Below are positions 1-64,000 of a stretch of DNA of 64,000 nucleotides, one piece after another; position 1 is the stretch's first letter, and each line of letters begins with the position of its first letter. The position numbers and the translations under genes are program-made. The stretch is from Zunongwangia profunda SM-A87 (lineage in GTDB: Bacteria; Bacteroidota; Bacteroidia; Flavobacteriales; Flavobacteriaceae). Below the pieces are notes generated by a model. That model ran no database searches, had not been told where the DNA came from, and worked only from the letters and a program-made list of their open reading frames with translations. The stretch lies in NCBI RefSeq assembly GCF_000023465.1, contig NC_014041.1, forward strand, positions 5,013,501 to 5,077,500, given 5' to 3'.

Positions 1-1899
1 AAAGTAACTGGAGTTGTAGCAAATTTAGATAAGCGAACAGATTTGATCTTTGAAGAATTTCTTTCAAGAGAAACGGCCAAAAAAACAGATATGGTAACCA
101 GTGCATTTAGTGAGGAATGGGGTAGCACCTCAAACAGTGCGCAAATATTTGTAAAACTGGTATCCCCAAATGCAGCAACTGTACAGACTCAGTTAGATCA
201 AATTGCCAAGAATCATCAATCAGAATACGATAAAAAATTTGATATAAGCCGAAGGTTTAATTTGCAAGCTTTAAAAGACCTGCATTTTGATACCGATTAT
301 GGTATTTTTAGTTTCAATAATTATACAGCAGACCGCTCTGTATTAATGGGCTTAGGTTTTATTGCCGGTTTTCTTCTTTTACTGGGGTGCGTCAATTTCA
401 TCAATCTTAATACTGCTCAGGCTTATCAACGGGCAAAAGAAATAGGCATTCGTAAGACCTTGGGAAGTTCAAAAAAACAACTAATCTCCCAATTTTTAGG
501 TGAGACTTTTTTACTTACAGTTATAGCTGCGGTTATTTCGCTGGTTTTAGCTAGTTATTTGCTTAAGGTTTTTTCAGATTTCATTCCAGATGGTCTTGCA
601 TTCTCGCTGTTTAAGGAACCTGTAATTCTTCTATGCTGTATACTGCTACTCCTTGTGGTGACTTTATTATCTGGATTGTACCCGGCCTTTGTGCTTACGA
701 GATTTAAGCCCTACCGCGTAATAAGGAGTACAGCTTCCTCTAATTCAGGAAAATCAAATTTGAGAAAATTCTTAACCGTCTTTCAATTTACCATAGCCCA
801 GGTCTTTTTAATTGCGACTTTATTGGTAGGGAAGCAAATACGGTTTTTGATGAATGCAGATATGGGGTTTAAAACAGATGCTGTTGCGTATGTATCGCGT
901 CCCTGGCAGTATAAAAGCGTTGATAAAAACGAACTCTTATTACAGAAGTTTGAGCATATACCGGGTATTGAAAAAAGCAGTTTAGGTGGAATGCCACCAG
1001 CTTCTTTTAGCACACATTCTTCTGGGGTAACTTTTCAAAATGAAGACCGGGAAATAAAGGTAGATCTTGAAATTTTATATGGAGACCTGTCTTATCTTGA
1101 TGTTTATGGAATCCCCTTGATTGCCGGCAGAATACCGCTCAATGATACGATCAACGAATATGTGGTCAATGAGACTGCTTTAGAAGCTTTAGGATTTAAA
1201 GACCCAAAGGAGATCTTAGATAAGAATCTTAATATAAACAAAGAGAACTACCGCATTGTAGGGGTGATGCAAGATTTTAAGCAACGCTCGCTTAAGACTG
1301 GTGTTGAGCCTATGGTATTTGGAGGGGACACCGACAGGGGTTTTTGGAGTCAATTTAGAAATATTCATGTGACCTTACCAACACATGATTCCCAGTTGCT
1401 CAAGCAAACCTTAGCGCGCATAGAAGATGCTTATCAAGAGGTTTATCCCGGGGAAACTTTCGAAATCAAATTTATAGACGATACCATCGCGCGATTTTAT
1501 GAGCGGGAAAAACGCCTTTCTACCTTATTAAATTGGGCTACGGGACTTTCTATTTTGATAAGTATTTTGGGCTTGTTGGGCTTGGTGATTCATACCGTTA
1601 CGAGGCGCACCAAAGAAATAGGGGTTCGTAAAGTGCTGGGTGCAACAGTCGCTCAGCTCAATATGTTGCTATGCAAAGATTTTTTAAAATTAATAGCCCT
1701 TGCTTTCTTAATAGCCGTTCCGTTTGCGTGGTGGGGAATTCAAAATTGGCTTCAGGATTATGTCTTTAGAACCGAAATGAGCTGGTGGGTTTTTGCCTTA
1801 AGCGGACTAGGAATGATTACTCTGGCTCTTGTAATTATAAGTCTTAAAACGATTAGGACTGCTTCTAAAAACCCAGTAAAATCCTTAGGAACTGAATAA
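1..1899 (+). CDS. ABC transporter permease, MacB/FtsX type (5' end outside window)
   Basis: This is an inner-membrane permease of the MacB/FtsX superfamily, probably part of an efflux or lipoprotein/peptide export complex. The frame is open from base 1, and the residues before the first internal TTG still match the periplasmic MacB core (KVTGVVANL), so the start lies upstream. The 632 visible residues hold a first FtsX domain (GLGFIAGFLLLLGCVNFINL and EIGIRKTLGSS), a second periplasmic core domain, and a C-terminal FtsX domain with EIGVRKVLGAT and three membrane segments. Its neighbours are about 800 aa, so roughly 170 residues are missing. It is followed by two paralogues, an ATPase and a TolC-like protein on the same strand. 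The substrate is unknown. Confidence 0.9.
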   Translation, partial: KVTGVVANLDKRTDLIFEEFLSRETAKKTDMVTSAFSEEWGSTSNSAQIFVKLVSPNAATVQTQLDQIAKNHQSEYDKKFDISRRFNLQALKDLHFDTDYGIFSFNNYTADRSVLMGLGFIAGFLLLLGCVNFINLNTAQAYQRAKEIGIRKTLGSSKKQLISQFLGETFLLTVIAAVISLVLASYLLKVFSDFIPDGLAFSLFKEPVILLCCILLLLVVTLLSGLYPAFVLTRFKPYRVIRSTASSNSGKSNLRKFLTVFQFTIAQVFLIATLLVGKQIRFLMNADMGFKTDAVAYVSRPWQYKSVDKNELLLQKFEHIPGIEKSSLGGMPPASFSTHSSGVTFQNEDREIKVDLEILYGDLSYLDVYGIPLIAGRIPLNDTINEYVVNETALEALGFKDPKEILDKNLNINKENYRIVGVMQDFKQRSLKTGVEPMVFGGDTDRGFWSQFRNIHVTLPTHDSQLLKQTLARIEDAYQEVYPGETFEIKFIDDTIARFYEREKRLSTLLNWATGLSILISILGLLGLVIHTVTRRTKEIGVRKVLGATVAQLNMLLCKDFLKLIALAFLIAVPFAWWGIQNWLQDYVFRTEMSWWVFALSGLGMITLALVIISLKTIRTASKNPVKSLGTE

Positions 1900-1905
1900 A
1901 TCATC

Positions 1906-1923
1906 TCCCGATAACTATCGGGA
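1906..1923. repeat. Short dispersed palindrome (TCCCGATAACTATCGGGA)
   Basis: An 18-nt interrupted palindrome (CCCGATA, AC, TATCGGG) fills most of the 38-nt gap between two permease genes. The same element occurs in opposite orientation at about 61957-61973. Elements of this type recur in flavobacterial intergenic DNA. Whether it acts as an mRNA stem-loop or a mobile palindrome is not known. Confidence 0.6.
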
Positions 1924-1937
1924 CAAAATAATTAATC

Positions 1938-4352
1938 ATGTTTAAAAACTATATCAAAATCGCCTGGCGAAATCTCATCAAAGATAAAACCTTTACGGGC
2001 CTAAACATTTTTGGCTTATCCATCGCCTTTGCTGCTGCCATACTACTCAGTATCGCTTCAGTTTACGAACTTTCTTTTGATAATTTTCATGAGAATAAGG
2101 ATCGTTTATTTATCTCTTATTTTATTTCACAAAACCCAGAGGGCGCAAAAGCTACTATAACGCAGCCGCTCGCCATGGCACCTACACTTAAAGAAGAAGT
2201 TCCTGGGATTAAATATACTAGCCGATACCGTGAAGCTTATAATCTGGTAAAAAAGGGAGAGAAAGAATTGCTATTAGATGTGGCTTTTTTGGACAACGAT
2301 TATTTTAAGATGTTTTCTTTTCCCATTCGCTACGGAACAAAAAATAATTTGCTCGAACATCAAAACTCGGTGGTAGTCACTGCTGAAAGTGCTAAGAAAA
2401 TCTTTGGAGAAATAAGTGTTATCGGCAAGACATTAGATATTCAGATGGGCGGTCAATTAAAACCATTTGTAGTTAGTGCTGTACTAAAAGACCTGCCTAA
2501 AAACACTAATGATAAGTTTAATATTGCTGTTTCTATCGAAAACATGCCGGATTATCAGGAAAATTTAAGCGAATGGGGAAATAGAAATCATCATGTATAC
2601 GTACAATTAGAAAATGGTGTTGCCGTAACCAATTTTGAAAAAAATGCTCAAAAATTCACTAACCTTCACTTTAAAGGAGATATCGAAGATGCCGAGCGTG
2701 ATGGCGCGCAACCAAATACCGAAGGAAACTTTAAAAAACTAAAGTTAATGCCGATTACCGATTGGCATTTTGTAAAAATTAAAAATCATCTTTTTGAAGT
2801 TTCCAGAAATTACCCTTACCTGATCTTTGGGATAGGAATGCTTATTATTCTAATTGCCAGCGTAAATTTCATTAATATGAGCATTGCCCGAAGCACAAAA
2901 CGACTAAAAGAAATTGGCATGCGTAAAACACTAGGCGCTGCAAAAGCCCAGCTATTTATTCAATTTTGGGCAGAAAGCGTGTTTATTTTTCTTACTTCAG
3001 CAATTATTGGTTTACTGATAAGTCTTTTGGTCGCCGATCCTTTTCAGTCTTTATTTAGAGTTCCAGCTGAGTTCAGTAGTATCATAAATCCATCGATGAT
3101 TCTGGGCTTTTTACTTATCCTGGCGATAATCACTTTAATCGCCGGTGGGTATCCTGCATTATTACTTTCAAAATTAAAAACTATTCAGTCACTAAAAGGA
3201 AAACTGGATATGAGTGGTAAAAATAGATTGCGAAACGTGCTGATGGTCTTTCAGTTTAGTATTGCCATTCTTTTGGTTACAGGAACTTTGGTGTTGTGGC
3301 AGCAATTACATTATATGCAGAATAAAAATTTAGGTTTCAATAAAGAACAAGTGATCGCATTTCCGCTTAACGGTAAAAAATCGGCCAGAGAATCTTTAAA
3401 ATTACTACGGAATGAACTTCAGGATAATCCTAGTATTGTAAGCATTAGTGGTGCCGATAATATTTTGGGAATCGATGCTACGGGTTCCCGTTTTGAAAGT
3501 CAGATAGGATTTGAATATCAGGGTAGAAATATTAATACTAATGTACTAGCTGTAGATTATGATTATATAAAAACCTTAGACCTGAAACTGAAAGAAGGAC
3601 GTGATTTTAACCGAAATTTTGCCACAGATAGTCTTAGCCTGATTATTAACGAATCAATGGCAAAACTGCTTCAGGAAGAAGAGCCTTTAAATAAAATGAT
3701 CCCAATTGATGACAACAGGAATTATAAAATTATCGGGGTACTTAAAGATTATAACTTTCAGGATTTAAATAGAGAAATCGCTCCACTTACCATCTCTGTA
3801 GATCCAAACTGGGATCTTTATTATGCTTATATAAAAGTAGCTCCAAATACCGCTTCACAAACTTATGATGTGATAAAAGATGCCTGGGCTAACATAGAAC
3901 CAAATGCCGAATTTGCTGCTTCTTTTCTTGATGAAAATATCGATCGCACCTTTAGAAATGAAAAACGATTAACTCGCATGATTACAAGCGGATCGATAAT
4001 CGCTATTATTTTAAGTTGTATTGGGCTTTTTGCCATGTCCATCTTAGTAGTAACCCAACGTACGAAAGAAATTGGTGTTCGAAAAATTGTTGGCGCAGGA
4101 GTCACCAATATCACCTTGTTATTAACCAAAGATTTTTTAATCCTGGTGGGAATTGCTTTTGTGATCGCCACACCAATTGCCTGGTATTTTACCAACGAAT
4201 GGCTACAAAATTATGTATTTAGAATTGAATTAAGCCTATGGTTTTTTATCGCGGCAGGTGTATTATCACTTTTAATTGCTGTTGCCACCATAAGTTTTAG
4301 AACTGTAAAAGCCGCGTTACAAAATCCGGTAAAATCATTACGAACAGAGTAA
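1938..4352 (+). CDS. ABC transporter permease, MacB/FtsX type
   Basis: A full-length 804-aa paralogue of the preceding gene. It begins with the family N-terminus (MFKNYIKIAWRNL) and a membrane segment at about 20-42. A periplasmic MacB core (about 55-270) follows, then a first FtsX domain (about 290-405, with KEIGMRKTLGA), a second periplasmic core (about 440-650), and a final FtsX domain (about 690-797, with KEIGVRKIVGA). This duplicated architecture is typical of Bacteroidota permeases, which combine in one chain what two MacB subunits provide in Proteobacteria. The ATG start gives the conserved N-terminus. It is probably cotranscribed with its neighbours and energised by the ATPase at 6915. 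Confidence 0.93.
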   Translation: MFKNYIKIAWRNLIKDKTFTGLNIFGLSIAFAAAILLSIASVYELSFDNFHENKDRLFISYFISQNPEGAKATITQPLAMAPTLKEEVPGIKYTSRYREAYNLVKKGEKELLLDVAFLDNDYFKMFSFPIRYGTKNNLLEHQNSVVVTAESAKKIFGEISVIGKTLDIQMGGQLKPFVVSAVLKDLPKNTNDKFNIAVSIENMPDYQENLSEWGNRNHHVYVQLENGVAVTNFEKNAQKFTNLHFKGDIEDAERDGAQPNTEGNFKKLKLMPITDWHFVKIKNHLFEVSRNYPYLIFGIGMLIILIASVNFINMSIARSTKRLKEIGMRKTLGAAKAQLFIQFWAESVFIFLTSAIIGLLISLLVADPFQSLFRVPAEFSSIINPSMILGFLLILAIITLIAGGYPALLLSKLKTIQSLKGKLDMSGKNRLRNVLMVFQFSIAILLVTGTLVLWQQLHYMQNKNLGFNKEQVIAFPLNGKKSARESLKLLRNELQDNPSIVSISGADNILGIDATGSRFESQIGFEYQGRNINTNVLAVDYDYIKTLDLKLKEGRDFNRNFATDSLSLIINESMAKLLQEEEPLNKMIPIDDNRNYKIIGVLKDYNFQDLNREIAPLTISVDPNWDLYYAYIKVAPNTASQTYDVIKDAWANIEPNAEFAASFLDENIDRTFRNEKRLTRMITSGSIIAIILSCIGLFAMSILVVTQRTKEIGVRKIVGAGVTNITLLLTKDFLILVGIAFVIATPIAWYFTNEWLQNYVFRIELSLWFFIAAGVLSLLIAVATISFRTVKAALQNPVKSLRTE

Positions 4353-4403
4353 ATTATCTTAAGTAAGCCCGCAAGGCATTTATTAGAAAATCATTTTTTA
4401 TTT

Positions 4404-4441
4404 CGAGGCAAGACTCGGAGCATTTAATCTCGATTATCGAG
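4404..4441. repeat. Double hairpin element between permease genes
   Basis: Two small inverted repeats lie in the 104-nt gap: CGAG at 4404-4407 with CTCG at 4414-4417, and CTCGAT-T-ATCGAG at 4429-4441. Part of the wording (cgaggcaag) recurs near 9850, which suggests a dispersed intergenic element rather than a dedicated control site. No U-run follows, so it is not an obvious terminator. Confidence 0.35.
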
Positions 4442-4456
4442 TAAAATTTCATCATC

Positions 4457-6838
4457 ATGTTCAGAAATTATATAAGACTAGCTTGGAGAAAAATTAAAGC
4501 CGATAGGCTCTTCTCTACTCTTAACATTCTTGGTCTTTCTATCGGGCTGGGAATTACTCTTTTACTATTTCTTTTTGTTTTTCACGAAAAAAGTTTCGAT
4601 ACGATGTATCCTAAAAAAGATCGTATTGTCCGGGTTTTGCTTCATACTACAAATCAGCAAATTTCTGAAACTTGGTGTGCGAGTCCGCCTGCCGTTGGGT
4701 CGGCATTTCAAAATGAAATACCTGAAATCGAAAAAACCGTTCGGTTTTATCATTATGCATTTGGCCAGCCTGCTTCCATTTCGGTTAATAATAAAGAACT
4801 GATTGAACCGCGATTTTTTTATGCCGATGAAGCTATAATTGATGTTTTTGATCTGGAATTTGTCCATGGAAATCCTAATACGGCTTTAGCTACACCAAAT
4901 ACGATCATTATTTCTGAAAGTAGCGCTAAAAGATATTTTGGAAATGATAACCCTATTGGAAAGCAGCTAAACTTAGAAAACTATAAGGATTTTGAGATTA
5001 CCGGAGTTTTTAAAGATTTCCCAAATAACAGCACTATAGATTGTAATACTATTGCTTCATTTCAATCTACCAATTTTGCCAAAAATCCTACCTGGGACAA
5101 TGCGAGCTTTGAAACATATGCATTACTTTCTAAAAATGCTGATCTACATTTGGTAGAAAAAAAGATTGCAGCGCTAATTAAAAAAGAGGTTAGAGACCTC
5201 TGGTACACCTTTTCTTTACAGCCATTCACTAAAGTCCATTTGTATTCGGCAAATTATTCTGATTCGTATAGTGCCCAAATTGGAAATATCGAAGAAGTAC
5301 GAAATCTTAGCTTTTTAGCCATACTTATATTGATTATTGCCTGCATCAATTATATGAATTTGATTACTGCAAGATCACAAAAAAGACATAAAGATATTGG
5401 GATTAATAAAACGCTGGGAGCTTCTACAAAATCGATCATTTTACGTTTCTATGCTGAAACGGCCTTAATTACACTTATTTCTATCTCTTTTAGTATCATT
5501 TTGGCCATTATTGCAGTACCATTATTTAACCAGATCACAGGAATATCGCTAGATTACAGAAATTTATTTTCGCCGCAATTTATTATCAGCCTTTTTGTGA
5601 TCTGGGCAGTAACCAGCCTTATTGCCGGTTCTTATCCTGCGCTGCATTTATCCCGAATTGCACCGCAGATAGTCGTAAAATCCGGGTTTAAATCTAAAAC
5701 TTCAGGTTTATTGATTAGAAAAGGCCTGGTTATTTTTCAGTTCACAGCATCGATTATTTTGATTATTGGGGTTTTAGTCGTTTACCAACAAATAAACTTC
5801 ATTAAAAACAGAGATTTAGGCTTTAATCCAGATAAAATTCTGGCTGTATCTATTGGAGCAGCAGAAAATAAAAACAGTATAAACAGCTTAAAAAATAAGC
5901 TTCAAAATTCATCGAATATCATTGGGGTAAGCAGTGCCCAGGGATTTCCGGGAGTAGATGTTAGCGGTAGAAATATTATTAATCCTCTTACCGGCAATAG
6001 TTATAATATTAAAACCAACAATGCAGATTCAGAAATAATAGACGTACTTAATCTAAAGTTACTGGCCGGCGAAAAACTTCCAGAAACAAAAGCTAAGAAC
6101 GATAGTATTGTAGATGTGATATTGAATAAAAAAGCGGTTGATTTTTTAGGAATATCACCTGAAGAAGCTATTGGTAAAAAAGTAAAATTAAGCCTGGGAA
6201 ATAATTCTTACGTTAAAGGGGTTGTAGATAATTTTAATTACTCGTCGCTTCGAGAAGGTATTGGCGCTTATGCATTTCATAATAATGCGACGCAAGAATT
6301 TCATAACTATCTCCTGGTAAAATTTCGCGGAAATGATATCAGCGGAGTAATTGAAGAAGTAAAGGAGGATTTTGAAGATTTTATCCCAAATTCGGCATTT
6401 CAGTATAGCTTTTTGGATAAAAATTTAGAACGGTTTTATGCATCAGAGCAAAGAATGGCAAGTATCGGACTTGCATTCTCAATACTTGCAGTCTTTATCG
6501 CCTGCCTAGGATTATTTGGACTTGCTGCTTTTACTGCGGAGCAGCGCTCTAAAGAAATTGGAATCCGAAAAGTTGTTGGTGCCAGTGTCTTTAAAATCAC
6601 TAAATTATTATCCTTAGATTTTCTAATGTTAGTAGCCATTTCGCTGGTATTGGCATTCCCATTAGCAGCATGGCTTATGCATTCATGGCTACAAAATTTT
6701 GCGTACCGAATAAAGCTTAGCTGGATTGTATTTATAGTAGCCGGTATTATTGCCATAGTTATAGCTATTGCAACAGTGAGTTTTCACGCTATAAAAGCGG
6801 CTATGGCTAATCCTGTAAAATCTTTAAAAACAGAATAG
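4457..6838 (+). CDS. ABC transporter permease, MacB/FtsX type
   Basis: The third paralogue, 793 aa, with the same layout: N-terminal membrane segment after MFRNYIRLAWRKI, MacB periplasmic core, FtsX domain (HKDIGINKTLGAS), second core and terminal FtsX domain (KEIGIRKVVGAS). It diverges from its neighbours in the periplasmic domains, so the three permeases may form different heterodimers or handle different substrates. Gaps on both sides are short and hold small palindromes rather than terminators, consistent with one operon that includes the ATPase and TolC-like protein downstream. Confidence 0.93.
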   Translation: MFRNYIRLAWRKIKADRLFSTLNILGLSIGLGITLLLFLFVFHEKSFDTMYPKKDRIVRVLLHTTNQQISETWCASPPAVGSAFQNEIPEIEKTVRFYHYAFGQPASISVNNKELIEPRFFYADEAIIDVFDLEFVHGNPNTALATPNTIIISESSAKRYFGNDNPIGKQLNLENYKDFEITGVFKDFPNNSTIDCNTIASFQSTNFAKNPTWDNASFETYALLSKNADLHLVEKKIAALIKKEVRDLWYTFSLQPFTKVHLYSANYSDSYSAQIGNIEEVRNLSFLAILILIIACINYMNLITARSQKRHKDIGINKTLGASTKSIILRFYAETALITLISISFSIILAIIAVPLFNQITGISLDYRNLFSPQFIISLFVIWAVTSLIAGSYPALHLSRIAPQIVVKSGFKSKTSGLLIRKGLVIFQFTASIILIIGVLVVYQQINFIKNRDLGFNPDKILAVSIGAAENKNSINSLKNKLQNSSNIIGVSSAQGFPGVDVSGRNIINPLTGNSYNIKTNNADSEIIDVLNLKLLAGEKLPETKAKNDSIVDVILNKKAVDFLGISPEEAIGKKVKLSLGNNSYVKGVVDNFNYSSLREGIGAYAFHNNATQEFHNYLLVKFRGNDISGVIEEVKEDFEDFIPNSAFQYSFLDKNLERFYASEQRMASIGLAFSILAVFIACLGLFGLAAFTAEQRSKEIGIRKVVGASVFKITKLLSLDFLMLVAISLVLAFPLAAWLMHSWLQNFAYRIKLSWIVFIVAGIIAIVIAIATVSFHAIKAAMANPVKSLKTE

Positions 6839-6847
6839 ATAAATTCA

Positions 6848-6860
6848 AACCTTACAGGTT
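6848..6860. repeat. Small palindrome AACCT-TAC-AGGTT
   Basis: A 13-nt hairpin-forming palindrome in the 76-nt gap before the ATPase gene. It has no T-run after it, so it is more likely one of the dispersed flavobacterial intergenic palindromes than a terminator. Confidence 0.3.
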
Positions 6861-6914
6861 GGTTTCAAAAAGCTGTAAGATTTGAAAATAATAATTTTTC
6901 AAAAAAATAAAAAC

Positions 6915-7586
6915 ATGTTATTAGAATTAGACCACATTTACAAATGGGTAACTACCGGCGGAAGAAGAACATTTCTCCTAAACGATTTAAGTCTTAAAGT
7001 TGAAGAAGGGGAATTCATTTCAATTATGGGGCCGTCAGGTTCCGGTAAATCTACCTTACTAAATGTTATCGGTATGTTAGATGGCTTTCAGGAAGGTGAA
7101 TATAAATTTCTGGATGAAACCATTCATAATATGAAGGAAAAACATCGCTCTAAATTATACAAAGAATACATTGGTTTTGTATTTCAGCAATATCATCTTA
7201 TCGACGAGCTTACCGTCTACGAAAACATCGAGACGCCGCTTTTATACAAAAGTGTAAAATCGAATGAACGTAAAGCACTGGTTGGTGATATGCTGGATCG
7301 CTTTAATATTGTAGGAAAAAAAGACCTTTTCCCAAATCAACTTAGCGGTGGCCAACAACAATTGGTAGGAATTGCGAGAGCATTAATTTCTAAACCCAAA
7401 TTAATCCTTGCCGATGAGCCTACCGGAAACCTCAACTCCAAACAAAGCGACGAAATTATGCAGCTTTTTAAACAATTAAACGAAGAAGATGGGGTGACCA
7501 TCATCCAGGCCACACACTCAGAAAGTAACGCAGCTTATGCCTCTAAAATCATCAATCTTTTAGACGGTAGTATCGCAAAATCTTAA
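6915..7586 (+). CDS. ABC transporter ATP-binding protein, MacB/LolD type
   Basis: Cytoplasmic ATPase that drives the permease array. An upstream TTG at 6882 is possible, but the ATG at 6915 gives the normal family N-terminus (MLLELDHIYKW) and 223 aa, the usual length. Visible motifs are Walker A GPSGSGKS (about 39-46), a Q-loop in GFVFQQYHL, signature LSGGQQQ, Walker B LILADEPT and the H-loop histidine in ATHS. The signature reads LSGGQQQLVGIARAL, with Leu-Val where MacB/LolD proteins usually have Arg-Val (QRVAIARAL). It is the only ATPase for at least three permeases in the window, so it probably serves all of them. Confidence 0.94.
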   Translation: MLLELDHIYKWVTTGGRRTFLLNDLSLKVEEGEFISIMGPSGSGKSTLLNVIGMLDGFQEGEYKFLDETIHNMKEKHRSKLYKEYIGFVFQQYHLIDELTVYENIETPLLYKSVKSNERKALVGDMLDRFNIVGKKDLFPNQLSGGQQQLVGIARALISKPKLILADEPTGNLNSKQSDEIMQLFKQLNEEDGVTIIQATHSESNAAYASKIINLLDGSIAKS

Positions 7587-7589
7587 TAT

Positions 7590-9017
7590 ATGGACTTAAA
7601 ATCATCAATCATCATACTCATCATTATTTGCCCATTTTTAGGTAGATCGCAACAAGATTCGGTCGTACTCAATCTGGAGCACTGTATCACTTTAGCTTTA
7701 AAAAATAATCCTGATCTAAAATCCCGAAAATTAAATTCAGAATCGGCCACTGTGAATTTTAAACAAAGTCGAAATGAATTTTTACCCAGCTTAAACGGAA
7801 GCATATCTGGCGGAATTACGAACGGGCGAAGTATCGACCCCTATTCTAATGATGTGATCGAACAACAACTGAATTACTCGAACGCCGGACTAAATCTTAA
7901 CGCTATCGTTTTTGACGGATTTAGATTGCTAAACCAGTTAAAAAGGGATAAGCTGAATATTAAAGCTGCTGAAGCTGAAGTGCAGGAAGCACGTCAAAAT
8001 CTTATTTTAGATGTCACCATGGCTTATCTGGGTATTTTAAACGCTGAAGATTTATTAGAACTCGCAGAAATCAGGCGCTTAAATACCCAAAGACAGCTGG
8101 ATAGATTACAGAAATTAAATGAAGAAGGAAATGCAAATCCGGCAGAATTCAACAATATCAAAGGTCAATATTCGGCTGACGAAAACAGTGTTATTGATGC
8201 TGAAAACAATCTGAAACAATCGGTTTCTCAGCTAGCACTTTTACTAAATATTGATTACAAAGTTTTCCCAGAAGCGTATCATTCGCTTGAAGTTTATGAA
8301 AAGTACAATTTAAGTGCTGATCATGTTTTTAAAGAAGCGGTGCAAAACCTGGCTACCTTTAAAGCCCGGGAATTCCGAATTAAAGCTGCAGAAAAACAGG
8401 TGAAAATTGCCCGTTCCAATTATTATCCACAGGTTGGATTATTTGCGCAATTAAACACGAATTATTCCAGCACAGCACGTACGTTTACAGAAAATGGAAG
8501 TGAAATCGTTGAAACCGGGAGTTATATTCAGTATAATGGGCAATCGTTACCAGTACTGGCGAGCCAGATTCAGTATGCAACGGCCGATATTTCATTTTTA
8601 GATCAGTTTTCTAATAACCTCAATTCAGGTGTAGGGGTTTCTATAAGCATTCCTATCTTCAATGGATTCCGAGCTAAAAACAATGTCGAATTGCAAAAAA
8701 TCAATCTAAAACAATCCGAAATTGAACTCGAAAGTACCAAAAATCAGTTTAGACAACGTATCATCCAGGTTCACGCTGATATGGAAACAGCTTACCAAAA
8801 ATGGCAAAATTTAGAAGAACAGGTGGATGCCTATCAGGAAAGTTTTAGGGTTAATGAGATTCGATATAACGCTGGTGCTTCTACCATTGTAGAGTATATC
8901 GTAAGTAAAAACAGTTTAGACCAATCCAGAATTAACCTGGCTAATGCTAAATTTCAATATTTACTCCGAGTAAAAGTGATGGAATATTATCGCGGAAATA
9001 TGGAAACGGGATCGTAG
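7590..9017 (+). CDS. TolC family outer-membrane efflux protein
   Basis: A 475-aa outer-membrane channel protein starting 3 nt after the ATPase stop. It has a signal peptide (about 1-20), then two outer-membrane-efflux repeats rich in Asn/Gln and heptads, with the typical LNLEHCITLALKNNPDLKSR opening near residue 27 and a second repeat from about 255. In TolC-type trimers these repeats form the barrel and the periplasmic alpha tunnel. Together with the MacB-like permeases it should make an envelope-spanning exporter. No membrane-fusion (HlyD-like) protein is visible in the window and it may lie upstream. Confidence 0.92.
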   Translation: MDLKSSIIILIIICPFLGRSQQDSVVLNLEHCITLALKNNPDLKSRKLNSESATVNFKQSRNEFLPSLNGSISGGITNGRSIDPYSNDVIEQQLNYSNAGLNLNAIVFDGFRLLNQLKRDKLNIKAAEAEVQEARQNLILDVTMAYLGILNAEDLLELAEIRRLNTQRQLDRLQKLNEEGNANPAEFNNIKGQYSADENSVIDAENNLKQSVSQLALLLNIDYKVFPEAYHSLEVYEKYNLSADHVFKEAVQNLATFKAREFRIKAAEKQVKIARSNYYPQVGLFAQLNTNYSSTARTFTENGSEIVETGSYIQYNGQSLPVLASQIQYATADISFLDQFSNNLNSGVGVSISIPIFNGFRAKNNVELQKINLKQSEIELESTKNQFRQRIIQVHADMETAYQKWQNLEEQVDAYQESFRVNEIRYNAGASTIVEYIVSKNSLDQSRINLANAKFQYLLRVKVMEYYRGNMETGS

Positions 9018-9070
9018 CTTTTAGTGAGCAATATTTATTAGATAATGTCATTACGACTGAAGCAGAAATC

Positions 9071-9261
9071 TCAAACTCAACATTCCAAAAGAGATCTCTC
9101 CACTTCGGTTGAGATGACAAAAACTCTCTGTCATTTCGAGCGTAACGAAGTGAAGTCGAGAATTCTCAAACTCAACATTCAAAAAGAGATCCCGCCACTA
9201 CGGTTGAGACGACAAAACTCTCTGTCTTTTCGAGCGTAACGGAATGAAGTCGAGAATTCTC
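9071..9261. repeat. Two tandem copies of a ~95-bp flavobacterial intergenic repeat
   Basis: Unit 1 (9071-9165) and unit 2 (9166-9261) share tcaaactcaacattc, then gagatc..ccactacggttgagatgacaaa, ctctctgtc and tttcgagcgtaacg..gaagtcgagaattctc. Each contains inverted segments that could fold. Translating it yields peptides such as FERNEVKSRI, seen as spurious ORFs in many flavobacterial genomes. I read it as a non-coding dispersed repeat, here duplicated. It fills most of the 313-nt gap between the TolC gene and the acetyltransferase, and no gene was seen there. Confidence 0.75.
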
Positions 9262-9330
9262 AATTTTAGTAAAAGACCATTCATAATTCAAAATTTTCCA
9301 TACTTTTCAGTCTTAAAACAATCCTGTAAA

Positions 9331-9843
9331 ATGCAATTAGAAACCAACCGACTCCAAATTGTAAGTTTTGAAGCCGAATTATTTATGCCGCTTTATCAAC
9401 TGTTTTGTAAAAATGAAACCGTAATGCAGTCGGCTTTTAAAGGTAGAACACTTACCAAAAAGGAGTTTCTGGACATTTTAGCCAATGATTTTATTCTGAA
9501 TGATACTGATAGCATAGGTTTTGTGTGCGTTCTGGATAAAACCACAGATGATTTTGTAGGTTTTACAGGCTTAATTCCGTGTGATTTTCTTGGAGATAAA
9601 AACGATCTGGAATTTGGTTTTGTACTGCATCAGGAGTATTGGGGAAAAGGTTTTGCTACCGAAATTGGACAATTCTGGATTGATTTTGCTAAAAATGAGC
9701 TTCAAAGACCTCGAATTTTGGCGGCTGCGAGCCCAAAAAATCATGCATCCATAAATGCTATTAAAAAACTTGGATTAACTGAAGTCAAAGAAATCGCTTC
9801 CGATGATCGTGGAACACGATTAGTATTTTTAAAAGAATTTTAA
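9331..9843 (+). CDS. GNAT family N-acetyltransferase (RimJ/RimL-like)
   Basis: A 170-aa cytoplasmic acetyltransferase. The frame extends upstream into the repeat DNA, but the ATG at 9331 gives the standard family N-terminus (METNRL-like: MQLETNRLQIV). The acetyl-CoA fold is visible as FVGFTGLIPCDF, DLEFGFVLHQEYWGKGFATE (the pyrophosphate-binding loop, usually QxxGxG/A) and AAASPKNHASINAIKKLGL. Relatives acetylate ribosomal-protein N-termini, amines or antibiotics, and the substrate here cannot be predicted. It stands alone between repeat DNA and a terminator. Confidence 0.85.
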   Translation: MQLETNRLQIVSFEAELFMPLYQLFCKNETVMQSAFKGRTLTKKEFLDILANDFILNDTDSIGFVCVLDKTTDDFVGFTGLIPCDFLGDKNDLEFGFVLHQEYWGKGFATEIGQFWIDFAKNELQRPRILAAASPKNHASINAIKKLGLTEVKEIASDDRGTRLVFLKEF

Positions 9844-9986
9844 AAGCCGAGGCAAGTGCGCAAGGTAATTAATAGTAAACCTTTCTATAATTTTAGAGAA
9901 TACTTAGTGATGACATTGCGAGTCAGGCACGGGATCCTAATTATAGGCTATCAAAATTCAATAAAAACATCGGTTTACATATTTCT

Positions 9987-10018
9987 AAAACAGCCTCTCA
10001 AAACTGAAAGGCTGTTTT
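9987..10018. terminator. Bidirectional intrinsic terminator
   Basis: AAAACAGCCT (9987-9996) pairs with AGGCTGTTTT (10009-10018), giving a 10-bp stem with A and T tracts on either side. It sits between the acetyltransferase (+) and the convergent GH97 gene (-), so it can end transcripts from both sides. Confidence 0.8.
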
Positions 10019-10032
10019 ATACTATTTTATCT

Positions 10033-11982
10033 TTATAATTCATATAAAACGGCACCGCCCTCAGGGAGTAATTCAATTTCTAATGTGCCGTTACTTTTGA
10101 TTTTCGAGGTTTTATAGCCTGCTGTTTGATCTTTATTATCATAAAGATGTTTAACCTCTTTTCCTGCAAGCATAGGTAGCTCTAATGCTATTTTTCGCTG
10201 CTCTTTTGTGGCATTGCTAACCGCAACATACCACCGGTCACCTTTTCTACGTGCCAGGGCACAATAATCTTCAGGTTCTCCGCCAATGTAAATGGTTTCA
10301 TCCCAGACCGTTGGTACTTCCTTTATAAAATCCAAAACATGATCCGGCTGCTCTTCCAGATTATTTGGAGTTAAACCGAAATGCTGAATTGGCGAAAAGT
10401 ACAACACAGAAGTTGCCAGCTCAAAAGCATCTGTAGTACTTCTTATGGTGCCGTTTTTCTGCTCCCTGGACATTTTCTGATTTAAGAACACGGGGGCAAA
10501 ATCCATTGCTCCAACCGCATTTCTTATAAAAGGTAATATTGTTGAATTTAAAGCATGTTTATCTAAAGCATCCTGACGGAAGATTAGATTTTCTGAAGCC
10601 AAAACAGCCTCTGAAGTCACATAATTTGGATACATTTTTTGCCAGCCTCTTGGAAGCGTACAACCGTGAAAAGTAATTCCCAGTCCGTAGTCATTAGCAT
10701 CTGTCAAAATATCTTCATATAACTTCATGGTGGTTTGTTTGTCTCCTCCAAAGAAATCAATTTTCAAACCTTTCACACCTATTTTTTGCAGCCATTCCAT
10801 TTCCTTTTTCCTGGCGATACTGGTATTCATTTTATCCTGTGGTGTTTGTGGTGCTTCATTCCAATAACCATTAGAATTATACCATAGCAGCACCTCTACA
10901 TTTTTGGACCGGGCATATTTTACCAGTTTTTCCATTCTTTTGTGACCAATATTATTATCCCACCAGTTATCGATTAAAACATATTCAAATCCCAAACTCG
11001 AAGCCATATCGATATATTTAATCTGATCGTCATAATTAATACTGTTATCCTGCCAGACGATCCAGCTCCAGGCGGCTCGTCCCATTTTATAATCGATTGT
11101 AGGTTTATATTTTGGTTCTACCAAATCGAATGCTACGGTAGATTCTACAATTGGTTTTAAACTTTCCCCCAAAGTGATGGTTCGCCACGGCGTTTTTGCC
11201 GGCATAGCCATCGCTGCAAACGCATCACCAATACTGTTATTTTCTCCTTCCTGAGGAAATTCTACCGTAAAAACCCCATCTTGTGTGGATTCACTTAATC
11301 TACTGCCCGGATAACCTCCGTCTACCCCGGTTTCAGAAATCAAAACCCATCCTTTTTCACCTAATTTGAATAAAGCAGGAAATGTATATCCTACTCCGTA
11401 AGTTGATGGTTCTCCTAATTTTTCACCTAGGGTATACTCCTCTTCATAAGAGGGTTTAGTTTCCATCCAGCCCGTCATTGGTAATGCTTGCGGCGTAATA
11501 TATGTAGTTGCATAATCTGGTAAATTAAAACCTGAAGCTTCTTCAAAAATCTTTACATTAGATCGCCCTGCTTTCGATTTTAGTGTATACGAATAAGCCA
11601 CATCGCGATTAGAAACTCTAAAATAAACAAACAAGGTATCCTGATGCTCATTTATAAACTTCGAAACCAACTCGGTTGCTTTATAATCTACATGACTAAC
11701 TTTAGCACGATCGAGATCGTATGAATTTTCGATCGTATTTACTTCAGCAGAAATAAATTTTAGTTGAGATGAAAAATCTCCTAACGAGGTCTTTAAACCT
11801 AAAGGTGAATCTTCTAAAAACTGCGCTTCGGCATAATGAATATCGTAAGATACTTTTCCGTTGTTTTCATGTACCTGCAATTGTATTTTTTGATCTGGAC
11901 TTTTAATTTCTGCCACCTGTGCCTGTATCGCATTCGCAAAAATTAAACACCCTATAGAGAGAACAAATTTTACTGATTTCAT
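10033..11982 (-). CDS. Glycoside hydrolase family 97 (alpha-glucosidase/alpha-galactosidase type)
   Basis: A secreted 649-aa enzyme with a signal peptide ending near AIQAQ (residue 21). The order is an N-terminal beta-sandwich, a (beta/alpha)8 barrel and a C-terminal beta domain. The barrel carries LIDNWWD, LLWYNSNG, GLKIDFFGGD and ITFHGCTLPRGW. GH97 contains both inverting enzymes (SusB type, two Glu as base) and retaining ones, whose nucleophile is an Asp in the KxDF strand. Here Asp409 in KIDFF is present, which favours the retaining, alpha-galactosidase-like branch (inference). It is the last gene of PUL 1 and probably removes terminal alpha-linked sugars in the periplasm. Confidence 0.9.
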   Translation of the reverse strand: MKSVKFVLSIGCLIFANAIQAQVAEIKSPDQKIQLQVHENNGKVSYDIHYAEAQFLEDSPLGLKTSLGDFSSQLKFISAEVNTIENSYDLDRAKVSHVDYKATELVSKFINEHQDTLFVYFRVSNRDVAYSYTLKSKAGRSNVKIFEEASGFNLPDYATTYITPQALPMTGWMETKPSYEEEYTLGEKLGEPSTYGVGYTFPALFKLGEKGWVLISETGVDGGYPGSRLSESTQDGVFTVEFPQEGENNSIGDAFAAMAMPAKTPWRTITLGESLKPIVESTVAFDLVEPKYKPTIDYKMGRAAWSWIVWQDNSINYDDQIKYIDMASSLGFEYVLIDNWWDNNIGHKRMEKLVKYARSKNVEVLLWYNSNGYWNEAPQTPQDKMNTSIARKKEMEWLQKIGVKGLKIDFFGGDKQTTMKLYEDILTDANDYGLGITFHGCTLPRGWQKMYPNYVTSEAVLASENLIFRQDALDKHALNSTILPFIRNAVGAMDFAPVFLNQKMSREQKNGTIRSTTDAFELATSVLYFSPIQHFGLTPNNLEEQPDHVLDFIKEVPTVWDETIYIGGEPEDYCALARRKGDRWYVAVSNATKEQRKIALELPMLAGKEVKHLYDNKDQTAGYKTSKIKSNGTLEIELLPEGGAVLYEL

Positions 11983-12039
11983 TTTTATAATTAGAGTTAA
12001 ATTGGAGGATAGTTTTATACTTAAATTGTTTTGGAAGAT

Positions 12040-13050
12040 TTACTTTTTTGAAGATACTATAATTTTGTTTTTGCTATCATCTACTTCCAGCAAAGCAGGG
12101 ATTCGAATATAATTCCCCCTGGCACCTACGCGATGACTATGAAGTGCCATTAACAACTTCCCTTCAAAGGTTTTAAACATCATCCCATGCCCAAAATTAG
12201 GCGGAGTAATGGGATCTTTTTCCTGGATCCAGGGACCGTCTAAAGTGCCGCTTTCAGAATAAGCTACTCCCTGAACATAATCTCCAAACACCCAGCTTGT
12301 CCAAATCATCCCTAATTTTCCGGTTTGTGTTTCGAACAAAAACGGGCCGTCAGTTACTTTATTTGGTTTTATTTTTCCATCTTCCGTGCGCTCTTTACTC
12401 CATGGGGAATCACTTGCTTTAAATAGCAATTCGCCTTCACCTATCGAACCACTTAGGTCGGGTTTTAGCTGGATTTTCTCTATCGTACCGTCCCAGTTTT
12501 GCAGCCATTCATAGCAATAAACCATATAAGGCTTATTATCTTTATCTATCCAGAAGGTTCCATCTAAAGTTGGTTTATCTGCCGGAAGATAGGTTTTATC
12601 TTCCATTGGTTTATAAGGACCCTCTGGCGAATCACTTACCAGAATATGGCTGGCACGACGTTCAATTTTATTGCCTTTCACCGTATCTATAATGACTTCA
12701 CGATTGGTAAAGGTGGCAAAATAATAATATTTGTCTTTGAATTGATGAATTTCCGCTGCCCAGATCATCGGTCGCTTTCCCATCCACGAATCAGGATCGG
12801 TTTCTACCACCGTAAAAGGTCCATCCCAAAGTTTAAGATCCTTGCTCTTCCAGAGTTTACCGCCAGTACCCGTCATATAATAGGTTTGGGTGTTTTTATC
12901 TGCCAAAATAAAAGGATCACTAAGCCGAATAGAATCTATAGGGATAGCCGTTTGCACTTTTAGATTAGATTGAGCGAATAAGCCTGTCGAAAACAGAAAA
13001 AATAAGAACATCAATAACGCATGATTAATAGAGCTTCTTTTTGTTCTCAT
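12040..13050 (-). CDS. Glycoside hydrolase family 43 protein
   Basis: A secreted 336-aa five-bladed beta-propeller glycosidase with a signal peptide of about 26 residues. The GH43 general base is visible as Asp45 in RLSDPFIL, and the pKa-modulating Asp as Asp163 in TLDGTFW. At the position of the acid Glu (usually E-G/A-P) the protein has Asp234 in VTDGPF. Many Bacteroidota GH43-like proteins share a DGP variant, so this may define a subgroup with altered chemistry or specificity. GH43 members remove arabinofuranose, xylose or galactose. Lying between GH30 and GH97 genes, it is likely an exo-acting trimming enzyme. Confidence 0.87.
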   Translation of the reverse strand: MRTKRSSINHALLMFLFFLFSTGLFAQSNLKVQTAIPIDSIRLSDPFILADKNTQTYYMTGTGGKLWKSKDLKLWDGPFTVVETDPDSWMGKRPMIWAAEIHQFKDKYYYFATFTNREVIIDTVKGNKIERRASHILVSDSPEGPYKPMEDKTYLPADKPTLDGTFWIDKDNKPYMVYCYEWLQNWDGTIEKIQLKPDLSGSIGEGELLFKASDSPWSKERTEDGKIKPNKVTDGPFLFETQTGKLGMIWTSWVFGDYVQGVAYSESGTLDGPWIQEKDPITPPNFGHGMMFKTFEGKLLMALHSHRVGARGNYIRIPALLEVDDSKNKIIVSSKK

Positions 13051-13081
13051 TTTTTAAGCATTTTAGATTGATGATTTTTGC

Positions 13082-14623
13082 TTATTTAAGATCTGATACA
13101 ACGGTCACAATAGATCTTTCAGGAATAACAATATGGCTTTCACTATTCAAAGTATATGCTAAATCTTGATCTTTAGAAGTTGTATAGCTTTTAAAATTAA
13201 CAATATCATTGTTATTCAGAGATTGTTTTATTTTGATTGCTTTTTCTTCAGAATTAATAATCACCAAAGTAACTTTAGATTTGGCTTTATTGATATAGGC
13301 TGAAGCAAGTAAAGAAGAATCTTTAGAAACCGAAGCTTTTATCCTTTTGCTATCAGGCTCAATAAATCTACTATAATTCCCTAAAACCCAAAGCATTTTA
13401 CTCTCATAGAAATTACCGTCTTTTTTATTTTTATCAATATAAATTAATCCATCTTTATAATCATAGGGGGAAATTGCCATCCACCAATGCCATGCCGATG
13501 CATTAGCAATTGCCAAATCGCTATGAATTACTTTCGCCATATACAAAGCCGGATCTATACCAAGATCTCTTCCATTTCCTTCAATTTCGCCATTATTATC
13601 ACCCAGAATACAATATTCAGACATCCAGAATTTAAGTCCTTCTACTGCTTTTAAAGATTCAGAAAGAGTCTCTCTTTCTTTTATCAATTTTTGATCTGGT
13701 GATGTTGTAAAATAACTATGTCCAGAAATGGTATGGCTAAGATTAGGTAAATTACCTATGTAATTTTTAGATTCAGAATTAAAAAATTCTGTGATCTGAT
13801 TTCCTCTTCCTGGCCGATTATCTTCTCTGCTGAGGTAATTTATTTGTCCCGCTTCAGTAATATCTATTTTGGCCTTTATACCTTTTTTTGTTATTGCTGA
13901 ATCCAGAACTTTTACAAAATCTGCAATTTCATGATTCCAAAAAGGAGTTCCCTCCTGCCCGGCATCAGCCCAATCCCATTGTGGCTCATTTAAAGGACTA
14001 ATATAATCTACCTCTAATCCCATTTTTTCTAAACCAATAGCCGAATTGGTTAAATAAGTAGCAAAATTTTGAAACTCACTTTTATGCAAATTAGAAATCT
14101 GACCAGAAACACTATAGGCTTTGTTGTTTTTGGTAAACTCTACCGGTGGGCTATTGGAAAATAACAGCAGTTGATCTACCCCATAATCTTTAGCTTTTTG
14201 TGCAAACCAAACCTGGCCTTTTTGTTTTTGAAAGTTATAAGAACCATTCTTATTAAGAAAGGATTCCGCTCTACGCCATTCGTCTTTAATATCACTTTTC
14301 TCTGCCTGCTCACTACTGCCTGCTCCTAAATTAAATCGCCAAAGTGATAAACCAATTCCTTTAGGGTTACCCTCTAAATCTACCTCCTTACTAAAAAGTA
14401 AGGAGGCAATTTTTTCTTTTTTACTTTTTGGCCACAATCCTACAAACTGGCAGGACCATGCATCTGAGGCTCCAAAATTGTCTATGTTTTGGTAAACAAC
14501 AGAGGTATCTATTTTAATTTGACAGACAATACTTGTAGCGTTTTCTACACTAGATTGCCCTAAACAGGAAAATCTGACCAGTAATAGGATTATAAAAATC
14601 CTATAGATCGATCTTTTGTGCAT
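13082..14623 (-). CDS. Glycoside hydrolase family 30 protein (possible endo-beta-1,6-galactanase or xylanase type)
   Basis: A secreted 513-aa retaining glycosidase with a (beta/alpha)8 barrel and C-terminal beta domain. The acid/base is Glu213 in ISPLNEPQWDW and the nucleophile Glu336 in FWMSEYC. The N-terminal region has the GH30 signature NFGASDAWSCQFVG. The protein starts inside the end of the DUF3823 gene (23-nt overlap), which implies translational coupling. GH30 members attack beta-1,6-galactan, glucuronoxylan or beta-glucans. The absence of a xylan-type partner (no GH10, GH67 or GH115) and the presence of GH43 and GH97 make an arabinogalactan side chain plausible, but this is inference. 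Confidence 0.88.
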   Translation of the reverse strand: MHKRSIYRIFIILLLVRFSCLGQSSVENATSIVCQIKIDTSVVYQNIDNFGASDAWSCQFVGLWPKSKKEKIASLLFSKEVDLEGNPKGIGLSLWRFNLGAGSSEQAEKSDIKDEWRRAESFLNKNGSYNFQKQKGQVWFAQKAKDYGVDQLLLFSNSPPVEFTKNNKAYSVSGQISNLHKSEFQNFATYLTNSAIGLEKMGLEVDYISPLNEPQWDWADAGQEGTPFWNHEIADFVKVLDSAITKKGIKAKIDITEAGQINYLSREDNRPGRGNQITEFFNSESKNYIGNLPNLSHTISGHSYFTTSPDQKLIKERETLSESLKAVEGLKFWMSEYCILGDNNGEIEGNGRDLGIDPALYMAKVIHSDLAIANASAWHWWMAISPYDYKDGLIYIDKNKKDGNFYESKMLWVLGNYSRFIEPDSKRIKASVSKDSSLLASAYINKAKSKVTLVIINSEEKAIKIKQSLNNNDIVNFKSYTTSKDQDLAYTLNSESHIVIPERSIVTVVSDLK

Positions 14624-15272
14624 GGGTATAAATTAACTCGTTAGCCATCGAAGATTTAGCCCCAATCCGAACAAAAAGATAGCCTTCATCTCTTAAAGAT
14701 TCTGGTATTTCTATAGCTACCGAATTACTTGTCCCAAACTCAAAACTTTCGAGTTCTATAACCTTATTAAAGTCGTTTATATTTCTATCCAAGAGAATAT
14801 TCCTGCTAAGCATGATGCTTATTTCCTGAACGTTAGTATCTGCTACGATCTGATCAATTTGAAAGTTTGCACTCAAAGTTGATCCATTCATCTGAAAGTT
14901 TTCATTAGAGATATTGATATATGGTGTTACTGGCACATCTACCTGAGTATTTCCACTTACCTGCACTACAATAGTATCGTTTAATTGTGGCAACCAGGGA
15001 TCGCCTCCACGGCGAACCAGTTTATATTCTCCTTCAAAAAGAGATACCGAATACGTACCATCCTGAGCAATAAATACAGGAATTAATTCATTCAAAGCAT
15101 AACCATCCTGCCATATCTGGAATTCGGCACTATTAGATCTTACAGATATGGGTTCTCCCTGGTAGGTCACCTGTCCTTCCAGCATGGCTTTAGGAGCATC
15201 AAAATTATCTAATTCACAACCAGCAAGCACCATGCTTATGGATATAAGGCTGTATAATATATATTTTTTCAT
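14601..15272 (-). CDS. DUF3823 lipoprotein of PUL 1
   Basis: A 223-aa predicted outer-surface lipoprotein with lipobox VLAGC (Cys19). It is made of two small beta-sandwich-like modules: an N-terminal one with LEGQVTYQGEPISV and GEYKLVRRGGDPW, and a C-terminal one of about 90 residues. DUF3823 proteins are found right after susCD in Bacteroidota, where SusE/SusF-type glycan-binding proteins often sit. A role in surface glycan binding is inferred from position only. It is followed by the overlapping GH30 gene. Confidence 0.82.
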   Translation of the reverse strand: MKKYILYSLISISMVLAGCELDNFDAPKAMLEGQVTYQGEPISVRSNSAEFQIWQDGYALNELIPVFIAQDGTYSVSLFEGEYKLVRRGGDPWLPQLNDTIVVQVSGNTQVDVPVTPYINISNENFQMNGSTLSANFQIDQIVADTNVQEISIMLSRNILLDRNINDFNKVIELESFEFGTSNSVAIEIPESLRDEGYLFVRIGAKSSMANELIYTHAQKIDL

Positions 15273-15303
15273 TACAAATAAGTTTTCGTTAAAGCTTAAA
15301 ATT

Positions 15304-17163
15304 CTAGTGGAAAGGATTTCTAACCAGCTTTGGATTATTATTAAGAACTCCCTGATCTATCGAAGCGTAATAATTACCTAATCTAAACAGGCGAGCTCTT
15401 CTAAATCGGGTTGGTCTTATCTTGTTATAGATATAATGATTATTATCTGGGTGCCCGGGGCGTACTATTCTATACGGATATAAGCCATAAACAACCGCCT
15501 GTTCGCTATTCTCGTCTCCATCCCAAATTTCGTGTGCTATCCTCCAACGTTTTAAATCGAAAAAACGATGATCTTCAAAAGCCAGTTCTACACGACGCTC
15601 GTTACGTATATCATCCATAGTAAGGTTAGCAATACTATTCGCCGGAAAGCCGGCACGTTCTCTTAATGTATTTACATAGGCCGTAGCAGTTTCTACTTGC
15701 CCTAATTCGAATGCAGCCTCTGCTCCATTTAAGTAGATTTCCCCTAAACGGAACCATGGCCACCAATTTTCTGAAGCCACTCCTCTAGTACTCGCTCCTG
15801 AAGCATTACTCAAGAATTTGCGAATATAGAATCCTGTATTACTTACAAACTGTGCATTATCCTGCGGACCATCTGCACCCGTCCATAGTCCTCCATCACC
15901 GCTTCCGTCGGGAAAGCTATAAACACTTCCTAATCTTTGAGAAGTTTCATAAGAATATCCTGAACCATTCCACACCGCTACTCCTGCCTGTAAACTAACT
16001 TGTAGGCCTCTAAAAGAAGTTCCCGGATAAATAACAGTTCCATATAAACGAGCATCTTTATTGTCAAAAATACCGGTAAGCTCATCATACACTATAGGGC
16101 TACCGTCGGAATTAGTAATTCTTAATTCCCCATCACTACCATCCAAATAGTCAAAACTTTCCACCAGGTTTAAAGAAGGGGTAAGATTGGTGGGATATTC
16201 GTTGTCTTCGGTTAAGCTTCTTGGGATATTTTCGAAAGTAAAGCCATGAGTTTTTAAGCTGTTCTGAAAATCCTTGGCAAAAATCACCTCATTACTGGTT
16301 TTATCCATTAACATTTCATAGAAATTCATCCCCCTGTCTGGATTTGCATCGTATAAAGCGTAATTTCCGTTTTGTAAAATTTCATTAGAGGCTGCTAAAG
16401 ATCTTGTATAAAATTCATTCGCTCTGCCTGCAGGAATCCCTACTTCTCCCCCTGGCAAAGTAATTGGATTATCCATTAAGTTATTATATTTAGCTAAAGA
16501 GCCAGCATATAACATTGATCTACTTTCTAAAGCTAAAGCTGTATAATAATTAGCTCGTGTCTGGCTGCCATTATTTCCGGAAAGATCATCTTTAATATCC
16601 TCTAATTCTGCATAAATAAAATCGTAAACCTCAGCTTCCGTAGATCTTGGAATTTGTAAGTATTCGGGATCCCCACTATAATCATAAATAAGCTGCTCGG
16701 TTACCAGTGGTACCCCACCCATACGTTTTACCATTTCGAAGTAAACAAAAGTTCTGATGAATCTAAGTTCTGCTCCAAAAAGATTTTTTTGTTCGACATC
16801 AATTTCAGTACTAAACTCTTCCAGGTTATCAAGAGCTAAATTAATATCCCTTATAAAACCATAATCCCAGTAGCGTCCGTAATCATAATTATATTGAAAA
16901 TCATTCCTCCAGTTTTGATCGTTATGACCAGACCACATCGCGTCGTCTATCTCTGTCATTCCGCCAACATTAAATACCCCATGTAAACTTGGTAATCTAT
17001 CATAATAGTTAGCAAGAAGTGATTTAATCAACTCAGGGTCATTCCATAATTGTTCATCGCCGATAATATTTTTGGGTTGACGTTCCAGGTATGCATCGTT
17101 ATCACAGCTTATAACGCCTATAAAGCATGCAACTATTAAGATGCGTAAAATTGTATATTTCAT
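15304..17163 (-). CDS. SusD/RagB family nutrient-binding outer-membrane lipoprotein (PUL 1)
   Basis: A 619-aa surface lipoprotein with lipobox GVISC (Cys20). It has the tetratricopeptide-like helical SusD fold: the N-terminal part has LERQPKNIIGDEQLW and the C-terminal part ends with the usual WWPWFRLGEIYLNGAEAAFE, NERRVELAFEDHRFFDLKRW and terminal NPFH. SusD proteins form a lid over the SusC channel and bind the glycan. Its stop is 22 nt from the next start region and it follows susC directly, as expected for a SusCD pair. The ligand is not deducible. Confidence 0.95.
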   Translation of the reverse strand: MKYTILRILIVACFIGVISCDNDAYLERQPKNIIGDEQLWNDPELIKSLLANYYDRLPSLHGVFNVGGMTEIDDAMWSGHNDQNWRNDFQYNYDYGRYWDYGFIRDINLALDNLEEFSTEIDVEQKNLFGAELRFIRTFVYFEMVKRMGGVPLVTEQLIYDYSGDPEYLQIPRSTEAEVYDFIYAELEDIKDDLSGNNGSQTRANYYTALALESRSMLYAGSLAKYNNLMDNPITLPGGEVGIPAGRANEFYTRSLAASNEILQNGNYALYDANPDRGMNFYEMLMDKTSNEVIFAKDFQNSLKTHGFTFENIPRSLTEDNEYPTNLTPSLNLVESFDYLDGSDGELRITNSDGSPIVYDELTGIFDNKDARLYGTVIYPGTSFRGLQVSLQAGVAVWNGSGYSYETSQRLGSVYSFPDGSGDGGLWTGADGPQDNAQFVSNTGFYIRKFLSNASGASTRGVASENWWPWFRLGEIYLNGAEAAFELGQVETATAYVNTLRERAGFPANSIANLTMDDIRNERRVELAFEDHRFFDLKRWRIAHEIWDGDENSEQAVVYGLYPYRIVRPGHPDNNHYIYNKIRPTRFRRARLFRLGNYYASIDQGVLNNNPKLVRNPFH

Positions 17164-17185
17164 AATAATATTTTAATAACCTCTA

Positions 17186-20100
17186 TTAAAGTGAAAGATT
17201 TAAACCAACAACAATTGTTCTTTGTTGTGGATAAACTACTGAAGCATTTGCAGATATTTCTGGATCTATTTCGAAACCATTTACATTATCAAATGAAACC
17301 AGGTTAGAACCGGTTACATAAAAACGAAGTCTGTCTACATTTACTTTGGAAACCCATTCTTTAGGTAAAGTATAGCCCAGTTCAATATTTCTAAGTCTCA
17401 AAAACCATACATTAGTTAACCAGAAATCACTATTACGGTGGTTTGGCCCAACGTTTCCGTTACGTATAGCAGGATAACGTCCTGAAATCCATTCACTTTC
17501 AGGATCGTAAGGATCTGCTCTATGCCAACGATCTTCCAATAAATAAGCTGGAGAGTTTCCTCCTGCGTGAAATGGATTTCTTAGCTCATAGTTCTGATAC
17601 CAGGATTGCATGGTAGCTCCTGCTAGATCTATAGCAAGGTCGATATTCTTCCAATTCATTGCGATCGTACCTCCATAAGATATCATTGGAGACCAGCTAT
17701 CTGGGTAGCCAATAGGACGCTCGTCCATCCCATTAATCACACCGTCTTCGTTTACATCTTTGTAAATAAAGTCTCCAGGTAATAACGTCCGGTTATTTTG
17801 ACCATCAATATTTATAGGGTAGTTTCTAATTTCTTCTTCATTTTGGAACCTTCCCACAACCTGATATCCCCACCAGATACCTCCCCAACGGTCTTCTGCA
17901 GAGTTTCTATATTCTGCCCAGGAGTTTCCAAAACGTGGTTTATAGGTTGAAATACTTTTGTATCTTGAATAAGTGAAGTTTCCACTAACAGAATAATTAA
18001 AGTCATTTATAGAACTTTTGTACGTAATTATTCCTTCAGCTCCATTATAACCATTCTCATTAAGATTTTCCTCTGGTAAAGTATATCCTACTTCACTTGG
18101 AAGTAAAACATCATACTTTGGTGCAGGAACACCGGTTCTCCTTATTCTAAAAACATCTGCCGTAACACTAAGTTTATTATCAAACATTGTTAGATCAATA
18201 CCTATATTAGAATTGGTATTAGTTACCCATGATAAGTTTGTAATCGGTAAGTCTCTTGGCCGCAGTCCAGTAGTATAAGTTCCATCTAATACTGCACTTC
18301 CATTATCCCAGGTATATCCGCCTAAATAATCAAACATTCCCACTCCTTGTTCTTGGCCAGTTTCCCCGGTAGAAGCTCTAATTTTAAGATCGTCGATTAC
18401 ACCAGTAAGCGGTTCAAAAAACTTTTCATCTGAAATTCTCCAACCTAAAGAAATACCTGGAAAGAATCCCCAACGGTCTCCTTTGGGGTATAAATAGGAT
18501 GCATCGTATCTTCCTAATAATTCGACAATGTATTTATCATCGTAGCTATAATTAAATTTACCAATATAGCCTACTCGTGCCTGATAGTTCCAACCATCTG
18601 CGAAGAAGTTTAATTGATTAAATTCTAATAGCGGTAAATAATCATTAGATGGGTTAGTTCCCATTTGTTGATAATCCTGTTCAAAATCAGAGCGTTCGTA
18701 AGCAGCCATCGCAGAAAATGAATGTTTATCGATCTTCTTGGCATAATCTAATTTTATTTGAGAGAATGTACTAATATCTTCCCGCTCTGCCTGATATCTC
18801 CAACCAGCGTCAGATCCTCCTGTAGCATTATAAGTATCGTTGGCTTCGTCGTAAGTAAATACATCATATCTGTATTGGAAGCCATCAAATTTATTATTAC
18901 TGAAATTGTAAGAATAGGTTCCTCTTGCTTTTAAGCCGAAAGAAAATTCATATTCAGCATATAAGTTTACATTCAGGTTTCTGGCAAAGTTATCCTTATA
19001 TCCTACAATATCCCTTTTAAATAACGCCGGATTTCTTGAAAAATCCCTGGTTTGATTAGGATATTCCGGATTATTATTAGCATACGGAGGGGTAGTTGGT
19101 AGATTACTAAACAAGCCTAATATTGCAGAAAAATAGCCATCACCTCCCGGCAAACCAACATCATTAGTTTCCTCTATTCTACCACTTATTTGTGTACCTA
19201 CTTTTAATCTATCTGCTATCTGCGATTCGATATTAGCCTGTAAATTTGTTCGTTCATACGCGAAATCGTCCAATAAAGCTTCCTGATTTGTATTGGCCAA
19301 TGATAGATAATAATTAGTTTTATCTGTTCCGCCTGATACACTTGCATTTACATGATACTGTGGAACATTATCTCTCATAACAAAATCATAATAATCGTAA
19401 CTTTGATAACCAGGTAAGGTTCCCTCCTGCCATTTTTGTAATTCCTCTGGAGTAAAAACGGTATTTGGGTCACGACCTTCGTTTTGGGCTGCTTCTACAA
19501 GACCTCTGGTATATTGTGCTGCATTAGCAAGATCTGGAAATCTGGTAAGATTTTGCCAACCGGTATACCCATTAATACTAATCTTTGGCTGATCTGTCTT
19601 TCTTCCTTTTTTAGTGGTTACCAGTACAACACCGTTTGAAGCTCTCATTCCATACACCGCAGCAGAAGCATCCTTAAGAATAGTAATACTTTCTATATCT
19701 TCCGGGTTTAAAGAATTAAACATGTCGTTCCCTGAATTTCCGGTAGACTGCAACCAGTCGCGACCATTATCGCCGCCATAAGGGATCCCATCGATTACAT
19801 AAAGAGGATTTCCCATATTTCGAATTTCCAAGGAAGCACCGCGACCCGGACGTGCATCCTGAGCTCTTACAGAAACCCCCTGAATTTTACCGGCCAACGC
19901 CCCAGCGGTAGTCGTTGAAGTTGTACGAGAAATATCATCAGATTTAATGGTACTAATGGCACCCGTTACATCCTTTTCTCTTTTGGTACCATATCCTACT
20001 ACCACAACCTCATCCAATGCCTCTTCATTAGGTTGAAGGCTAATCTCGTAATAAGATTCGGTTGTTAATTCAATTTCCTTTTCTAAATATCCTATATAAG

Positions 20101-20344
20101 ACACTAAAAGGATCTGATCTTTTCCCTCTTGAATACTAATTTCAAATTCACCATCAAAATTAGTAACTACTCCGTTAGAAGTACCTTTTAATAACACCGA
20201 TGCTCCCGGTAAAGGTAAACCTGAGTTGTCCATTACCACACCAGAAATTTCTCGTTCCTGGGCGATAATAATTTGCGATAAAAGCGCAAAAAATAAAAAG
20301 CAAACTACTTTTAGCTTTTGCGATTGTAGTAAAATTTTATACAT
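17186..20344 (-). CDS. SusC/RagA family TonB-linked outer-membrane protein (PUL 1)
   Basis: A 1052-aa TonB-dependent transporter importing oligosaccharides across the outer membrane. After a signal peptide (to about 29) comes a carboxypeptidase-like domain (REISGVVMDNSGLPLPGASV), the SusC motif and TonB region (LDEVVVVGYGTKR near 115-127), the plug (PLYVIDGIPYGG, ILKDASAAVYGMRASNGVVLVT) and a 22-strand barrel ending in FSL-type aromatic residues (VVGLNLSL). It is the first gene of the PUL 1 operon and reads away from the hybrid regulator at 20890, which probably controls it. Confidence 0.95.
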   Translation of the reverse strand: MYKILLQSQKLKVVCFLFFALLSQIIIAQEREISGVVMDNSGLPLPGASVLLKGTSNGVVTNFDGEFEISIQEGKDQILLVSYIGYLEKEIELTTESYYEISLQPNEEALDEVVVVGYGTKREKDVTGAISTIKSDDISRTTSTTTAGALAGKIQGVSVRAQDARPGRGASLEIRNMGNPLYVIDGIPYGGDNGRDWLQSTGNSGNDMFNSLNPEDIESITILKDASAAVYGMRASNGVVLVTTKKGRKTDQPKISINGYTGWQNLTRFPDLANAAQYTRGLVEAAQNEGRDPNTVFTPEELQKWQEGTLPGYQSYDYYDFVMRDNVPQYHVNASVSGGTDKTNYYLSLANTNQEALLDDFAYERTNLQANIESQIADRLKVGTQISGRIEETNDVGLPGGDGYFSAILGLFSNLPTTPPYANNNPEYPNQTRDFSRNPALFKRDIVGYKDNFARNLNVNLYAEYEFSFGLKARGTYSYNFSNNKFDGFQYRYDVFTYDEANDTYNATGGSDAGWRYQAEREDISTFSQIKLDYAKKIDKHSFSAMAAYERSDFEQDYQQMGTNPSNDYLPLLEFNQLNFFADGWNYQARVGYIGKFNYSYDDKYIVELLGRYDASYLYPKGDRWGFFPGISLGWRISDEKFFEPLTGVIDDLKIRASTGETGQEQGVGMFDYLGGYTWDNGSAVLDGTYTTGLRPRDLPITNLSWVTNTNSNIGIDLTMFDNKLSVTADVFRIRRTGVPAPKYDVLLPSEVGYTLPEENLNENGYNGAEGIITYKSSINDFNYSVSGNFTYSRYKSISTYKPRFGNSWAEYRNSAEDRWGGIWWGYQVVGRFQNEEEIRNYPINIDGQNNRTLLPGDFIYKDVNEDGVINGMDERPIGYPDSWSPMISYGGTIAMNWKNIDLAIDLAGATMQSWYQNYELRNPFHAGGNSPAYLLEDRWHRADPYDPESEWISGRYPAIRNGNVGPNHRNSDFWLTNVWFLRLRNIELGYTLPKEWVSKVNVDRLRFYVTGSNLVSFDNVNGFEIDPEISANASVVYPQQRTIVVGLNLSL

Positions 20345-20889
20345 ATAGTTAAAAATTTAATTGAAAATGACTCGTTATTTTTTTAATAACATCATCGAAA
20401 GAAAGAAATCGATTTCGATGATTATCATTTACAATATTCTCCATTTTTAACCTTTTCTAAAGGATAAGATTTGTCCAGAAAAAGGGTGTTTTCTAGCAAA
20501 TTTTATTAATTCACCAATCTCAAGGGGGTATTTTCGGCATTCTCAAAATAAATAAAGGAGAAAATTAACATTTAATAAAAACTGAACTATAAAATGGAAG
20601 CGGAATCCTTTTCCTGCAATTTTCTAAATTCATTTTTAAAACCTGGGCAATAAACTTCCTATACGGAATAGAATACTTCTATTTAGCTATACATTCCTGA
20701 ATTCATGTCTTTTTCTAACGTTTTTAAAGTGAAATGCTATAAGAAATGGTAAATGCATTTAGCATCGATTAAGTCAGAATTTCTATAAAAATCATAAGTG
20801 TTTTTTTTACATTTATAAAAATTTTGCTAAAATCGAATCTCTTATACATCAATAAGAAAACGATTTCGCAACATTCTAAAACCAGGACT
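20345..20889. promoter_or_regulatory. Divergent control region between susC (PUL 1) and the hybrid regulator
   Basis: 545 nt without a gene, carrying promoters for both directions. The clearest structure is a perfect 10-bp inverted repeat, ATCATCGAAA at 20391-20400 with TTTCGATGAT at 20413-20422. It encloses a second palindrome, GAAATCGATTTC at 20405-20416. It lies 47-78 nt ahead of the susC start and would be in the leader or at an operator. No clear flavobacterial -33/-7 pair could be assigned by eye. Confidence 0.5.
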
Positions 20890-23800
20890 ATGAAGATGAT
20901 AATTACTATTACTTTTTGTTTTTTAAACATAGTAGAGCCCCTATACTGCCAAGAAGCAATTGATAACGTACCCCGGCAAGCATTAAATTTTCATCTCCTA
21001 AATGTTGAAAATGGACTTTCGAGTAATTCTATAAATGATATTGTTCAGGATTCTTTAGGCTTTATATGGATCGCTACAGAGGACGGACTGAACAGGTACG
21101 ACGGATCTGAATTTTTGAAGTTCAGAGAAAATACCGGATCCGATCAATATCAAATTGCAAATAATTCGGCACAGCGCTTAGCGTTTAAAGATCCCGAGGA
21201 ACTTCTAATTGGTACTGATAAAGGCCTTAACGTATACAATACCCGTACAGGCCAAATGAAATTGATCAACCAAAAAGACGGATTACTTAATAATAGTATT
21301 AGTTCTATTTCTTTAACCTCTTCGGGAACTATTATTGTGGGTACCTATCGCGGCGGAATCCAACTATTCGATAAACATTATAAATTACAGAAAAAACACA
21401 TCGATTATAGATCGATGACTTCCACAGAAATATCTTCATCACTTTTACAGCAGGATTCCATACTTTGGGTAGGCACTTTTAATAGCGGGCTAAATAAAAT
21501 CGATTTCAAATCGGGGAAAGTCCTTAAAAAATATCAGTCGGAAAACAGTTTTTTAAACTCCTCGATCATTAACTGCTTATACGAAGATGATCAGCATAAC
21601 CTTTGGATCGGAACACGATCTGGTATTTCAATAATCACCAGTACCGGTAAAAAAATTAATCTTCAAGAAAATTTAAGTGATAATGATATTCTATCCTTTC
21701 AGGAAGATAGAAAAGGTAATATTTGGATCGGAACACGAAATGGAGGACTAAATATTTTAAACAAATCTTTATTTTTTCAAAACCCCAACCAACCAATCAT
21801 CAAAAAATTCTTACCGGAAAATGATGGCTCCAGTGTATATAACCGCTCTATCTATAAAATGAAGACCGATAAGGACGGCAAAGTTTGGATTGCCACTTCA
21901 ACCGGTCTTAATTATGTAGACCCTGACGGAGAGATTGTTCATAATATTCAGCAAAAAGAAAAAAATGATAACTCCTTAATCCATAACCGCATTGGGACTT
22001 TGGCCAACGCATCTAACAACAATGTCTGGATTGGAACAGATGGTGGGGGTTTAGACCTGTACAATCCCGATTCAAAAAAATTCACTCACTATACACATCT
22101 TGAAGACAATCCTAAAAGTTTAAGCAACAACTATATTTTGTCCATACTGGAAGATAAGCAGGAAAGGGTTTGGATTGGCACCTATCTTGGCGGATTAAAT
22201 AAGCTAGATAAGAATACTGGAGACTTTAAACACTACTTATTAGGTAAACCCAGTAATGGAAGTGATGTAAGGTCTATCTTTCAGGATCATAATGATAATA
22301 TTTGGGTAGGCACCAATCAAGGCGGCTTATACCTTTACAACAACCGGGAAGATGAATTTGACTATGTCGAAATTCTTGGTAAGATTGATATTAGAGATAT
22401 CGAAGAAGATGAAACCGGAAACCTTTGGTTAGGAACCTTTGGTACAGGGATCATTAAATTTGATCCTAAAACCAGTATTGCAGAATCTTTTAATTCTTCC
22501 AATACTAAAGGGATGACAAGTAACATTGTATTCGCTATTCATCCGGTCTCTAAAAATAAGATCATGGCCGGGACAAGGTATGGCGGCTTAATTTTATTAA
22601 ATCCTGAATCTAAAAAAATTACCGTCTATACTGAAGAAGATGGACTTAGTAATAATACGATTACCGATATTGTTCAGGAAAATAAAGATTACATCTGGCT
22701 TTCTACCTACAGGGGGATTAATAGATTTAATCTTGAAAATGAAGAAATACTGGATATATCAAGCCTCAATAATATCCAAAAAGGAGGTTTTGGTGTTGGA
22801 TGTCTTTTAATCTCTAACACAGGAACTATTTATGCCGGCGGCACCAATGGGGTGAATTATTTCAAACCCAAAGAGTTCTCTAAAAAAACCAAATCTTATC
22901 CTCTTATCCTTAAAGATCTTATCGTCTTAAATAAAAAGGTTTTTGCAAACGATGACAAAGACGCTATTTTAAAGTCTTCGCTCCCCTACCAGTCTTCCAT
23001 TACTTTAGATCACAACGAAAATACATTTTCGATAGACTTTGCCGCTTTAAAATTTCCAGAGGCCAATAATATCGAGTATCTCTATAAACTAAAGGGTCAT
23101 AACGAATTTTGGATTAAAACTCAGGGAGTAGGATCGGCTAATTTCACCAATGTTCCGCCGGGAACATATGAGTTAGAAATTAAAACCGATTCACCATATA
23201 GTACTAACACCTCAAAAATATTATCAATTACTATACTGCCCCCATTTTGGGCAACATTCCCTGCTTATATCCTTTATATTCTTGCTTTTAGCTTAATTAT
23301 TTTTGTCATTGGAAAGTACTATTCAGACCGCTTAAAACTGAACAACTCCTTAATTTTTGAGAAAAAACAACGAAAATTAGAGCACGATCTTAACGAAGAG
23401 CGACTACGGTTTTTTACCGCATTTTCCCACGAGCTTAAAACGCCACTTACATTAATTATGGCGCCCGTAGAAAGTTTACTGGGGAAAGTAAATAAACAGG
23501 AAACTATAGAGCATCTCCATTTTATAAAGCGCAACGCCCAAAATTTGTACGGCCGCATAGATCGCCTGTTAGAATTTAGAAAAACAGAAGAAGGACTTAG
23601 CCAATTAATTATCGGGCAGCACAATCTTGAAAAACATATTGAGCAATGGACAAAAAATTATAAGCCCCTTGCTAAGGACAAAAAAATAAAGCTTTCGCTA
23701 AATATATTAACTCCGCTTAAAAAGTTTAAATGCGATTTAAACAAACTAGAAATCATATATAATAACCTGCTATCCAACGCTATTAAATACTCTAAATGGC

Positions 23801-24966
23801 AGGGAAAAGTAGCTATTGATGTTTTTATCGAAAACGAGAAACTTAAAATAAAAGTAAGCAATCAGGGAATTGGTATTAAGGAAGAAGATATTAATCAAAT
23901 TTTTGATTGGTATTACCGGGCCGATAATAGTCTTAGAAAAAAAGGTTCGGGTATTGGATTAGCACTGTCAAAACGTTTTGCTGAACTGCATCAGGGCAGG
24001 ATTCAGGTAAAAAGTGAAAGCAAGGGCATCACTCAATTTACACTAAGTATCCCTGCTAACCTGCAAATCAATAAACAACATACGCAGATTGAAGAAAAAG
24101 ATCCCGAAAATAAACTGGCTAAAGAAAGTTTCCAACAACCGGTGATTCTTGATAAGAAAGAAAAACAACTGGCCGGTAAGAAAGACAAAGAAATTATTTT
24201 AATAATTGATGATAATCCTGAAATTCTAATGTATCTGGATAATATCCTTAAAGATGACTTTGACCTGATTCATTCGCACGACGGAGAGGATGGCATTAAA
24301 AAAGCCATAAAACATGTGCCCGATTTAATCCTGTCTGATGTGATGATGCCAAAACTAGACGGTATTCAATTATGCAATCAATTAAAAAAACATCATATCA
24401 CCAGCCATGTTCCTATTATCTTATTAACGGCAAAAAGCAATACCGAAAGTATTTCTTCCGGGTTTTCAGAAGGGGCAGATGATTATGTTACCAAGCCATT
24501 TCATCCCAGCTTGCTAAAAACAAGAATAAAAGCCTTACTTGAAAATCGTAAAAAATTACAGGAGTTTTTATTGAACGGAAATTCAGGCGTACAACAACAT
24601 TCATTCTCTGAAAAAACATCCGGAATTATTGATGCTGAAAAGCAATTTCTATTTAACATAGAAGAGCTTATTCTAACCGGCTGTCCTGAAACAAAAGTGA
24701 ATACCGATTACCTGGTAAAGGAACTTGGGATGAGCAGAACTTCTTTATATCGCAAAATTAAAGCGATTACAGGGCAAAGTATCAATGAATTTATTCGTGA
24801 TACTAAACTAAAAAAAGCAGCCAAACTTATTTATCAGGAAGATTATCTGGTCACTGAAGCCTCTTTCGAAGTAGGTTTTAGTAGCATAAAATATTTCAGG
24901 AAGGTATTTAAAGAAAAATACGGGTATAACCCGTCTGAATTCAAATCTGGTGCTGCACAGCTATAA
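20890..24966 (+). CDS. Hybrid two-component system sensor/regulator (HTCS)
   Basis: A 1358-aa single-chain sensor and transcription factor that typically binds an oligosaccharide in the periplasm and activates a PUL. I use the ATG at 20890, since it gives a signal peptide (to about residue 21), rather than the TTG at 20824. Order: two seven-bladed Reg_prop propellers (repeats of the type IWIGTRNGGLN), a Y_Y_Y domain (about 715-780), one membrane segment (about 788-812), a HisKA domain with His847 in FSHELKTPL, an HATPase domain (NLLSNAIKYS), a receiver domain with Asp1150 in LSDVMMP, and a C-terminal AraC helix-turn-helix. It lies between two PULs and could control either or both. Confidence 0.95.
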   Translation: MKMIITITFCFLNIVEPLYCQEAIDNVPRQALNFHLLNVENGLSSNSINDIVQDSLGFIWIATEDGLNRYDGSEFLKFRENTGSDQYQIANNSAQRLAFKDPEELLIGTDKGLNVYNTRTGQMKLINQKDGLLNNSISSISLTSSGTIIVGTYRGGIQLFDKHYKLQKKHIDYRSMTSTEISSSLLQQDSILWVGTFNSGLNKIDFKSGKVLKKYQSENSFLNSSIINCLYEDDQHNLWIGTRSGISIITSTGKKINLQENLSDNDILSFQEDRKGNIWIGTRNGGLNILNKSLFFQNPNQPIIKKFLPENDGSSVYNRSIYKMKTDKDGKVWIATSTGLNYVDPDGEIVHNIQQKEKNDNSLIHNRIGTLANASNNNVWIGTDGGGLDLYNPDSKKFTHYTHLEDNPKSLSNNYILSILEDKQERVWIGTYLGGLNKLDKNTGDFKHYLLGKPSNGSDVRSIFQDHNDNIWVGTNQGGLYLYNNREDEFDYVEILGKIDIRDIEEDETGNLWLGTFGTGIIKFDPKTSIAESFNSSNTKGMTSNIVFAIHPVSKNKIMAGTRYGGLILLNPESKKITVYTEEDGLSNNTITDIVQENKDYIWLSTYRGINRFNLENEEILDISSLNNIQKGGFGVGCLLISNTGTIYAGGTNGVNYFKPKEFSKKTKSYPLILKDLIVLNKKVFANDDKDAILKSSLPYQSSITLDHNENTFSIDFAALKFPEANNIEYLYKLKGHNEFWIKTQGVGSANFTNVPPGTYELEIKTDSPYSTNTSKILSITILPPFWATFPAYILYILAFSLIIFVIGKYYSDRLKLNNSLIFEKKQRKLEHDLNEERLRFFTAFSHELKTPLTLIMAPVESLLGKVNKQETIEHLHFIKRNAQNLYGRIDRLLEFRKTEEGLSQLIIGQHNLEKHIEQWTKNYKPLAKDKKIKLSLNILTPLKKFKCDLNKLEIIYNNLLSNAIKYSKWQGKVAIDVFIENEKLKIKVSNQGIGIKEEDINQIFDWYYRADNSLRKKGSGIGLALSKRFAELHQGRIQVKSESKGITQFTLSIPANLQINKQHTQIEEKDPENKLAKESFQQPVILDKKEKQLAGKKDKEIILIIDDNPEILMYLDNILKDDFDLIHSHDGEDGIKKAIKHVPDLILSDVMMPKLDGIQLCNQLKKHHITSHVPIILLTAKSNTESISSGFSEGADDYVTKPFHPSLLKTRIKALLENRKKLQEFLLNGNSGVQQHSFSEKTSGIIDAEKQFLFNIEELILTGCPETKVNTDYLVKELGMSRTSLYRKIKAITGQSINEFIRDTKLKKAAKLIYQEDYLVTEASFEVGFSSIKYFRKVFKEKYGYNPSEFKSGAAQL

Positions 24967-25001
24967 AACATTTCACATGACGCGATAAAAGCTTAAGATT
25001 G

Positions 25002-25260
25002 TTAAAAATCGATAGAAAATTTGAGCTGGATTAATTCAAAATAAGGTGGTCTATAAATTTCATTGCCGTGAGCCCGAATTTAGCCTTTATACCCCAACCC
25101 GATCCTAAACGAGTTTTTGGTAATTTCCGGAGCGCCATTTTGTAGCTTCATATAAACCTCTATATGATTTTCAACCTAAAAATGATATAGATTCTAAAAA
25201 CCGCACTCAGGAGTTTTGCCAGCATCCATTCAAGAAGAGGTTCTTTTAAGGTGAAGATGA
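25002..25260 (-). pseudogene. Decayed C-terminus of an outer-membrane protein
   Basis: Reading the minus strand from about 25175 to 25002 gives a stretch that looks like real protein: ENHIEVYMKLQNGAPEITKN, then SFRIGLGYKG, one in-frame TAA, and RAHGNEIYRPPYFELIQLKF ending SIDF and a stop. Alternating aromatic residues and a terminal Phe are typical of outer-membrane beta-barrels. Upstream, between 25176 and 25260, matching pieces (RFLESISFLG) continue in other frames, so frameshifts are likely. It resembles no neighbour closely enough to name the parent gene. Confidence 0.45.
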
Positions 25261-25578
25261 CTGCACTCATATTACGATAATACGAGCCTATTAAAACCTT
25301 CTAAAATCAATATTATACCCTTAACAACGAAACTAGAGATTAGGGATGTCATTTAGAAAAAGGCTTTTTTATATGCCAAATAAAATCAAAATTTAAGCGC
25401 TAAATCATTTTTTTTACCTCCCATAAACTATTTCACCTCCTTTATAAGCTTAGCCGATATCCTGTAGAAGTATAAAAAAATTCAATATATCGTATCAGTA
25501 TTTCTCATAATGTATCAAAAAGCCCAAAAATTAAGATTTTTTTAAAGTTTGAACGGTATTAGTGATAGAATGACACAA

Positions 25579-25593
25579 TTTGAACATTTCAAA
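25579..25593. promoter_or_regulatory. Inverted repeat TTTGAA-CAT-TTCAAA upstream of PUL 2 susC
   Basis: A perfect 6-bp inverted repeat with a 3-nt spacer, preceded by a direct copy of TTTGAAC at 25548-25554, 31 nt upstream (three helical turns). The arrangement could be an operator, but its distance of about 420 nt from the susC start makes the assignment tentative. Confidence 0.3.
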
Positions 25594-25765
25594 CGGAGCT
25601 AAAATTATAATTTGGACGAAAGATTAATGATTTATCAGTATTTAAACCTATAAATTATTAAATGTATTAATAACACGTAAAATAATTACAAATCAATTAA
25701 ACGACGAACAGGCAAGCGGAATGGAAATAAATATCAGAATATGATAATCTATTCGATCCCATTTC

Positions 25766-25807
25766 ACCAGAGCATGGGAAATACTACTCCCGTAGCATCA
25801 CTCTGGT
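25766..25807 (+). promoter_or_regulatory. Two-tier stem-loop in the PUL 2 leader region
   Basis: ACCAGAG (25766-25772) pairs with CTCTGGT (25801-25807). Inside, ATGGGA (25774-25779) pairs with TCCCGT (25788-25793) with one G-T wobble. This makes a nested structure about 205 nt before the susC start. No U-run follows, so it is not a plain terminator. It could be a leader RNA element or an imperfect cruciform. Confidence 0.35.
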
Positions 25808-26011
25808 ATAACAAACGGTAAAAGGAAATCGCAGTAAACTACCCCAGGAAAAATTCAATAATATACCAGCCAAACTTGCTCTATTTCCTGAATCCTAAAA
25901 GCTACCGAAATCGATTGAAATCTAATAAAACCTACATATAAACTAATCCATTATAAGTAAGTATATCAGAATGATCACGCAAAACAATCAAAATTAACCA
26001 AAGCTTAAAAT

Positions 26012-29000
26012 ATGAGAAAATTTTTACTTTTACTATGCTGCCTTTTTAGTATAGTGGCATCATCGCAAGATGCCATTACCATAACGGGAAAAGTGCTGGA
26101 TGCCGAAACCCGAATGCCCATACCGGGAGCAAACATTATAGAAGTCGGAAAGAATAACGGCGCGATAACCAATTTTGACGGTAATTTTGAAATTGAGGTT
26201 TCCCCTACTTCAACATTAGAAATAAGCTATATAGGATACCTAACCAAAAGTGTTCCTGCGAATAAGGAGATAGATGAAATTTTACTAGAGGTAAATGCAG
26301 AGTCTCTAGATGATGTAGTGGTCGTAGGTTATGGAACCCAGAAAAAATATTCGGTTATTAGTTCGGTTTCAACAATAGAGCCCGAAGAATTACAAAACAG
26401 TTCTTCGCGATCTGTTAGTAATAATCTTGCTGGACGACTTGCAGGGGTTATCGCCGTACAGCGCTCTGGAGAACTGGGCTATGATAACGCCCAATTTTGG
26501 ATACGGGGAATTTCATCTTTTGCCGGTAATTCTGCACCACTGGTACTGGTAGATGGCATTGAAAGATCGCTTAATAATATCGATCCGGCTGAAATAGCAA
26601 CATTTTCGATATTAAAAGATGCTGCGGCCAGCGCCGTATATGGGGTTAGAGGTGCCAATGGTGTTATTTTGATTACAACTAAAAGAGGAAAAATTGGTAA
26701 ACCTCAACTAAATGTAAGATATGAGCACAGTATTACCCAGCCGGTACACCTTCCAGAATTTGTTGGTGCCGTAGATTATTTGGAGTTATTCAATACTATT
26801 GCGCGTGAAGAAGGTACCACACCCCCGTTTTCAGAAGAAAGAATTGAAAACATAAGAGCGGGCAATGATCCGGATCTGTATCCAGATGTAAACTGGTTAG
26901 ATGAGATCACCAAAGACTTTGCTTCAAACGACAGGGTAAATCTTACGATCTCTGGCGGAAGCGAACTGCTTCGTTATGCCTTTGTCGCTTCCTATTATAA
27001 TGAACAGGGTATCATTGAAAGAGATCCATCACAGGAATGGGATTCTTCTCCTAATCTTGATCGTTACAATTTAAGGTCGAATGTTGACTTAAATGTTACT
27101 CCAACCACACTTTTCAGGGTTAGTATAGGAGGATATCTTCAGGATCTCAAAAGAGCTCCGCAATCTGTAGACGACTTATTCAATCTGGCTTTTGAAACAC
27201 CACCATACCAGCATCCTATCCAATACTCATCAGGAGAAATACCGGTGCAACCAGAAAGATCAAATCCCTGGGCACTGGCCACACAAACCGGATATGAACG
27301 CCAAAGTGCGAGTAAACTGGAGTCTTTATTTTCGGTAGAACAAAAGTTAGATTTTCTATTAAAAGGTTTAAAAACAACCTTTAAGTTCTCGTTTGACCGT
27401 TATAATGCGAATAGTGTGACCCGAAGAAAAAATCCAGATTATTTCAACCCGGCTACGGGTAGGCTTGATGACGGTTCTTTAGATCTTACCATTTACAGCT
27501 ACGGGCAGGATTTCCTTGGATATGAAACGGGATCTGATTGGGGAGACAAAGCGGTTTATATAGAGGGCCGACTGGAATACTCCAATAATTTTGGAGATGA
27601 AAACCAGGTAGATGGCCTATTATTATATAATCAGCGTAATTATGACAATGGCGATAGGTTACCCTATCGAAACCAGGGGTTCGCCGGTCGTTTATCATAT
27701 TCCAAAAAAAGAAGGTATATCGCCGAGTTTAACTTTGGATACAATGGATCTGAAAACTTTGCTAAAGGAAAACGTTTTGGCTTTTTCCCATCGGTAGCGG
27801 CTGGATGGATTATTTCAGAGGAGCCCTTTATGGAAAAATTAAACGAGAGCATTTCTAATTTAAAAATAAGAGCCTCTTATGGTCTGGTAGGAAATGACCA
27901 GTTAAGCGGCCGACGTTTCCCATATATAACAACTATTAACGAGACCAACGGGTATAGATGGGGTGTTAATAATGATTATTATAGATCTGGAAGATGGGAA
28001 GGCGATTATGGTGTTCCAGACTTAACCTGGGAAACAGTAGCCAAAGCAAATTTAGGTATCGAACTTGGCTTATGGAATAGCATCAACTTAAGAGCTGATA
28101 TCTTTAAAGAACAAAGAAGGGATATTTTCCAACAACGACGAACAGTACCGGGTTCTTCAGGCTTTGTAAACAATCCATGGGCCAATTACGGTAAAGTAGA
28201 TAATCAGGGATTCGAATTATCGCTTGATGTTAACAAACAGTTTTCTCAAGACTTGTTTATTAAAGCCTGGGGAAACTTCAGTTATGCCCATAATGAAATC
28301 ATCGAACAGGACGAACCAAAAGCCTTAATTGGTACCAGCAGATCTTCGACCGGCAAACCTGTCGGACAAATTTTTGGACTGGTGGACGACGGACTTTTCA
28401 CAAATGAGGACTTTGAGAATATTGACGAAGGAATCTTAAAGGACGGAGTTCCCGAGCATACGTTTGGCCCGGTACGCCCCGGAGACATCAAATATAAAGA
28501 TTTAAACGGGGACGGCAGGATAACCGGCCTGGACGAAACGGCTATAGGAGGAACTTACACTCCTGAAATCGTATATGGATTTGGAATCAATACCCAGTAT
28601 AAAAATTTTGATATCGGGTTATTTTTCCAGGGGAATGCCAGAACAGATCGTATGATCGGGGGCCAGTATTTTATACCGGGTACGGGAGCCGCTGCTTTGG
28701 GTAACATTTATTCAAATGTAGATGATAGATGGACGGTTGAAAATCCCAGCCAGGATGTCTTCTGGCCCAGACTATCCAATCAAACCAATGCAAATAATGG
28801 CATGGCTTCTACCTGGTGGTTAAGGAATATGAGCATGTTACGTTTAAAAAATGCCGAAATAGGATATCTACTCCCTCAAAAGTTTATCGAAAAAGTAAAT
28901 ATGAAAACGGCCCGTTTTTATATAAGGGGTAATAACCTCCTGACTTTCTCCTCATTCGATCTTTGGGATCCGGAAATAGATACTTCTACAGGTTTCAGGT

Positions 29001-29047
29001 ATCCGCCAATTCAGGCTTTCACCGCTGGAATCGATATCAATTTTTAA
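26012..29047 (+). CDS. SusC/RagA family TonB-linked outer-membrane protein (PUL 2)
   Basis: A 1011-aa TonB-dependent transporter. Signal peptide to about residue 18, carboxypeptidase-like domain (ITGKVLDAETRMPIPGANI), SusC/TonB region LDDVVVVGYGTQKK (near 95-109), plug (PLVLVDGIERSLNNI, ILKDAAASAVYGVRGANGVI) and a barrel ending in TAGIDINF. It starts PUL 2 and is followed after 15 nt by its susD partner. Sequence divergence from the PUL 1 SusC in the barrel suggests a different ligand. Confidence 0.95.
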   Translation: MRKFLLLLCCLFSIVASSQDAITITGKVLDAETRMPIPGANIIEVGKNNGAITNFDGNFEIEVSPTSTLEISYIGYLTKSVPANKEIDEILLEVNAESLDDVVVVGYGTQKKYSVISSVSTIEPEELQNSSSRSVSNNLAGRLAGVIAVQRSGELGYDNAQFWIRGISSFAGNSAPLVLVDGIERSLNNIDPAEIATFSILKDAAASAVYGVRGANGVILITTKRGKIGKPQLNVRYEHSITQPVHLPEFVGAVDYLELFNTIAREEGTTPPFSEERIENIRAGNDPDLYPDVNWLDEITKDFASNDRVNLTISGGSELLRYAFVASYYNEQGIIERDPSQEWDSSPNLDRYNLRSNVDLNVTPTTLFRVSIGGYLQDLKRAPQSVDDLFNLAFETPPYQHPIQYSSGEIPVQPERSNPWALATQTGYERQSASKLESLFSVEQKLDFLLKGLKTTFKFSFDRYNANSVTRRKNPDYFNPATGRLDDGSLDLTIYSYGQDFLGYETGSDWGDKAVYIEGRLEYSNNFGDENQVDGLLLYNQRNYDNGDRLPYRNQGFAGRLSYSKKRRYIAEFNFGYNGSENFAKGKRFGFFPSVAAGWIISEEPFMEKLNESISNLKIRASYGLVGNDQLSGRRFPYITTINETNGYRWGVNNDYYRSGRWEGDYGVPDLTWETVAKANLGIELGLWNSINLRADIFKEQRRDIFQQRRTVPGSSGFVNNPWANYGKVDNQGFELSLDVNKQFSQDLFIKAWGNFSYAHNEIIEQDEPKALIGTSRSSTGKPVGQIFGLVDDGLFTNEDFENIDEGILKDGVPEHTFGPVRPGDIKYKDLNGDGRITGLDETAIGGTYTPEIVYGFGINTQYKNFDIGLFFQGNARTDRMIGGQYFIPGTGAAALGNIYSNVDDRWTVENPSQDVFWPRLSNQTNANNGMASTWWLRNMSMLRLKNAEIGYLLPQKFIEKVNMKTARFYIRGNNLLTFSSFDLWDPEIDTSTGFRYPPIQAFTAGIDINF

Positions 29048-29062
29048 TTAAAAAACGATAAA

Positions 29063-30910
29063 ATGAAAAATATAACATATACGATAATCCTCATCATCTG
29101 CGTACTATCTTTTTCTTGTACCGATTATTTAGACAAGGCCCCGGAAGATCAGCTAACCCTTGAGAAGGTTTTTAATGATAAAACCAGGACCGAAGATTGG
29201 CTGGCGGGAATTTATTCCAGTGTGCCAGATCCATATTTTGCCATGCTTAAAGATATTGGATATGATGCTTTGGGCGATGATATGGCTCCCTCTACGGGAT
29301 GGGAACAGTTTGGCTGGAACGTGATAGCCAAGCAAACAGGCAATTGGAGCCCCTCATCTTCCTGGGATAGTAATTACTGGGACATCCTACCCAAACGTAT
29401 CAGGTCTGCTTTTATTTTTATAGAAAATGTTAGGCCGCTACCCTCCCAAAAGGTTACAGAAGAAGATGTTGAAAATATGAGAAATGAAGCCCGCTTCCTT
29501 GTCGCCTATTATTACTGGCTGTTGATAGAAGCTTATGGCCCCGTTCCATTTACTGATAAGATCGTTACGGCCGATGAGAACTTATTAAAAGAGCGAAGAC
29601 CATTTGACGAAATCGTAGCCTGGATTGACAACGAGCTTAAAGAGGTTTCTAACGAATTACCCGATAGCTATTCCGATGGTTCAAAATTTGGTAGAGCGAC
29701 CTCTGTAATGGCCCTGGCAGTAAGAGCAAGAATGTTATTATTTGCTGCCAGTCCTCTGGTTAATGGAAATAAAGATTATGATGGTTTTGTAAATAGCCTT
29801 GGTGAACCTTTATTTAATACAACGTATGATCCTCAAAAATGGGTTAAAGCTGCAGACGCATGCAAAGAATTAATTGACGTAGCCCATACCGCCGGTCATG
29901 ACCTCTATTATGAGTATAATGAAGACGGATCAATAGACCCATTTCTTTCATATCAAAATATGATGTTTAGAAAGACAACAGATGGAAATAAAGAAATACT
30001 ATTTGCCCGTCCGGATAATAATCACTGGGAATACGACAAGCATGCACAACCAAGAGGTACGGGAGGAAATGGCGGCCTTGGTGTCACTCAATCACTGGTA
30101 GATGCCTTCTTTATGGAGAATGGATTACCTATTGATGATCCTAATTCTGGTTATAAGGAAAAAGGATTTTCAGAAGAGGCCGAATATCGCAATACCAACT
30201 GGATAGAAGTTCAGGGAAATCAGGAGGGAAAAGAAGGACAGGTGACCTTGCCCGATACCTATAATATGTATACCCATCGTGAGCCTCGTTTCTATATCTC
30301 AGTGTTATATAACAGGGCCTGGTATAGAAGAGAGAACCGTACTACGCGATTTATGCTGGGGGAATGGGATGGTGGTCCAACCCACGATGCACCACAAAAT
30401 GGGTATTTGGTTAGAAAAAAAGTACATCCAGATCATGATCCAAGGGCAGGAATCAATCCATATAGACCAGGAATTTTATATCGTTTAGGGGAAGCCTATC
30501 TAAATTATGCAGAAGCTTTAAACGAATCTGATCCTGGAAATCCGCAAATTCTGGAATATGTTAACCTTATACGAGAGCGAGCAGGAATTCCTGATCTTCC
30601 GGCAGGAATGACTCAAGCCCAAATGAAAGAAGCCATACGAAGGGAACGCAGGGTGGAATTAAACTGTGAATCGGGTATACGATATAGAGATATACGAAGA
30701 TGGAAAATTGGTGAAGAAACACTAGACAGGGATTTTTATGGGATGAATTTCTTTGGTACCGAATATTGTGACGAAGAAAATAACCCCGATTGCTTCTTTC
30801 AAAGAACCGTTTATCAAACACGTAGGTTCTCTAAAAAGAACTACTGGGTTCCTATCCATCAAACGGAAATTGATATCAATCCCGATTTAGTTCAAAATCC
30901 GTTCTGGTAA
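29063..30910 (+). CDS. SusD/RagB family nutrient-binding outer-membrane lipoprotein (PUL 2)
   Basis: A 615-aa lipoprotein partner of the preceding SusC, with lipobox LSFSC (Cys19) followed by TDYLDKAPEDQ. The SusD fold is shown by the N-terminal helical region (NEARFLVAYYYWLLIEAYG) and the C-terminal signature (RLGEAYLNYAEALNE, RRERRVELNCESGIRYRDIR, terminal NPDLVQNPFW). It binds the glycan at the cell surface above SusC. The 160-nt gap after it, before the oxidoreductase, has no strong terminator, so the genes may be cotranscribed. Confidence 0.95.
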   Translation: MKNITYTIILIICVLSFSCTDYLDKAPEDQLTLEKVFNDKTRTEDWLAGIYSSVPDPYFAMLKDIGYDALGDDMAPSTGWEQFGWNVIAKQTGNWSPSSSWDSNYWDILPKRIRSAFIFIENVRPLPSQKVTEEDVENMRNEARFLVAYYYWLLIEAYGPVPFTDKIVTADENLLKERRPFDEIVAWIDNELKEVSNELPDSYSDGSKFGRATSVMALAVRARMLLFAASPLVNGNKDYDGFVNSLGEPLFNTTYDPQKWVKAADACKELIDVAHTAGHDLYYEYNEDGSIDPFLSYQNMMFRKTTDGNKEILFARPDNNHWEYDKHAQPRGTGGNGGLGVTQSLVDAFFMENGLPIDDPNSGYKEKGFSEEAEYRNTNWIEVQGNQEGKEGQVTLPDTYNMYTHREPRFYISVLYNRAWYRRENRTTRFMLGEWDGGPTHDAPQNGYLVRKKVHPDHDPRAGINPYRPGILYRLGEAYLNYAEALNESDPGNPQILEYVNLIRERAGIPDLPAGMTQAQMKEAIRRERRVELNCESGIRYRDIRRWKIGEETLDRDFYGMNFFGTEYCDEENNPDCFFQRTVYQTRRFSKKNYWVPIHQTEIDINPDLVQNPFW

Positions 30911-31070
30911 TTAAAAAACAATTAACAACTAAAAAATTATAAATAATCAAGTAAAGTAAATCGTTTTAGCTAATTTTTATATTTTTATAGTTCAGGATCA
31001 ACCGATTTCCAGGTTGATCCGCTATTTAAAAATAAAACGAAATCCGAATACCCTAATTAAAACTAAAATC

Positions 31071-32546
31071 ATGGACGACAAAAAAGAGAAAAAAACCTTC
31101 TCAAGAAGGAAGTTTATATCCCGAACCGCCACTGTTGCTGCCGGGATAAGCATTGTTCCAAGGCATGTTCTTGGAGGAGTTGGATATACGGCTCCCAGTG
31201 ATGCGCTAAATATTGCAGGTATTGGCGTAGGCGGAATGGGAGCTGCTAACCTGGGAAATATAACTGGGCAAAATATTGTAGCCCTTGCAGATGTAGACTG
31301 GAAATATGCAGCCGGAACCTTTAACAGGTATCCCAAAGCTAAGAAGTATAAAGATTATCGAAAGATGTTCGATGATATGAGCAAAGATATTGATGCTGTT
31401 GTGATTGCCACTCCGGATCATACTCACGCGATAACAGCTGCAGATAGTATGAAATTAGGCAAGCATGTGTATCTTCAAAAGCCACTTACCCATTCTATTT
31501 ATGAATCACGTTATTTAACCCAATTAGCAAAAGAAACTGGAGTAGCCACGCAAATGGGAAATCAGGGACATTCTGGTGAAGGCACTCGATTATTCGCCGA
31601 ATGGATACAAAATGGCGAAATTGGCGACCCGATAGAAGCCCATTCCTGGACAAATCGCCCTATATGGCCCCAGGGACTGGAACGACCAAAAGAGCAACCT
31701 CCTGTTCCCGCTACCCTGGATTGGGATCTTTTTATCGGTCCTGCTAACTACAGACCTTACCATCCTTCGTATACCCCATGGAACTGGAGAGCATGGTGGG
31801 ATTTTGGAACCGGCGCTTTAGGCGACATGGGATGTCACCTGATAGATCCGGTATATTTTGCCCTAAACCTGGGACAGCCTATCGCCTTTGAGGGAAGTTC
31901 TTCACAGGTCAATACTGAAAGTGCCCCTATAGCCGAAAAGGTGACCTACTACTTCCCGGAAAGAAAAAAGCTGAAAAACATAAAAATGCCCGAACTCAAA
32001 TTTACCTGGTATGACGGCGGTTTATTACCAGAACGACCTGAAGGTATGATCCCTGGAAAAATCATGGGAGACGATGGCGGCGGAGCTATGGTTGTAGGAA
32101 CTAAAGGAACCATTATTTGTAGTACTTACGGTCGTGATCCCTATATCGTAGGCAGGGAAAACGATCCTCCTAAGGTTAAAAAAACCATCCCACGTGTTTC
32201 TACCAGTCACGAAATGGATTGGGTTAGAGCCTGTAAAGAACCTAAGGGAAGCCGTACGGAAGCCAGTTCTAATTTTATGTATTCAGGACCGTTTAATGAA
32301 GTGGTGGTGATGGGAGATCTGGCCGTGCGTTTACAGGATTTAAAGAAAAAACTGGAATGGGATGCCGAAAAAATGGAAATCACCAATATCAATGATAACG
32401 AAGAAATTAGGGTGGTAACTTCTGATAAGTTTACCGTGGTAGAAGGGGATCCTAAATTCGATACCCAGTATGCCACAATTAATGCAAAACAGGCATCACA
32501 AGAGTATATCAAACATAATTACAGAGAAGGTTGGAAATTATCATAA
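31071..32546 (+). CDS. Gfo/Idh/MocA family oxidoreductase with Tat signal
   Basis: A 491-aa NAD(P)-dependent sugar oxidoreductase. The ATG at 31071 is preferred because it puts a twin-arginine signal near the N-terminus (TFSRRKFISR, Arg12-Arg13, then a hydrophobic stretch and a possible cleavage site), so the folded, cofactor-loaded enzyme is exported. The Rossmann domain has GIGVGGMGAANL and VIATPDHTHA, then LQKPLTHS in place of the EKP motif. The substrate domain contains GDMGCHLIDP. Exported members of this group oxidise the C3 hydroxyl of glycosides. The neighbouring DUF1080 gene supports a 3-keto-glycoside pathway. Confidence 0.9.
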   Translation: MDDKKEKKTFSRRKFISRTATVAAGISIVPRHVLGGVGYTAPSDALNIAGIGVGGMGAANLGNITGQNIVALADVDWKYAAGTFNRYPKAKKYKDYRKMFDDMSKDIDAVVIATPDHTHAITAADSMKLGKHVYLQKPLTHSIYESRYLTQLAKETGVATQMGNQGHSGEGTRLFAEWIQNGEIGDPIEAHSWTNRPIWPQGLERPKEQPPVPATLDWDLFIGPANYRPYHPSYTPWNWRAWWDFGTGALGDMGCHLIDPVYFALNLGQPIAFEGSSSQVNTESAPIAEKVTYYFPERKKLKNIKMPELKFTWYDGGLLPERPEGMIPGKIMGDDGGGAMVVGTKGTIICSTYGRDPYIVGRENDPPKVKKTIPRVSTSHEMDWVRACKEPKGSRTEASSNFMYSGPFNEVVVMGDLAVRLQDLKKKLEWDAEKMEITNINDNEEIRVVTSDKFTVVEGDPKFDTQYATINAKQASQEYIKHNYREGWKLS

Positions 32547-32573
32547 TAACAGGTTGTATATAAATATAAAAGA

Positions 32574-33419
32574 ATGAAAAGAAAAATAAGCTCATCAGGA
32601 ATTACAAAAACGATCAATTTGCAGTTGGCAGCGCTTTTTATATCAGGTACTGTGCTGATAGGCTGTGGAGAAAGCAAAAAGAAATCATCAGACGAAGAGA
32701 CAGTCGATACGGCAGCAAATACTGAAGAAACAGTTGCGGCTACCTCTCCCAATCAACTATCTGAAAAAGAGAAAGAAGAGGGTTGGAAATTATTGTTTGA
32801 CGGTAAAAGCACCGATGGTTGGCGAGGCTACCTTAAAGATTCTTTCCCTGAAAAAGGATGGATCATTGAAGACGGAGCCTTAAAAGTTCAGGGGGCAGGT
32901 ACTGGAGAAGCCGGTAATGGAGGAGATATCATCTTTGATGAGGAATTTAAAGATTTTGAACTTTCCCTGGAATGGAAAATTTCGGAAGGAGGAAACAGCG
33001 GAATTTTTTATTTAGCAGAAGAGATAGAAGGAGAGCCTATTTTCACTTCGGCTCCTGAAATGCAGATTCTTGATAATGACAGGCATCCGGATGCCAAATT
33101 AGGTAAGGATGGCAACAGGCAGGCGGGCTCTTTATACGATTTAATACCTGCCAGACCACAAAATGCTAAACCTGTAGGAGAATGGAATAAAGTGTCTGTT
33201 CTTGTATACCGGGGAACTGTTGTACATACCCAAAACGGCGAAAATGTTGTGGAATATCACTTATGGACCGATGAATGGAAAGAAATGATTAAAGACAGTA
33301 AGTTTAAAGACTGGAAGAGTTTTCTAAATGCCGGAGGGGATGATAAAAAAGGCTATATCGGACTTCAGGATCATGGCGATGATGTATGGTTTAGAAATAT
33401 AAAAATAAAAGAGCTATAA
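32574..33419 (+). CDS. DUF1080 (3-keto-disaccharide hydrolase) lipoprotein
   Basis: A 281-aa lipoprotein with lipobox VLIGC (Cys31), an acidic linker (about 35-65) and one DUF1080 jelly-roll domain. Visible motifs are LLFDGKSTDGWRGY, FELSLEWKISEGGNSGIFY and the end GYIGLQDHGDDVWFRNIKIK. DUF1080 proteins hydrolyse or eliminate 3-keto-glycosides made by Gfo/Idh/MocA-type oxidoreductases. Here it starts 27 nt after such a gene, so the two probably act in sequence in the periplasm or on the outer membrane. It is the last gene of PUL 2 and is followed by a strong terminator. Confidence 0.9.
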   Translation: MKRKISSSGITKTINLQLAALFISGTVLIGCGESKKKSSDEETVDTAANTEETVAATSPNQLSEKEKEEGWKLLFDGKSTDGWRGYLKDSFPEKGWIIEDGALKVQGAGTGEAGNGGDIIFDEEFKDFELSLEWKISEGGNSGIFYLAEEIEGEPIFTSAPEMQILDNDRHPDAKLGKDGNRQAGSLYDLIPARPQNAKPVGEWNKVSVLVYRGTVVHTQNGENVVEYHLWTDEWKEMIKDSKFKDWKSFLNAGGDDKKGYIGLQDHGDDVWFRNIKIKEL

Positions 33420-33455
33420 GAATCATAAACCGTTTATTATCATAAAATAGCAACA

Positions 33456-33486
33456 CAAAAGCCTTACAGAAAATGTAAGGCTTTTG
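33456..33486. terminator. Bidirectional intrinsic terminator
   Basis: CAAAAGCCTTACA (33456-33468) pairs perfectly with TGTAAGGCTTTTG (33474-33486) around a 5-nt loop. It lies between PUL 2 (+) and the convergent peptidase-like gene (-), ending both. Confidence 0.85.
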
Positions 33487-33510
33487 CATTTCAATGAAGT
33501 AGAAAAATAA

Positions 33511-34164
33511 TCAATCCATATTCCAAATAGCTAAAAAACGTTCTTTAAACGCTAATGCTTCATCTTTAGAATGACCATCTTCAATATATAGCTTCATGGA
33601 TAAGATTCTTTTTTGTCCACTGGGATGTGAGAACACTTCTCCTCCAAATATCTCCTGAAGTGTTTCAAAATCACCTTGAATCAATTTGAATTTTTCCGGC
33701 TTTTTAATATGAATCAAATGAATTGCGATCAGATCTGCCAGATACTCGGCTTTTTGATAGTCATTGGTGCTATTTCCCTTTGGAATAGTCGCTGCAAGAT
33801 TAAATATCTTCGCCTGAGGTAGCGTTGCCATATGAGCTACTTCATGAGTAAGAGCAAAGAGCTGAATGGCTTCATTCTCTAAATCAATCAATCCCTGACT
33901 CACTTCTAAATAATCCGAAGCAGCACCCGCATCAATATTTACATCTTCAGCATTAATATGAATTTCTTGTGGAGGATTCACATCAGGAATATCCTTAAAC
34001 AGCGGAATGACCGAATCTTTATATAAGCTTACCAGCTTTTCTTTTTTGGTTTCCGATTGGGACTCCGGATTGGATGAATCCTCATCATTGCTCTGATTTT
34101 CGGAATGATGCTCATCACAAGCCCATAAAATTCCGAGAAGGAGAAGCAAAAAGTATTTATTCAT
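33511..34164 (-). CDS. Putative M48-like zinc metalloprotease lipoprotein
   Basis: A 217-aa lipoprotein with lipobox ILWAC (Cys16) and a low-complexity acidic linker (about 17-42). It contains a zinc-metallopeptidase motif His107-Glu-Val-Ala-His111 in LTHEVAHMA, and a possible third ligand Glu140 in KAEYLADLIA, the HExxH...ExxxD layout of M48-type gluzincins. The protein is short for an M48 enzyme and lacks the usual membrane segments, so it is a minimal periplasmic or outer-membrane form. It begins only 17 nt after a terminator, so it either has its own promoter there or depends on read-through. The substrate is unknown. Confidence 0.65.
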   Translation of the reverse strand: MNKYFLLLLLGILWACDEHHSENQSNDEDSSNPESQSETKKEKLVSLYKDSVIPLFKDIPDVNPPQEIHINAEDVNIDAGAASDYLEVSQGLIDLENEAIQLFALTHEVAHMATLPQAKIFNLAATIPKGNSTNDYQKAEYLADLIAIHLIHIKKPEKFKLIQGDFETLQEIFGGEVFSHPSGQKRILSMKLYIEDGHSKDEALAFKERFLAIWNMD

Positions 34165-34180
34165 TCTTTCTATTTTATAA

Positions 34181-34217
34181 AAAAAGCAAGCATTCCAGGG
34201 GAATACTTGCTTTTTTT
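34181..34217 (-). terminator. Intrinsic terminator after the lipoprotein gene at 34235
   Basis: AAAAAGCAAG and ATTCC (34181-34195) pair with GGAAT and CTTGCTTTTT (34200-34215) with one mismatch, leaving a short loop and T/A tracts on each side. On the minus strand it directly follows the stop of the 345-aa lipoprotein gene. Confidence 0.8.
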
Positions 34218-34234
34218 GCTATGGCTAATCTTTA

Positions 34235-35272
34235 TTATTCTGCGTAGTAGGTAAAATTACTGGTATACGTTACTCCTGCCTCCGCATTAGAATATGATGA
34301 TGAAACTGGGTAATCATCTGTATTGTACTCATAAGACAATTCCTCATCGGCCTCACTTCTAGTAATAGGATTATTGGTATTTACACCATCAATACTTGCC
34401 TTGATTGCAGCATAGGCAGCAGGATAAATACCTTTATATGGGTTATTCTTGTCATCATAAGTAGCTTCTACAGTGTTAGACTGGGCTGTACCTCTCACAA
34501 ACTTGATAACATTGCCGTTATCATCATAAGTAAATGTTCTGATGTCATCTACAGTAGGTTCTTCTAACTGATGATTTGTTCTTTCTTCTCGTGCTAATAA
34601 ATCTTGCTCATTATAACTGTATGTAAAGACATATTTTAAGGCATCATCTTCAAACTCTTCAGCCTTGGTGATTTTACCATCTTCATAAGTATACTCTGTT
34701 CTTCCTCCGTTGTGAGTTTTTTCGGTTACTTGATTTTTATCATCATAAATAAGGGTATACTCTACCGTATCAAAACCGTCAAATGTTGTATAACTATTTA
34801 CAAATCCTGAAGTCTCGTCATACGTGTAGCTTGTAGTTTCTTCCAGAACAAAAAAGCTATAATCATCAACAGTGGTAACTGTTTTTAATCGAGAACCACT
34901 ACCTACTTCTCCGCGTACGTTTACGGTTACCGTATATTCTTTTACAGAACCATCTTCTGCAGTAACGGTAAAAGTTTTGGCTTCACCATCCACAAAATCT
35001 ACCTGTTCTCCAGATGCAGGAGTAATCGTTGCTCCTTCAGAAATAGCAATATTCGGAATGATATCTTCTAATGATGTTCCAAAAGGAACGCTTACAGTGA
35101 TATTGGTACCAAGATCATAGTTAATATCGCTTTCATTAACATTATTAAACGTAAGACTGAAATCTGTAATTTCAGCCAATGAAGAAGGCTGTACAGCATT
35201 ATCATCATCACTTGAGCAGGAGGTCAAGGCTATGGCGATAAAAGCAAAAATAATTGAGAATGTTTTTTTCAT
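34235..35272 (-). CDS. Surface lipoprotein with DUF5018-like and YD-repeat-like regions
   Basis: A 345-aa predicted lipoprotein with lipobox ALTSC (Cys19) and the SSDDD tail common for flavobacterial surface export. Residues about 33-115 resemble the DUF5018/Ig-like beta domain (ITDFSLTF, AKTFTVTAEDGSVKEYTVTV). The rest consists of short tyrosine-rich repeats (TEYTYEDGKITK, RTFTYDDNGNVIKF) similar to RHS/YD-type beta-hairpins. The function is unknown, and display or binding at the surface is likely. Upstream, three TTAGGT copies (35292, 35302, 35316) occur in the gap to the SusD gene and could be a protein-binding array. Confidence 0.7.
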   Translation of the reverse strand: MKKTFSIIFAFIAIALTSCSSDDDNAVQPSSLAEITDFSLTFNNVNESDINYDLGTNITVSVPFGTSLEDIIPNIAISEGATITPASGEQVDFVDGEAKTFTVTAEDGSVKEYTVTVNVRGEVGSGSRLKTVTTVDDYSFFVLEETTSYTYDETSGFVNSYTTFDGFDTVEYTLIYDDKNQVTEKTHNGGRTEYTYEDGKITKAEEFEDDALKYVFTYSYNEQDLLAREERTNHQLEEPTVDDIRTFTYDDNGNVIKFVRGTAQSNTVEATYDDKNNPYKGIYPAAYAAIKASIDGVNTNNPITRSEADEELSYEYNTDDYPVSSSYSNAEAGVTYTSNFTYYAE

Positions 35273-35363
35273 GATTAAATGTTTAAGGTGTTTAGGTTAT
35301 CTTAGGTTTATATACTTAGGTAAGCTGCAAGATAAAATCAGCCCCACCCAAAAGTTTTTCAGA

Positions 35364-36680
35364 TTATAAATCAGGATTATTAATAATGGCATCGTTGGGG
35401 AGCAAAAGCGTATACCGCTCATCTCCTTCTTCTAACGTATAGCTATTACCATTATAGGTTTTTCGTATTTCCGGTTGTGTGGTTCTTCTTAGGTCATTCC
35501 ATCGATGTCCCTCAATGGCAAATTCTCTTCTACGTTCTTTTAAAATTTCGGTCAACAGGCTTTCATTATCCAGCGTATTTATAAAATCCTGATATGCAGA
35601 AAATCCAGATGGGGTATACCTGTTCTCCGCAAAATCAAGTAGTGTCTCTTTGGCACTATCCGTTTGATTTAAATGAGCGAGAGATTCAGCTATAATAAAG
35701 TATAACTCCGATGTCCTGTAACTCACTTTAAATTTATTTTGTGCACTTTTCTTAGAGTGATATCGGCCATCATTATACTGTTCAAAATAAAGCGAAAACC
35801 TCAAATCTGATTCCGGATCATAGGCTGCTATCAAATCATCAGATATACTTGCTTTTGCTACAAGCTCCAGATCAGCTATCTTTTCCAGGGCTAAAATGGA
35901 TTCCACTGAGTTATATTCTGACGGCATTATGGATGCATTATCATTAAGATTTTGAATATCAGCTTTTATGCTTAATGCTTCTTTCGAAAAGGCTATGGCT
36001 TCTTCCCAGTCTTGTTGATACAAGGCTACCCGGGCCCGAAATGCCAGTACTGCTATTTTTGAAAATCTGTAATTTAGTCCTTCCTCCTGTTGGCTCACCT
36101 TCACTAAAGCTTGTGCTTGTTCAAGATCAGTCAAAATTTGTGTATAGACGTCTTCCAAAGATTTTTTTGGATAGGCTTTTTCGGCATCATACTCGGTAAC
36201 TATAGGTACTGCCGGTTCTTCGTTTGTAGCATTCTTATCATAAGGTTTTGCGTATAAATTAACCAGTTCAAAATATTGCATGGATCTAAGTGCATAGGCC
36301 TCACCCACTAACTGGTCGATACTGTGTTGATCGCCTTCGATGTTATTCTGATTTTCTATAATATGATTACAGTAGAAAATAATAGTATAAAAACTGCCAT
36401 ATGGAAAAGATCTGGTAAGCGGACTCGCATTGCGATCATTCCATATAAAAATGTCTTCATATTGCTCAATTCCGGAAGCATTTGGATTTAATCGAAGCTC
36501 ATCACTGCGATAGCTGGTTAGAATCTTACCAAGATTAGTGATCGAATATGCAGAAGTTAGAAAACTTCTATAATCTTCTACGCTTTTTGGAATGACCTGA
36601 CCTACCGGTTGTACTTCCAAATAATCATCACAGGAAGTAAGGCCAATTATTAATGTAAAAAAGTAAAGTAGCTTTTTCAT
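35364..36680 (-). CDS. SusD/RagB family lipoprotein (protease locus)
   Basis: A 438-aa short SusD-like lipoprotein with lipobox GLTSC (Cys17) followed by DDYLEVQPVGQ. It has the RagB-like helical fold (EAYALRSMQYFELVNLYAKP) and the C-terminal signature RRREFAIEGHRWNDLRR. Short SusD/RagB proteins often pair with SusC/RagA transporters for peptides. Here the metalloprotease gene two genes upstream supports peptide rather than glycan capture (inference). It starts 21 nt after the susC stop. Confidence 0.92.
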   Translation of the reverse strand: MKKLLYFFTLIIGLTSCDDYLEVQPVGQVIPKSVEDYRSFLTSAYSITNLGKILTSYRSDELRLNPNASGIEQYEDIFIWNDRNASPLTRSFPYGSFYTIIFYCNHIIENQNNIEGDQHSIDQLVGEAYALRSMQYFELVNLYAKPYDKNATNEEPAVPIVTEYDAEKAYPKKSLEDVYTQILTDLEQAQALVKVSQQEEGLNYRFSKIAVLAFRARVALYQQDWEEAIAFSKEALSIKADIQNLNDNASIMPSEYNSVESILALEKIADLELVAKASISDDLIAAYDPESDLRFSLYFEQYNDGRYHSKKSAQNKFKVSYRTSELYFIIAESLAHLNQTDSAKETLLDFAENRYTPSGFSAYQDFINTLDNESLLTEILKERRREFAIEGHRWNDLRRTTQPEIRKTYNGNSYTLEEGDERYTLLLPNDAIINNPDL

Positions 36681-36701
36681 AGTACGGTGTTATAATCAGT
36701 A

Positions 36702-39700
36702 TTATAAAGAGAGATTAAATCCTGCCGAGATAATTTTCGGAATAGGTTGTGCGTATAAGCTGCCATAAGTTTCAGGATCAAAGTACCCGTCGTAATCGGT
36801 TCCGATCACAAACATGTTTCGGGCCTCCAGATTAAAATTTAAACCTGAAATTCTCAGTTTTTCCAGTTGCTTCTTAGGGAGTGCATAGCTTAACCGAATA
36901 CTACTAATTCGTATATAGGAAATATCTTTAAGCCATATATCCAGGTCTTTATAGGTATTGCCGGCATCGTAGGTATTGTACCAACTGTACAGCAGATTGG
37001 TATTGAATCCTGGCGAATTTGCTCCAATCAATGCAGGATATTTTCCTGTACCCGCTTTTAAAATATCCGTATTATAATTAGAACCCGGCTGAGCCTGAGT
37101 AGGGTTGTAAGTAGGCTCAGCTCTTACGGTTTGTTTAATATTGAAATTGGTTAAAACCCGAAGATCAAATTGTTTATACGAAAAGGTGTTTCTAAAACCA
37201 CCGGTAAACTTTGGCATCCCATCGCCCGCGTAGGTATATAAGTTTCTGTGATTCTCTCGTGATAACTGACTTCCATCTACTCCTTCTTCCAGATTATAAA
37301 ACTCTACCGCAGTTACTTTTCTTCCGTTTTTCCAGAATAATGGTAGGCCATTACTATCCAGCCCGGCTGTTTTAAGCGCAAAAATAGCCTTAACACTATA
37401 GCCTTTTAAAGAAGGCTTCAGGTTGTTTTCCGGTATTTCAATATCTTCAACCACACTTTTATTATGCGCGATATTCAGTCCGCTTGTCCATCTAAAATTC
37501 GGGGTGTTGATATTGGTGGTATTAATCGATAATTCATATCCCTTATTACTTACCGTAGCCCAGTTTGTACTTATAAAGTTATAACCGTTCTCCAGGGGAA
37601 TCGATCGTAAACCTATTAGATCTGTACTCTTTCTGGAATAATAATCTCCGGTTAGAAAAACACGATTATTAAACAGGCTCAAATCAAAACCGATGTTAGA
37701 AGATGTCGTTTTTTCCCATCTCAGGTTAGGGTTAGGTGCATTGGTTGCTCGTATAGCTTCTTCATTGGTTCCCGGAAGTATCGAGACATTATTATATTGA
37801 CCCACAACAAAAGGAGAAGTAGATTTATCGATATTTCCCTGCACCCCGTAAGAAGCTCTAAGTTTAAGCATATCTATAGCATCAATATTTGCCATAAAAT
37901 CCTCCTTATCTAAATTCCATGAACCTGCAAAAGACCATATTGGCAGGTATCGATATTTAGGGTTTACACCAAATAAGTTAGAGCCATCATATCTTAAACT
38001 CCCAAATACGGTATATTTCCTGTCCAGTGTATAGGATGCAGTTCCATAAAATGATGCAAAAACATTCTCATTATAGGTCTTTTTATAGGTATCGAATAAC
38101 GAATTCTTCAAAGCCAATTCATTAGTAATTGGAATGGTAGTGAGCGTATTCGAATTAAAACCGAATCCTTTGGTATGGATCTCAGTATGCTTGTTTTGTC
38201 TGAACTCGGTTCCTAACATCAGATCCAGCTCATGCCTTTTATTAAAAGTAGTGTTATAATTTGCGGTTGTTTTCCAGTTATACTGAAACACATCGGCGTT
38301 CCAGTTTTGGATAATTCCGCCTTCCGGCATATAATAATCATAGCCACCACTCACGCTGTATCTTGATTGCTGACGATATTTACGCGTATAATAACTGTTT
38401 TTATCGCTTACCTTTTCTGTACTATTAAAATCTAGTTGTAGCCCTAGTTGCGTAGAAAATTTTAAGTCCTCATTAAAATCATAATCAATATTAAAAATTG
38501 ATTTCAATGAATTTGCTTTATACTCATGCGCTGTATTTCTTCGTTCTTCAAGAACATTATAATTAAGATTTAGATCTGAGCGTTCTACCAGATCCGGGTC
38601 ATACACATAATTGCCGGCGGCATCGGTTAATCTAAGGTATGGATTGGCATGCCTGGCATAATACGCCGGGTTTGTATAAGCATCAGCCCCAGATATATAA
38701 GATGAAGTTCTGTTTTGGCTTCCAAATAAGGCCACCCCAACCTTTAATTTATCGGTAATCGAAAAATTATCTTTAAGGGTTATATTAAAACGCTTTTGAC
38801 CAGTGCCAATAGTTGTTCCCTGTTCATCAAAAAGGCCGGCAGAGAAATAATAATCATTATTTTCACTACCTCCAGAGATACTAAGCGTATACTGCTGATT
38901 TACGGCCATTTGGTATAACTCCTTTCCCCAGTTGGTATTCACGTTTCTAAGCTCATTAATGGCGTTTTGAGCTGTTGAAGAAATGGCGTCGAACCCATTA
39001 TTCTGAAAATTATCGTACTGATTATAATTATTTAAAATTCGGGCAACCGCTCCCCTGTTTTGCTGATAGGTAAGATCCGGTCTGCTAGCCAGGTAAAGTT
39101 CTAAATCTACCTTTTGCGAAGCATTCAATAAATTCAGTTTGCTAAAGTCTGGTCGTTGCGTCACAAATACATTGGCATTGGTATTTATACGCATTGCCCC
39201 TCTCTTACCTTTTTTACTGGTAATGACAATTACGCCATTTGCCGCACGGGCTCCATAAATTGAAGTAGCCGAGGCATCCTTCAACACGGTGATACTTTCT
39301 ATATCTCCGGGATTTAATCCCGCGATAGGCGAAGATTGAAGATTATCAATATTATCTTTATCTCTAAAATCTTCCGGAATATCATCGCCCTGTAACGGAA
39401 TTCCATCAAGTACCCATAGCGGATCTGAAGAACCATTTAGCGTAGCGATACCACGAATCGAAATTTTCGAGGCTGCACCGGGAGCACCCGTGGTAGGCTG
39501 TACCATTACCCCTGGTAACTGTCCGGTTAACATCTGGTCTACCGTTGCCACACCAGCCTGCTCAATTTCTGCTACATCAACCTTCGCATAAGCCGATGTC
39601 GCCTTCCTTTTTTCAATTTTCTGATATCCAGTGATAATAACCTCATCAAGATTCTCTGAACTTTCTTTTAGTGTGATCCTTAAATTTTTAGTGTTATTCC

Positions 39701-39995
39701 CAAGTTCAATGGTTTTAGATTCAAATCCCATATACGAAATCACCAGGGATTTAATATTAGGATCGACCCTTAGTTCAAAATTTCCATCAAAATCGGTGGT
39801 TGTCCCCAGCATAGCTCCCTGCAGGATACCTTTCTCGTCGGTTTGATTTCCAACCATTGAAGAGGATACGTAAACAGAAGCCCCGGCAATGGGCATTTCT
39901 GGTTTTCCTCCAACCACCGTACCGGTTACCAGAACCTGATCCTGGGCAATAAGTGCCAGTGGCATAAATATTAAAAAGTAGATTAATCTTTTCAT
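36702..39995 (-). CDS. SusC/RagA family TonB-linked outer-membrane protein (protease locus)
   Basis: A 1097-aa TonB-dependent transporter with signal peptide (to about 18) and a carboxypeptidase-like domain extended by an unusual insert (GASVYVSSSMVGNQTDEKG, then FDGNFELRV). The TonB region is LDEVIITGYQKIEKRK, the plug has PLWVLDGIPLQGDDIPED and VLKDASATSIYGARAANGVI, and the barrel ends in SAGFNLSL. The motif VIITGYQ in place of VVVVGYG places it in a different SusC subgroup from the two PUL transporters. It starts 3 nt after the metalloprotease stop, so the two are coupled and probably import protease products. Confidence 0.93.
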   Translation of the reverse strand: MKRLIYFLIFMPLALIAQDQVLVTGTVVGGKPEMPIAGASVYVSSSMVGNQTDEKGILQGAMLGTTTDFDGNFELRVDPNIKSLVISYMGFESKTIELGNNTKNLRITLKESSENLDEVIITGYQKIEKRKATSAYAKVDVAEIEQAGVATVDQMLTGQLPGVMVQPTTGAPGAASKISIRGIATLNGSSDPLWVLDGIPLQGDDIPEDFRDKDNIDNLQSSPIAGLNPGDIESITVLKDASATSIYGARAANGVIVITSKKGKRGAMRINTNANVFVTQRPDFSKLNLLNASQKVDLELYLASRPDLTYQQNRGAVARILNNYNQYDNFQNNGFDAISSTAQNAINELRNVNTNWGKELYQMAVNQQYTLSISGGSENNDYYFSAGLFDEQGTTIGTGQKRFNITLKDNFSITDKLKVGVALFGSQNRTSSYISGADAYTNPAYYARHANPYLRLTDAAGNYVYDPDLVERSDLNLNYNVLEERRNTAHEYKANSLKSIFNIDYDFNEDLKFSTQLGLQLDFNSTEKVSDKNSYYTRKYRQQSRYSVSGGYDYYMPEGGIIQNWNADVFQYNWKTTANYNTTFNKRHELDLMLGTEFRQNKHTEIHTKGFGFNSNTLTTIPITNELALKNSLFDTYKKTYNENVFASFYGTASYTLDRKYTVFGSLRYDGSNLFGVNPKYRYLPIWSFAGSWNLDKEDFMANIDAIDMLKLRASYGVQGNIDKSTSPFVVGQYNNVSILPGTNEEAIRATNAPNPNLRWEKTTSSNIGFDLSLFNNRVFLTGDYYSRKSTDLIGLRSIPLENGYNFISTNWATVSNKGYELSINTTNINTPNFRWTSGLNIAHNKSVVEDIEIPENNLKPSLKGYSVKAIFALKTAGLDSNGLPLFWKNGRKVTAVEFYNLEEGVDGSQLSRENHRNLYTYAGDGMPKFTGGFRNTFSYKQFDLRVLTNFNIKQTVRAEPTYNPTQAQPGSNYNTDILKAGTGKYPALIGANSPGFNTNLLYSWYNTYDAGNTYKDLDIWLKDISYIRISSIRLSYALPKKQLEKLRISGLNFNLEARNMFVIGTDYDGYFDPETYGSLYAQPIPKIISAGFNLSL

Positions 39996-39998
39996 TAT

Positions 39999-42563
39999 CT
40001 AATTATTGAGATTGTATTCTATACGAGATATTAGATCTCTATAGTGTGCTTTAGTTAATTCGTCTCCTTTGTTTTTCTTCTTCTTAAGAAGCTTTAGTAT
40101 TTTTTCCAGCGCATATCTTTTACTGGTACTGGCATCAGAAACCCTTGGGATATAAGAGAAATGAACATTTTTAAAATTCCTGTCGTCATCAGAAAGCGTA
40201 TGTTCTTTGGTTTTCTTCAACAGCTCATTTCGATCTACCGTAAGTACGTCTACATAATTTTTCTGGGTAATTCTATCGAACCTGTTCAGATGCTTATTCT
40301 TTTTTGTGTTTTTGAAAATGGCTTCAAAAAGTCGATCAAAAAGGTATTCTTCGGTAAACACTTCTTTTTCATTCTTTGCAAGAATTTCATTTTCCGTGAT
40401 TCGCATTAATCGGTCGGTTTTCAATAAAGCATAGATCATATTGGTCTGATAGATTCGCTGCATAGAAACCGGTGAGTAATAGCGTTCCCCATCGGGTGCA
40501 TCCCTAACGGCAAAGACCTTATCAATCATAGCTGGCGTAAATAACCATTCCTGCGGAAGTATTGCATTTTGGATCACATACTCCAGCGCTTGTTTTTGCA
40601 GGTTTGCAGGAACCGGTTGGTAGCTTTCCTTGCCATCTCCATATACGGTATTATTAAGATAAAGACCTCCAATATTCGCCATCACATGTTTATTATAAAG
40701 CTCCCATTGATCGATAACCGACTTATATAATTTTGAAGCTTTATAATAATCCTGCCCTTCTTCACTGGTCCATTCCAGGATATTGGGCATTATTCGTTTA
40801 AGGTTTTTTAATCCATATTCACTGGCTTTTACGGCATTATCCCCAAGATCTTCACTTTGCGACCTGGGATCCACAATATCCATCTGCTGCGCACCATAGA
40901 AATACAATGGATCGTTTTCATGTTTACGGATCCATTGATTGGTAAGTGGTAACTCCTTATGCGCTGTTTCCGCTCCCGTCCATCGATATCCCCAGTCGAT
41001 CGCATATTTGTCATAAACCCCAATTTTAGGCGTAATATCAACCACGCTATCCTCGGGCTGGGCTACATAATTAAATCGGGCATAATCCATGATCGAAGGA
41101 GCCGTCCCTCCCATTCTTGAGGTAAAACTTTTAGATCGTAACGAATCTACGGGGTAACTATAAGAAGCTCCCATATTGTGTTTAAGGCCAAAAGTATGTC
41201 CTACCTCATGAGAAGAAACAAAGCGTATGGCTTCTCCCATATGTTTTTCTGAAAATGTATTCGCCCTGGCATTTGCATCGATTACCCCGGTTTGCACGCG
41301 AATCCAGGAGTGCAGTCCTTTCATTAAGTTATGCCACCAAATAATATCCGACTCTAAAATTTCTCCACTTCTGGGATCAACTACAGAGGGTCCCATGGCG
41401 TTTTGTTGCTCTGAAGCGGCATAGGTAATCACAGAATACCGCACATCATCAATATCGAAGTCTTTATCCTCTGCTGAAGGGATTTTCACCTGTACGGCAT
41501 TTTTAAAGCCCGCCTCTTCAAAGGCCACATTCCAGTCTAATACCCCCTGTTTTATAAAAGGCACCCACTGTTTTGGTGTAGAAGGATCTATAAAATAAAC
41601 TATAGGTTCCTTTGGCTCTACAAGTACGCCCTGCTGATATTTATCGATATCTTCTTCTTTAGGTTCCAGCCTCCATCGGGTAATAAGCTTTCTGGATTCC
41701 ACTTCTTGTTGGGCATCGGTAAAATATTCCATCGGGGTTGAAAAGTACCCGATTCGTTGATCTCCAAATCTAGGCTTCATTACCTTTTTAGGCAGCAGCA
41801 CAATGTTTGTCGTTACTCCTATAGAAAGTGGTAAGGCAGCACTCCCACCTTCACTAACCGAAGTGGTAAGCAGGGATTTGGCAACGATATTTTCGGGAAA
41901 TGCCTTTATCTCTTCGATAAGGGATAAATTGGTTTTAATACTCCCTCCAAGGCCGATATTGGCCAAAACATCACTAAAGCTTTTTTCTTTTCCGCTAAAA
42001 ATTTTATTTACTTTAAAAACAGTCGACGTAGAATCGGTATTTTGGGTAGTGATATCGAATTCCTCGATAATCGACTCGCTAAAATTATCTTTTACCGATA
42101 AGGTAATGGCGGCATCTCCCGGAGATTGCACTCTGGGATTTATGGTTTTTGCCCATACTTTTTTACGTACAGTATCTTTATAGAATCGAACAAGTTTGGT
42201 CTCAAACGCCATCCCTTTATTTAGGCCATGCCCGTTTAAAGCATAGGGAACACTGGAGATCTTATTTACGATGAGTAAATCCTGAGACATTAAAGTGTCT
42301 GGTATTTCAAAATAATAATCATCTTCAATGGTATACACATTAAACAAGCCCTTTCTTACCTCCCCATCTTTTAAGAATTTTTCATAGCTCAGTTCGTCAC
42401 TGTCCACGCTTGTAGAATCCTCTGCACTCTCTTTATTTTCCTCTTTTTTCTTATTATCCTTTTTTTCTTCCTGGGCATTAGCCGTTATTCCGGTACTTAG
42501 AAAAGCTACCAGCATCATTAGGGCCCAGTGGTGAATAGTTAAATTCAATAAGAATTTTTTCAT
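39999..42563 (-). CDS. Secreted zinc-dependent metalloprotease (DUF5117/DUF5118 type)
   Basis: An 854-aa exported metalloprotease with a signal peptide (to about residue 30) and a charged KEENKESAEDS stretch. A DUF5118/DUF5117-like N-terminal half precedes the catalytic domain with the zinc motif His452-Glu453-xxx-His456-xx-Gly-xx-His462 (SSHEVGHTFGLKH). The extended HExxHxxGxxH form is that of metzincins, and a Met-containing turn is plausible in SIMDYARFNY. A C-terminal helical region of about 200 residues follows. It is the first gene of the operon with susC and susD and would supply peptides to them. Confidence 0.9.
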   Translation of the reverse strand: MKKFLLNLTIHHWALMMLVAFLSTGITANAQEEKKDNKKKEENKESAEDSTSVDSDELSYEKFLKDGEVRKGLFNVYTIEDDYYFEIPDTLMSQDLLIVNKISSVPYALNGHGLNKGMAFETKLVRFYKDTVRKKVWAKTINPRVQSPGDAAITLSVKDNFSESIIEEFDITTQNTDSTSTVFKVNKIFSGKEKSFSDVLANIGLGGSIKTNLSLIEEIKAFPENIVAKSLLTTSVSEGGSAALPLSIGVTTNIVLLPKKVMKPRFGDQRIGYFSTPMEYFTDAQQEVESRKLITRWRLEPKEEDIDKYQQGVLVEPKEPIVYFIDPSTPKQWVPFIKQGVLDWNVAFEEAGFKNAVQVKIPSAEDKDFDIDDVRYSVITYAASEQQNAMGPSVVDPRSGEILESDIIWWHNLMKGLHSWIRVQTGVIDANARANTFSEKHMGEAIRFVSSHEVGHTFGLKHNMGASYSYPVDSLRSKSFTSRMGGTAPSIMDYARFNYVAQPEDSVVDITPKIGVYDKYAIDWGYRWTGAETAHKELPLTNQWIRKHENDPLYFYGAQQMDIVDPRSQSEDLGDNAVKASEYGLKNLKRIMPNILEWTSEEGQDYYKASKLYKSVIDQWELYNKHVMANIGGLYLNNTVYGDGKESYQPVPANLQKQALEYVIQNAILPQEWLFTPAMIDKVFAVRDAPDGERYYSPVSMQRIYQTNMIYALLKTDRLMRITENEILAKNEKEVFTEEYLFDRLFEAIFKNTKKNKHLNRFDRITQKNYVDVLTVDRNELLKKTKEHTLSDDDRNFKNVHFSYIPRVSDASTSKRYALEKILKLLKKKKNKGDELTKAHYRDLISRIEYNLNN

Positions 42564-42658
42564 GAAATAGATTATTTAAAGTTTAAATATCTATTTGCTT
42601 AAGTGTTAATAAAAACCAAATGGAGTGAACTCTTTAAAAAAAGGAGTGAAGTTTAGTA
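42564..42658 (-). promoter_or_regulatory. Candidate LytTR operator upstream of the metalloprotease-susCD operon
   Basis: Two direct repeats, GGAGTGAAC at 42622-42630 and GGAGTGAAG at 42643-42651, start 21 nt apart, that is two helical turns. LytTR domains bind pairs of 9-bp direct repeats with just such spacing. The pair lies about 60 nt ahead of the metalloprotease start and next to the genes of a LytTR regulator and its kinase. The 95-nt gap also provides space for a promoter. Confidence 0.5.
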
Positions 42659-44260
42659 TTAGGATAACAGAGGTAGTATACAAATAAATTTATCTTCTAC
42701 TATTTTCGTTTTAAAGCTATCAACTTCGTAATAATTATAAATATTCTTTAAATAAGTTAAGCCTATTTTATGACCTTCAATATGTTCTTTCTTTTTGGGA
42801 GAATAATTATTGGTAACCGTAACATGGGTATTATTTATTTCTACTTCAATGTTTAAAGGATTGCTTTTTGTGATTTCATTATGCTTTATGGCATTTTCCA
42901 CCAGGGTTTCTAAGGACAGTACGGGAATTTTTTTATAAAAAATCAACTCATCATCACTTTGGTTTACAATCGTAATATTTAAACTGTTTTTAAATCGGAT
43001 TTTATGCAGAAAAATATATTGCTCCAGGAAGTCCAGTTCTTTTTTAAGGCTCGTTAGATTATCATCCCTGTTTTCCAGCAAATAGCGATATACATCTGCA
43101 AGTTGTAACACAAATTTTTGGGACAGATTGGGTTTGGATTCAATAAGATAGTGTAGCGAATTAAGCGTATTAAAAAGAAAATGGGGATTCATTTTCTTTT
43201 TAAGTTGATTTAGCTGCAGTACGGCATTTTCTCTTTGGTAATTTTCGTTGGCTATAGCCAGTTGTTCCTTTTCTTTCTGTACGCTTAAATTCTCGTTATA
43301 TTCTTTTTTCAGCTGAAATCTTGCGATAAGCAGCAATGACATAAATGTGATAAAGGCCAGTAAACTAATCCAGGAAAAATAGCGCTGAACTTCTACAGTG
43401 GTATCCTGGAGATCAAACTTCACGAAATTAGCCACCACGATAAGGTCCTGATCTCCTATCATCACCTTGTCAAAATAGCGCACAATGTCCAATCCCAGAT
43501 ATTGCGAAATTCCGTTGTTTTTCAGCACCTCGTTATCAGATTGGTTTAGGATATCTGAAATAGCAAAGAAATCAAAATACGAGGGTATTTTTTTTCCAAT
43601 ATTGTCAACTTCGGGATGTAGCAGGCATATGCCATTTTTGTTGAAAACGGTGGTATAGGAATTTCGTTCCTTATATTTTTCTGAGTAGTATTTCCAAAAC
43701 GCTTTTAAATCAACGTCATACCCCACAATCACAGTAGTGTCTTTATTTTTTTTAAAAACATAAGCCTTCCGGTTAAGTACTTTATCTTTAGAAATGATTA
43801 TCGTATCCAAAGTTCCCTTTGCAGCGTCCAGCAGCATTTTTTTATTTGGAATGGAAGGCTCACTAAATTCGGCTTTCGGTCTTAAATGTTCCGTTTCCTG
43901 AACACCGCCAGGCGTGATGGTATATACATAACTACCGGAATTTACCGCGTTCGATAAAGCTAAATCACTTACAAAATTCAGTTTGTTGATTAAGGTGCTT
44001 AGGGGAACATCTGAAGCGTCTTCAATACTATTTTTAGCATAGTTTAAAAAACTGTTCAATTCTAGAAATTCAGAAGCTATAGTATTCTTTTTAGAATAAA
44101 GGTCTGTCTCTCTTACATCTTCCATCAGGCCTGAAGACACAGAGGTTATTTTTGGGGTAATTAAAGAGCTTCCTATAAAAAAGCCAATAATGATCAGAAG
44201 ACTTAAATAGAAATATTTCTGATGTTTTCTAAACCGTCTTAAATAGTTAATAAGTTCCAT
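42659..44260 (-). CDS. LytS-like sensor histidine kinase with extracytoplasmic sensor domain
   Basis: A 533-aa membrane kinase. Membrane segments at about 18-36 and 312-332 flank a periplasmic sensor of about 270 residues resembling a double Cache/PDC domain (SYVYTITPGGV, YTTVFNKNGICLLHPEVD). A coiled coil follows, then the His_kinase domain with the phosphorylated His360 in NPHFLFNTLNSL and a C-terminal ATPase domain (LETLVENAIKHNE). It is encoded 1 nt downstream of its LytTR regulator. Cache domains usually bind small ligands such as amino acids, which fits control of a protease and peptide-uptake operon. Confidence 0.9.
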   Translation of the reverse strand: MELINYLRRFRKHQKYFYLSLLIIIGFFIGSSLITPKITSVSSGLMEDVRETDLYSKKNTIASEFLELNSFLNYAKNSIEDASDVPLSTLINKLNFVSDLALSNAVNSGSYVYTITPGGVQETEHLRPKAEFSEPSIPNKKMLLDAAKGTLDTIIISKDKVLNRKAYVFKKNKDTTVIVGYDVDLKAFWKYYSEKYKERNSYTTVFNKNGICLLHPEVDNIGKKIPSYFDFFAISDILNQSDNEVLKNNGISQYLGLDIVRYFDKVMIGDQDLIVVANFVKFDLQDTTVEVQRYFSWISLLAFITFMSLLLIARFQLKKEYNENLSVQKEKEQLAIANENYQRENAVLQLNQLKKKMNPHFLFNTLNSLHYLIESKPNLSQKFVLQLADVYRYLLENRDDNLTSLKKELDFLEQYIFLHKIRFKNSLNITIVNQSDDELIFYKKIPVLSLETLVENAIKHNEITKSNPLNIEVEINNTHVTVTNNYSPKKKEHIEGHKIGLTYLKNIYNYYEVDSFKTKIVEDKFICILPLLS

Positions 44261-44261
44261 T

Positions 44262-45038
44262 TTAATGATTTAACCACTCTTTAAAAGCGTTGATCGTCAT
44301 TGAACTTATTAATATGGGGCCGCCACTGCCGGGAGACGGACTTAATTCTATTTTTAGGCGATTTTGGCTATATTTTACAATAGATTTTATGGCATTATGA
44401 CTAATAATAAATTTCCTGTTGATTTTAAAAAACTCTTTTGGAGCCAGTTTATCTTCTAAATTTAGAATCGTACTATCATACAGATACACCTGGTTATCCC
44501 TGGTAAACAGGAATAAAGATTTATTCTCTGCCATAAAATAGGCGATTTCTTCACTTTTAATCGATATTAATTCTTCTCCCTGAGAGACCAGGAAACGATT
44601 TTGAATTTGTGGTGTTTGCAGATCCGGTAATGTTGTTTTAAGCCGTTCCAGTAAATTCTCTACATGATCAGATTCCTTTTTACTACCCACAAAGTTGATG
44701 TATTTTTCCAGGGCTTTGTCGAGTTTCTGCTTATTATAAGGCTTAAGTAGGTAATCAATGGCAAAAAACTGAAACGACTGTACCGCAAAATGATCAAAAG
44801 CGGTGGTGAAAATGATGGGAATTTGAATGTTTAAGGCATTAAAAATTTCAAAGCTTTCCCCATCTCCCAGGCTTATATCGCTAAAAATGAGATCACAGGA
44901 ATTATTTGTAAACCATTCCTTTGCCTGTTTAATATTCTCTAACCTGGCCACTATTGTAATCTCGTATTTCGATTTTAACAATAAGCTTTCTAAGGATTCT
45001 GCCGCTAAATCTTCATCTTCAATAATTACGACTTTCAT
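44262..45038 (-). CDS. LytTR family response regulator
   Basis: A 258-aa cytoplasmic transcription factor. The receiver domain (1-120) has the acidic pair in IIEDED and the phosphorylated Asp54 in IFSDISLG. The C-terminal LytTR DNA-binding domain (about 155-255) has EELISIKSEEIAYF and FFKINRKFIIS. It forms a two-gene unit with the kinase downstream, and the candidate operator at 42622-42651 suggests control of the metalloprotease-susCD operon. Its promoter must lie in the AT-rich region above 45038. Confidence 0.92.
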   Translation of the reverse strand: MKVVIIEDEDLAAESLESLLLKSKYEITIVARLENIKQAKEWFTNNSCDLIFSDISLGDGESFEIFNALNIQIPIIFTTAFDHFAVQSFQFFAIDYLLKPYNKQKLDKALEKYINFVGSKKESDHVENLLERLKTTLPDLQTPQIQNRFLVSQGEELISIKSEEIAYFMAENKSLFLFTRDNQVYLYDSTILNLEDKLAPKEFFKINRKFIISHNAIKSIVKYSQNRLKIELSPSPGSGGPILISSMTINAFKEWLNH

Positions 45039-45300
45039 TGTAGGGATAACAGTCTTAAATGTTGATTTTTAGTACTCTATTTTAAAAAAACTAGGCAATA
45101 TTACTAAAAACCAAGAAGGATAAATTCATTTTGATTGCTAATCTTTAGAGTTTTAAGAATATATCTTATTTTACTCGTTTACTTTTCATTTATCTCAATT
45201 TTAAGGATTTAAAAAACTATTTATTTAAATATGTTTAAAAAAACTGATATCCTTTAAAGTACCCCAAGCTCTCTTTTTATCCTGCAAGTTCAGGATACTA
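45039..45300. other. AT-rich intergenic region before the guide-RNA units
   Basis: No gene is visible. The region should carry the promoter of the LytTR gene (minus strand). A hairpin ATCCTG-CAAGTT-CAGGAT lies at 45279-45296, just beyond the second guide. It lacks a T-run on the minus strand, but could define the 3' end of the distal guide RNA. Confidence 0.4.
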
Positions 45301-45411
45301 TTGTAGCTTAAGGCCAACTATTGTACAGGCTACATGCATTTAGTGAGTGTTATTAAGAAACCTCAGCTTGCGGGTGTATAAGCATCCTCTTTATGGAGTT
45401 CAAACCACTAT
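45301..45411 (-). ncRNA. Second guide RNA unit (scaffold plus guide) for the dCas12f-like protein
   Basis: A diverged copy of the first unit. Scaffold 45411-45321 opens with ATAGTGG (matching the last codons of the dCas12f gene, although no gene ends here). It contains GAACT (45397-45401) pairing with GGTTT (45358-45362) through two G-U wobbles, and the shared 16-nt block ACACTCACTAAATGCA, and ends with TACAA. The adjoining 20 nt, TAGTTGGCCTTAAGCTACAA (45320-45301), differ from the first unit and are the likely guide. The first 54 nt are about 85% identical to the other copy. Changes such as CCC/GGG to TCC/GGA keep base pairing, which is evidence for a functional RNA. Confidence 0.65.
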
Positions 45412-45485
45412 TATGGCGATGCTGACTTTAGGAGGATTATCTATTATGCATAGGTCAATTCATCATAATTACAATTCATTTCAGT

Positions 45486-45602
45486 AATTAAGCCTAGCAC
45501 TAATTGTTGTATATGCGATTTGCATTTAGTGAGTGTCATTAAAAATCTAAACCTCACCTTACGGGTGTACAAGCACCCTCTTAATGGGGTTTAATCCACT
45601 AT
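45486..45602 (-). ncRNA. First guide RNA unit (scaffold plus guide) for the dCas12f-like protein
   Basis: This structured RNA is read in the same direction as the dCas12f gene and overlaps its last codons and stop, as TnpB omega-RNAs do. Scaffold 45602-45506: TAAACC (45593-45588) pairs with GGTTTA (45553-45548) and encloses small hairpins (CCC-ATTAAGA-GGG or the alternative GGGTG-CTTGTA-CACCC). Then come the conserved block ACACTCACTAAATGCA, a hairpin ATGC-AAATC-GCAT, and TACAAC at the 3' end. A loop TTGTA is complementary to the terminal TACAA, a possible pseudoknot of the kind seen in Cas12f/TnpB RNAs. The following 20 nt, AATTAGTGCTAGGCTTAATT, are the likely guide. Exact RNA ends are inferred. 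Confidence 0.7.
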
Positions 45603-46691
45603 AAGTTCAATTCCGGCCTTTTCGGCCTTGTATTTTATTTTAGTCATCAGCTCATAATAATTCCAATTCCTTAAAACAAATCCGTTTTCATTTTTGGCGA
45701 TTTCTATTTTATCTTCCTGGTTTAGCAAAATAAGCGTTCCGGCTTGATGTTTAATACAAAAATCAATAAGCTTTCGACTGTATACATGCAAGCGGTTACT
45801 TATATAGCCTTTTTCATGGTTATGGAATTTTTTCACTGCTTTTGTTTTACGTTTACGCCCTTTTCCCGGTCGGCAATAGGTAGCCCCGGTTTGCGTTCTT
45901 CTTCGAGCAGCCTGTATGGCTAACCTCCTGTATAAAAACTCTTCACGATTGCCAATACTCATTTTTTCCTTACCCGATTTTACCATAATAGGATATTCAA
46001 GCGATAAAGAAGCTTCTGCAATGACTTCCGGTTTTAGGCTATGCTTTTCTTTTTCAATTTCAAAGGTAGCCAGCATAAAGATCTTATTGTCTTTTAATTT
46101 GATGTGGGAAGTACACAGTTTGGTTTGCCCTGCTACTAACTTTTCCAACAACTTTTTCTTATCGGTATGATCCCTTCCTAAATACGTCTTTAGCGGGATC
46201 GAGAATAGTCGAAAACGAAAGGTACTTTTTTCCTTATCATAGGACAATCCATGAACTCCATCCCTATGAAAAGGAAAGGCCATATTTCTTTTGAAATTCA
46301 TCACCGAGCGTTCTCCTCTCCAGTATTCCTCACGATAATAATTAAATGTCGTTATGATTTTCTTGTTCAGTGCATTTAAAATGAGGGTGGGTATTTCTCC
46401 TTTAAACCGATTGGATAATACCCGGTAAATGGAATTCATCCGGGAACGATTTAGGAGGCCTGCTTCATCTTTCTTTTCATCGACCAGTTTATATCTTATC
46501 CCTTCTGATAGATAAAAGAATTCCTTGATCATTTCCTGAATATACAGATGGGTTATAATAAGATTAGCCGCCCTATAGCTTCGATTTTGCCAGCGGTATA
46601 GCGTAACAAGCGCCTCCTTTCTTTCTTCTTTGGTAGGAGCATCCACCTTCAATTGAATGGTTCGGGTGAGCTGAATGGTTTCTTTTCCCAT
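45591..46691 (-). CDS. Nuclease-dead TnpB/Cas12f-like RNA-guided protein
   Basis: A 366-aa member of the TnpB/Cas12f group with an inactive RuvC domain. The N-terminal wedge/REC part (about 1-215) is rich in basic residues. At RuvC-I the usual V-D-L-G-I-A-Y-P is A-S-L-S-L-E-Y-P (227-234), so the catalytic Asp is Ser228. At RuvC-II the usual E-D-L is L-N-Q (Leu323). The chain aligns further (NWNYYELMTKIKYKAEKAGI) and stops at IELIVD, just before the zinc finger and RuvC-III Asp. Loss of all three acids with retention of the RNA/DNA-binding body is typical of exapted regulators (TldR, dCas12f). It lies 2 nt after a sigma-factor gene and ends in a guide RNA. Confidence 0.85.
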   Translation of the reverse strand: MGKETIQLTRTIQLKVDAPTKEERKEALVTLYRWQNRSYRAANLIITHLYIQEMIKEFFYLSEGIRYKLVDEKKDEAGLLNRSRMNSIYRVLSNRFKGEIPTLILNALNKKIITTFNYYREEYWRGERSVMNFKRNMAFPFHRDGVHGLSYDKEKSTFRFRLFSIPLKTYLGRDHTDKKKLLEKLVAGQTKLCTSHIKLKDNKIFMLATFEIEKEKHSLKPEVIAEASLSLEYPIMVKSGKEKMSIGNREEFLYRRLAIQAARRRTQTGATYCRPGKGRKRKTKAVKKFHNHEKGYISNRLHVYSRKLIDFCIKHQAGTLILLNQEDKIEIAKNENGFVLRNWNYYELMTKIKYKAEKAGIELIVD

Positions 46692-46693
46692 GC

Positions 46694-47473
46694 TTATGCC
46701 GATTGTTGTTGTTCGTGTTTTTGCTGCAGCAATCTATAGGCGGTCATAAATTCCTTATGCACTTCCTTTTGAGAAAGTTTCAGTTCTTTGGCTATAGCCG
46801 CAAAGGAGTACTGCTTTTCATTACGCAGTTGTAATAGCTTTTCCTGTTCCGCAGTCATCCTGCCCGGTAGTTTTACCGTAACCACCTTTTTTGGTTTGGT
46901 TTCCAAATTATTGCCTTGATGGATAATTTTTTTAATATCCTCGATGGCTCTTTTTACCTCGTAGCTGGTGTAAGCGGTACTGGTTCCCATAACCTGGGCA
47001 ATGTTCTTATATTGAAAACCGTATGTTATGCAGAGTTCAATGAGACGACGTCTTTCAGCACTTAACAACGGAAAAACACGTCTTATCCGGTCGAAGGCTT
47101 TTTGGTCGGCTTCCTGATCCCGTAAATGTGGATCTTCTGAGTCCGGGTCAAATCCGTGCATATATTCCTGGTAGTCCGGAAAAAACTCCAGTCTGCCCAT
47201 ATTCCGGTGAAACTTATTCCTGGGGTGGCAATAGTAATAGGTACACTGGCGTTTCATCACATGAAGAAGGAAGTAGAGCATATGTTTAGGATCTTCTATA
47301 TGATCTCTTTTCTCCCATAATTTTAGGAACGTATCCTGAAGAATGCTCTCGATAACAAATTCATCCTTAATTAACTGCTTCCCCATCCAAAAGAGCTTAT
47401 GCTGATATCGGGCATAAATAAATTCCATGGCATCAGGATGCCCTTCTTTTAAAAGTTTAAACTCACGTTCCAT
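46694..47473 (-). CDS. ECF-type sigma-70 family factor with extra C-terminal domain, partner of dCas12f
   Basis: A 259-aa sigma factor. The ATG at 47473 (MEREFKLL) is preferred to a TTG two codons upstream. Region 2 is at about 12-78 (ILQDTFLKLWEKRD, typical of Bacteroidota ECF sigmas), and region 4 at about 126-183 (LLSAERRRLIELC, helix-turn-helix in YKNIAQVMGTSTAYTSYEVK). Unusually, about 70 more residues follow, with a second helix-turn-helix-like segment (SFAAIAKELKLSQKEVHKEF). ECF factors are normally 170-200 aa, so the addition may contact dCas12f or DNA. No anti-sigma gene is adjacent. It lies directly upstream of the dCas12f gene, with which it is surely cotranscribed. Confidence 0.87.
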   Translation of the reverse strand: MEREFKLLKEGHPDAMEFIYARYQHKLFWMGKQLIKDEFVIESILQDTFLKLWEKRDHIEDPKHMLYFLLHVMKRQCTYYYCHPRNKFHRNMGRLEFFPDYQEYMHGFDPDSEDPHLRDQEADQKAFDRIRRVFPLLSAERRRLIELCITYGFQYKNIAQVMGTSTAYTSYEVKRAIEDIKKIIHQGNNLETKPKKVVTVKLPGRMTAEQEKLLQLRNEKQYSFAAIAKELKLSQKEVHKEFMTAYRLLQQKHEQQQSA

Positions 47474-47475
47474 AG

Positions 47476-47495
47476 CCAACAGTTTTTAATGTTGG
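47476..47495 (-). promoter_or_regulatory. Hairpin just before the sigma-factor start codon
   Basis: CCAACA (47476-47481) and TGTTGG (47490-47495) form a 6-bp stem with an 8-nt loop ending 2 nt before the ATG. On the mRNA it could restrict ribosome access and hold down translation of the sigma factor. It would be a leader structure of the sigma-dCas12f operon. Confidence 0.35.
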
Positions 47496-47922
47496 ATCGG
47501 ATCTTCGAAAAGGGACTGTACTAATAAGTAATAGGAACCTAGCGGTGTGGAGTATAGTTTTCATAATTTATTGTGGTTTGTTTGTCTTTAACTAATTTGA
47601 AACCATAGGCCTTCCCAAAAAAGCCGTTAAACTTAGGGAAAGGCTTATATAGCTTAAGGGAAGGCTTTCTGGCTTCTAGCCTAGACTAAATGGCTAATTC
47701 ATTAAACGCTGGTTTCTTCTTATAGGTTTGGTTTTATAATTATATCATTATTAAATCAAGTCTTATACTGGCCGAAAAGAATAGTGCTATAGAGTTTCTA
47801 TTTACAATAGATGCTATATAAATGATTACATCATTGCTTAGTGATCTCAAATATAGTAAAAAACTAAAAAGGATACATATATGTATCCTTTTTTTGTTTT
47901 AGAAAATGTGACTTTTATCCTA
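47496..47922. promoter_or_regulatory. Divergent intergenic region between the sigma factor and the XRE gene
   Basis: About 430 nt without a gene that should hold the promoters of both divergent units. An 8-bp inverted repeat, GCCTTCCC (47609-47616) with GGGAAGGC (47658-47665), has AAGCC/GGCTT inside it, making a possible operator or cruciform. At 47866-47893 a separate 28-nt perfect palindrome occurs. No clear -33/-7 pair was found by eye. Confidence 0.45.
47866..47893. terminator. 28-nt perfect palindrome (terminator or operator) before the XRE gene
   Basis: AAAAAGGATACATA followed by TATGTATCCTTTTT is a perfect palindrome with extra T residues after it. As RNA it forms a hairpin with A/T flanks, as an intrinsic terminator would. 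Its position 30 nt upstream of a small XRE repressor start also makes it a candidate autoregulatory operator. Confidence 0.55.
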
Positions 47923-48174
47923 ATGTCAGATAAAAAGCTCATAACAGAGAAAAAAGCGCTAGGATCGAGAATTGCTGAACTCAGAAAAAAAGTTATTGAT
48001 CCAAGCACAAATAAGCCTATTTCACAAGAAGAATTAGGATTGAGAACAGGAAACGCAAAAAAGACGATTGGTGAAATTGAAAGGGGGAATACTAATCCGA
48101 CTTTTGAAACTTTATTTAAAATCGCTCGAGAATTAAAAGTTCCGATTATAGAACTATTTAATTATTCGAAATAA
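47923..48174 (+). CDS. Small XRE family transcriptional regulator
   Basis: An 83-aa single-domain HTH_3 protein. The frame is open from 47881, but the ATG at 47923 (MSDKKLITEKK) avoids reading through the palindrome upstream. The domain covers about 15-78 (LGSRIAELRKK, ISQEELGLRTGNAKKTIGEIERGNTNPTFETLFKIARELKV). Such short repressors are typical of mobile elements and defence modules. It is divergent from the sigma-dCas12f operon and may regulate it, or it may simply be cargo near the IS110 element downstream. Confidence 0.85.
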   Translation: MSDKKLITEKKALGSRIAELRKKVIDPSTNKPISQEELGLRTGNAKKTIGEIERGNTNPTFETLFKIARELKVPIIELFNYSK

Positions 48175-48572
48175 AGAGAAAATATCTTGAAATTGAAAGA
48201 GAAGGTAGTAAACTAACCAGTTATGACAGCAGAAGAAAAGTTCATCAACTCCGTTAAACATCGTTTAATGTTTATTGTATCGAAAATTGGGCTTGAATCT
48301 AAAATATAGTTCTTGATACAATTCTGCTTCGTTTCATAGCGAAAAATCACTCCTTTAGACTTGTATTGTTATTTTTATAGCAGTATTAACAAAGAAAAGA
48401 GAGCTGAACTCGGGTACACTAATATCGCTCAGAACATAAAGTTCATCGTTCGATTCAGACCCAAGTTCAGACTTTCATCAACAATCTCTAATAGAAATTC
48501 GGGATATAAGCCCATTATCAAGGAGTTGAGTTATTGATGAAATCCCTCTTATCTACAAAGCATTACAAAGTT
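48175..48572 (+). other. Intergenic region with likely IS110 left end
   Basis: 398 nt between the XRE gene and the transposase. A 28-codon reading frame (48223-48309) is too short to support. From about 48310 the sequence probably belongs to the IS110 element and holds its non-coding left end with the candidate bridge RNA. The boundary between host and element is not recognisable, as IS110 elements lack clear inverted repeats. Confidence 0.45.
48404..48470 (+). ncRNA. Candidate IS110 bridge RNA segment
   Basis: CTGAACTCGGG (48404-48414) pairs with CCCAAGTTCAG (48460-48470) with one mismatch, enclosing a 45-nt internal region. It lies about 100 nt before the transposase. IS110-group elements encode a bridge RNA upstream of the recombinase, made of stem-loops whose internal loops base-pair with donor and target. 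This is the expected position and shape, but loop pairing was not verified. Confidence 0.45.
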
Positions 48573-49556
48573 ATGAAAAGTATTTATGTAGGTATCGACA
48601 TTAGTAAAAACACGTTGGATTTTTGTGTTAGATCTTCCGGTGTGGCAAGCTTTCACAAGATCGGCAACAAAACCAAAAGCATCCGCAAGCTTTTGAAAAG
48701 CATAGCCAAAATAGATTCCAAGGCTTTTATAGCCATGGAAAACACGGGGTATTATAACTATAACCTTTACCAAACCCTGAAAGGCTTTGATTTTAACGTC
48801 TATGTGATAGACCCCAAGCATATCAAAAGGAGTATCGGCCTGGTGCGCGGTAAGAACGATAAGGTAGATGCCAAGAGGATTGCCATATTCATTGAAAGGA
48901 ACCATCAGGATTTTGAATGCTGGGAACCTTGCAGTGAAGCCATCAGGTCTTTAAAGATATTGATGGGCCAACGTAGATCAAAAATCAAGCAGCGCAAAGG
49001 GATCAAACAGCAAATGGCCGATTTAAAGGATATTGTATTTAATGGCAGTACCAGAAAACTGATCAAGATCAATCAAAAGGCCATCAAAGAACTGGATAGG
49101 CACATCCACGAAATAGAAACCTTGATCCGTGCCGAAATCAAATCGGACCCGGTTTTACAGGAACAGCTCAAAAGGATCAAGACCGTACCGGGCATAGGGG
49201 ATGTTACCGCTTGGATGATCGCCATCAAAACCGAAGGCTTCCAACGTTTGACCGATCCAAGGAAGCTCGCCTGCTTTGCAGGGGTGGTACCCTTTGAGCA
49301 ACAGAGCGGCACCAGCCTAAAAACCAGGCCCAGGGTATCGAAAATGGCAGATATGGCCTTGAAGTCCGTACTTCAGATGGCCGCTATGAGGGCGGTAAGG
49401 ATGCAAAATGATCTGCAGGTATATTACCTAAGAAAAGTCGAAGAGGGCAAAAATAAAATGAGTGTTCTAAATGCGGTCAGGAACAAATTGTTACACATTG
49501 CTATGGCACTAATTAAAAACCAAACAAATTATAAAAACCGCTTGGAATTGTCATAG
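48573..49556 (+). CDS. IS110 family transposase (bridge-RNA-guided recombinase)
   Basis: A 327-aa recombinase from the ATG at 48573 (MKSIYVGIDISKN). An upstream TTG at 48534 is less likely. The N-terminal DEDD RuvC-like domain shows Asp in YVGIDIS, Glu in FIAMENTGYY, and two Asp in VRGKNDKVDAKRIA. A coiled region follows (about 130-190). The C-terminal Transposase_20 domain has RIKTVPGIGDVTAWMI and FAGVVPFEQQSGTS, whose Ser is the likely nucleophile. The gene appears intact, so the element may be active. Confidence 0.93.
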   Translation: MKSIYVGIDISKNTLDFCVRSSGVASFHKIGNKTKSIRKLLKSIAKIDSKAFIAMENTGYYNYNLYQTLKGFDFNVYVIDPKHIKRSIGLVRGKNDKVDAKRIAIFIERNHQDFECWEPCSEAIRSLKILMGQRRSKIKQRKGIKQQMADLKDIVFNGSTRKLIKINQKAIKELDRHIHEIETLIRAEIKSDPVLQEQLKRIKTVPGIGDVTAWMIAIKTEGFQRLTDPRKLACFAGVVPFEQQSGTSLKTRPRVSKMADMALKSVLQMAAMRAVRMQNDLQVYYLRKVEEGKNKMSVLNAVRNKLLHIAMALIKNQTNYKNRLELS

Positions 49557-49582
49557 AAATCGAACGGACTAATTATTAAGGT

Positions 49583-49948
49583 TTAATCTAATTTATAAAT
49601 AGTGCCTTTTTTATTAAAATAAGAACCGGTGATTTCTAAAATACAGTCCTCGCCAAAACCTGCATAGCCATAATATCCTTTTAACTTCACAAAAAAATCG
49701 GTGCCTTTAATTTCATATAAATCACCGGGACCATCGGCTAATTCTATTTCAAATTTACCCGTTTTTAAGTCGGTTCCGGTTTTTACAAAAATAAACTCAA
49801 TTTCATTGCCGTCTTCATCTAAAGTATCGTCCTCCAATTCCTCTTTTTTATAAAATGCATCTACATCATAGTCATCTAAATCGTCTAAGGATTGTGCTGT
49901 GGTGATTGAGGTAATCAAAAAAGTAAGGATTAAAAGGATATTTTTCAT
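49583..49948 (-). CDS. Small secreted hypothetical protein
   Basis: A 121-aa protein with a clear signal peptide (MKNILLILTFLITSITTAQ, cleavage near 19). A very acidic segment (LDDLDDYDVDAF, about 21-47) leads into a C-terminal part of beta character (FEIELADGPGDLYEIKG, GYYGYAGFGEDCILEITGSY). I do not recognise the family. It ends close to the likely right end of the IS110 element and is separated by 228 nt, with no obvious gene, from the restriction operon. Confidence 0.6.
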   Translation of the reverse strand: MKNILLILTFLITSITTAQSLDDLDDYDVDAFYKKEELEDDTLDEDGNEIEFIFVKTGTDLKTGKFEIELADGPGDLYEIKGTDFFVKLKGYYGYAGFGEDCILEITGSYFNKKGTIYKLD

Positions 49949-50176
49949 TGGTTCGCTGTTTTATGGTAGCATCATACAAATTAAGGTATAACTAATTTCA
50001 ACATTTTTTATTTCTATAATTTCGCTACTTTAATAAGTATTTATTCTTTGGTCTAGCTACCTTATAAATCAAGAAAACACAATCATATGGTTTACACTTG
50101 CCTTAGAAATGGCAACTACCGGTAAATTTTGCAATGATACCAAGTACCTGATTATGGTAAATCAATAATAAATAGA

Positions 50177-50767
50177 TTAATAACGCCCAATTAAAGGTTT
50201 TAACTCAAGAGCTAATTCTTTCTCGAGTGCTGTGATCAAATATTTCATATCATTATCAAACACGATATATTTCACCTTAATATTTCCAAATCTGCTTACG
50301 TCGTACCAATGAAATAATTGCATGCTGGCGGTTTTTTCACTAACAGAATAACCCAAATGAGTTACCAACCTTCCCCAAAAATAGGTTTGAACCTTCCCCA
50401 CATAAAGGGTGGTACTTTCTTTTGAAAAGTATTTTTTGAATGATGCCGTATTTCTGTAGTAAGGTTCTTTGTATTTCCACCTTACTTTTTCTACATATTT
50501 TTCATATTGTAATCTTATTTCTTTGTTTCTGCTAGAGGACTCCAATTCAAACCAATATAAAACCGGTTTTCTTATATTTTTTAATCTTTGAAAGATGTTT
50601 ACGTGTTCTTCACAAGTAGTTATATTTCTAACTTTACAGTAATCCATATGGAAATAATTAGAATTTAACTCAATAACATTATTGCCTTCTTGCTCACAAA
50701 ATCTCTTATGAGCTTTCTCTAGTGTTGCTTTTGCTTGCTTTAATGAATTTTCTACTATTTCATTCAT
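50177..50767 (-). CDS. GIY-YIG-like protein at the end of the restriction operon
   Basis: A 196-aa cytoplasmic protein. Its central part has features of a divergent GIY-YIG nuclease: LYVGKVQ at 121-127 in the place of the second motif (YIG), Arg133 and His137 in the following helix (GRLVTHLG). Tyr71 in VLYWFELE would stand for the GIY strand. A basic helical stretch (about 85-105) lies between. It begins 26 nt after the hsdR stop and is on the same strand, so it is likely part of the defence operon, perhaps as an accessory nuclease. The family assignment is from motif inspection only. Confidence 0.5.
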   Translation of the reverse strand: MNEIVENSLKQAKATLEKAHKRFCEQEGNNVIELNSNYFHMDYCKVRNITTCEEHVNIFQRLKNIRKPVLYWFELESSSRNKEIRLQYEKYVEKVRWKYKEPYYRNTASFKKYFSKESTTLYVGKVQTYFWGRLVTHLGYSVSEKTASMQLFHWYDVSRFGNIKVKYIVFDNDMKYLITALEKELALELKPLIGRY

Positions 50768-50793
50768 ATAAATCCTTTAACATCATTATTAAT

Positions 50794-53700
50794 CTATGCA
50801 CTCCACTCACCAAACTGTCCCTCAGCCTGTTCCATAATGTCCTGTAGGATTTCGTTGAGTTTCGTGATGCTTATTTTACCCCGGAGTTCTTTTTTAACCG
50901 CTAGGCGTATGCTGGCTTTGGCGTTCTCTTTTTTGGTCCAGTCTAATTGCAAATTGTTTTTTACGGCTTGAACCACGCCGTGTACAATGTCTTGAATAGG
51001 ACCCTCTTCTTTGATGATCTCTTTTTTAGCTGCCAGAATATCGTAGAAGGCCAACTCTTCTTCACTCAAACCCAATTCTGCAATCCGAGTGTCTTCTTTC
51101 TGTAAATCTTTTGCACGCTCTACCAACTCGGCTATGGTGGCATAACTATCCAAAGCGTTGTTATGATAACGGTCAATAACCTTTTCCAGTTCTTCTTTAA
51201 GACTGGTGTACTTTTTTATGTTTTTATGCAGCCGCAGTTTGATCTCATCTTTTAAGATATTTTTGATGAGTTCTATTTTTAAAGCATTGCCATCTTTTTC
51301 TTGCTTGGCACCTAACAAAAAGGTATCGTCCAGAATGGCAATATCCGGTCGCTCAATACCGGCCATGGCAAATACATCTACGATGTCCTCACTTTCTATA
51401 CTCTGGCTGATGAGTTCTTTTACCTTCTCTTTTTGCTCCCCACGGGTGGTGGTTACACTTTTGGCATTGCGTACCGCTTTACTCACATGTTGCACAAATA
51501 AGACATCTACTGCAGTATGTTGTATGGCCGACTGACTTTTTACGATTGACAACAAGCCGCTCATCGTTTTTTCGGCTTTCATAAAGTCCATAGAAGCTTC
51601 ATCATCTTTAATGATGTGATTTAAAGCTGCTTTTACCAAAAGTACTTTATCGGCCTCCCGCAGACCTTTCCAATTGTGGTAATCTACGTGTTCCGGCAAG
51701 TAGGCGATACAGCTTTGCAGCTGATCAAAAAACAACTCTAAGGCCTGTTCCATATCTACTGTAGGCTTGCCTTTACCTCCACTTCCGGTATATTTAGAGG
51801 TGGCTGTTTTAAGATTATCGCCAATGCCTATGTAATCTACAATCACTCCGTTTTTCTTATCCTTAAATACCCGATTGGTACGGGTGATGGCCTGCATCAG
51901 GTTATGCCCACGCATAATTTTGTCTACATACATCGTATGTACACAAGGGGCGTCAAAACCAGTAAGCCACATATCTCTTACGATTACAATACGCAACGGG
52001 TCTTCCGGATTCTTAAAACGTTTCTTGAGTGCTTCGGTACTGTGCTTGGTTCGGAAATGCTCATTCCATGCCACAGGATCTTTACTGATGTTACCGGTCA
52101 TCACTACGGCGATATCCGGGCAATCTTCCAGTTCCTTTAGCGCATCATACATCTTAACGCAGTTCCGCCTGCTCATACATACGATCATTGCTTTTCCGTC
52201 AAGGGTTGCAATACGCTTGGTATAATGACTTAAAATATCTTGTGAAATCTTAGCGACCCGATCTGCACTCCCTGCAGCATCTTCGATAGCCGCCCATTTT
52301 AAATTGGGGTTGTCTTCGTCTGCTTCGGTGATCGCATCAACCTCAGCATCTATATCTTCATTCCACAAATGCAGCTTAGCCAGACGGGGTTCGTAATAGA
52401 TTTTTACGGTAGCATTATCCTCTTCGGCCTGGCGGATGTCGTAAATGTGAATCAGGTCTCCAAACACCTCCTGCGTATCGGCATCTTTGCTGTCTACAGG
52501 CGTACCGGTAAAGCCAATAAACGACGCATTGGGTAATGCCCTGCGCATATTACTGGCAAAGCCGTCCAGAAGTCCGTACTGCGTACGGTGGGCTTCATCT
52601 GCCATCACAATGATGTTTTCCCGCGTACTCAATACCGGATGCTCCAGTTCTTTTAACGTGTCCTCGGTACCGGTTTTAAGGCGGAACTTCTCAATGGTCG
52701 TAAAAATCACGCCACCGGCTCCCGCACTCAGCAATTTGCGTAAATCGGCTGTGGTATCTGCGTGTTGCACATCGCCTACCAGATCTTTAGCCAATACAAA
52801 GTTTTCATAAAGCTGAAAATCCAGATCACTACGGTCTACCTGCACCACAATGGTTGGGTTTTTAAACTGCTGCATACTGCGCAAAATGCCCGTATAGATC
52901 GCCATAAAAATACTCTTACCCGATCCTTGTGTATGCCAGACCACTCCAATACGCCCATTACCCACCGGCCGCACCGCTTTTTGTGCTGCTGCCACGGCGT
53001 AGCTTACGCCAAAATACTGATGGTACTTCGCTCCTTTTTTAATCAACGTACCGTTATGGTCTTCGTGAAAAATAAAGTTCTTGATGTAATCGAGAATACG
53101 CGCTTTAGGAAACAGCCCAAATAACAGGGTATGCATCTGGAAATCCTCATCGTTAAAGGTGGTTTTGCCGTCTATACTCTTCCAGGCTGCAAACCACTCT
53201 TGGCCGCTGCTGTACATCCCGTGTTGGGCTTCATTCCCATCGCTGATGATGGTTAATGCATTGTACTCAAACAGCTGCGGAATGTCTTTTTTATAATGTT
53301 GAATCTGGTTAAAAGCTTCTTTGATGTTGGTATGCTCATCATACCAGTTCTTCAGTTCAAAAACCACCAGCGGCAGGCCGTTGATATAAATGATGATGTC
53401 GGGGCGGCGTTTGTTTTTACCGGTAATGCTGAATTGATTGACCGCCCAAAAGTTGTTATTGTCGGGGTTCTCAAAATCGATGGGGTAGATATGCACAGCT
53501 TTTTCTGCACCGGTTGCATCTTCATACGGAAACTCAACCCCTTTAGTCAATTTTAAATGAAAATCCCGATTGCGGTGGTCTAAGTCTGCACCTATATTAT
53601 GCGTAAACGAAGCAACGGCAAACTCCTGAATATCCTGTGGGATATGCGGGTATTGCCGGGCAATAAAGGCAGCCAACTCGTCTTTAAGCACCACGCTCAC

Positions 53701-53796
53701 ATTGTTTTGCGGCAAGCTAGTACCCAGCTTATGCGTATAGCCCAGATCTTCTAACCAGTCTATACAGGCCTGCTCAATATTTGCTTCTGTAGTCAT
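50794..53796 (-). CDS. hsdR: Type I restriction enzyme, endonuclease/translocase subunit
   Basis: A 1000-aa HsdR subunit. The N-terminal PD-(D/E)xK nuclease shows Asp133 in RRPDIIIY and Glu147-x-Lys149 in VVFELKN. The SF2 motor carries Walker A HTQGSGKS (288-295), DEAH at 400-403 in MADEAHRTQYG, motif III GFTGTPVD and motif VI region AITRTNRVF. The C-terminal helical part (about 760-1000) should bind the methyltransferase core. Length and motifs are complete, so the subunit is probably active. It follows hsdS after a 97-nt gap holding a palindromic repeat. Confidence 0.95.
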   Translation of the reverse strand: MTTEANIEQACIDWLEDLGYTHKLGTSLPQNNVSVVLKDELAAFIARQYPHIPQDIQEFAVASFTHNIGADLDHRNRDFHLKLTKGVEFPYEDATGAEKAVHIYPIDFENPDNNNFWAVNQFSITGKNKRRPDIIIYINGLPLVVFELKNWYDEHTNIKEAFNQIQHYKKDIPQLFEYNALTIISDGNEAQHGMYSSGQEWFAAWKSIDGKTTFNDEDFQMHTLLFGLFPKARILDYIKNFIFHEDHNGTLIKKGAKYHQYFGVSYAVAAAQKAVRPVGNGRIGVVWHTQGSGKSIFMAIYTGILRSMQQFKNPTIVVQVDRSDLDFQLYENFVLAKDLVGDVQHADTTADLRKLLSAGAGGVIFTTIEKFRLKTGTEDTLKELEHPVLSTRENIIVMADEAHRTQYGLLDGFASNMRRALPNASFIGFTGTPVDSKDADTQEVFGDLIHIYDIRQAEEDNATVKIYYEPRLAKLHLWNEDIDAEVDAITEADEDNPNLKWAAIEDAAGSADRVAKISQDILSHYTKRIATLDGKAMIVCMSRRNCVKMYDALKELEDCPDIAVVMTGNISKDPVAWNEHFRTKHSTEALKKRFKNPEDPLRIVIVRDMWLTGFDAPCVHTMYVDKIMRGHNLMQAITRTNRVFKDKKNGVIVDYIGIGDNLKTATSKYTGSGGKGKPTVDMEQALELFFDQLQSCIAYLPEHVDYHNWKGLREADKVLLVKAALNHIIKDDEASMDFMKAEKTMSGLLSIVKSQSAIQHTAVDVLFVQHVSKAVRNAKSVTTTRGEQKEKVKELISQSIESEDIVDVFAMAGIERPDIAILDDTFLLGAKQEKDGNALKIELIKNILKDEIKLRLHKNIKKYTSLKEELEKVIDRYHNNALDSYATIAELVERAKDLQKEDTRIAELGLSEEELAFYDILAAKKEIIKEEGPIQDIVHGVVQAVKNNLQLDWTKKENAKASIRLAVKKELRGKISITKLNEILQDIMEQAEGQFGEWSA

Positions 53797-53814
53797 AAAT
53801 AATTATTTCCTTTC

Positions 53815-53834
53815 ATTCCCGCGCAGGCGGGAAT
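53815..53834. repeat. Palindromic repeat ATTCCCGC-GCAG-GCGGGAAT
   Basis: A perfect 8-bp inverted repeat with a 4-nt loop in the gap between hsdS and hsdR. Palindromes with this wording are dispersed in many Bacteroidota genomes. It is a stable RNA hairpin without a T-run, so it may stabilise mRNA or reduce read-through into hsdR rather than end transcription. Confidence 0.6.
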
Positions 53835-53893
53835 CTCATTAGCCCACCCAAATTTTTCAATACAAGCGAAAATCTCAACCCAACACTCTTCTT

Positions 53894-55111
53894 TTAAATT
53901 TCACCCTCCAACACTTCCTCCAAATCAAATTCGTTTAAACGGACTTCCCCGCTTACTAATTTAGGGAGTAAGGTATCTCTGAGTTGAGTTAAGGTCTGTT
54001 TTTGTTGAGTATTCATTTCTATTTTTCTAAATATTTTAGCAATTTGAACACTAAATAAATTGATAATTGATTTTTCTGGCTTGACCACTTTAATTCTGTG
54101 GACATCGTTTCTATTTAATGTAGGAACTGCTGAACCTGAATTAAACTCTTTTAAATCAATATTTTTTAAAACAAAAAATGCGTGATAAGGCGTACTGCTC
54201 CTATATTCTTTTATCCATAAAGAAGTATTTAGTGGCCAGAAATCTTCTGAAACAAAATATACATTTCCTAAAACTCCTGACCTTCCAGTGGTTACTCCTG
54301 GAGCTTCTACTTTATATTCATTATGATATGTTGATTTTCCACTTGCAGCATAAATAGGAACATTTCCTTCTATCCTCTTTTTCTTTGGTAAGTCAAAACC
54401 CCTCTGTAATACAAATAAATCTTCCAAATTAGCAACTACCCAACCCTCAGGAATCAACCCGAGTTCACTTTCTATAAACTTCCCATCCTGAAAGGGTCCA
54501 AAATCCACAAACCATTCTTTATACAGCGCCATGGCCATCTCTTCTAAGGTCTTATTGATGGCCAGGTTGTTTTCTATTTTGGCATCTATAGCCGAAAGGA
54601 TGTTGGCTATGGCTTTTTGTTCTGGGAGGGGTGGGAGAACTACTGACATATTATTTATGTCCTCCTTACCAATGTTTTGCTGTGCTGATTGTGTTTGATT
54701 TGCTAATATTTGATTAAAGAAAAAATCAGACTTTAGGAATTGAAAAAAGTATTCCTTATTTAAAATATTTTCATTTAGTGGAATAAAATTACCTACGCGA
54801 TAGTTTTGCAATACAATCTCATCAAAATTAAATCTAGCTACTTTACCTATGGTGGCACCAGTAAGTGCAATTAAAATATCACCTTTATTCAGAATAACTC
54901 TTTTAAATTCATCAATTCTATTAATATCTATGTAACTGCATGATGAGATATCTGCTATACCATCACCTTTTATTTGAGTGATTTTGAAAATCTTAATACC
55001 CTTATCAGTAAAATCATAATTTCGAAATTGATAGCCGTGCTTCAATTCTGCAACATTTCGAAAATCTACTACCTCCCAGTTTTCAGGAATTCTATTTAAC
55101 GAGTTTAACAT
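53894..55111 (-). CDS. hsdS: Type I restriction enzyme, specificity subunit
   Basis: A 405-aa DNA-recognition subunit. Two target-recognition domains (about 10-150 and 215-365) begin with related wording, IPENWEVVDFRNVAELKHG and LIPEGWVVANLEDLFVLQRG. They are separated by the central conserved helix (LPPLPEQKAIANILSAIDAK, 160-200) and followed by a second conserved helix with LRDTLLPKLVSGEVRL. Each domain contacts half of a bipartite site. Its sequence differs from known ones enough that the site cannot be predicted. It lies 24 nt after the KAP gene. Confidence 0.93.
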   Translation of the reverse strand: MLNSLNRIPENWEVVDFRNVAELKHGYQFRNYDFTDKGIKIFKITQIKGDGIADISSCSYIDINRIDEFKRVILNKGDILIALTGATIGKVARFNFDEIVLQNYRVGNFIPLNENILNKEYFFQFLKSDFFFNQILANQTQSAQQNIGKEDINNMSVVLPPLPEQKAIANILSAIDAKIENNLAINKTLEEMAMALYKEWFVDFGPFQDGKFIESELGLIPEGWVVANLEDLFVLQRGFDLPKKKRIEGNVPIYAASGKSTYHNEYKVEAPGVTTGRSGVLGNVYFVSEDFWPLNTSLWIKEYRSSTPYHAFFVLKNIDLKEFNSGSAVPTLNRNDVHRIKVVKPEKSIINLFSVQIAKIFRKIEMNTQQKQTLTQLRDTLLPKLVSGEVRLNEFDLEEVLEGEI

Positions 55112-55135
55112 AATATCTTTTCCAGTTTTGGGGTA

Positions 55136-58132
55136 TTAGTTTTTGGGTTGTTCTGAGATTAGTTTGAAATAGTGATTGGATTCCTTGGGTAGTAAGTTTT
55201 TACCTTCTTTAAAATCCTTTTCATTAAAGCTAAATTCAATTTCATTACCCTCAAGTTCCAATATTCGATTGAGTAAAAATGATAATCTATTATCAATTAA
55301 ATGTTGAATACCCTCATCGGTTGTAGCCATAAATATGCTCAACTTCTCATCGAGAATTGTAAATTGAATATTAATAAAATTTTCTTGTGTATATAGTGAT
55401 CGATTTTCTTGCCAATCGTTTTCTAGTTTTAAGAAGCTTGTTTCAAAGAAAAGCTGTTTTTTACCATGATATTCTTCTTGTGTATATTGAGGATCATTTC
55501 GCTGACTTTCAATTTTCTTTTTCATCAACTCCGATTTTTCAAAAGTGAAGAATATTACACCACGGTATTCTCTACGTCTATATAAATCAAAAAACTTTCG
55601 AAACTCCTTTATAGCTGGTCGATTAACTAACCCATGATCATTAACAAATTCAACAAATTCTCTTTTACTACCAAAATCATATTCTATTCCATCTGATAAT
55701 GTAAAACCTTGAATCGACCAAGGTTCTATATTTATACTTTGTACGCAAAGGAGTTCAATATCTTGAGAGGTCCAAAATTCTTTAGTCAGCCTCACTATTT
55801 CACTTTTTATGCTGCCAATTTTACTTAGTTTTTGACCTAAGTGATAGAAGGTGTAATTATTATACCTCCATAGCTTATCTTGGTATTTCCCAAGAAAAGT
55901 CTTATAAATGTCTACGCTAGTTTTAAAAATGTATTCATCTTTTAACCCCCATAAATGATTATTCTGTTTTTCTTCCCATAAGGCGGTCAGCATTCTAATT
56001 CTTGTTTCAAGACTCAAAATTTTATTTTCAAATAAATAATTCTTAATTGTCATTTTTAGGCCATCTTGCTCAGATATATTTTGATCAATAAATCCTTGCA
56101 CTTTTCTTCCTAATTCTTTGAACAGTGTATCTTCATACTGATTGTAATTATTTCTATTATCATATATATAGGCAAGGGTTTCAATAAGCGTTTTAAGTTC
56201 CGCTAATGAATCTGGTTTATAAAAGGTAATCCTATCTAATAATTGTGGTAGTTTATGAGACTCATATTTATCTTTAACAAGTTCCTTTAAAGCATCTCCA
56301 CTATTATTAAATAAATCATGAAACTCATCATCTCCTAAATAATCTTCAAATAAACGCTGTTCAATTATCATATTGAAATTCGATAATTTCTTAATGCTTT
56401 TAGTATCTTTAGTTTCATTTTCTTCTCCAAATAAATAAGCCAAAGTCTTAATAATCAAAACTTTGTCATCATGGGAATAGCGAAAATAATGGTCGTCTTT
56501 ACCATCTTCTAATTTAAAATCTTTATATAGTGAATATTTGTCCAAAATTTTATGATCAAAATTACTTTCATATCGAAAAAAATCAAGTAAATCATAACTG
56601 TTTTCCTGATTTTCATCATGTTCTAAAATGACCACATCCCTCTCTTTGTTATATTTTAAAAGCTTACTTTTATTTTCTTGTAAAATCTTTATAAAGTAAG
56701 GGTATTTTAATTTTAAATATATAAAATTGATAAGGTCCTTTAACTTTATAGCCTCTCCTGTGTAGGAATATTCAAGCGTTATTTGGTTTACTGCTCTTTT
56801 TACATCTCTTAAATTATGAATGTAATCATCAAATAAATTATGCTGATGATTTAAGGCTTCTTGAAGTTCAGTAGGAAATTCACTCCTAAACTGTTGAGTT
56901 TTTTCGGTAAGTAATTCTTTAAAAATGGTTCTCAAACTTTCTTTTCTTATAGCTGGTAAAAAGACCTCTAATTGAAAAAATTTATCTATAAACCTGGCAT
57001 TAAGAATTTCTTGCTTTCCAGTAAGGAGCTTAACAATATATTCTTTATCCATAGCTACAAGAAAAATTACGTTAGTAAAATCTGCACTATTTCGTATCAA
57101 TTTTAATACTTGTAATATTTCTTTAGCGTTTAAGCGATCTAAGTCATCTACAAAAACTATTATTTTTTTTCCGGTTTCTTTTAAGCGCTCATTAATGTCG
57201 TCATACATCTCTTTAGCCGAAGTCTTTTCAAAAGAAGTAATATGTTTTTCAAAAAAATTTAGATTAACTTTATTTTTGTACAGATCAACAAGCCTTTTAG
57301 AATATTCTAAAACTAAATTGGAGAGCTTCCCATTATAAGGCTTTAATTTACTACTTAAAGCTCTAAAAAACTCTTTTATAAGATCTTCTTCCTGATGATT
57401 TAGATAGGGTAGAAAATGTATTATGAGGTAATCATCCAATAAATCCTTATTGAATATTTGATTAAATCGCTCCTTATAAGATAGGTTTGGCTCAAATTTA
57501 TCTAATAACATCTGGATAATGCTTGATTTACCATTACCCCAAGGACCAACAAGTCCAATTGTTAATGATTTTCTACTTTCTTGATTGATTAGAATTTGAT
57601 AAAGTTTTTTTACCACTCGATCATATCCTAACAAATCTCTTTCATCCTTCTCCTTTGGATTATCTGAGGTTAAGCGATATTCTGGCAATAATTTTCGTTG
57701 GATCTTTTTTACAGGTTTGAGAAAAGAATAAAAATGAATTAATAAAAATATGCTTAATGGAATTACCATCAACCAGATATATTCAAAATTAGTATTTAAT
57801 AAACCATGATAATTCCACTTATACTTTTCAGCTTCAAAAAAGAAATATAAGAGCAATACATTTATTGCTAACACACTATTAATTTGTGTATAAGATGCTT
57901 TGTAGACTCTGCGTCTAAATAAATAGATAAACCATAAGCTAAGGCAAAAAGAAGCTATAATAAAAAGAACATCTAATACAGGATTAGAAAAATCTTTAGG
58001 AACTAGTAAAACTTTATCTATTATAGAAACAATCCAAATCTCTTTAGCAAAAAAAACAACTACCAATATAAAAACTATTAGTACTCTGCGAGCTGTAAAG
58101 GTCTTTTCTATTTCCTCTAGGATTCTTTTCAT
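55136..58132 (-). CDS. Membrane-anchored KAP family P-loop NTPase inside the restriction operon
   Basis: A 998-aa protein with four membrane segments in its first 140 residues (about 17-40, 52-72, 85-100, 118-137). A KAP P-loop domain follows, with Walker A GPWGNGKS (196-203), Walker B IIVFVDDLDRL (Asp329-Asp330-x-Asp332) and sensor-type NSADFTNVIFLVAMDKEYIV. A helical C-terminal half of about 500 residues has no recognisable domain. KAP NTPases are found in mobile and defence loci. The gene starts immediately at the hsdM stop and precedes hsdS, so it is embedded in the operon and probably has a joint or back-up anti-phage role. Confidence 0.87.
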   Translation of the reverse strand: MKRILEEIEKTFTARRVLIVFILVVVFFAKEIWIVSIIDKVLLVPKDFSNPVLDVLFIIASFCLSLWFIYLFRRRVYKASYTQINSVLAINVLLLYFFFEAEKYKWNYHGLLNTNFEYIWLMVIPLSIFLLIHFYSFLKPVKKIQRKLLPEYRLTSDNPKEKDERDLLGYDRVVKKLYQILINQESRKSLTIGLVGPWGNGKSSIIQMLLDKFEPNLSYKERFNQIFNKDLLDDYLIIHFLPYLNHQEEDLIKEFFRALSSKLKPYNGKLSNLVLEYSKRLVDLYKNKVNLNFFEKHITSFEKTSAKEMYDDINERLKETGKKIIVFVDDLDRLNAKEILQVLKLIRNSADFTNVIFLVAMDKEYIVKLLTGKQEILNARFIDKFFQLEVFLPAIRKESLRTIFKELLTEKTQQFRSEFPTELQEALNHQHNLFDDYIHNLRDVKRAVNQITLEYSYTGEAIKLKDLINFIYLKLKYPYFIKILQENKSKLLKYNKERDVVILEHDENQENSYDLLDFFRYESNFDHKILDKYSLYKDFKLEDGKDDHYFRYSHDDKVLIIKTLAYLFGEENETKDTKSIKKLSNFNMIIEQRLFEDYLGDDEFHDLFNNSGDALKELVKDKYESHKLPQLLDRITFYKPDSLAELKTLIETLAYIYDNRNNYNQYEDTLFKELGRKVQGFIDQNISEQDGLKMTIKNYLFENKILSLETRIRMLTALWEEKQNNHLWGLKDEYIFKTSVDIYKTFLGKYQDKLWRYNNYTFYHLGQKLSKIGSIKSEIVRLTKEFWTSQDIELLCVQSINIEPWSIQGFTLSDGIEYDFGSKREFVEFVNDHGLVNRPAIKEFRKFFDLYRRREYRGVIFFTFEKSELMKKKIESQRNDPQYTQEEYHGKKQLFFETSFLKLENDWQENRSLYTQENFINIQFTILDEKLSIFMATTDEGIQHLIDNRLSFLLNRILELEGNEIEFSFNEKDFKEGKNLLPKESNHYFKLISEQPKN

Positions 58133-59755
58133 TTAAAACTTCTCAAAATTGGCCAAAATCTCCTTTTGTAAACGATCTCCTTCTGCAAACTGCTGTTTTA
58201 ACTGCTTTTGTAAGCTTTGCATTTTTTCTTCAAAAGGGATGCCGTCGTCTTCTACTGCTTCGGCACCTACATAAATACCGGGAGTGAGTTTGTAGTCTTG
58301 GTTTTGTACTTCTTCCAAAGTAGCGCTGTAGGAGAAGCCGTCGGTGTTTTTATACTCGTTATGAGACCCTGAAACAAGTTCAGGCTGACGTTCGGCGTCA
58401 TTACGCCAGGCATGGTAGGTGTCGGTGATTTTGTTAATGTCCTGCTCGTTAAATACACGCAACTTGCGGCTTTCCATCGTTCCCATTTTACTGGTATCTA
58501 TAAATAGGATTTCACCAGTACGTTTGCGGTGTATCCCATCTTTACCGTCGCGATTTTTACTCAGAATAAAAATACAAGCTGGGATTCCGGTGGTTAAGAA
58601 CAGCTTGTCCGGTAGGCGCACAATACAGTCTACCATATTTTTTTCTACCATCAACTGGCGTACATTCTTTTCGCCTTTGTTGTTAGAGGTCATTGCGCCG
58701 TTTGCCATCACTACTGCCGCAGTACCTTTGTCGCTCAGGTGATGCCAAAAGGTTTGCATCCACATATAATTGGCATTCCCATCTGTAGTAAATTCTTCTT
58801 TGGGGCCAAAGAGTCTGGGATCATTCTCGGGTAAATCTTCGGGATGCCATTGGCTTACATTAAAAGGGGGGTTGACGATTATAAAGTCGGCCTTCAAATC
58901 AGGGAACTTATCTTGCAATAGCGAATCCCCCAAACGCACATCAAACGAAAGATCACGTAAAGCCAGGTTCATTTTACACAGTCGCAAAGTGCCGTCATAG
59001 CGCTCCTGCCCATAAATCGAGATGTTCTTTTTATCCCCGCCGTGGGCTTGTAAGAATTTCAGCGACTGTACAAACATCCCTCCCGACCCACAAGCGGCAT
59101 CAAAGATCTTACCTTCATAGGGTTCAATAAGTTCTACCAAAAGCCGTACAATACTGCCCGGCGTAAAGAATTGCCCCGCACCCGAGCCTTCGGCAATTGC
59201 AAACTTACCAATGTAATATTCATAAACGCGACCTAAAATATCACTATCGGGGTTTTCCTTTTCGGAGAGTTTGGGATTCGATAATAAATTGATCAATCCC
59301 GCCACCTGTTTTGCCGTCAACTGACTTTTTACAAAAATACGGGGTAAAATTCCCTTAAGATCCGGTCTGTTGGCTGCAAGGGTTTCATCAAGTATATCAA
59401 ACGCCTCGTCTACCAGCACTTTGATGTTATCCTGCTCGGCATTGTCCTGCAGGTATTGAAAAGTGGCTTTTTCGGGGATGATGTACACGTTTTTAGACAG
59501 GTATTCATCCGGGTCTTCTAAAACATAGTTTTGTTCCTCCTCATCTAACGTATAATAATCAGATGTCTGATCATTCAATTTCTTTTTAATCTCATCTTTT
59601 CGCATTTCATAACGCTCTGAGATATGTTTTAAAAAGATCAAGGGAAGTATATAGTCTTTATATTGATTTTCGGCTACAGCACCCCGAAGTTCGTTTGCTG
59701 CTTTCCAAAGTTCCTGCTCAAAATTGATGTCTGCCTTGGTAGTATTCTTTGCCAT
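58133..59755 (-). CDS. hsdM: Type I restriction enzyme, DNA methyltransferase subunit
   Basis: A 540-aa N6-adenine methyltransferase. An N-terminal helical HsdM_N domain (about 8-150) precedes the catalytic domain with the SAM-binding motif DAACGSGG (219-226) and catalytic NPPF (295-298). It is the first gene of the operon. Residues about 453-470 contain ERQPELVSGSHNEY, which reads like a translated dispersed palindrome (DNA 58362-58400) inserted in frame between YHAWRN and GFSYSATLEEV, a junction that is shorter in typical HsdM proteins. The insertion is in a surface-like linker near the C-terminus, so activity may be kept. Confidence 0.94.
   Translation of the reverse strand: MAKNTTKADINFEQELWKAANELRGAVAENQYKDYILPLIFLKHISERYEMRKDEIKKKLNDQTSDYYTLDEEEQNYVLEDPDEYLSKNVYIIPEKATFQYLQDNAEQDNIKVLVDEAFDILDETLAANRPDLKGILPRIFVKSQLTAKQVAGLINLLSNPKLSEKENPDSDILGRVYEYYIGKFAIAEGSGAGQFFTPGSIVRLLVELIEPYEGKIFDAACGSGGMFVQSLKFLQAHGGDKKNISIYGQERYDGTLRLCKMNLALRDLSFDVRLGDSLLQDKFPDLKADFIIVNPPFNVSQWHPEDLPENDPRLFGPKEEFTTDGNANYMWMQTFWHHLSDKGTAAVVMANGAMTSNNKGEKNVRQLMVEKNMVDCIVRLPDKLFLTTGIPACIFILSKNRDGKDGIHRKRTGEILFIDTSKMGTMESRKLRVFNEQDINKITDTYHAWRNDAERQPELVSGSHNEYKNTDGFSYSATLEEVQNQDYKLTPGIYVGAEAVEDDGIPFEEKMQSLQKQLKQQFAEGDRLQKEILANFEKF
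58362..58400. repeat. Dispersed palindrome inserted in hsdM
   Basis: CCTGAA-ACAAG-TTCAGG (58368-58384) within gagaccctgaaacaagttcaggctgac resembles an intergenic palindrome common in Bacteroidota. Here it is inside the hsdM coding region, kept in frame, and encodes the peptide ERQPELVSGSHN. Confidence 0.55.
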
Positions 59756-59868
59756 ATTGAGTGTTGGAAATCCTTTTATTTTATTGTCAGATACTCAAAA
59801 ATACAATTTACTATGGAATTTCTTAGCTTCTCTAAATAATTAAACTCCTTAAACTTGAAAAACTGTTT

Positions 59869-60933
59869 TTAATAAAAACCTTCCCGATAAAACTCTTCCC
59901 GTAACTCATAAGCTAATTGATTGATATAACGGAGATCCGGTTTTTCGGGTAAGTCGGATTTTTTAAAGGCCTCTTCCAGTTGAGCTTGTAGTTCATTTGC
60001 TTGAGCCAAAAGGGTTTCATAAGCAAATTTTCCGCTTTTAATTTCCAAAAGAAAATCGCGGTTGGGACGTTGTACGTTAATTTGTTTTTCTCTTGCAATT
60101 TCCAGCGCCATTTCTAACAATCTGAAGGTATGCATCATATTTTTAGCATCGTAGTGCTTTCCGTGGTTTTGGGTGGTTTGGTAGCGGTCTTCATTTCGAT
60201 GCTTTACCCAATCCCAGTATTCTTTATATTCCTTGCAATAACTGGAATAGCCGTCTTTATTAAAGTAAAACAGCCCCTGCTGCTTTTCTTCTTTGGGAAT
60301 AGCACTTAAACTAAGCTCGTTGGATTGCTCGTGCTGTATAATGCCTTTATAGCCTAACTGCTCACTGTAAAATAAGCCGTACATATCTTTCATATGTGGA
60401 ATATTGATGAGTCCGCAGTATTCCTGTTTCCAGTTTTTTAAGGATAAATAATCCAGTAAGGGAATCGCTCCCTGTTCGTAATTTACATAACAGAAAGATA
60501 GGACGCTCTTGCGTTCTTTTTCCACCGGATTAACGATCTTTTTCTTTAGGCCTTTGGCTTTTTTTATCTGGGAAATGGCAAATTTCCCAAAGGTATTTTT
60601 ACAAAGTTTCGATAGGATACGCTTGGCATCGATACGCTCTAATAGCGGATGTTTATAACGCACGGCAGATGGCGGCGTATTCAGCAGTTCTAAAATATTG
60701 GGATTATTCACCGAAAGTAACTCTAGGTAACGCCCCAATTCGTAATACACGATATCATTAGTAGCATTGCTCACTTGCGGGATATACTCTAATCCATAAA
60801 AATCTTTTTTGGGCAAGATAAACACGCCTTTTATATCGGTATCAGATGCCGGTGTATCTAACCCATAAGCTCTGCTTCCGCTAATACATTCTAAGATAAT
60901 AAGCTTTTGCTGCTTTAAATCTTCAATCGTCAT
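59869..60933 (-). CDS. DNA-polymerase-beta-like nucleotidyltransferase (COG3541/RlaP type)
   Basis: A 354-aa cytoplasmic protein. The nucleotidyltransferase signature is ISGSRAYG (Gly19-Ser20) with the metal-binding pair Asp31 and Asp33 in ASDTDIKGVF. A third acid may lie in DIVYYELGRYLELL. The C-terminal 200 residues are helical with DAKNMMHTFRLLEMA, typical of the COG3541 family, members of which are linked to RNA repair (RNA-ligase-associated). No RNA ligase gene is seen nearby. It overlaps the end of the next protein's gene by 11 nt, which implies coupled translation. Confidence 0.82.
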   Translation of the reverse strand: MTIEDLKQQKLIILECISGSRAYGLDTPASDTDIKGVFILPKKDFYGLEYIPQVSNATNDIVYYELGRYLELLSVNNPNILELLNTPPSAVRYKHPLLERIDAKRILSKLCKNTFGKFAISQIKKAKGLKKKIVNPVEKERKSVLSFCYVNYEQGAIPLLDYLSLKNWKQEYCGLINIPHMKDMYGLFYSEQLGYKGIIQHEQSNELSLSAIPKEEKQQGLFYFNKDGYSSYCKEYKEYWDWVKHRNEDRYQTTQNHGKHYDAKNMMHTFRLLEMALEIAREKQINVQRPNRDFLLEIKSGKFAYETLLAQANELQAQLEEAFKKSDLPEKPDLRYINQLAYELREEFYREGFY

Positions 60934-61699
60934 ACCGGTGTACCATTGTTAGAAAGAACGCATCCAGCTCGTTAAAACTACCGTTGGAAGCCGGTAAGGA
61001 TTTTCGCTGGGCTTCAGCACGTTCTACACAGGAATGCATCAATGCAAAGAGGGGCGCTTCTCCTTCGTGCAAATAGCTTTCACTTTGGACGGCTTTTAAG
61101 GCGATTAGTTCTTCAATCCTGTTAACAAGCTGTTTTTCTAAAGGTAAGCCTGCCAGCATTTTCCTAAATTCTATAGGCGGCATTTGTTCTTTTTCGACAA
61201 TCCATTTACAGGCCATCGCCGAACGTAGGGCGTAAAAGAATTTTTTAAGTTTATAGCTTTCGGTACTTTCCAGCTCGTCCAGGAACTTTTTAGCCATGCT
61301 CAGGTAATGATGAATCGTGGCAATTCTGGAATACTGGGTAGTGGCCAATTGCTGAATTTCCTTTACAAAGTCTTTATCGGCTTTATAGATGATTGGGGAC
61401 TGGATCCGTTCCAACAAAGGCGGATTGGACTTTTGGAGAAGTCGTAACGACTTGCGTATATCCCAGCCGGTGATATCAATCTCGTTATTCTCGAACATAA
61501 AATCCAGGCTATCCTTTTTCTCGGTCAGCGATAAATACCAGTCTTTGGGATGGATATAGATAATTCGGATATCAAAATCACTATCGGACGAAGGAAATCC
61601 CCAGGCACGGGAACCGGTCTCGCAGGCCAACAGAATTTTTATTTGATGTTCTTGCTCGATCCTTTCTAAATACTGACTAATTTTTTGATGCATTTCCAT
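60923..61699 (-). CDS. DNA-polymerase-beta-like nucleotidyltransferase (COG3541-like), partner
   Basis: A 258-aa nucleotidyltransferase-domain protein. The signature is ETGSRAWGF (Gly29-Ser30) with Asp39, Asp41 and Asp43 in SSDSDFDIRIIY, of which two bind metal. The downstream helical part contains KLKKFFYALRSAMACKWI, as in COG3541 proteins. It is upstream in the pair and its stop overlaps the start of the longer paralogue. Two different members side by side suggest a heteromeric or sequential enzyme pair modifying RNA or protein. The substrate is not deducible. Confidence 0.82.
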   Translation of the reverse strand: MEMHQKISQYLERIEQEHQIKILLACETGSRAWGFPSSDSDFDIRIIYIHPKDWYLSLTEKKDSLDFMFENNEIDITGWDIRKSLRLLQKSNPPLLERIQSPIIYKADKDFVKEIQQLATTQYSRIATIHHYLSMAKKFLDELESTESYKLKKFFYALRSAMACKWIVEKEQMPPIEFRKMLAGLPLEKQLVNRIEELIALKAVQSESYLHEGEAPLFALMHSCVERAEAQRKSLPASNGSFNELDAFFLTMVHRYDD

Positions 61700-62064
61700 T
61701 ATAAGTCCCGGTAGTTTATTTTTACTTGTTAGCCTGATAACTGATAACGAAAATAGGGAAAATCGGGGAATTTAAGGAGAGAGAATGGGAAGCAGCTGCA
61801 TAAAAATAAGCTCGTATCATTCAGCGATTTATACTCATTTAGATTTTTACTGGAGCTATAAAATAGTGTTGTTGAAGGTACCTGGAATACAGAACAAATA
61901 TGGTTTAAGCTTATTAGCGCAGGATTTATCCGCTAACCGAGATTACATGCGCTGGTGCCGATAGTTATCGGGATGTCTCGTTTTAAAAATTCCTTGTTCA
62001 AATTAAATGCTTCGTGGGCCTATCCCGAAGATCCTTACTTCTTGCCCGGTAAAATTCATTTGCT
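61700..62064. other. Intergenic region with dispersed palindrome
   Basis: 365 nt with no convincing gene. A 59-codon frame (61785-61964, +) has an AAGGAGAG sequence before its ATG but ends inside the palindrome. It is composed of unremarkable sequence and is considered spurious. The palindrome CCGATAGTTATCGGGA at 61958-61973 is the reverse complement of the one at 1906-1923. Confidence 0.45.
61958..61973. repeat. Short dispersed palindrome, second copy
   Basis: CCGATAGTTATCGGGA is the reverse complement of most of the element at 1906-1923. Two copies 60 kb apart in unrelated intergenic regions confirm that it is a dispersed family. Confidence 0.6.
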
Positions 62065-62796
62065 TTAAAGGCTTAATTGCTCTTTAAATAAGTAGGACTG
62101 CCTTCTTGAAATTTCCACTTCGTCTCCGGAATTCATTTCGATTTTTAGTTTTCCGTTAAACCAGGACACCACTTTTTTAACCTGATTGATATTGATTAGC
62201 TGCTGCCTGTTGGCTCTAAAAAAAATATCGTTTGGTAATTTTTCTTCGATTTTACCCAGGGATTTATAGATGAGTGGTTTATTGTTTTCAAAAAAAACAC
62301 GGGTATAGTTTCCCACAATTTCAAACATAAAGATATCCTGAATCTTTACCAGCCAGCATTTTTCTCCGTCCTTTATAAAGATTTGCTTATCCAGGCGTAA
62401 AGCATTCTCATTTTTAGGATCTAAGGTTTCATTATGCCTCCCTTTTTCGAGCACTTTTTCTATAGACAGCGCAAAACGATTAGGGTTAATGGGTTTTAGT
62501 AAATAATCAAAGGTATTATACTCAAACGATTTGATCGCATATTCATCAAATGCGGTGGTAAAAATAGTTACGGGTACTTCATCTAACATTTCTAATAACT
62601 CAAACCCATCTTTCTCTGGCATATTGATATCCAGAAAAAGCAGATCTGGATTGCTTGCTGTGATCAAACTAAACCCCTCATCTACATTTGCGGCTTCGCC
62701 AATAAGTTCTATTTCTTTATGGGAATTTAGAAGTTCTTTTAGCTCGTTTCTAGCTAAACGAGAATCTTCAACAATAACTGCTTTTAAGGTTTTCAT
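62065..62796 (-). CDS. LytTR family response regulator
   Basis: A 243-aa transcription factor. The receiver domain (1-120) has the acidic pair at 10-11 (IVEDSR) and the phosphorylated Asp56 in LFLDINMPEKDGF. The LytTR DNA-binding domain (about 140-240) has KIQDIFMFEIVGNYTRVFF and FFRANRQQLININ. Its start overlaps the end of the kinase gene by 4 nt (ATGA), so the two are translationally coupled. This pair is distinct from the one at 42659-45038, with only general family similarity. Confidence 0.93.
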   Translation of the reverse strand: MKTLKAVIVEDSRLARNELKELLNSHKEIELIGEAANVDEGFSLITASNPDLLFLDINMPEKDGFELLEMLDEVPVTIFTTAFDEYAIKSFEYNTFDYLLKPINPNRFALSIEKVLEKGRHNETLDPKNENALRLDKQIFIKDGEKCWLVKIQDIFMFEIVGNYTRVFFENNKPLIYKSLGKIEEKLPNDIFFRANRQQLININQVKKVVSWFNGKLKIEMNSGDEVEISRRQSYLFKEQLSL

Positions 62797-63872
62797 ACTA
62801 TTGGGATGTTAATTGAGGCTATCACTTTATGTTCTATCTCCTGTAAATTAAAGGTCGCTTTTTCACCATAGAGCAATGCCAGGCGCTGTTTTATATTTTC
62901 TAAACCCAGTTGAGTGCTCTTATGGCCGGTTCTTATTGTTCCCGTATTGGTCACTTTTATCTGTAATTGGCTATCTTTTATTAGCGTGGAAAGCACTATT
63001 AGCCCCCCTTCTTTTAAACTGGAGATTCCATGCTTAATGGCATTTTCGATAAGCATCTGTATAATCATAGGAGGGATTAATTTCGTTAAGGATGCTTTGT
63101 CTATATCTTCTTTAAAGATAAGACGATCCTCCAGCTGAATTTTGGAGATGGCAATAAAATTTCTAACCATATCTAATTCGTCTTCTAATGCTATAGCATC
63201 TACATTGCTTTTGGTTAAAGAATAGCGTAAGGTTTCTGATAGGCTGGTAAGCATATTTCTGGCTCTTGGAACATCTTCTAACATTAAACCACGAATATTA
63301 TTTAGGCTGTTAAACATAAAATGCGGATTAATTTGTCCCTTAAGGGTATTTAATTGAGATTCTTTAAGATTAGATTCCAGTTTCAATCTAATCTCCCTGC
63401 TATTGTTAAGTTCCATTAGTCCTTTTATCGCCACATAGAATACCGTCCAAATCGTGAAATAGATAAAATAGTTCAGGATAAAAATCATATTGTTTTTTAA
63501 ACCCTGAGAGGTATGTTCTAACACATCTGTCCTGTTATAAACATAGGTATATATAAGTTCTATATATACTTCGTAAACCAGGTAGAAAAGAACCGTCGTT
63601 GTTAACAGGAAGCCCAGGCTAATAAATAAGTGCTTTAACCGAATCGCATCAAATTGAATACATTTGTTTAAAAGCCTTTTTAACTGATGGGTGAAAAAAA
63701 TGGATAACAGAATCACTACAGAAAAATCCAGAACAACCTGCCAGGCTTTTAATTGTAACTCGTTACTACCGGCCCAATAACTAAAAGCCATAACTCCCGA
63801 CAGGAAGGACCAGAAAACAACCTGAATGATCCAGTAGGCTATTGTTTTTGAGTTCACGTGAATTAATTTCAA
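62793..63872 (-). CDS. LytS-like sensor histidine kinase, four membrane segments
   Basis: A 359-aa kinase with four N-terminal membrane segments (about 12-30, 45-62, 80-105, 128-150) and no large sensor domain. The His_kinase domain follows with His184 in NPHFMFNSLNNIRG and the ATPase domain has IQMLIENAIKHGIS and LGLENIKQRLALLYG. The frame begins at a TTG (63872) that overlaps the preceding stop as TTGA. A GTG five codons later is an alternative. It forms an operon with the regulator downstream and the membrane protein upstream. Confidence 0.9.
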   Translation of the reverse strand: MKLIHVNSKTIAYWIIQVVFWSFLSGVMAFSYWAGSNELQLKAWQVVLDFSVVILLSIFFTHQLKRLLNKCIQFDAIRLKHLFISLGFLLTTTVLFYLVYEVYIELIYTYVYNRTDVLEHTSQGLKNNMIFILNYFIYFTIWTVFYVAIKGLMELNNSREIRLKLESNLKESQLNTLKGQINPHFMFNSLNNIRGLMLEDVPRARNMLTSLSETLRYSLTKSNVDAIALEDELDMVRNFIAISKIQLEDRLIFKEDIDKASLTKLIPPMIIQMLIENAIKHGISSLKEGGLIVLSTLIKDSQLQIKVTNTGTIRTGHKSTQLGLENIKQRLALLYGEKATFNLQEIEHKVIASINIPIV

Positions 63873-64000
63873 ATAAGTGATGTTTCGGTGGTTGCTAAGT
63901 GATTTACCTGGGATTCTATTTCCTTTACTTCATTTTTGATTTTTTGAAACAGAAAATTACCCAATACGATAAAGAGATACGTAAATACCATAAAACCAAG
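63869..64000 (-). CDS. C-terminus of a small membrane protein (start outside window)
   Basis: The minus strand is open from the window edge to a TGA at 63869-63871, giving 43 residues with a membrane segment (GFMVFTYLFIVLGNFLFQ) and a polar tail (KIKNEVKEIESQVNHL). The stop overlaps the TTG start of the kinase gene, so it is probably cotranscribed. It could be a DUF2975-like or similar integral membrane protein that modulates the kinase, but too little is visible to name it. Confidence 0.6.
   Translation of the reverse strand, partial: LGFMVFTYLFIVLGNFLFQKIKNEVKEIESQVNHLATTETSLI

Follow-up and report, generated by a model that had tools for sequence, protein, structure and literature searches.

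What does an operon do that couples an ECF sigma factor to a Cas12f-like protein, and which genes does it control? The question is raised by a locus of Zunongwangia profunda SM-A87, lying in the window analysed here (the whole stretch of 64,000 nt). The initial annotation, made from the letters alone, proposed an RNA-guided transcription module consisting of (i) a sigma factor gene, (ii) a gene for a catalytically dead TnpB/Cas12f-like protein, and (iii) two scaffold-plus-guide RNAs.

The operon, its proteins and its relatives

On the minus strand of the window, an ECF sigma factor gene (46694–47473) is followed by the gene for a nuclease-dead Cas12f protein of 366 amino acids (dCas12f; 45591–46691) and then by two guide RNA scaffolds. 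The proposed gene order, strand and 2 nt gap all agree with the open reading frame coordinates (gap, 46692–46693). The sigma reading frame, whose stop codon ends at 46694, has two possible starts: an ATG at 47473 (259 amino acids) and a TTG at 47479 (261 amino acids). Both it and the dCas12f frame are intact, and the gap between the two genes measures 1–2 nt in 54 of 55 relatives. Genes for a histidine kinase and a LytTR response regulator (42659–45038, minus strand) lie directly downstream of the guide RNAs.

Pfam and NCBIfam identify the first protein as an ECF sigma-70 factor, with an extra region-4-like stretch near residues 207–241; compared with PDB sequences, it matches chain C, 'RpoE', of entry 9n9q (E 1.1e-83). 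The Pfam/NCBIfam match of the second protein to TnpB/Cas12f is weak. Its best PDB match is 9n9c, 'Nuclease-deactivated Cas12f' (E 2.2e-169), and active Cas12f proteins rank next. The dCas12f chain of 9n9c is common to 9n9m, 9n9o and 9n9q, and thus 9n9q holds both proteins. The titles of these entries include 'dCas12f-gRNA complex' (9n9c) and 'dCas12f-gRNA-DNA complex (partial R-Loop)' (9n9m). The proteins of the Allomuricauda taeanensis operon (L023) show zero mismatches to the solved chains over 364 (dCas12f) and 261 (sigma) residues. That system and the window operon share the same two proteins, their order, the scaffold and the lost residues; identity is ~69% for dCas12f and 49% for sigma. 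They differ in that the window has two guide RNAs where the A. taeanensis locus has one, and in their guides and operon leaders.

The initial annotation also held that RuvC residues had been lost, and an alignment with the active Cas12f of 9nzo, read by hand, bears this out. The catalytic residues of Cas12f RuvC are, we assume, the Asp of VDLGI, the Glu of MERL and a third Asp in the zinc-ribbon part. In the window protein VDLGI is replaced by EASLSL, placing Ser228 at the position of the Asp, and Leu323 stands in the column of the Glu. The alignment stops ~90 residues short of the end of 9nzo, which means that the window protein lacks the zinc-ribbon part and, with it, the third Asp. Ser228 is invariant in all 30 aligned relatives. 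The protein thus lacks the intact acidic residues of an active Cas12f/TnpB nuclease. With the type V-F CRISPR-Cas12f nucleases (9nzo, 7wju) it has fold and sequence family in common; unlike them, it has lost the RuvC residues and the C-terminal part, and two scaffold-guide units replace the CRISPR array.

Two known kinds of nuclease-dead homologue come into question. TldRs, reportedly described by Wiegand in 2024 as TnpB-like nuclease-dead repressors, act at promoters as stand-alone proteins with no sigma partner; what sets dCas12f-sigma systems apart is activation, and two preprints on dCas12f-sigmaE reportedly describe activation of transcription, with initiation at sites that lack promoter motifs. 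The window protein is, like TldR, a nuclease-dead, RNA-guided TnpB/Cas12f homologue, but a sigma gene is attached to it in the operon. PMC13418256 also treats TldR, as a repressor. The operon holds a RuvC-less Cas12f homologue, an adjoining ECF sigma factor of matching lineage and a downstream scaffold, as in dCas12f-sigmaE systems. The matches to 9n9c and 9n9q thus support the earlier assignment to dCas12f-sigma systems and, at the level of sequence, membership of the already solved dCas12f-sigmaE kind. Our literature search returned no dCas12f-sigmaE paper among the matches listed.

Across the species genomes scanned, 65 dCas12f loci were found, two of them fragments; going by record title, all are flavobacterial or at least from Bacteroidota. 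Among 60 genomes around that of the window, nine have a match at E 0.001 and seven a full-length copy; six of these seven, the window's own included, belong to the same family. A second dCas12f-sigma operon (L002) is present in the window's genome, its dCas12f being 74% identical. In Salegentibacter, L066 and L067 hold dCas12f fragments, and a guide scaffold remains downstream in L066.

Guide RNAs and their matches in Zunongwangia

The two repeats read as scaffold-plus-guide RNAs form a 55 nt direct repeat (75% identical, spacing 186). Both fit the scaffold covariance model R1, in whose building set they were: scaffold 1 (45506–45580, minus strand; alignment A1) scores 86.7 bits and scaffold 2 (45320–45389, minus strand) 65.1 bits. 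The proposal of two scaffolds stands to that extent; the second looks degenerate, with broken pairs in all three stems when read by hand, and only the first is intact. At least three scaffolds are present in the window's genome, scaffold 1 scoring highest, and no further ones were found among the 150 of 1111 candidates scored. Across the family, 60 of 67 operons have at least one recognisable scaffold, giving 86 in all; an alignment of the 84 distinct sequences predicts 17 pairs, of which eight show double changes. At the gathering score, Rfam gave nothing in the window and only two tRNAs in the loci of seven relatives.

The scaffold ends, at its 3' side, in CATATACAAC. With the boundary set there by conservation only, and a guide length of 20 nt taken, guide 1 occupies 45486–45505 and guide 2 45300–45319 (both minus strand). 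Searches of the whole genome with guide 1 (allowing 3 mismatches in 20 nt, 2 in 16 or 1 in 13) returned the guide itself and four short matches inside unrelated open reading frames; those with guide 2 (3 in 20, 2 in 16) returned itself and two matches, both within open reading frames.

Among SusC leaders of the genome, guide 2 matches L149 and L152 at 13 of 16 positions, next to a G, which we take to be the TAM of dCas12f-sigmaE targets (6 of 300 shuffles do as well). These two weak matches lie ~85–112 nt ahead of the SusC genes that start at G000 2394836 and 3555676. The best SusC leader for guide 1 reaches 12/16, a value equalled by 71 of 300 shuffles; guide 1 has no convincing genomic target. 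The guide of the paralogous operon L002 fits L152 at 14/16 (1 of 300 shuffles as good), the site being preceded by A. Among 15 guides from five genomes of the same genus, five match SusC leaders of their own genome at 13–15/16 with no shuffle of 300 as good, two have 1 and 6 of 300 shuffles as good, and one has 26; seven, guide 1 among them, are at chance (at least 58 of 300). Sites of the CCTTCCC type are preceded by A or C, not G. On these numbers, the link from guide to SusC leader in the window operon itself is weak.

The leader of the window's own sigma gene (47480–47760, minus strand) resembles leaders that precede SusC genes elsewhere in the genome: a blastn comparison with the upstream regions of 29 SusC genes gives L152 (5.6e-7), L151 (2.4e-5) and L149 (8.3e-5). 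It differs in type from the leader common among relatives (class A, below). A hairpin at 47560–47740 is weakly supported (fold z -2.06, a value that 5 of 200 shuffles reach). The two window guides reach 12/16 and 11/16 at this leader, both lacking the G; since neither fits, feedback is unsupported in the window operon.

Class-A leaders of relatives

In many relatives the guide reads GCGTGGGCTCnCTTATT or near it, and the same segment is found ahead of the operon's sigma gene, within a leader that folds as a conserved hairpin (32 sequences). Guides were compared with the leader of their own sigma gene in 84 of 86 cases (the other two lack upstream DNA, and that of L065 starts with N). Sixteen of the 84 match at 13/16 or better, where 20 shuffled rounds give 0–2 of 84; the remaining 68 fall below. 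In 15 of the 16, the match lies on the sense strand and G precedes the site, the exception being L057 (opposite strand, no G).

A covariance model of the leader (R2), for which nearly all sequences came from sigma operons, detected 47 copies, spread over 19 of 24 genomes (150 candidates per genome scored; L039 left out). Within 2 kb downstream lies a SusC gene in 24 cases, a dCas12f-type sigma gene in 12 and neither in 11; two of these last run into the end of a contig, where a SusC-like start can be recognised by eye. Three strong copies in the window's genome stand ahead of SusC genes (L127 3174, L128 2310 and L129 7717; G000 3705173, 4372309 and 2395716); a fourth, weak one does not. For one of the three modules, SusC, SusD and an M16 peptidase were checked with Pfam; in the other two, SusD and peptidase were recognised by eye only. 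Weak R2 copies (E 1e-4 to 1e-5) with altered stems and no SusC or sigma gene downstream were seen at L130 (G000 3687025–3687114) and at L196 and L197 (G067), and possibly represent a related element in mobile DNA.

Leaders of a guide's own genome were scanned from the leader element downstream; of 54 rows (guide by leader type), 21 match at 13/16 or better, and in 20 of these a G precedes the site. The rows are not independent, because the segment and its G are conserved. For the same reason, a guide often finds an equally good fit in leaders from other genomes. The guide of the solved A. taeanensis system is a different one, whose best SusC-leader site is 13/16 with G. A guide of that type in A. 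abyssi matches its own SusC leader at 15/16, better than any of 24 other SusC leaders.

What the guides match in class-A leaders becomes apparent from alignment A4, which covers 65 leaders; 79 copies had yielded 69 distinct ones, of which L130, L196, L197 and L198 were dropped as weak or aberrant. The central segment can form two alternative helices. With a downstream arm (ATAAG..CCACGCC) it forms a terminator helix, 98.8% of cells being paired (65 leaders, 62 distinct), where slid controls pair in 39–58%. Four of 12 pairs show double changes, a number reached by 2 of 500 shuffles; 59 of 65 leaders have at least four consecutive T after the downstream arm. With an upstream arm (ATAAG..GCTCACG) the same segment would form an anti-terminator helix, likewise paired in 98.8% of cells; covariation is little here, and its one double-changed pair is reached by 57 of 500 shuffles. 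The downstream arm lies 58–64 nt from the first target base. For six chosen leaders, folding gives the long hairpin, the z values ranging from -3.9 to -6.4. Terminator helix plus T run are found in class-A leaders of relatives and of the three SusC operons of the window's genome.

A promoter scan of one leader for the consensus was at chance (2 found, 2.4 expected). A terminator scan of that leader found 3 where 0.4 were expected, the anti-terminator hairpin among them; the long terminator hairpin was missed because its loop exceeds the limit of the scan. One leader compared with Rfam gave nothing near the gathering score, and no Rfam family matches class A in the leaders scanned. The class-A leader is a predicted attenuator, and the 5' arm of its terminator equals the class-A guide, which Cellulophaga baltica (L049), for example, carries. 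As in known attenuators, one segment could pair with an upstream or a downstream partner, and a T run comes after the latter; it differs from them in that the shared segment doubles as the guide of an RNA-guided system. Among the matches listed by our literature search, there is no description of guides copying terminator arms.

Regulatory genes and palindromes accompany these leaders. Divergent to the window sigma gene is a Cro/C1-type HTH gene (Pfam HTH_3; 47881–48174, plus strand), which probably starts at an internal ATG at 47923. An IS110-family transposase gene (48534–49556, plus strand) lies on its far side. The paralogous operon has an HTH gene of its own (L002 3771–4049, plus strand). 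With a profile built from first-pass matches, a divergent gene of this type was found beside 44 of 60 sigma operons of relatives with enough sequence and beside SusC in 9 of 13 modules examined; no match in the same orientation was found in either set. A palindrome that separates the window's sigma leader from its HTH gene (47859–47900), with 21 nt arms (86% complementary) and a perfect core of 14 nt arms, is a candidate operator. Of 54 distinct leaders, 35 are preceded by a palindrome whose arms have a length of 7 or more, compared with 9.4 in mononucleotide shuffles; many of these palindromes lie at one position, and their sequences differ between modules. A candidate word, TAnnTT[TA], occurs upstream of most leaders.

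Mode of action and biological meaning

What the computed anatomy, homology to solved complexes, scaffold conservation, guide-leader matches and two alternative helices suggest, with a probability of about 0.8, is that the window carries a dCas12f-sigmaE operon for RNA-guided transcription. The guide RNA, made downstream of the dCas12f gene, would load dCas12f; the complex would open the DNA beside the TAM (G in most sites found) and leave it uncut; and the partner sigma factor would bring RNA polymerase, such that transcription starts downstream of the R-loop. The most likely natural targets in the family are the leaders of SusC-SusD operons, joined in many species by the sigma-dCas12f operon's own leader. 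The guide being the 5' arm of the terminator, transcripts started beyond the R-loop would lack that arm, and RNA-guided transcripts of class-A species may thus skip attenuation. RNA binding, activation, feedback and bypass of the attenuator are the steps that we infer.

The position of the matched sites would also suit repression, in which leader-bound dCas12f blocks polymerase as a TldR does and the sigma factor serves another purpose: the sites lie within leaders, where a polymerase coming from any promoter further upstream would have to pass, and palindromes and the candidate word stand ahead of most leaders. We consider this improbable, as the near-constant 1–2 nt spacing to a sigma gene and a solved entry with both proteins fit recruitment better. 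A guide acting on RNA, with or without dCas12f, is very improbable. Having the same sense as the central segment, it could base-pair in the nascent leader with the upstream or the downstream arm, shifting the balance of terminator and anti-terminator; however, a G before 20 of 21 sites is what DNA targeting would be expected to give (the G itself being in the conserved segment), and 9n9m is a DNA complex with a partial R-loop.

The remaining alternative concerns this copy rather than the kind: the window operon may be decaying, its guides left with no targets and the function carried by the paralogue L002. A degenerate scaffold 2, a guide 1 that finds no target and the better SusC match of the paralogue's guide speak for this; two intact reading frames and the top score of scaffold 1 among the genome's three (150 of 1111 candidates scored) speak against it. 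We regard decay as unlikely, if well worth bearing in mind, and even a decaying copy would still be a member of the dCas12f-sigmaE kind.

Returning to RNA-guided activation, a wider version for the Flavobacteriaceae is possible and put forward tentatively: a single guide would bypass attenuation of several uptake operons and feed back on its own synthesis, with an added HTH layer, making up an RNA-guided attenuator-bypass regulon. Initiation just past the 5' arm of the terminator would yield transcripts unable to terminate; the divergent Cro/C1-type regulators, with palindromes specific to each module, would form the second layer; and the genus of the window would have shifted its guides to sites closer to the SusC start codon.

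The dCas12f-sigmaE kind is already known; what is added here is a computed case for what it controls in relatives. Systems of this kind would be natural programmable activators, and the contents of their guides suggest a role at outer-membrane uptake operons (SusC-SusD, in one checked case with an M16 peptidase gene) and at the relatives' own operon. If guides do target terminator arms, RNA-guided initiation would be a way round an attenuator.
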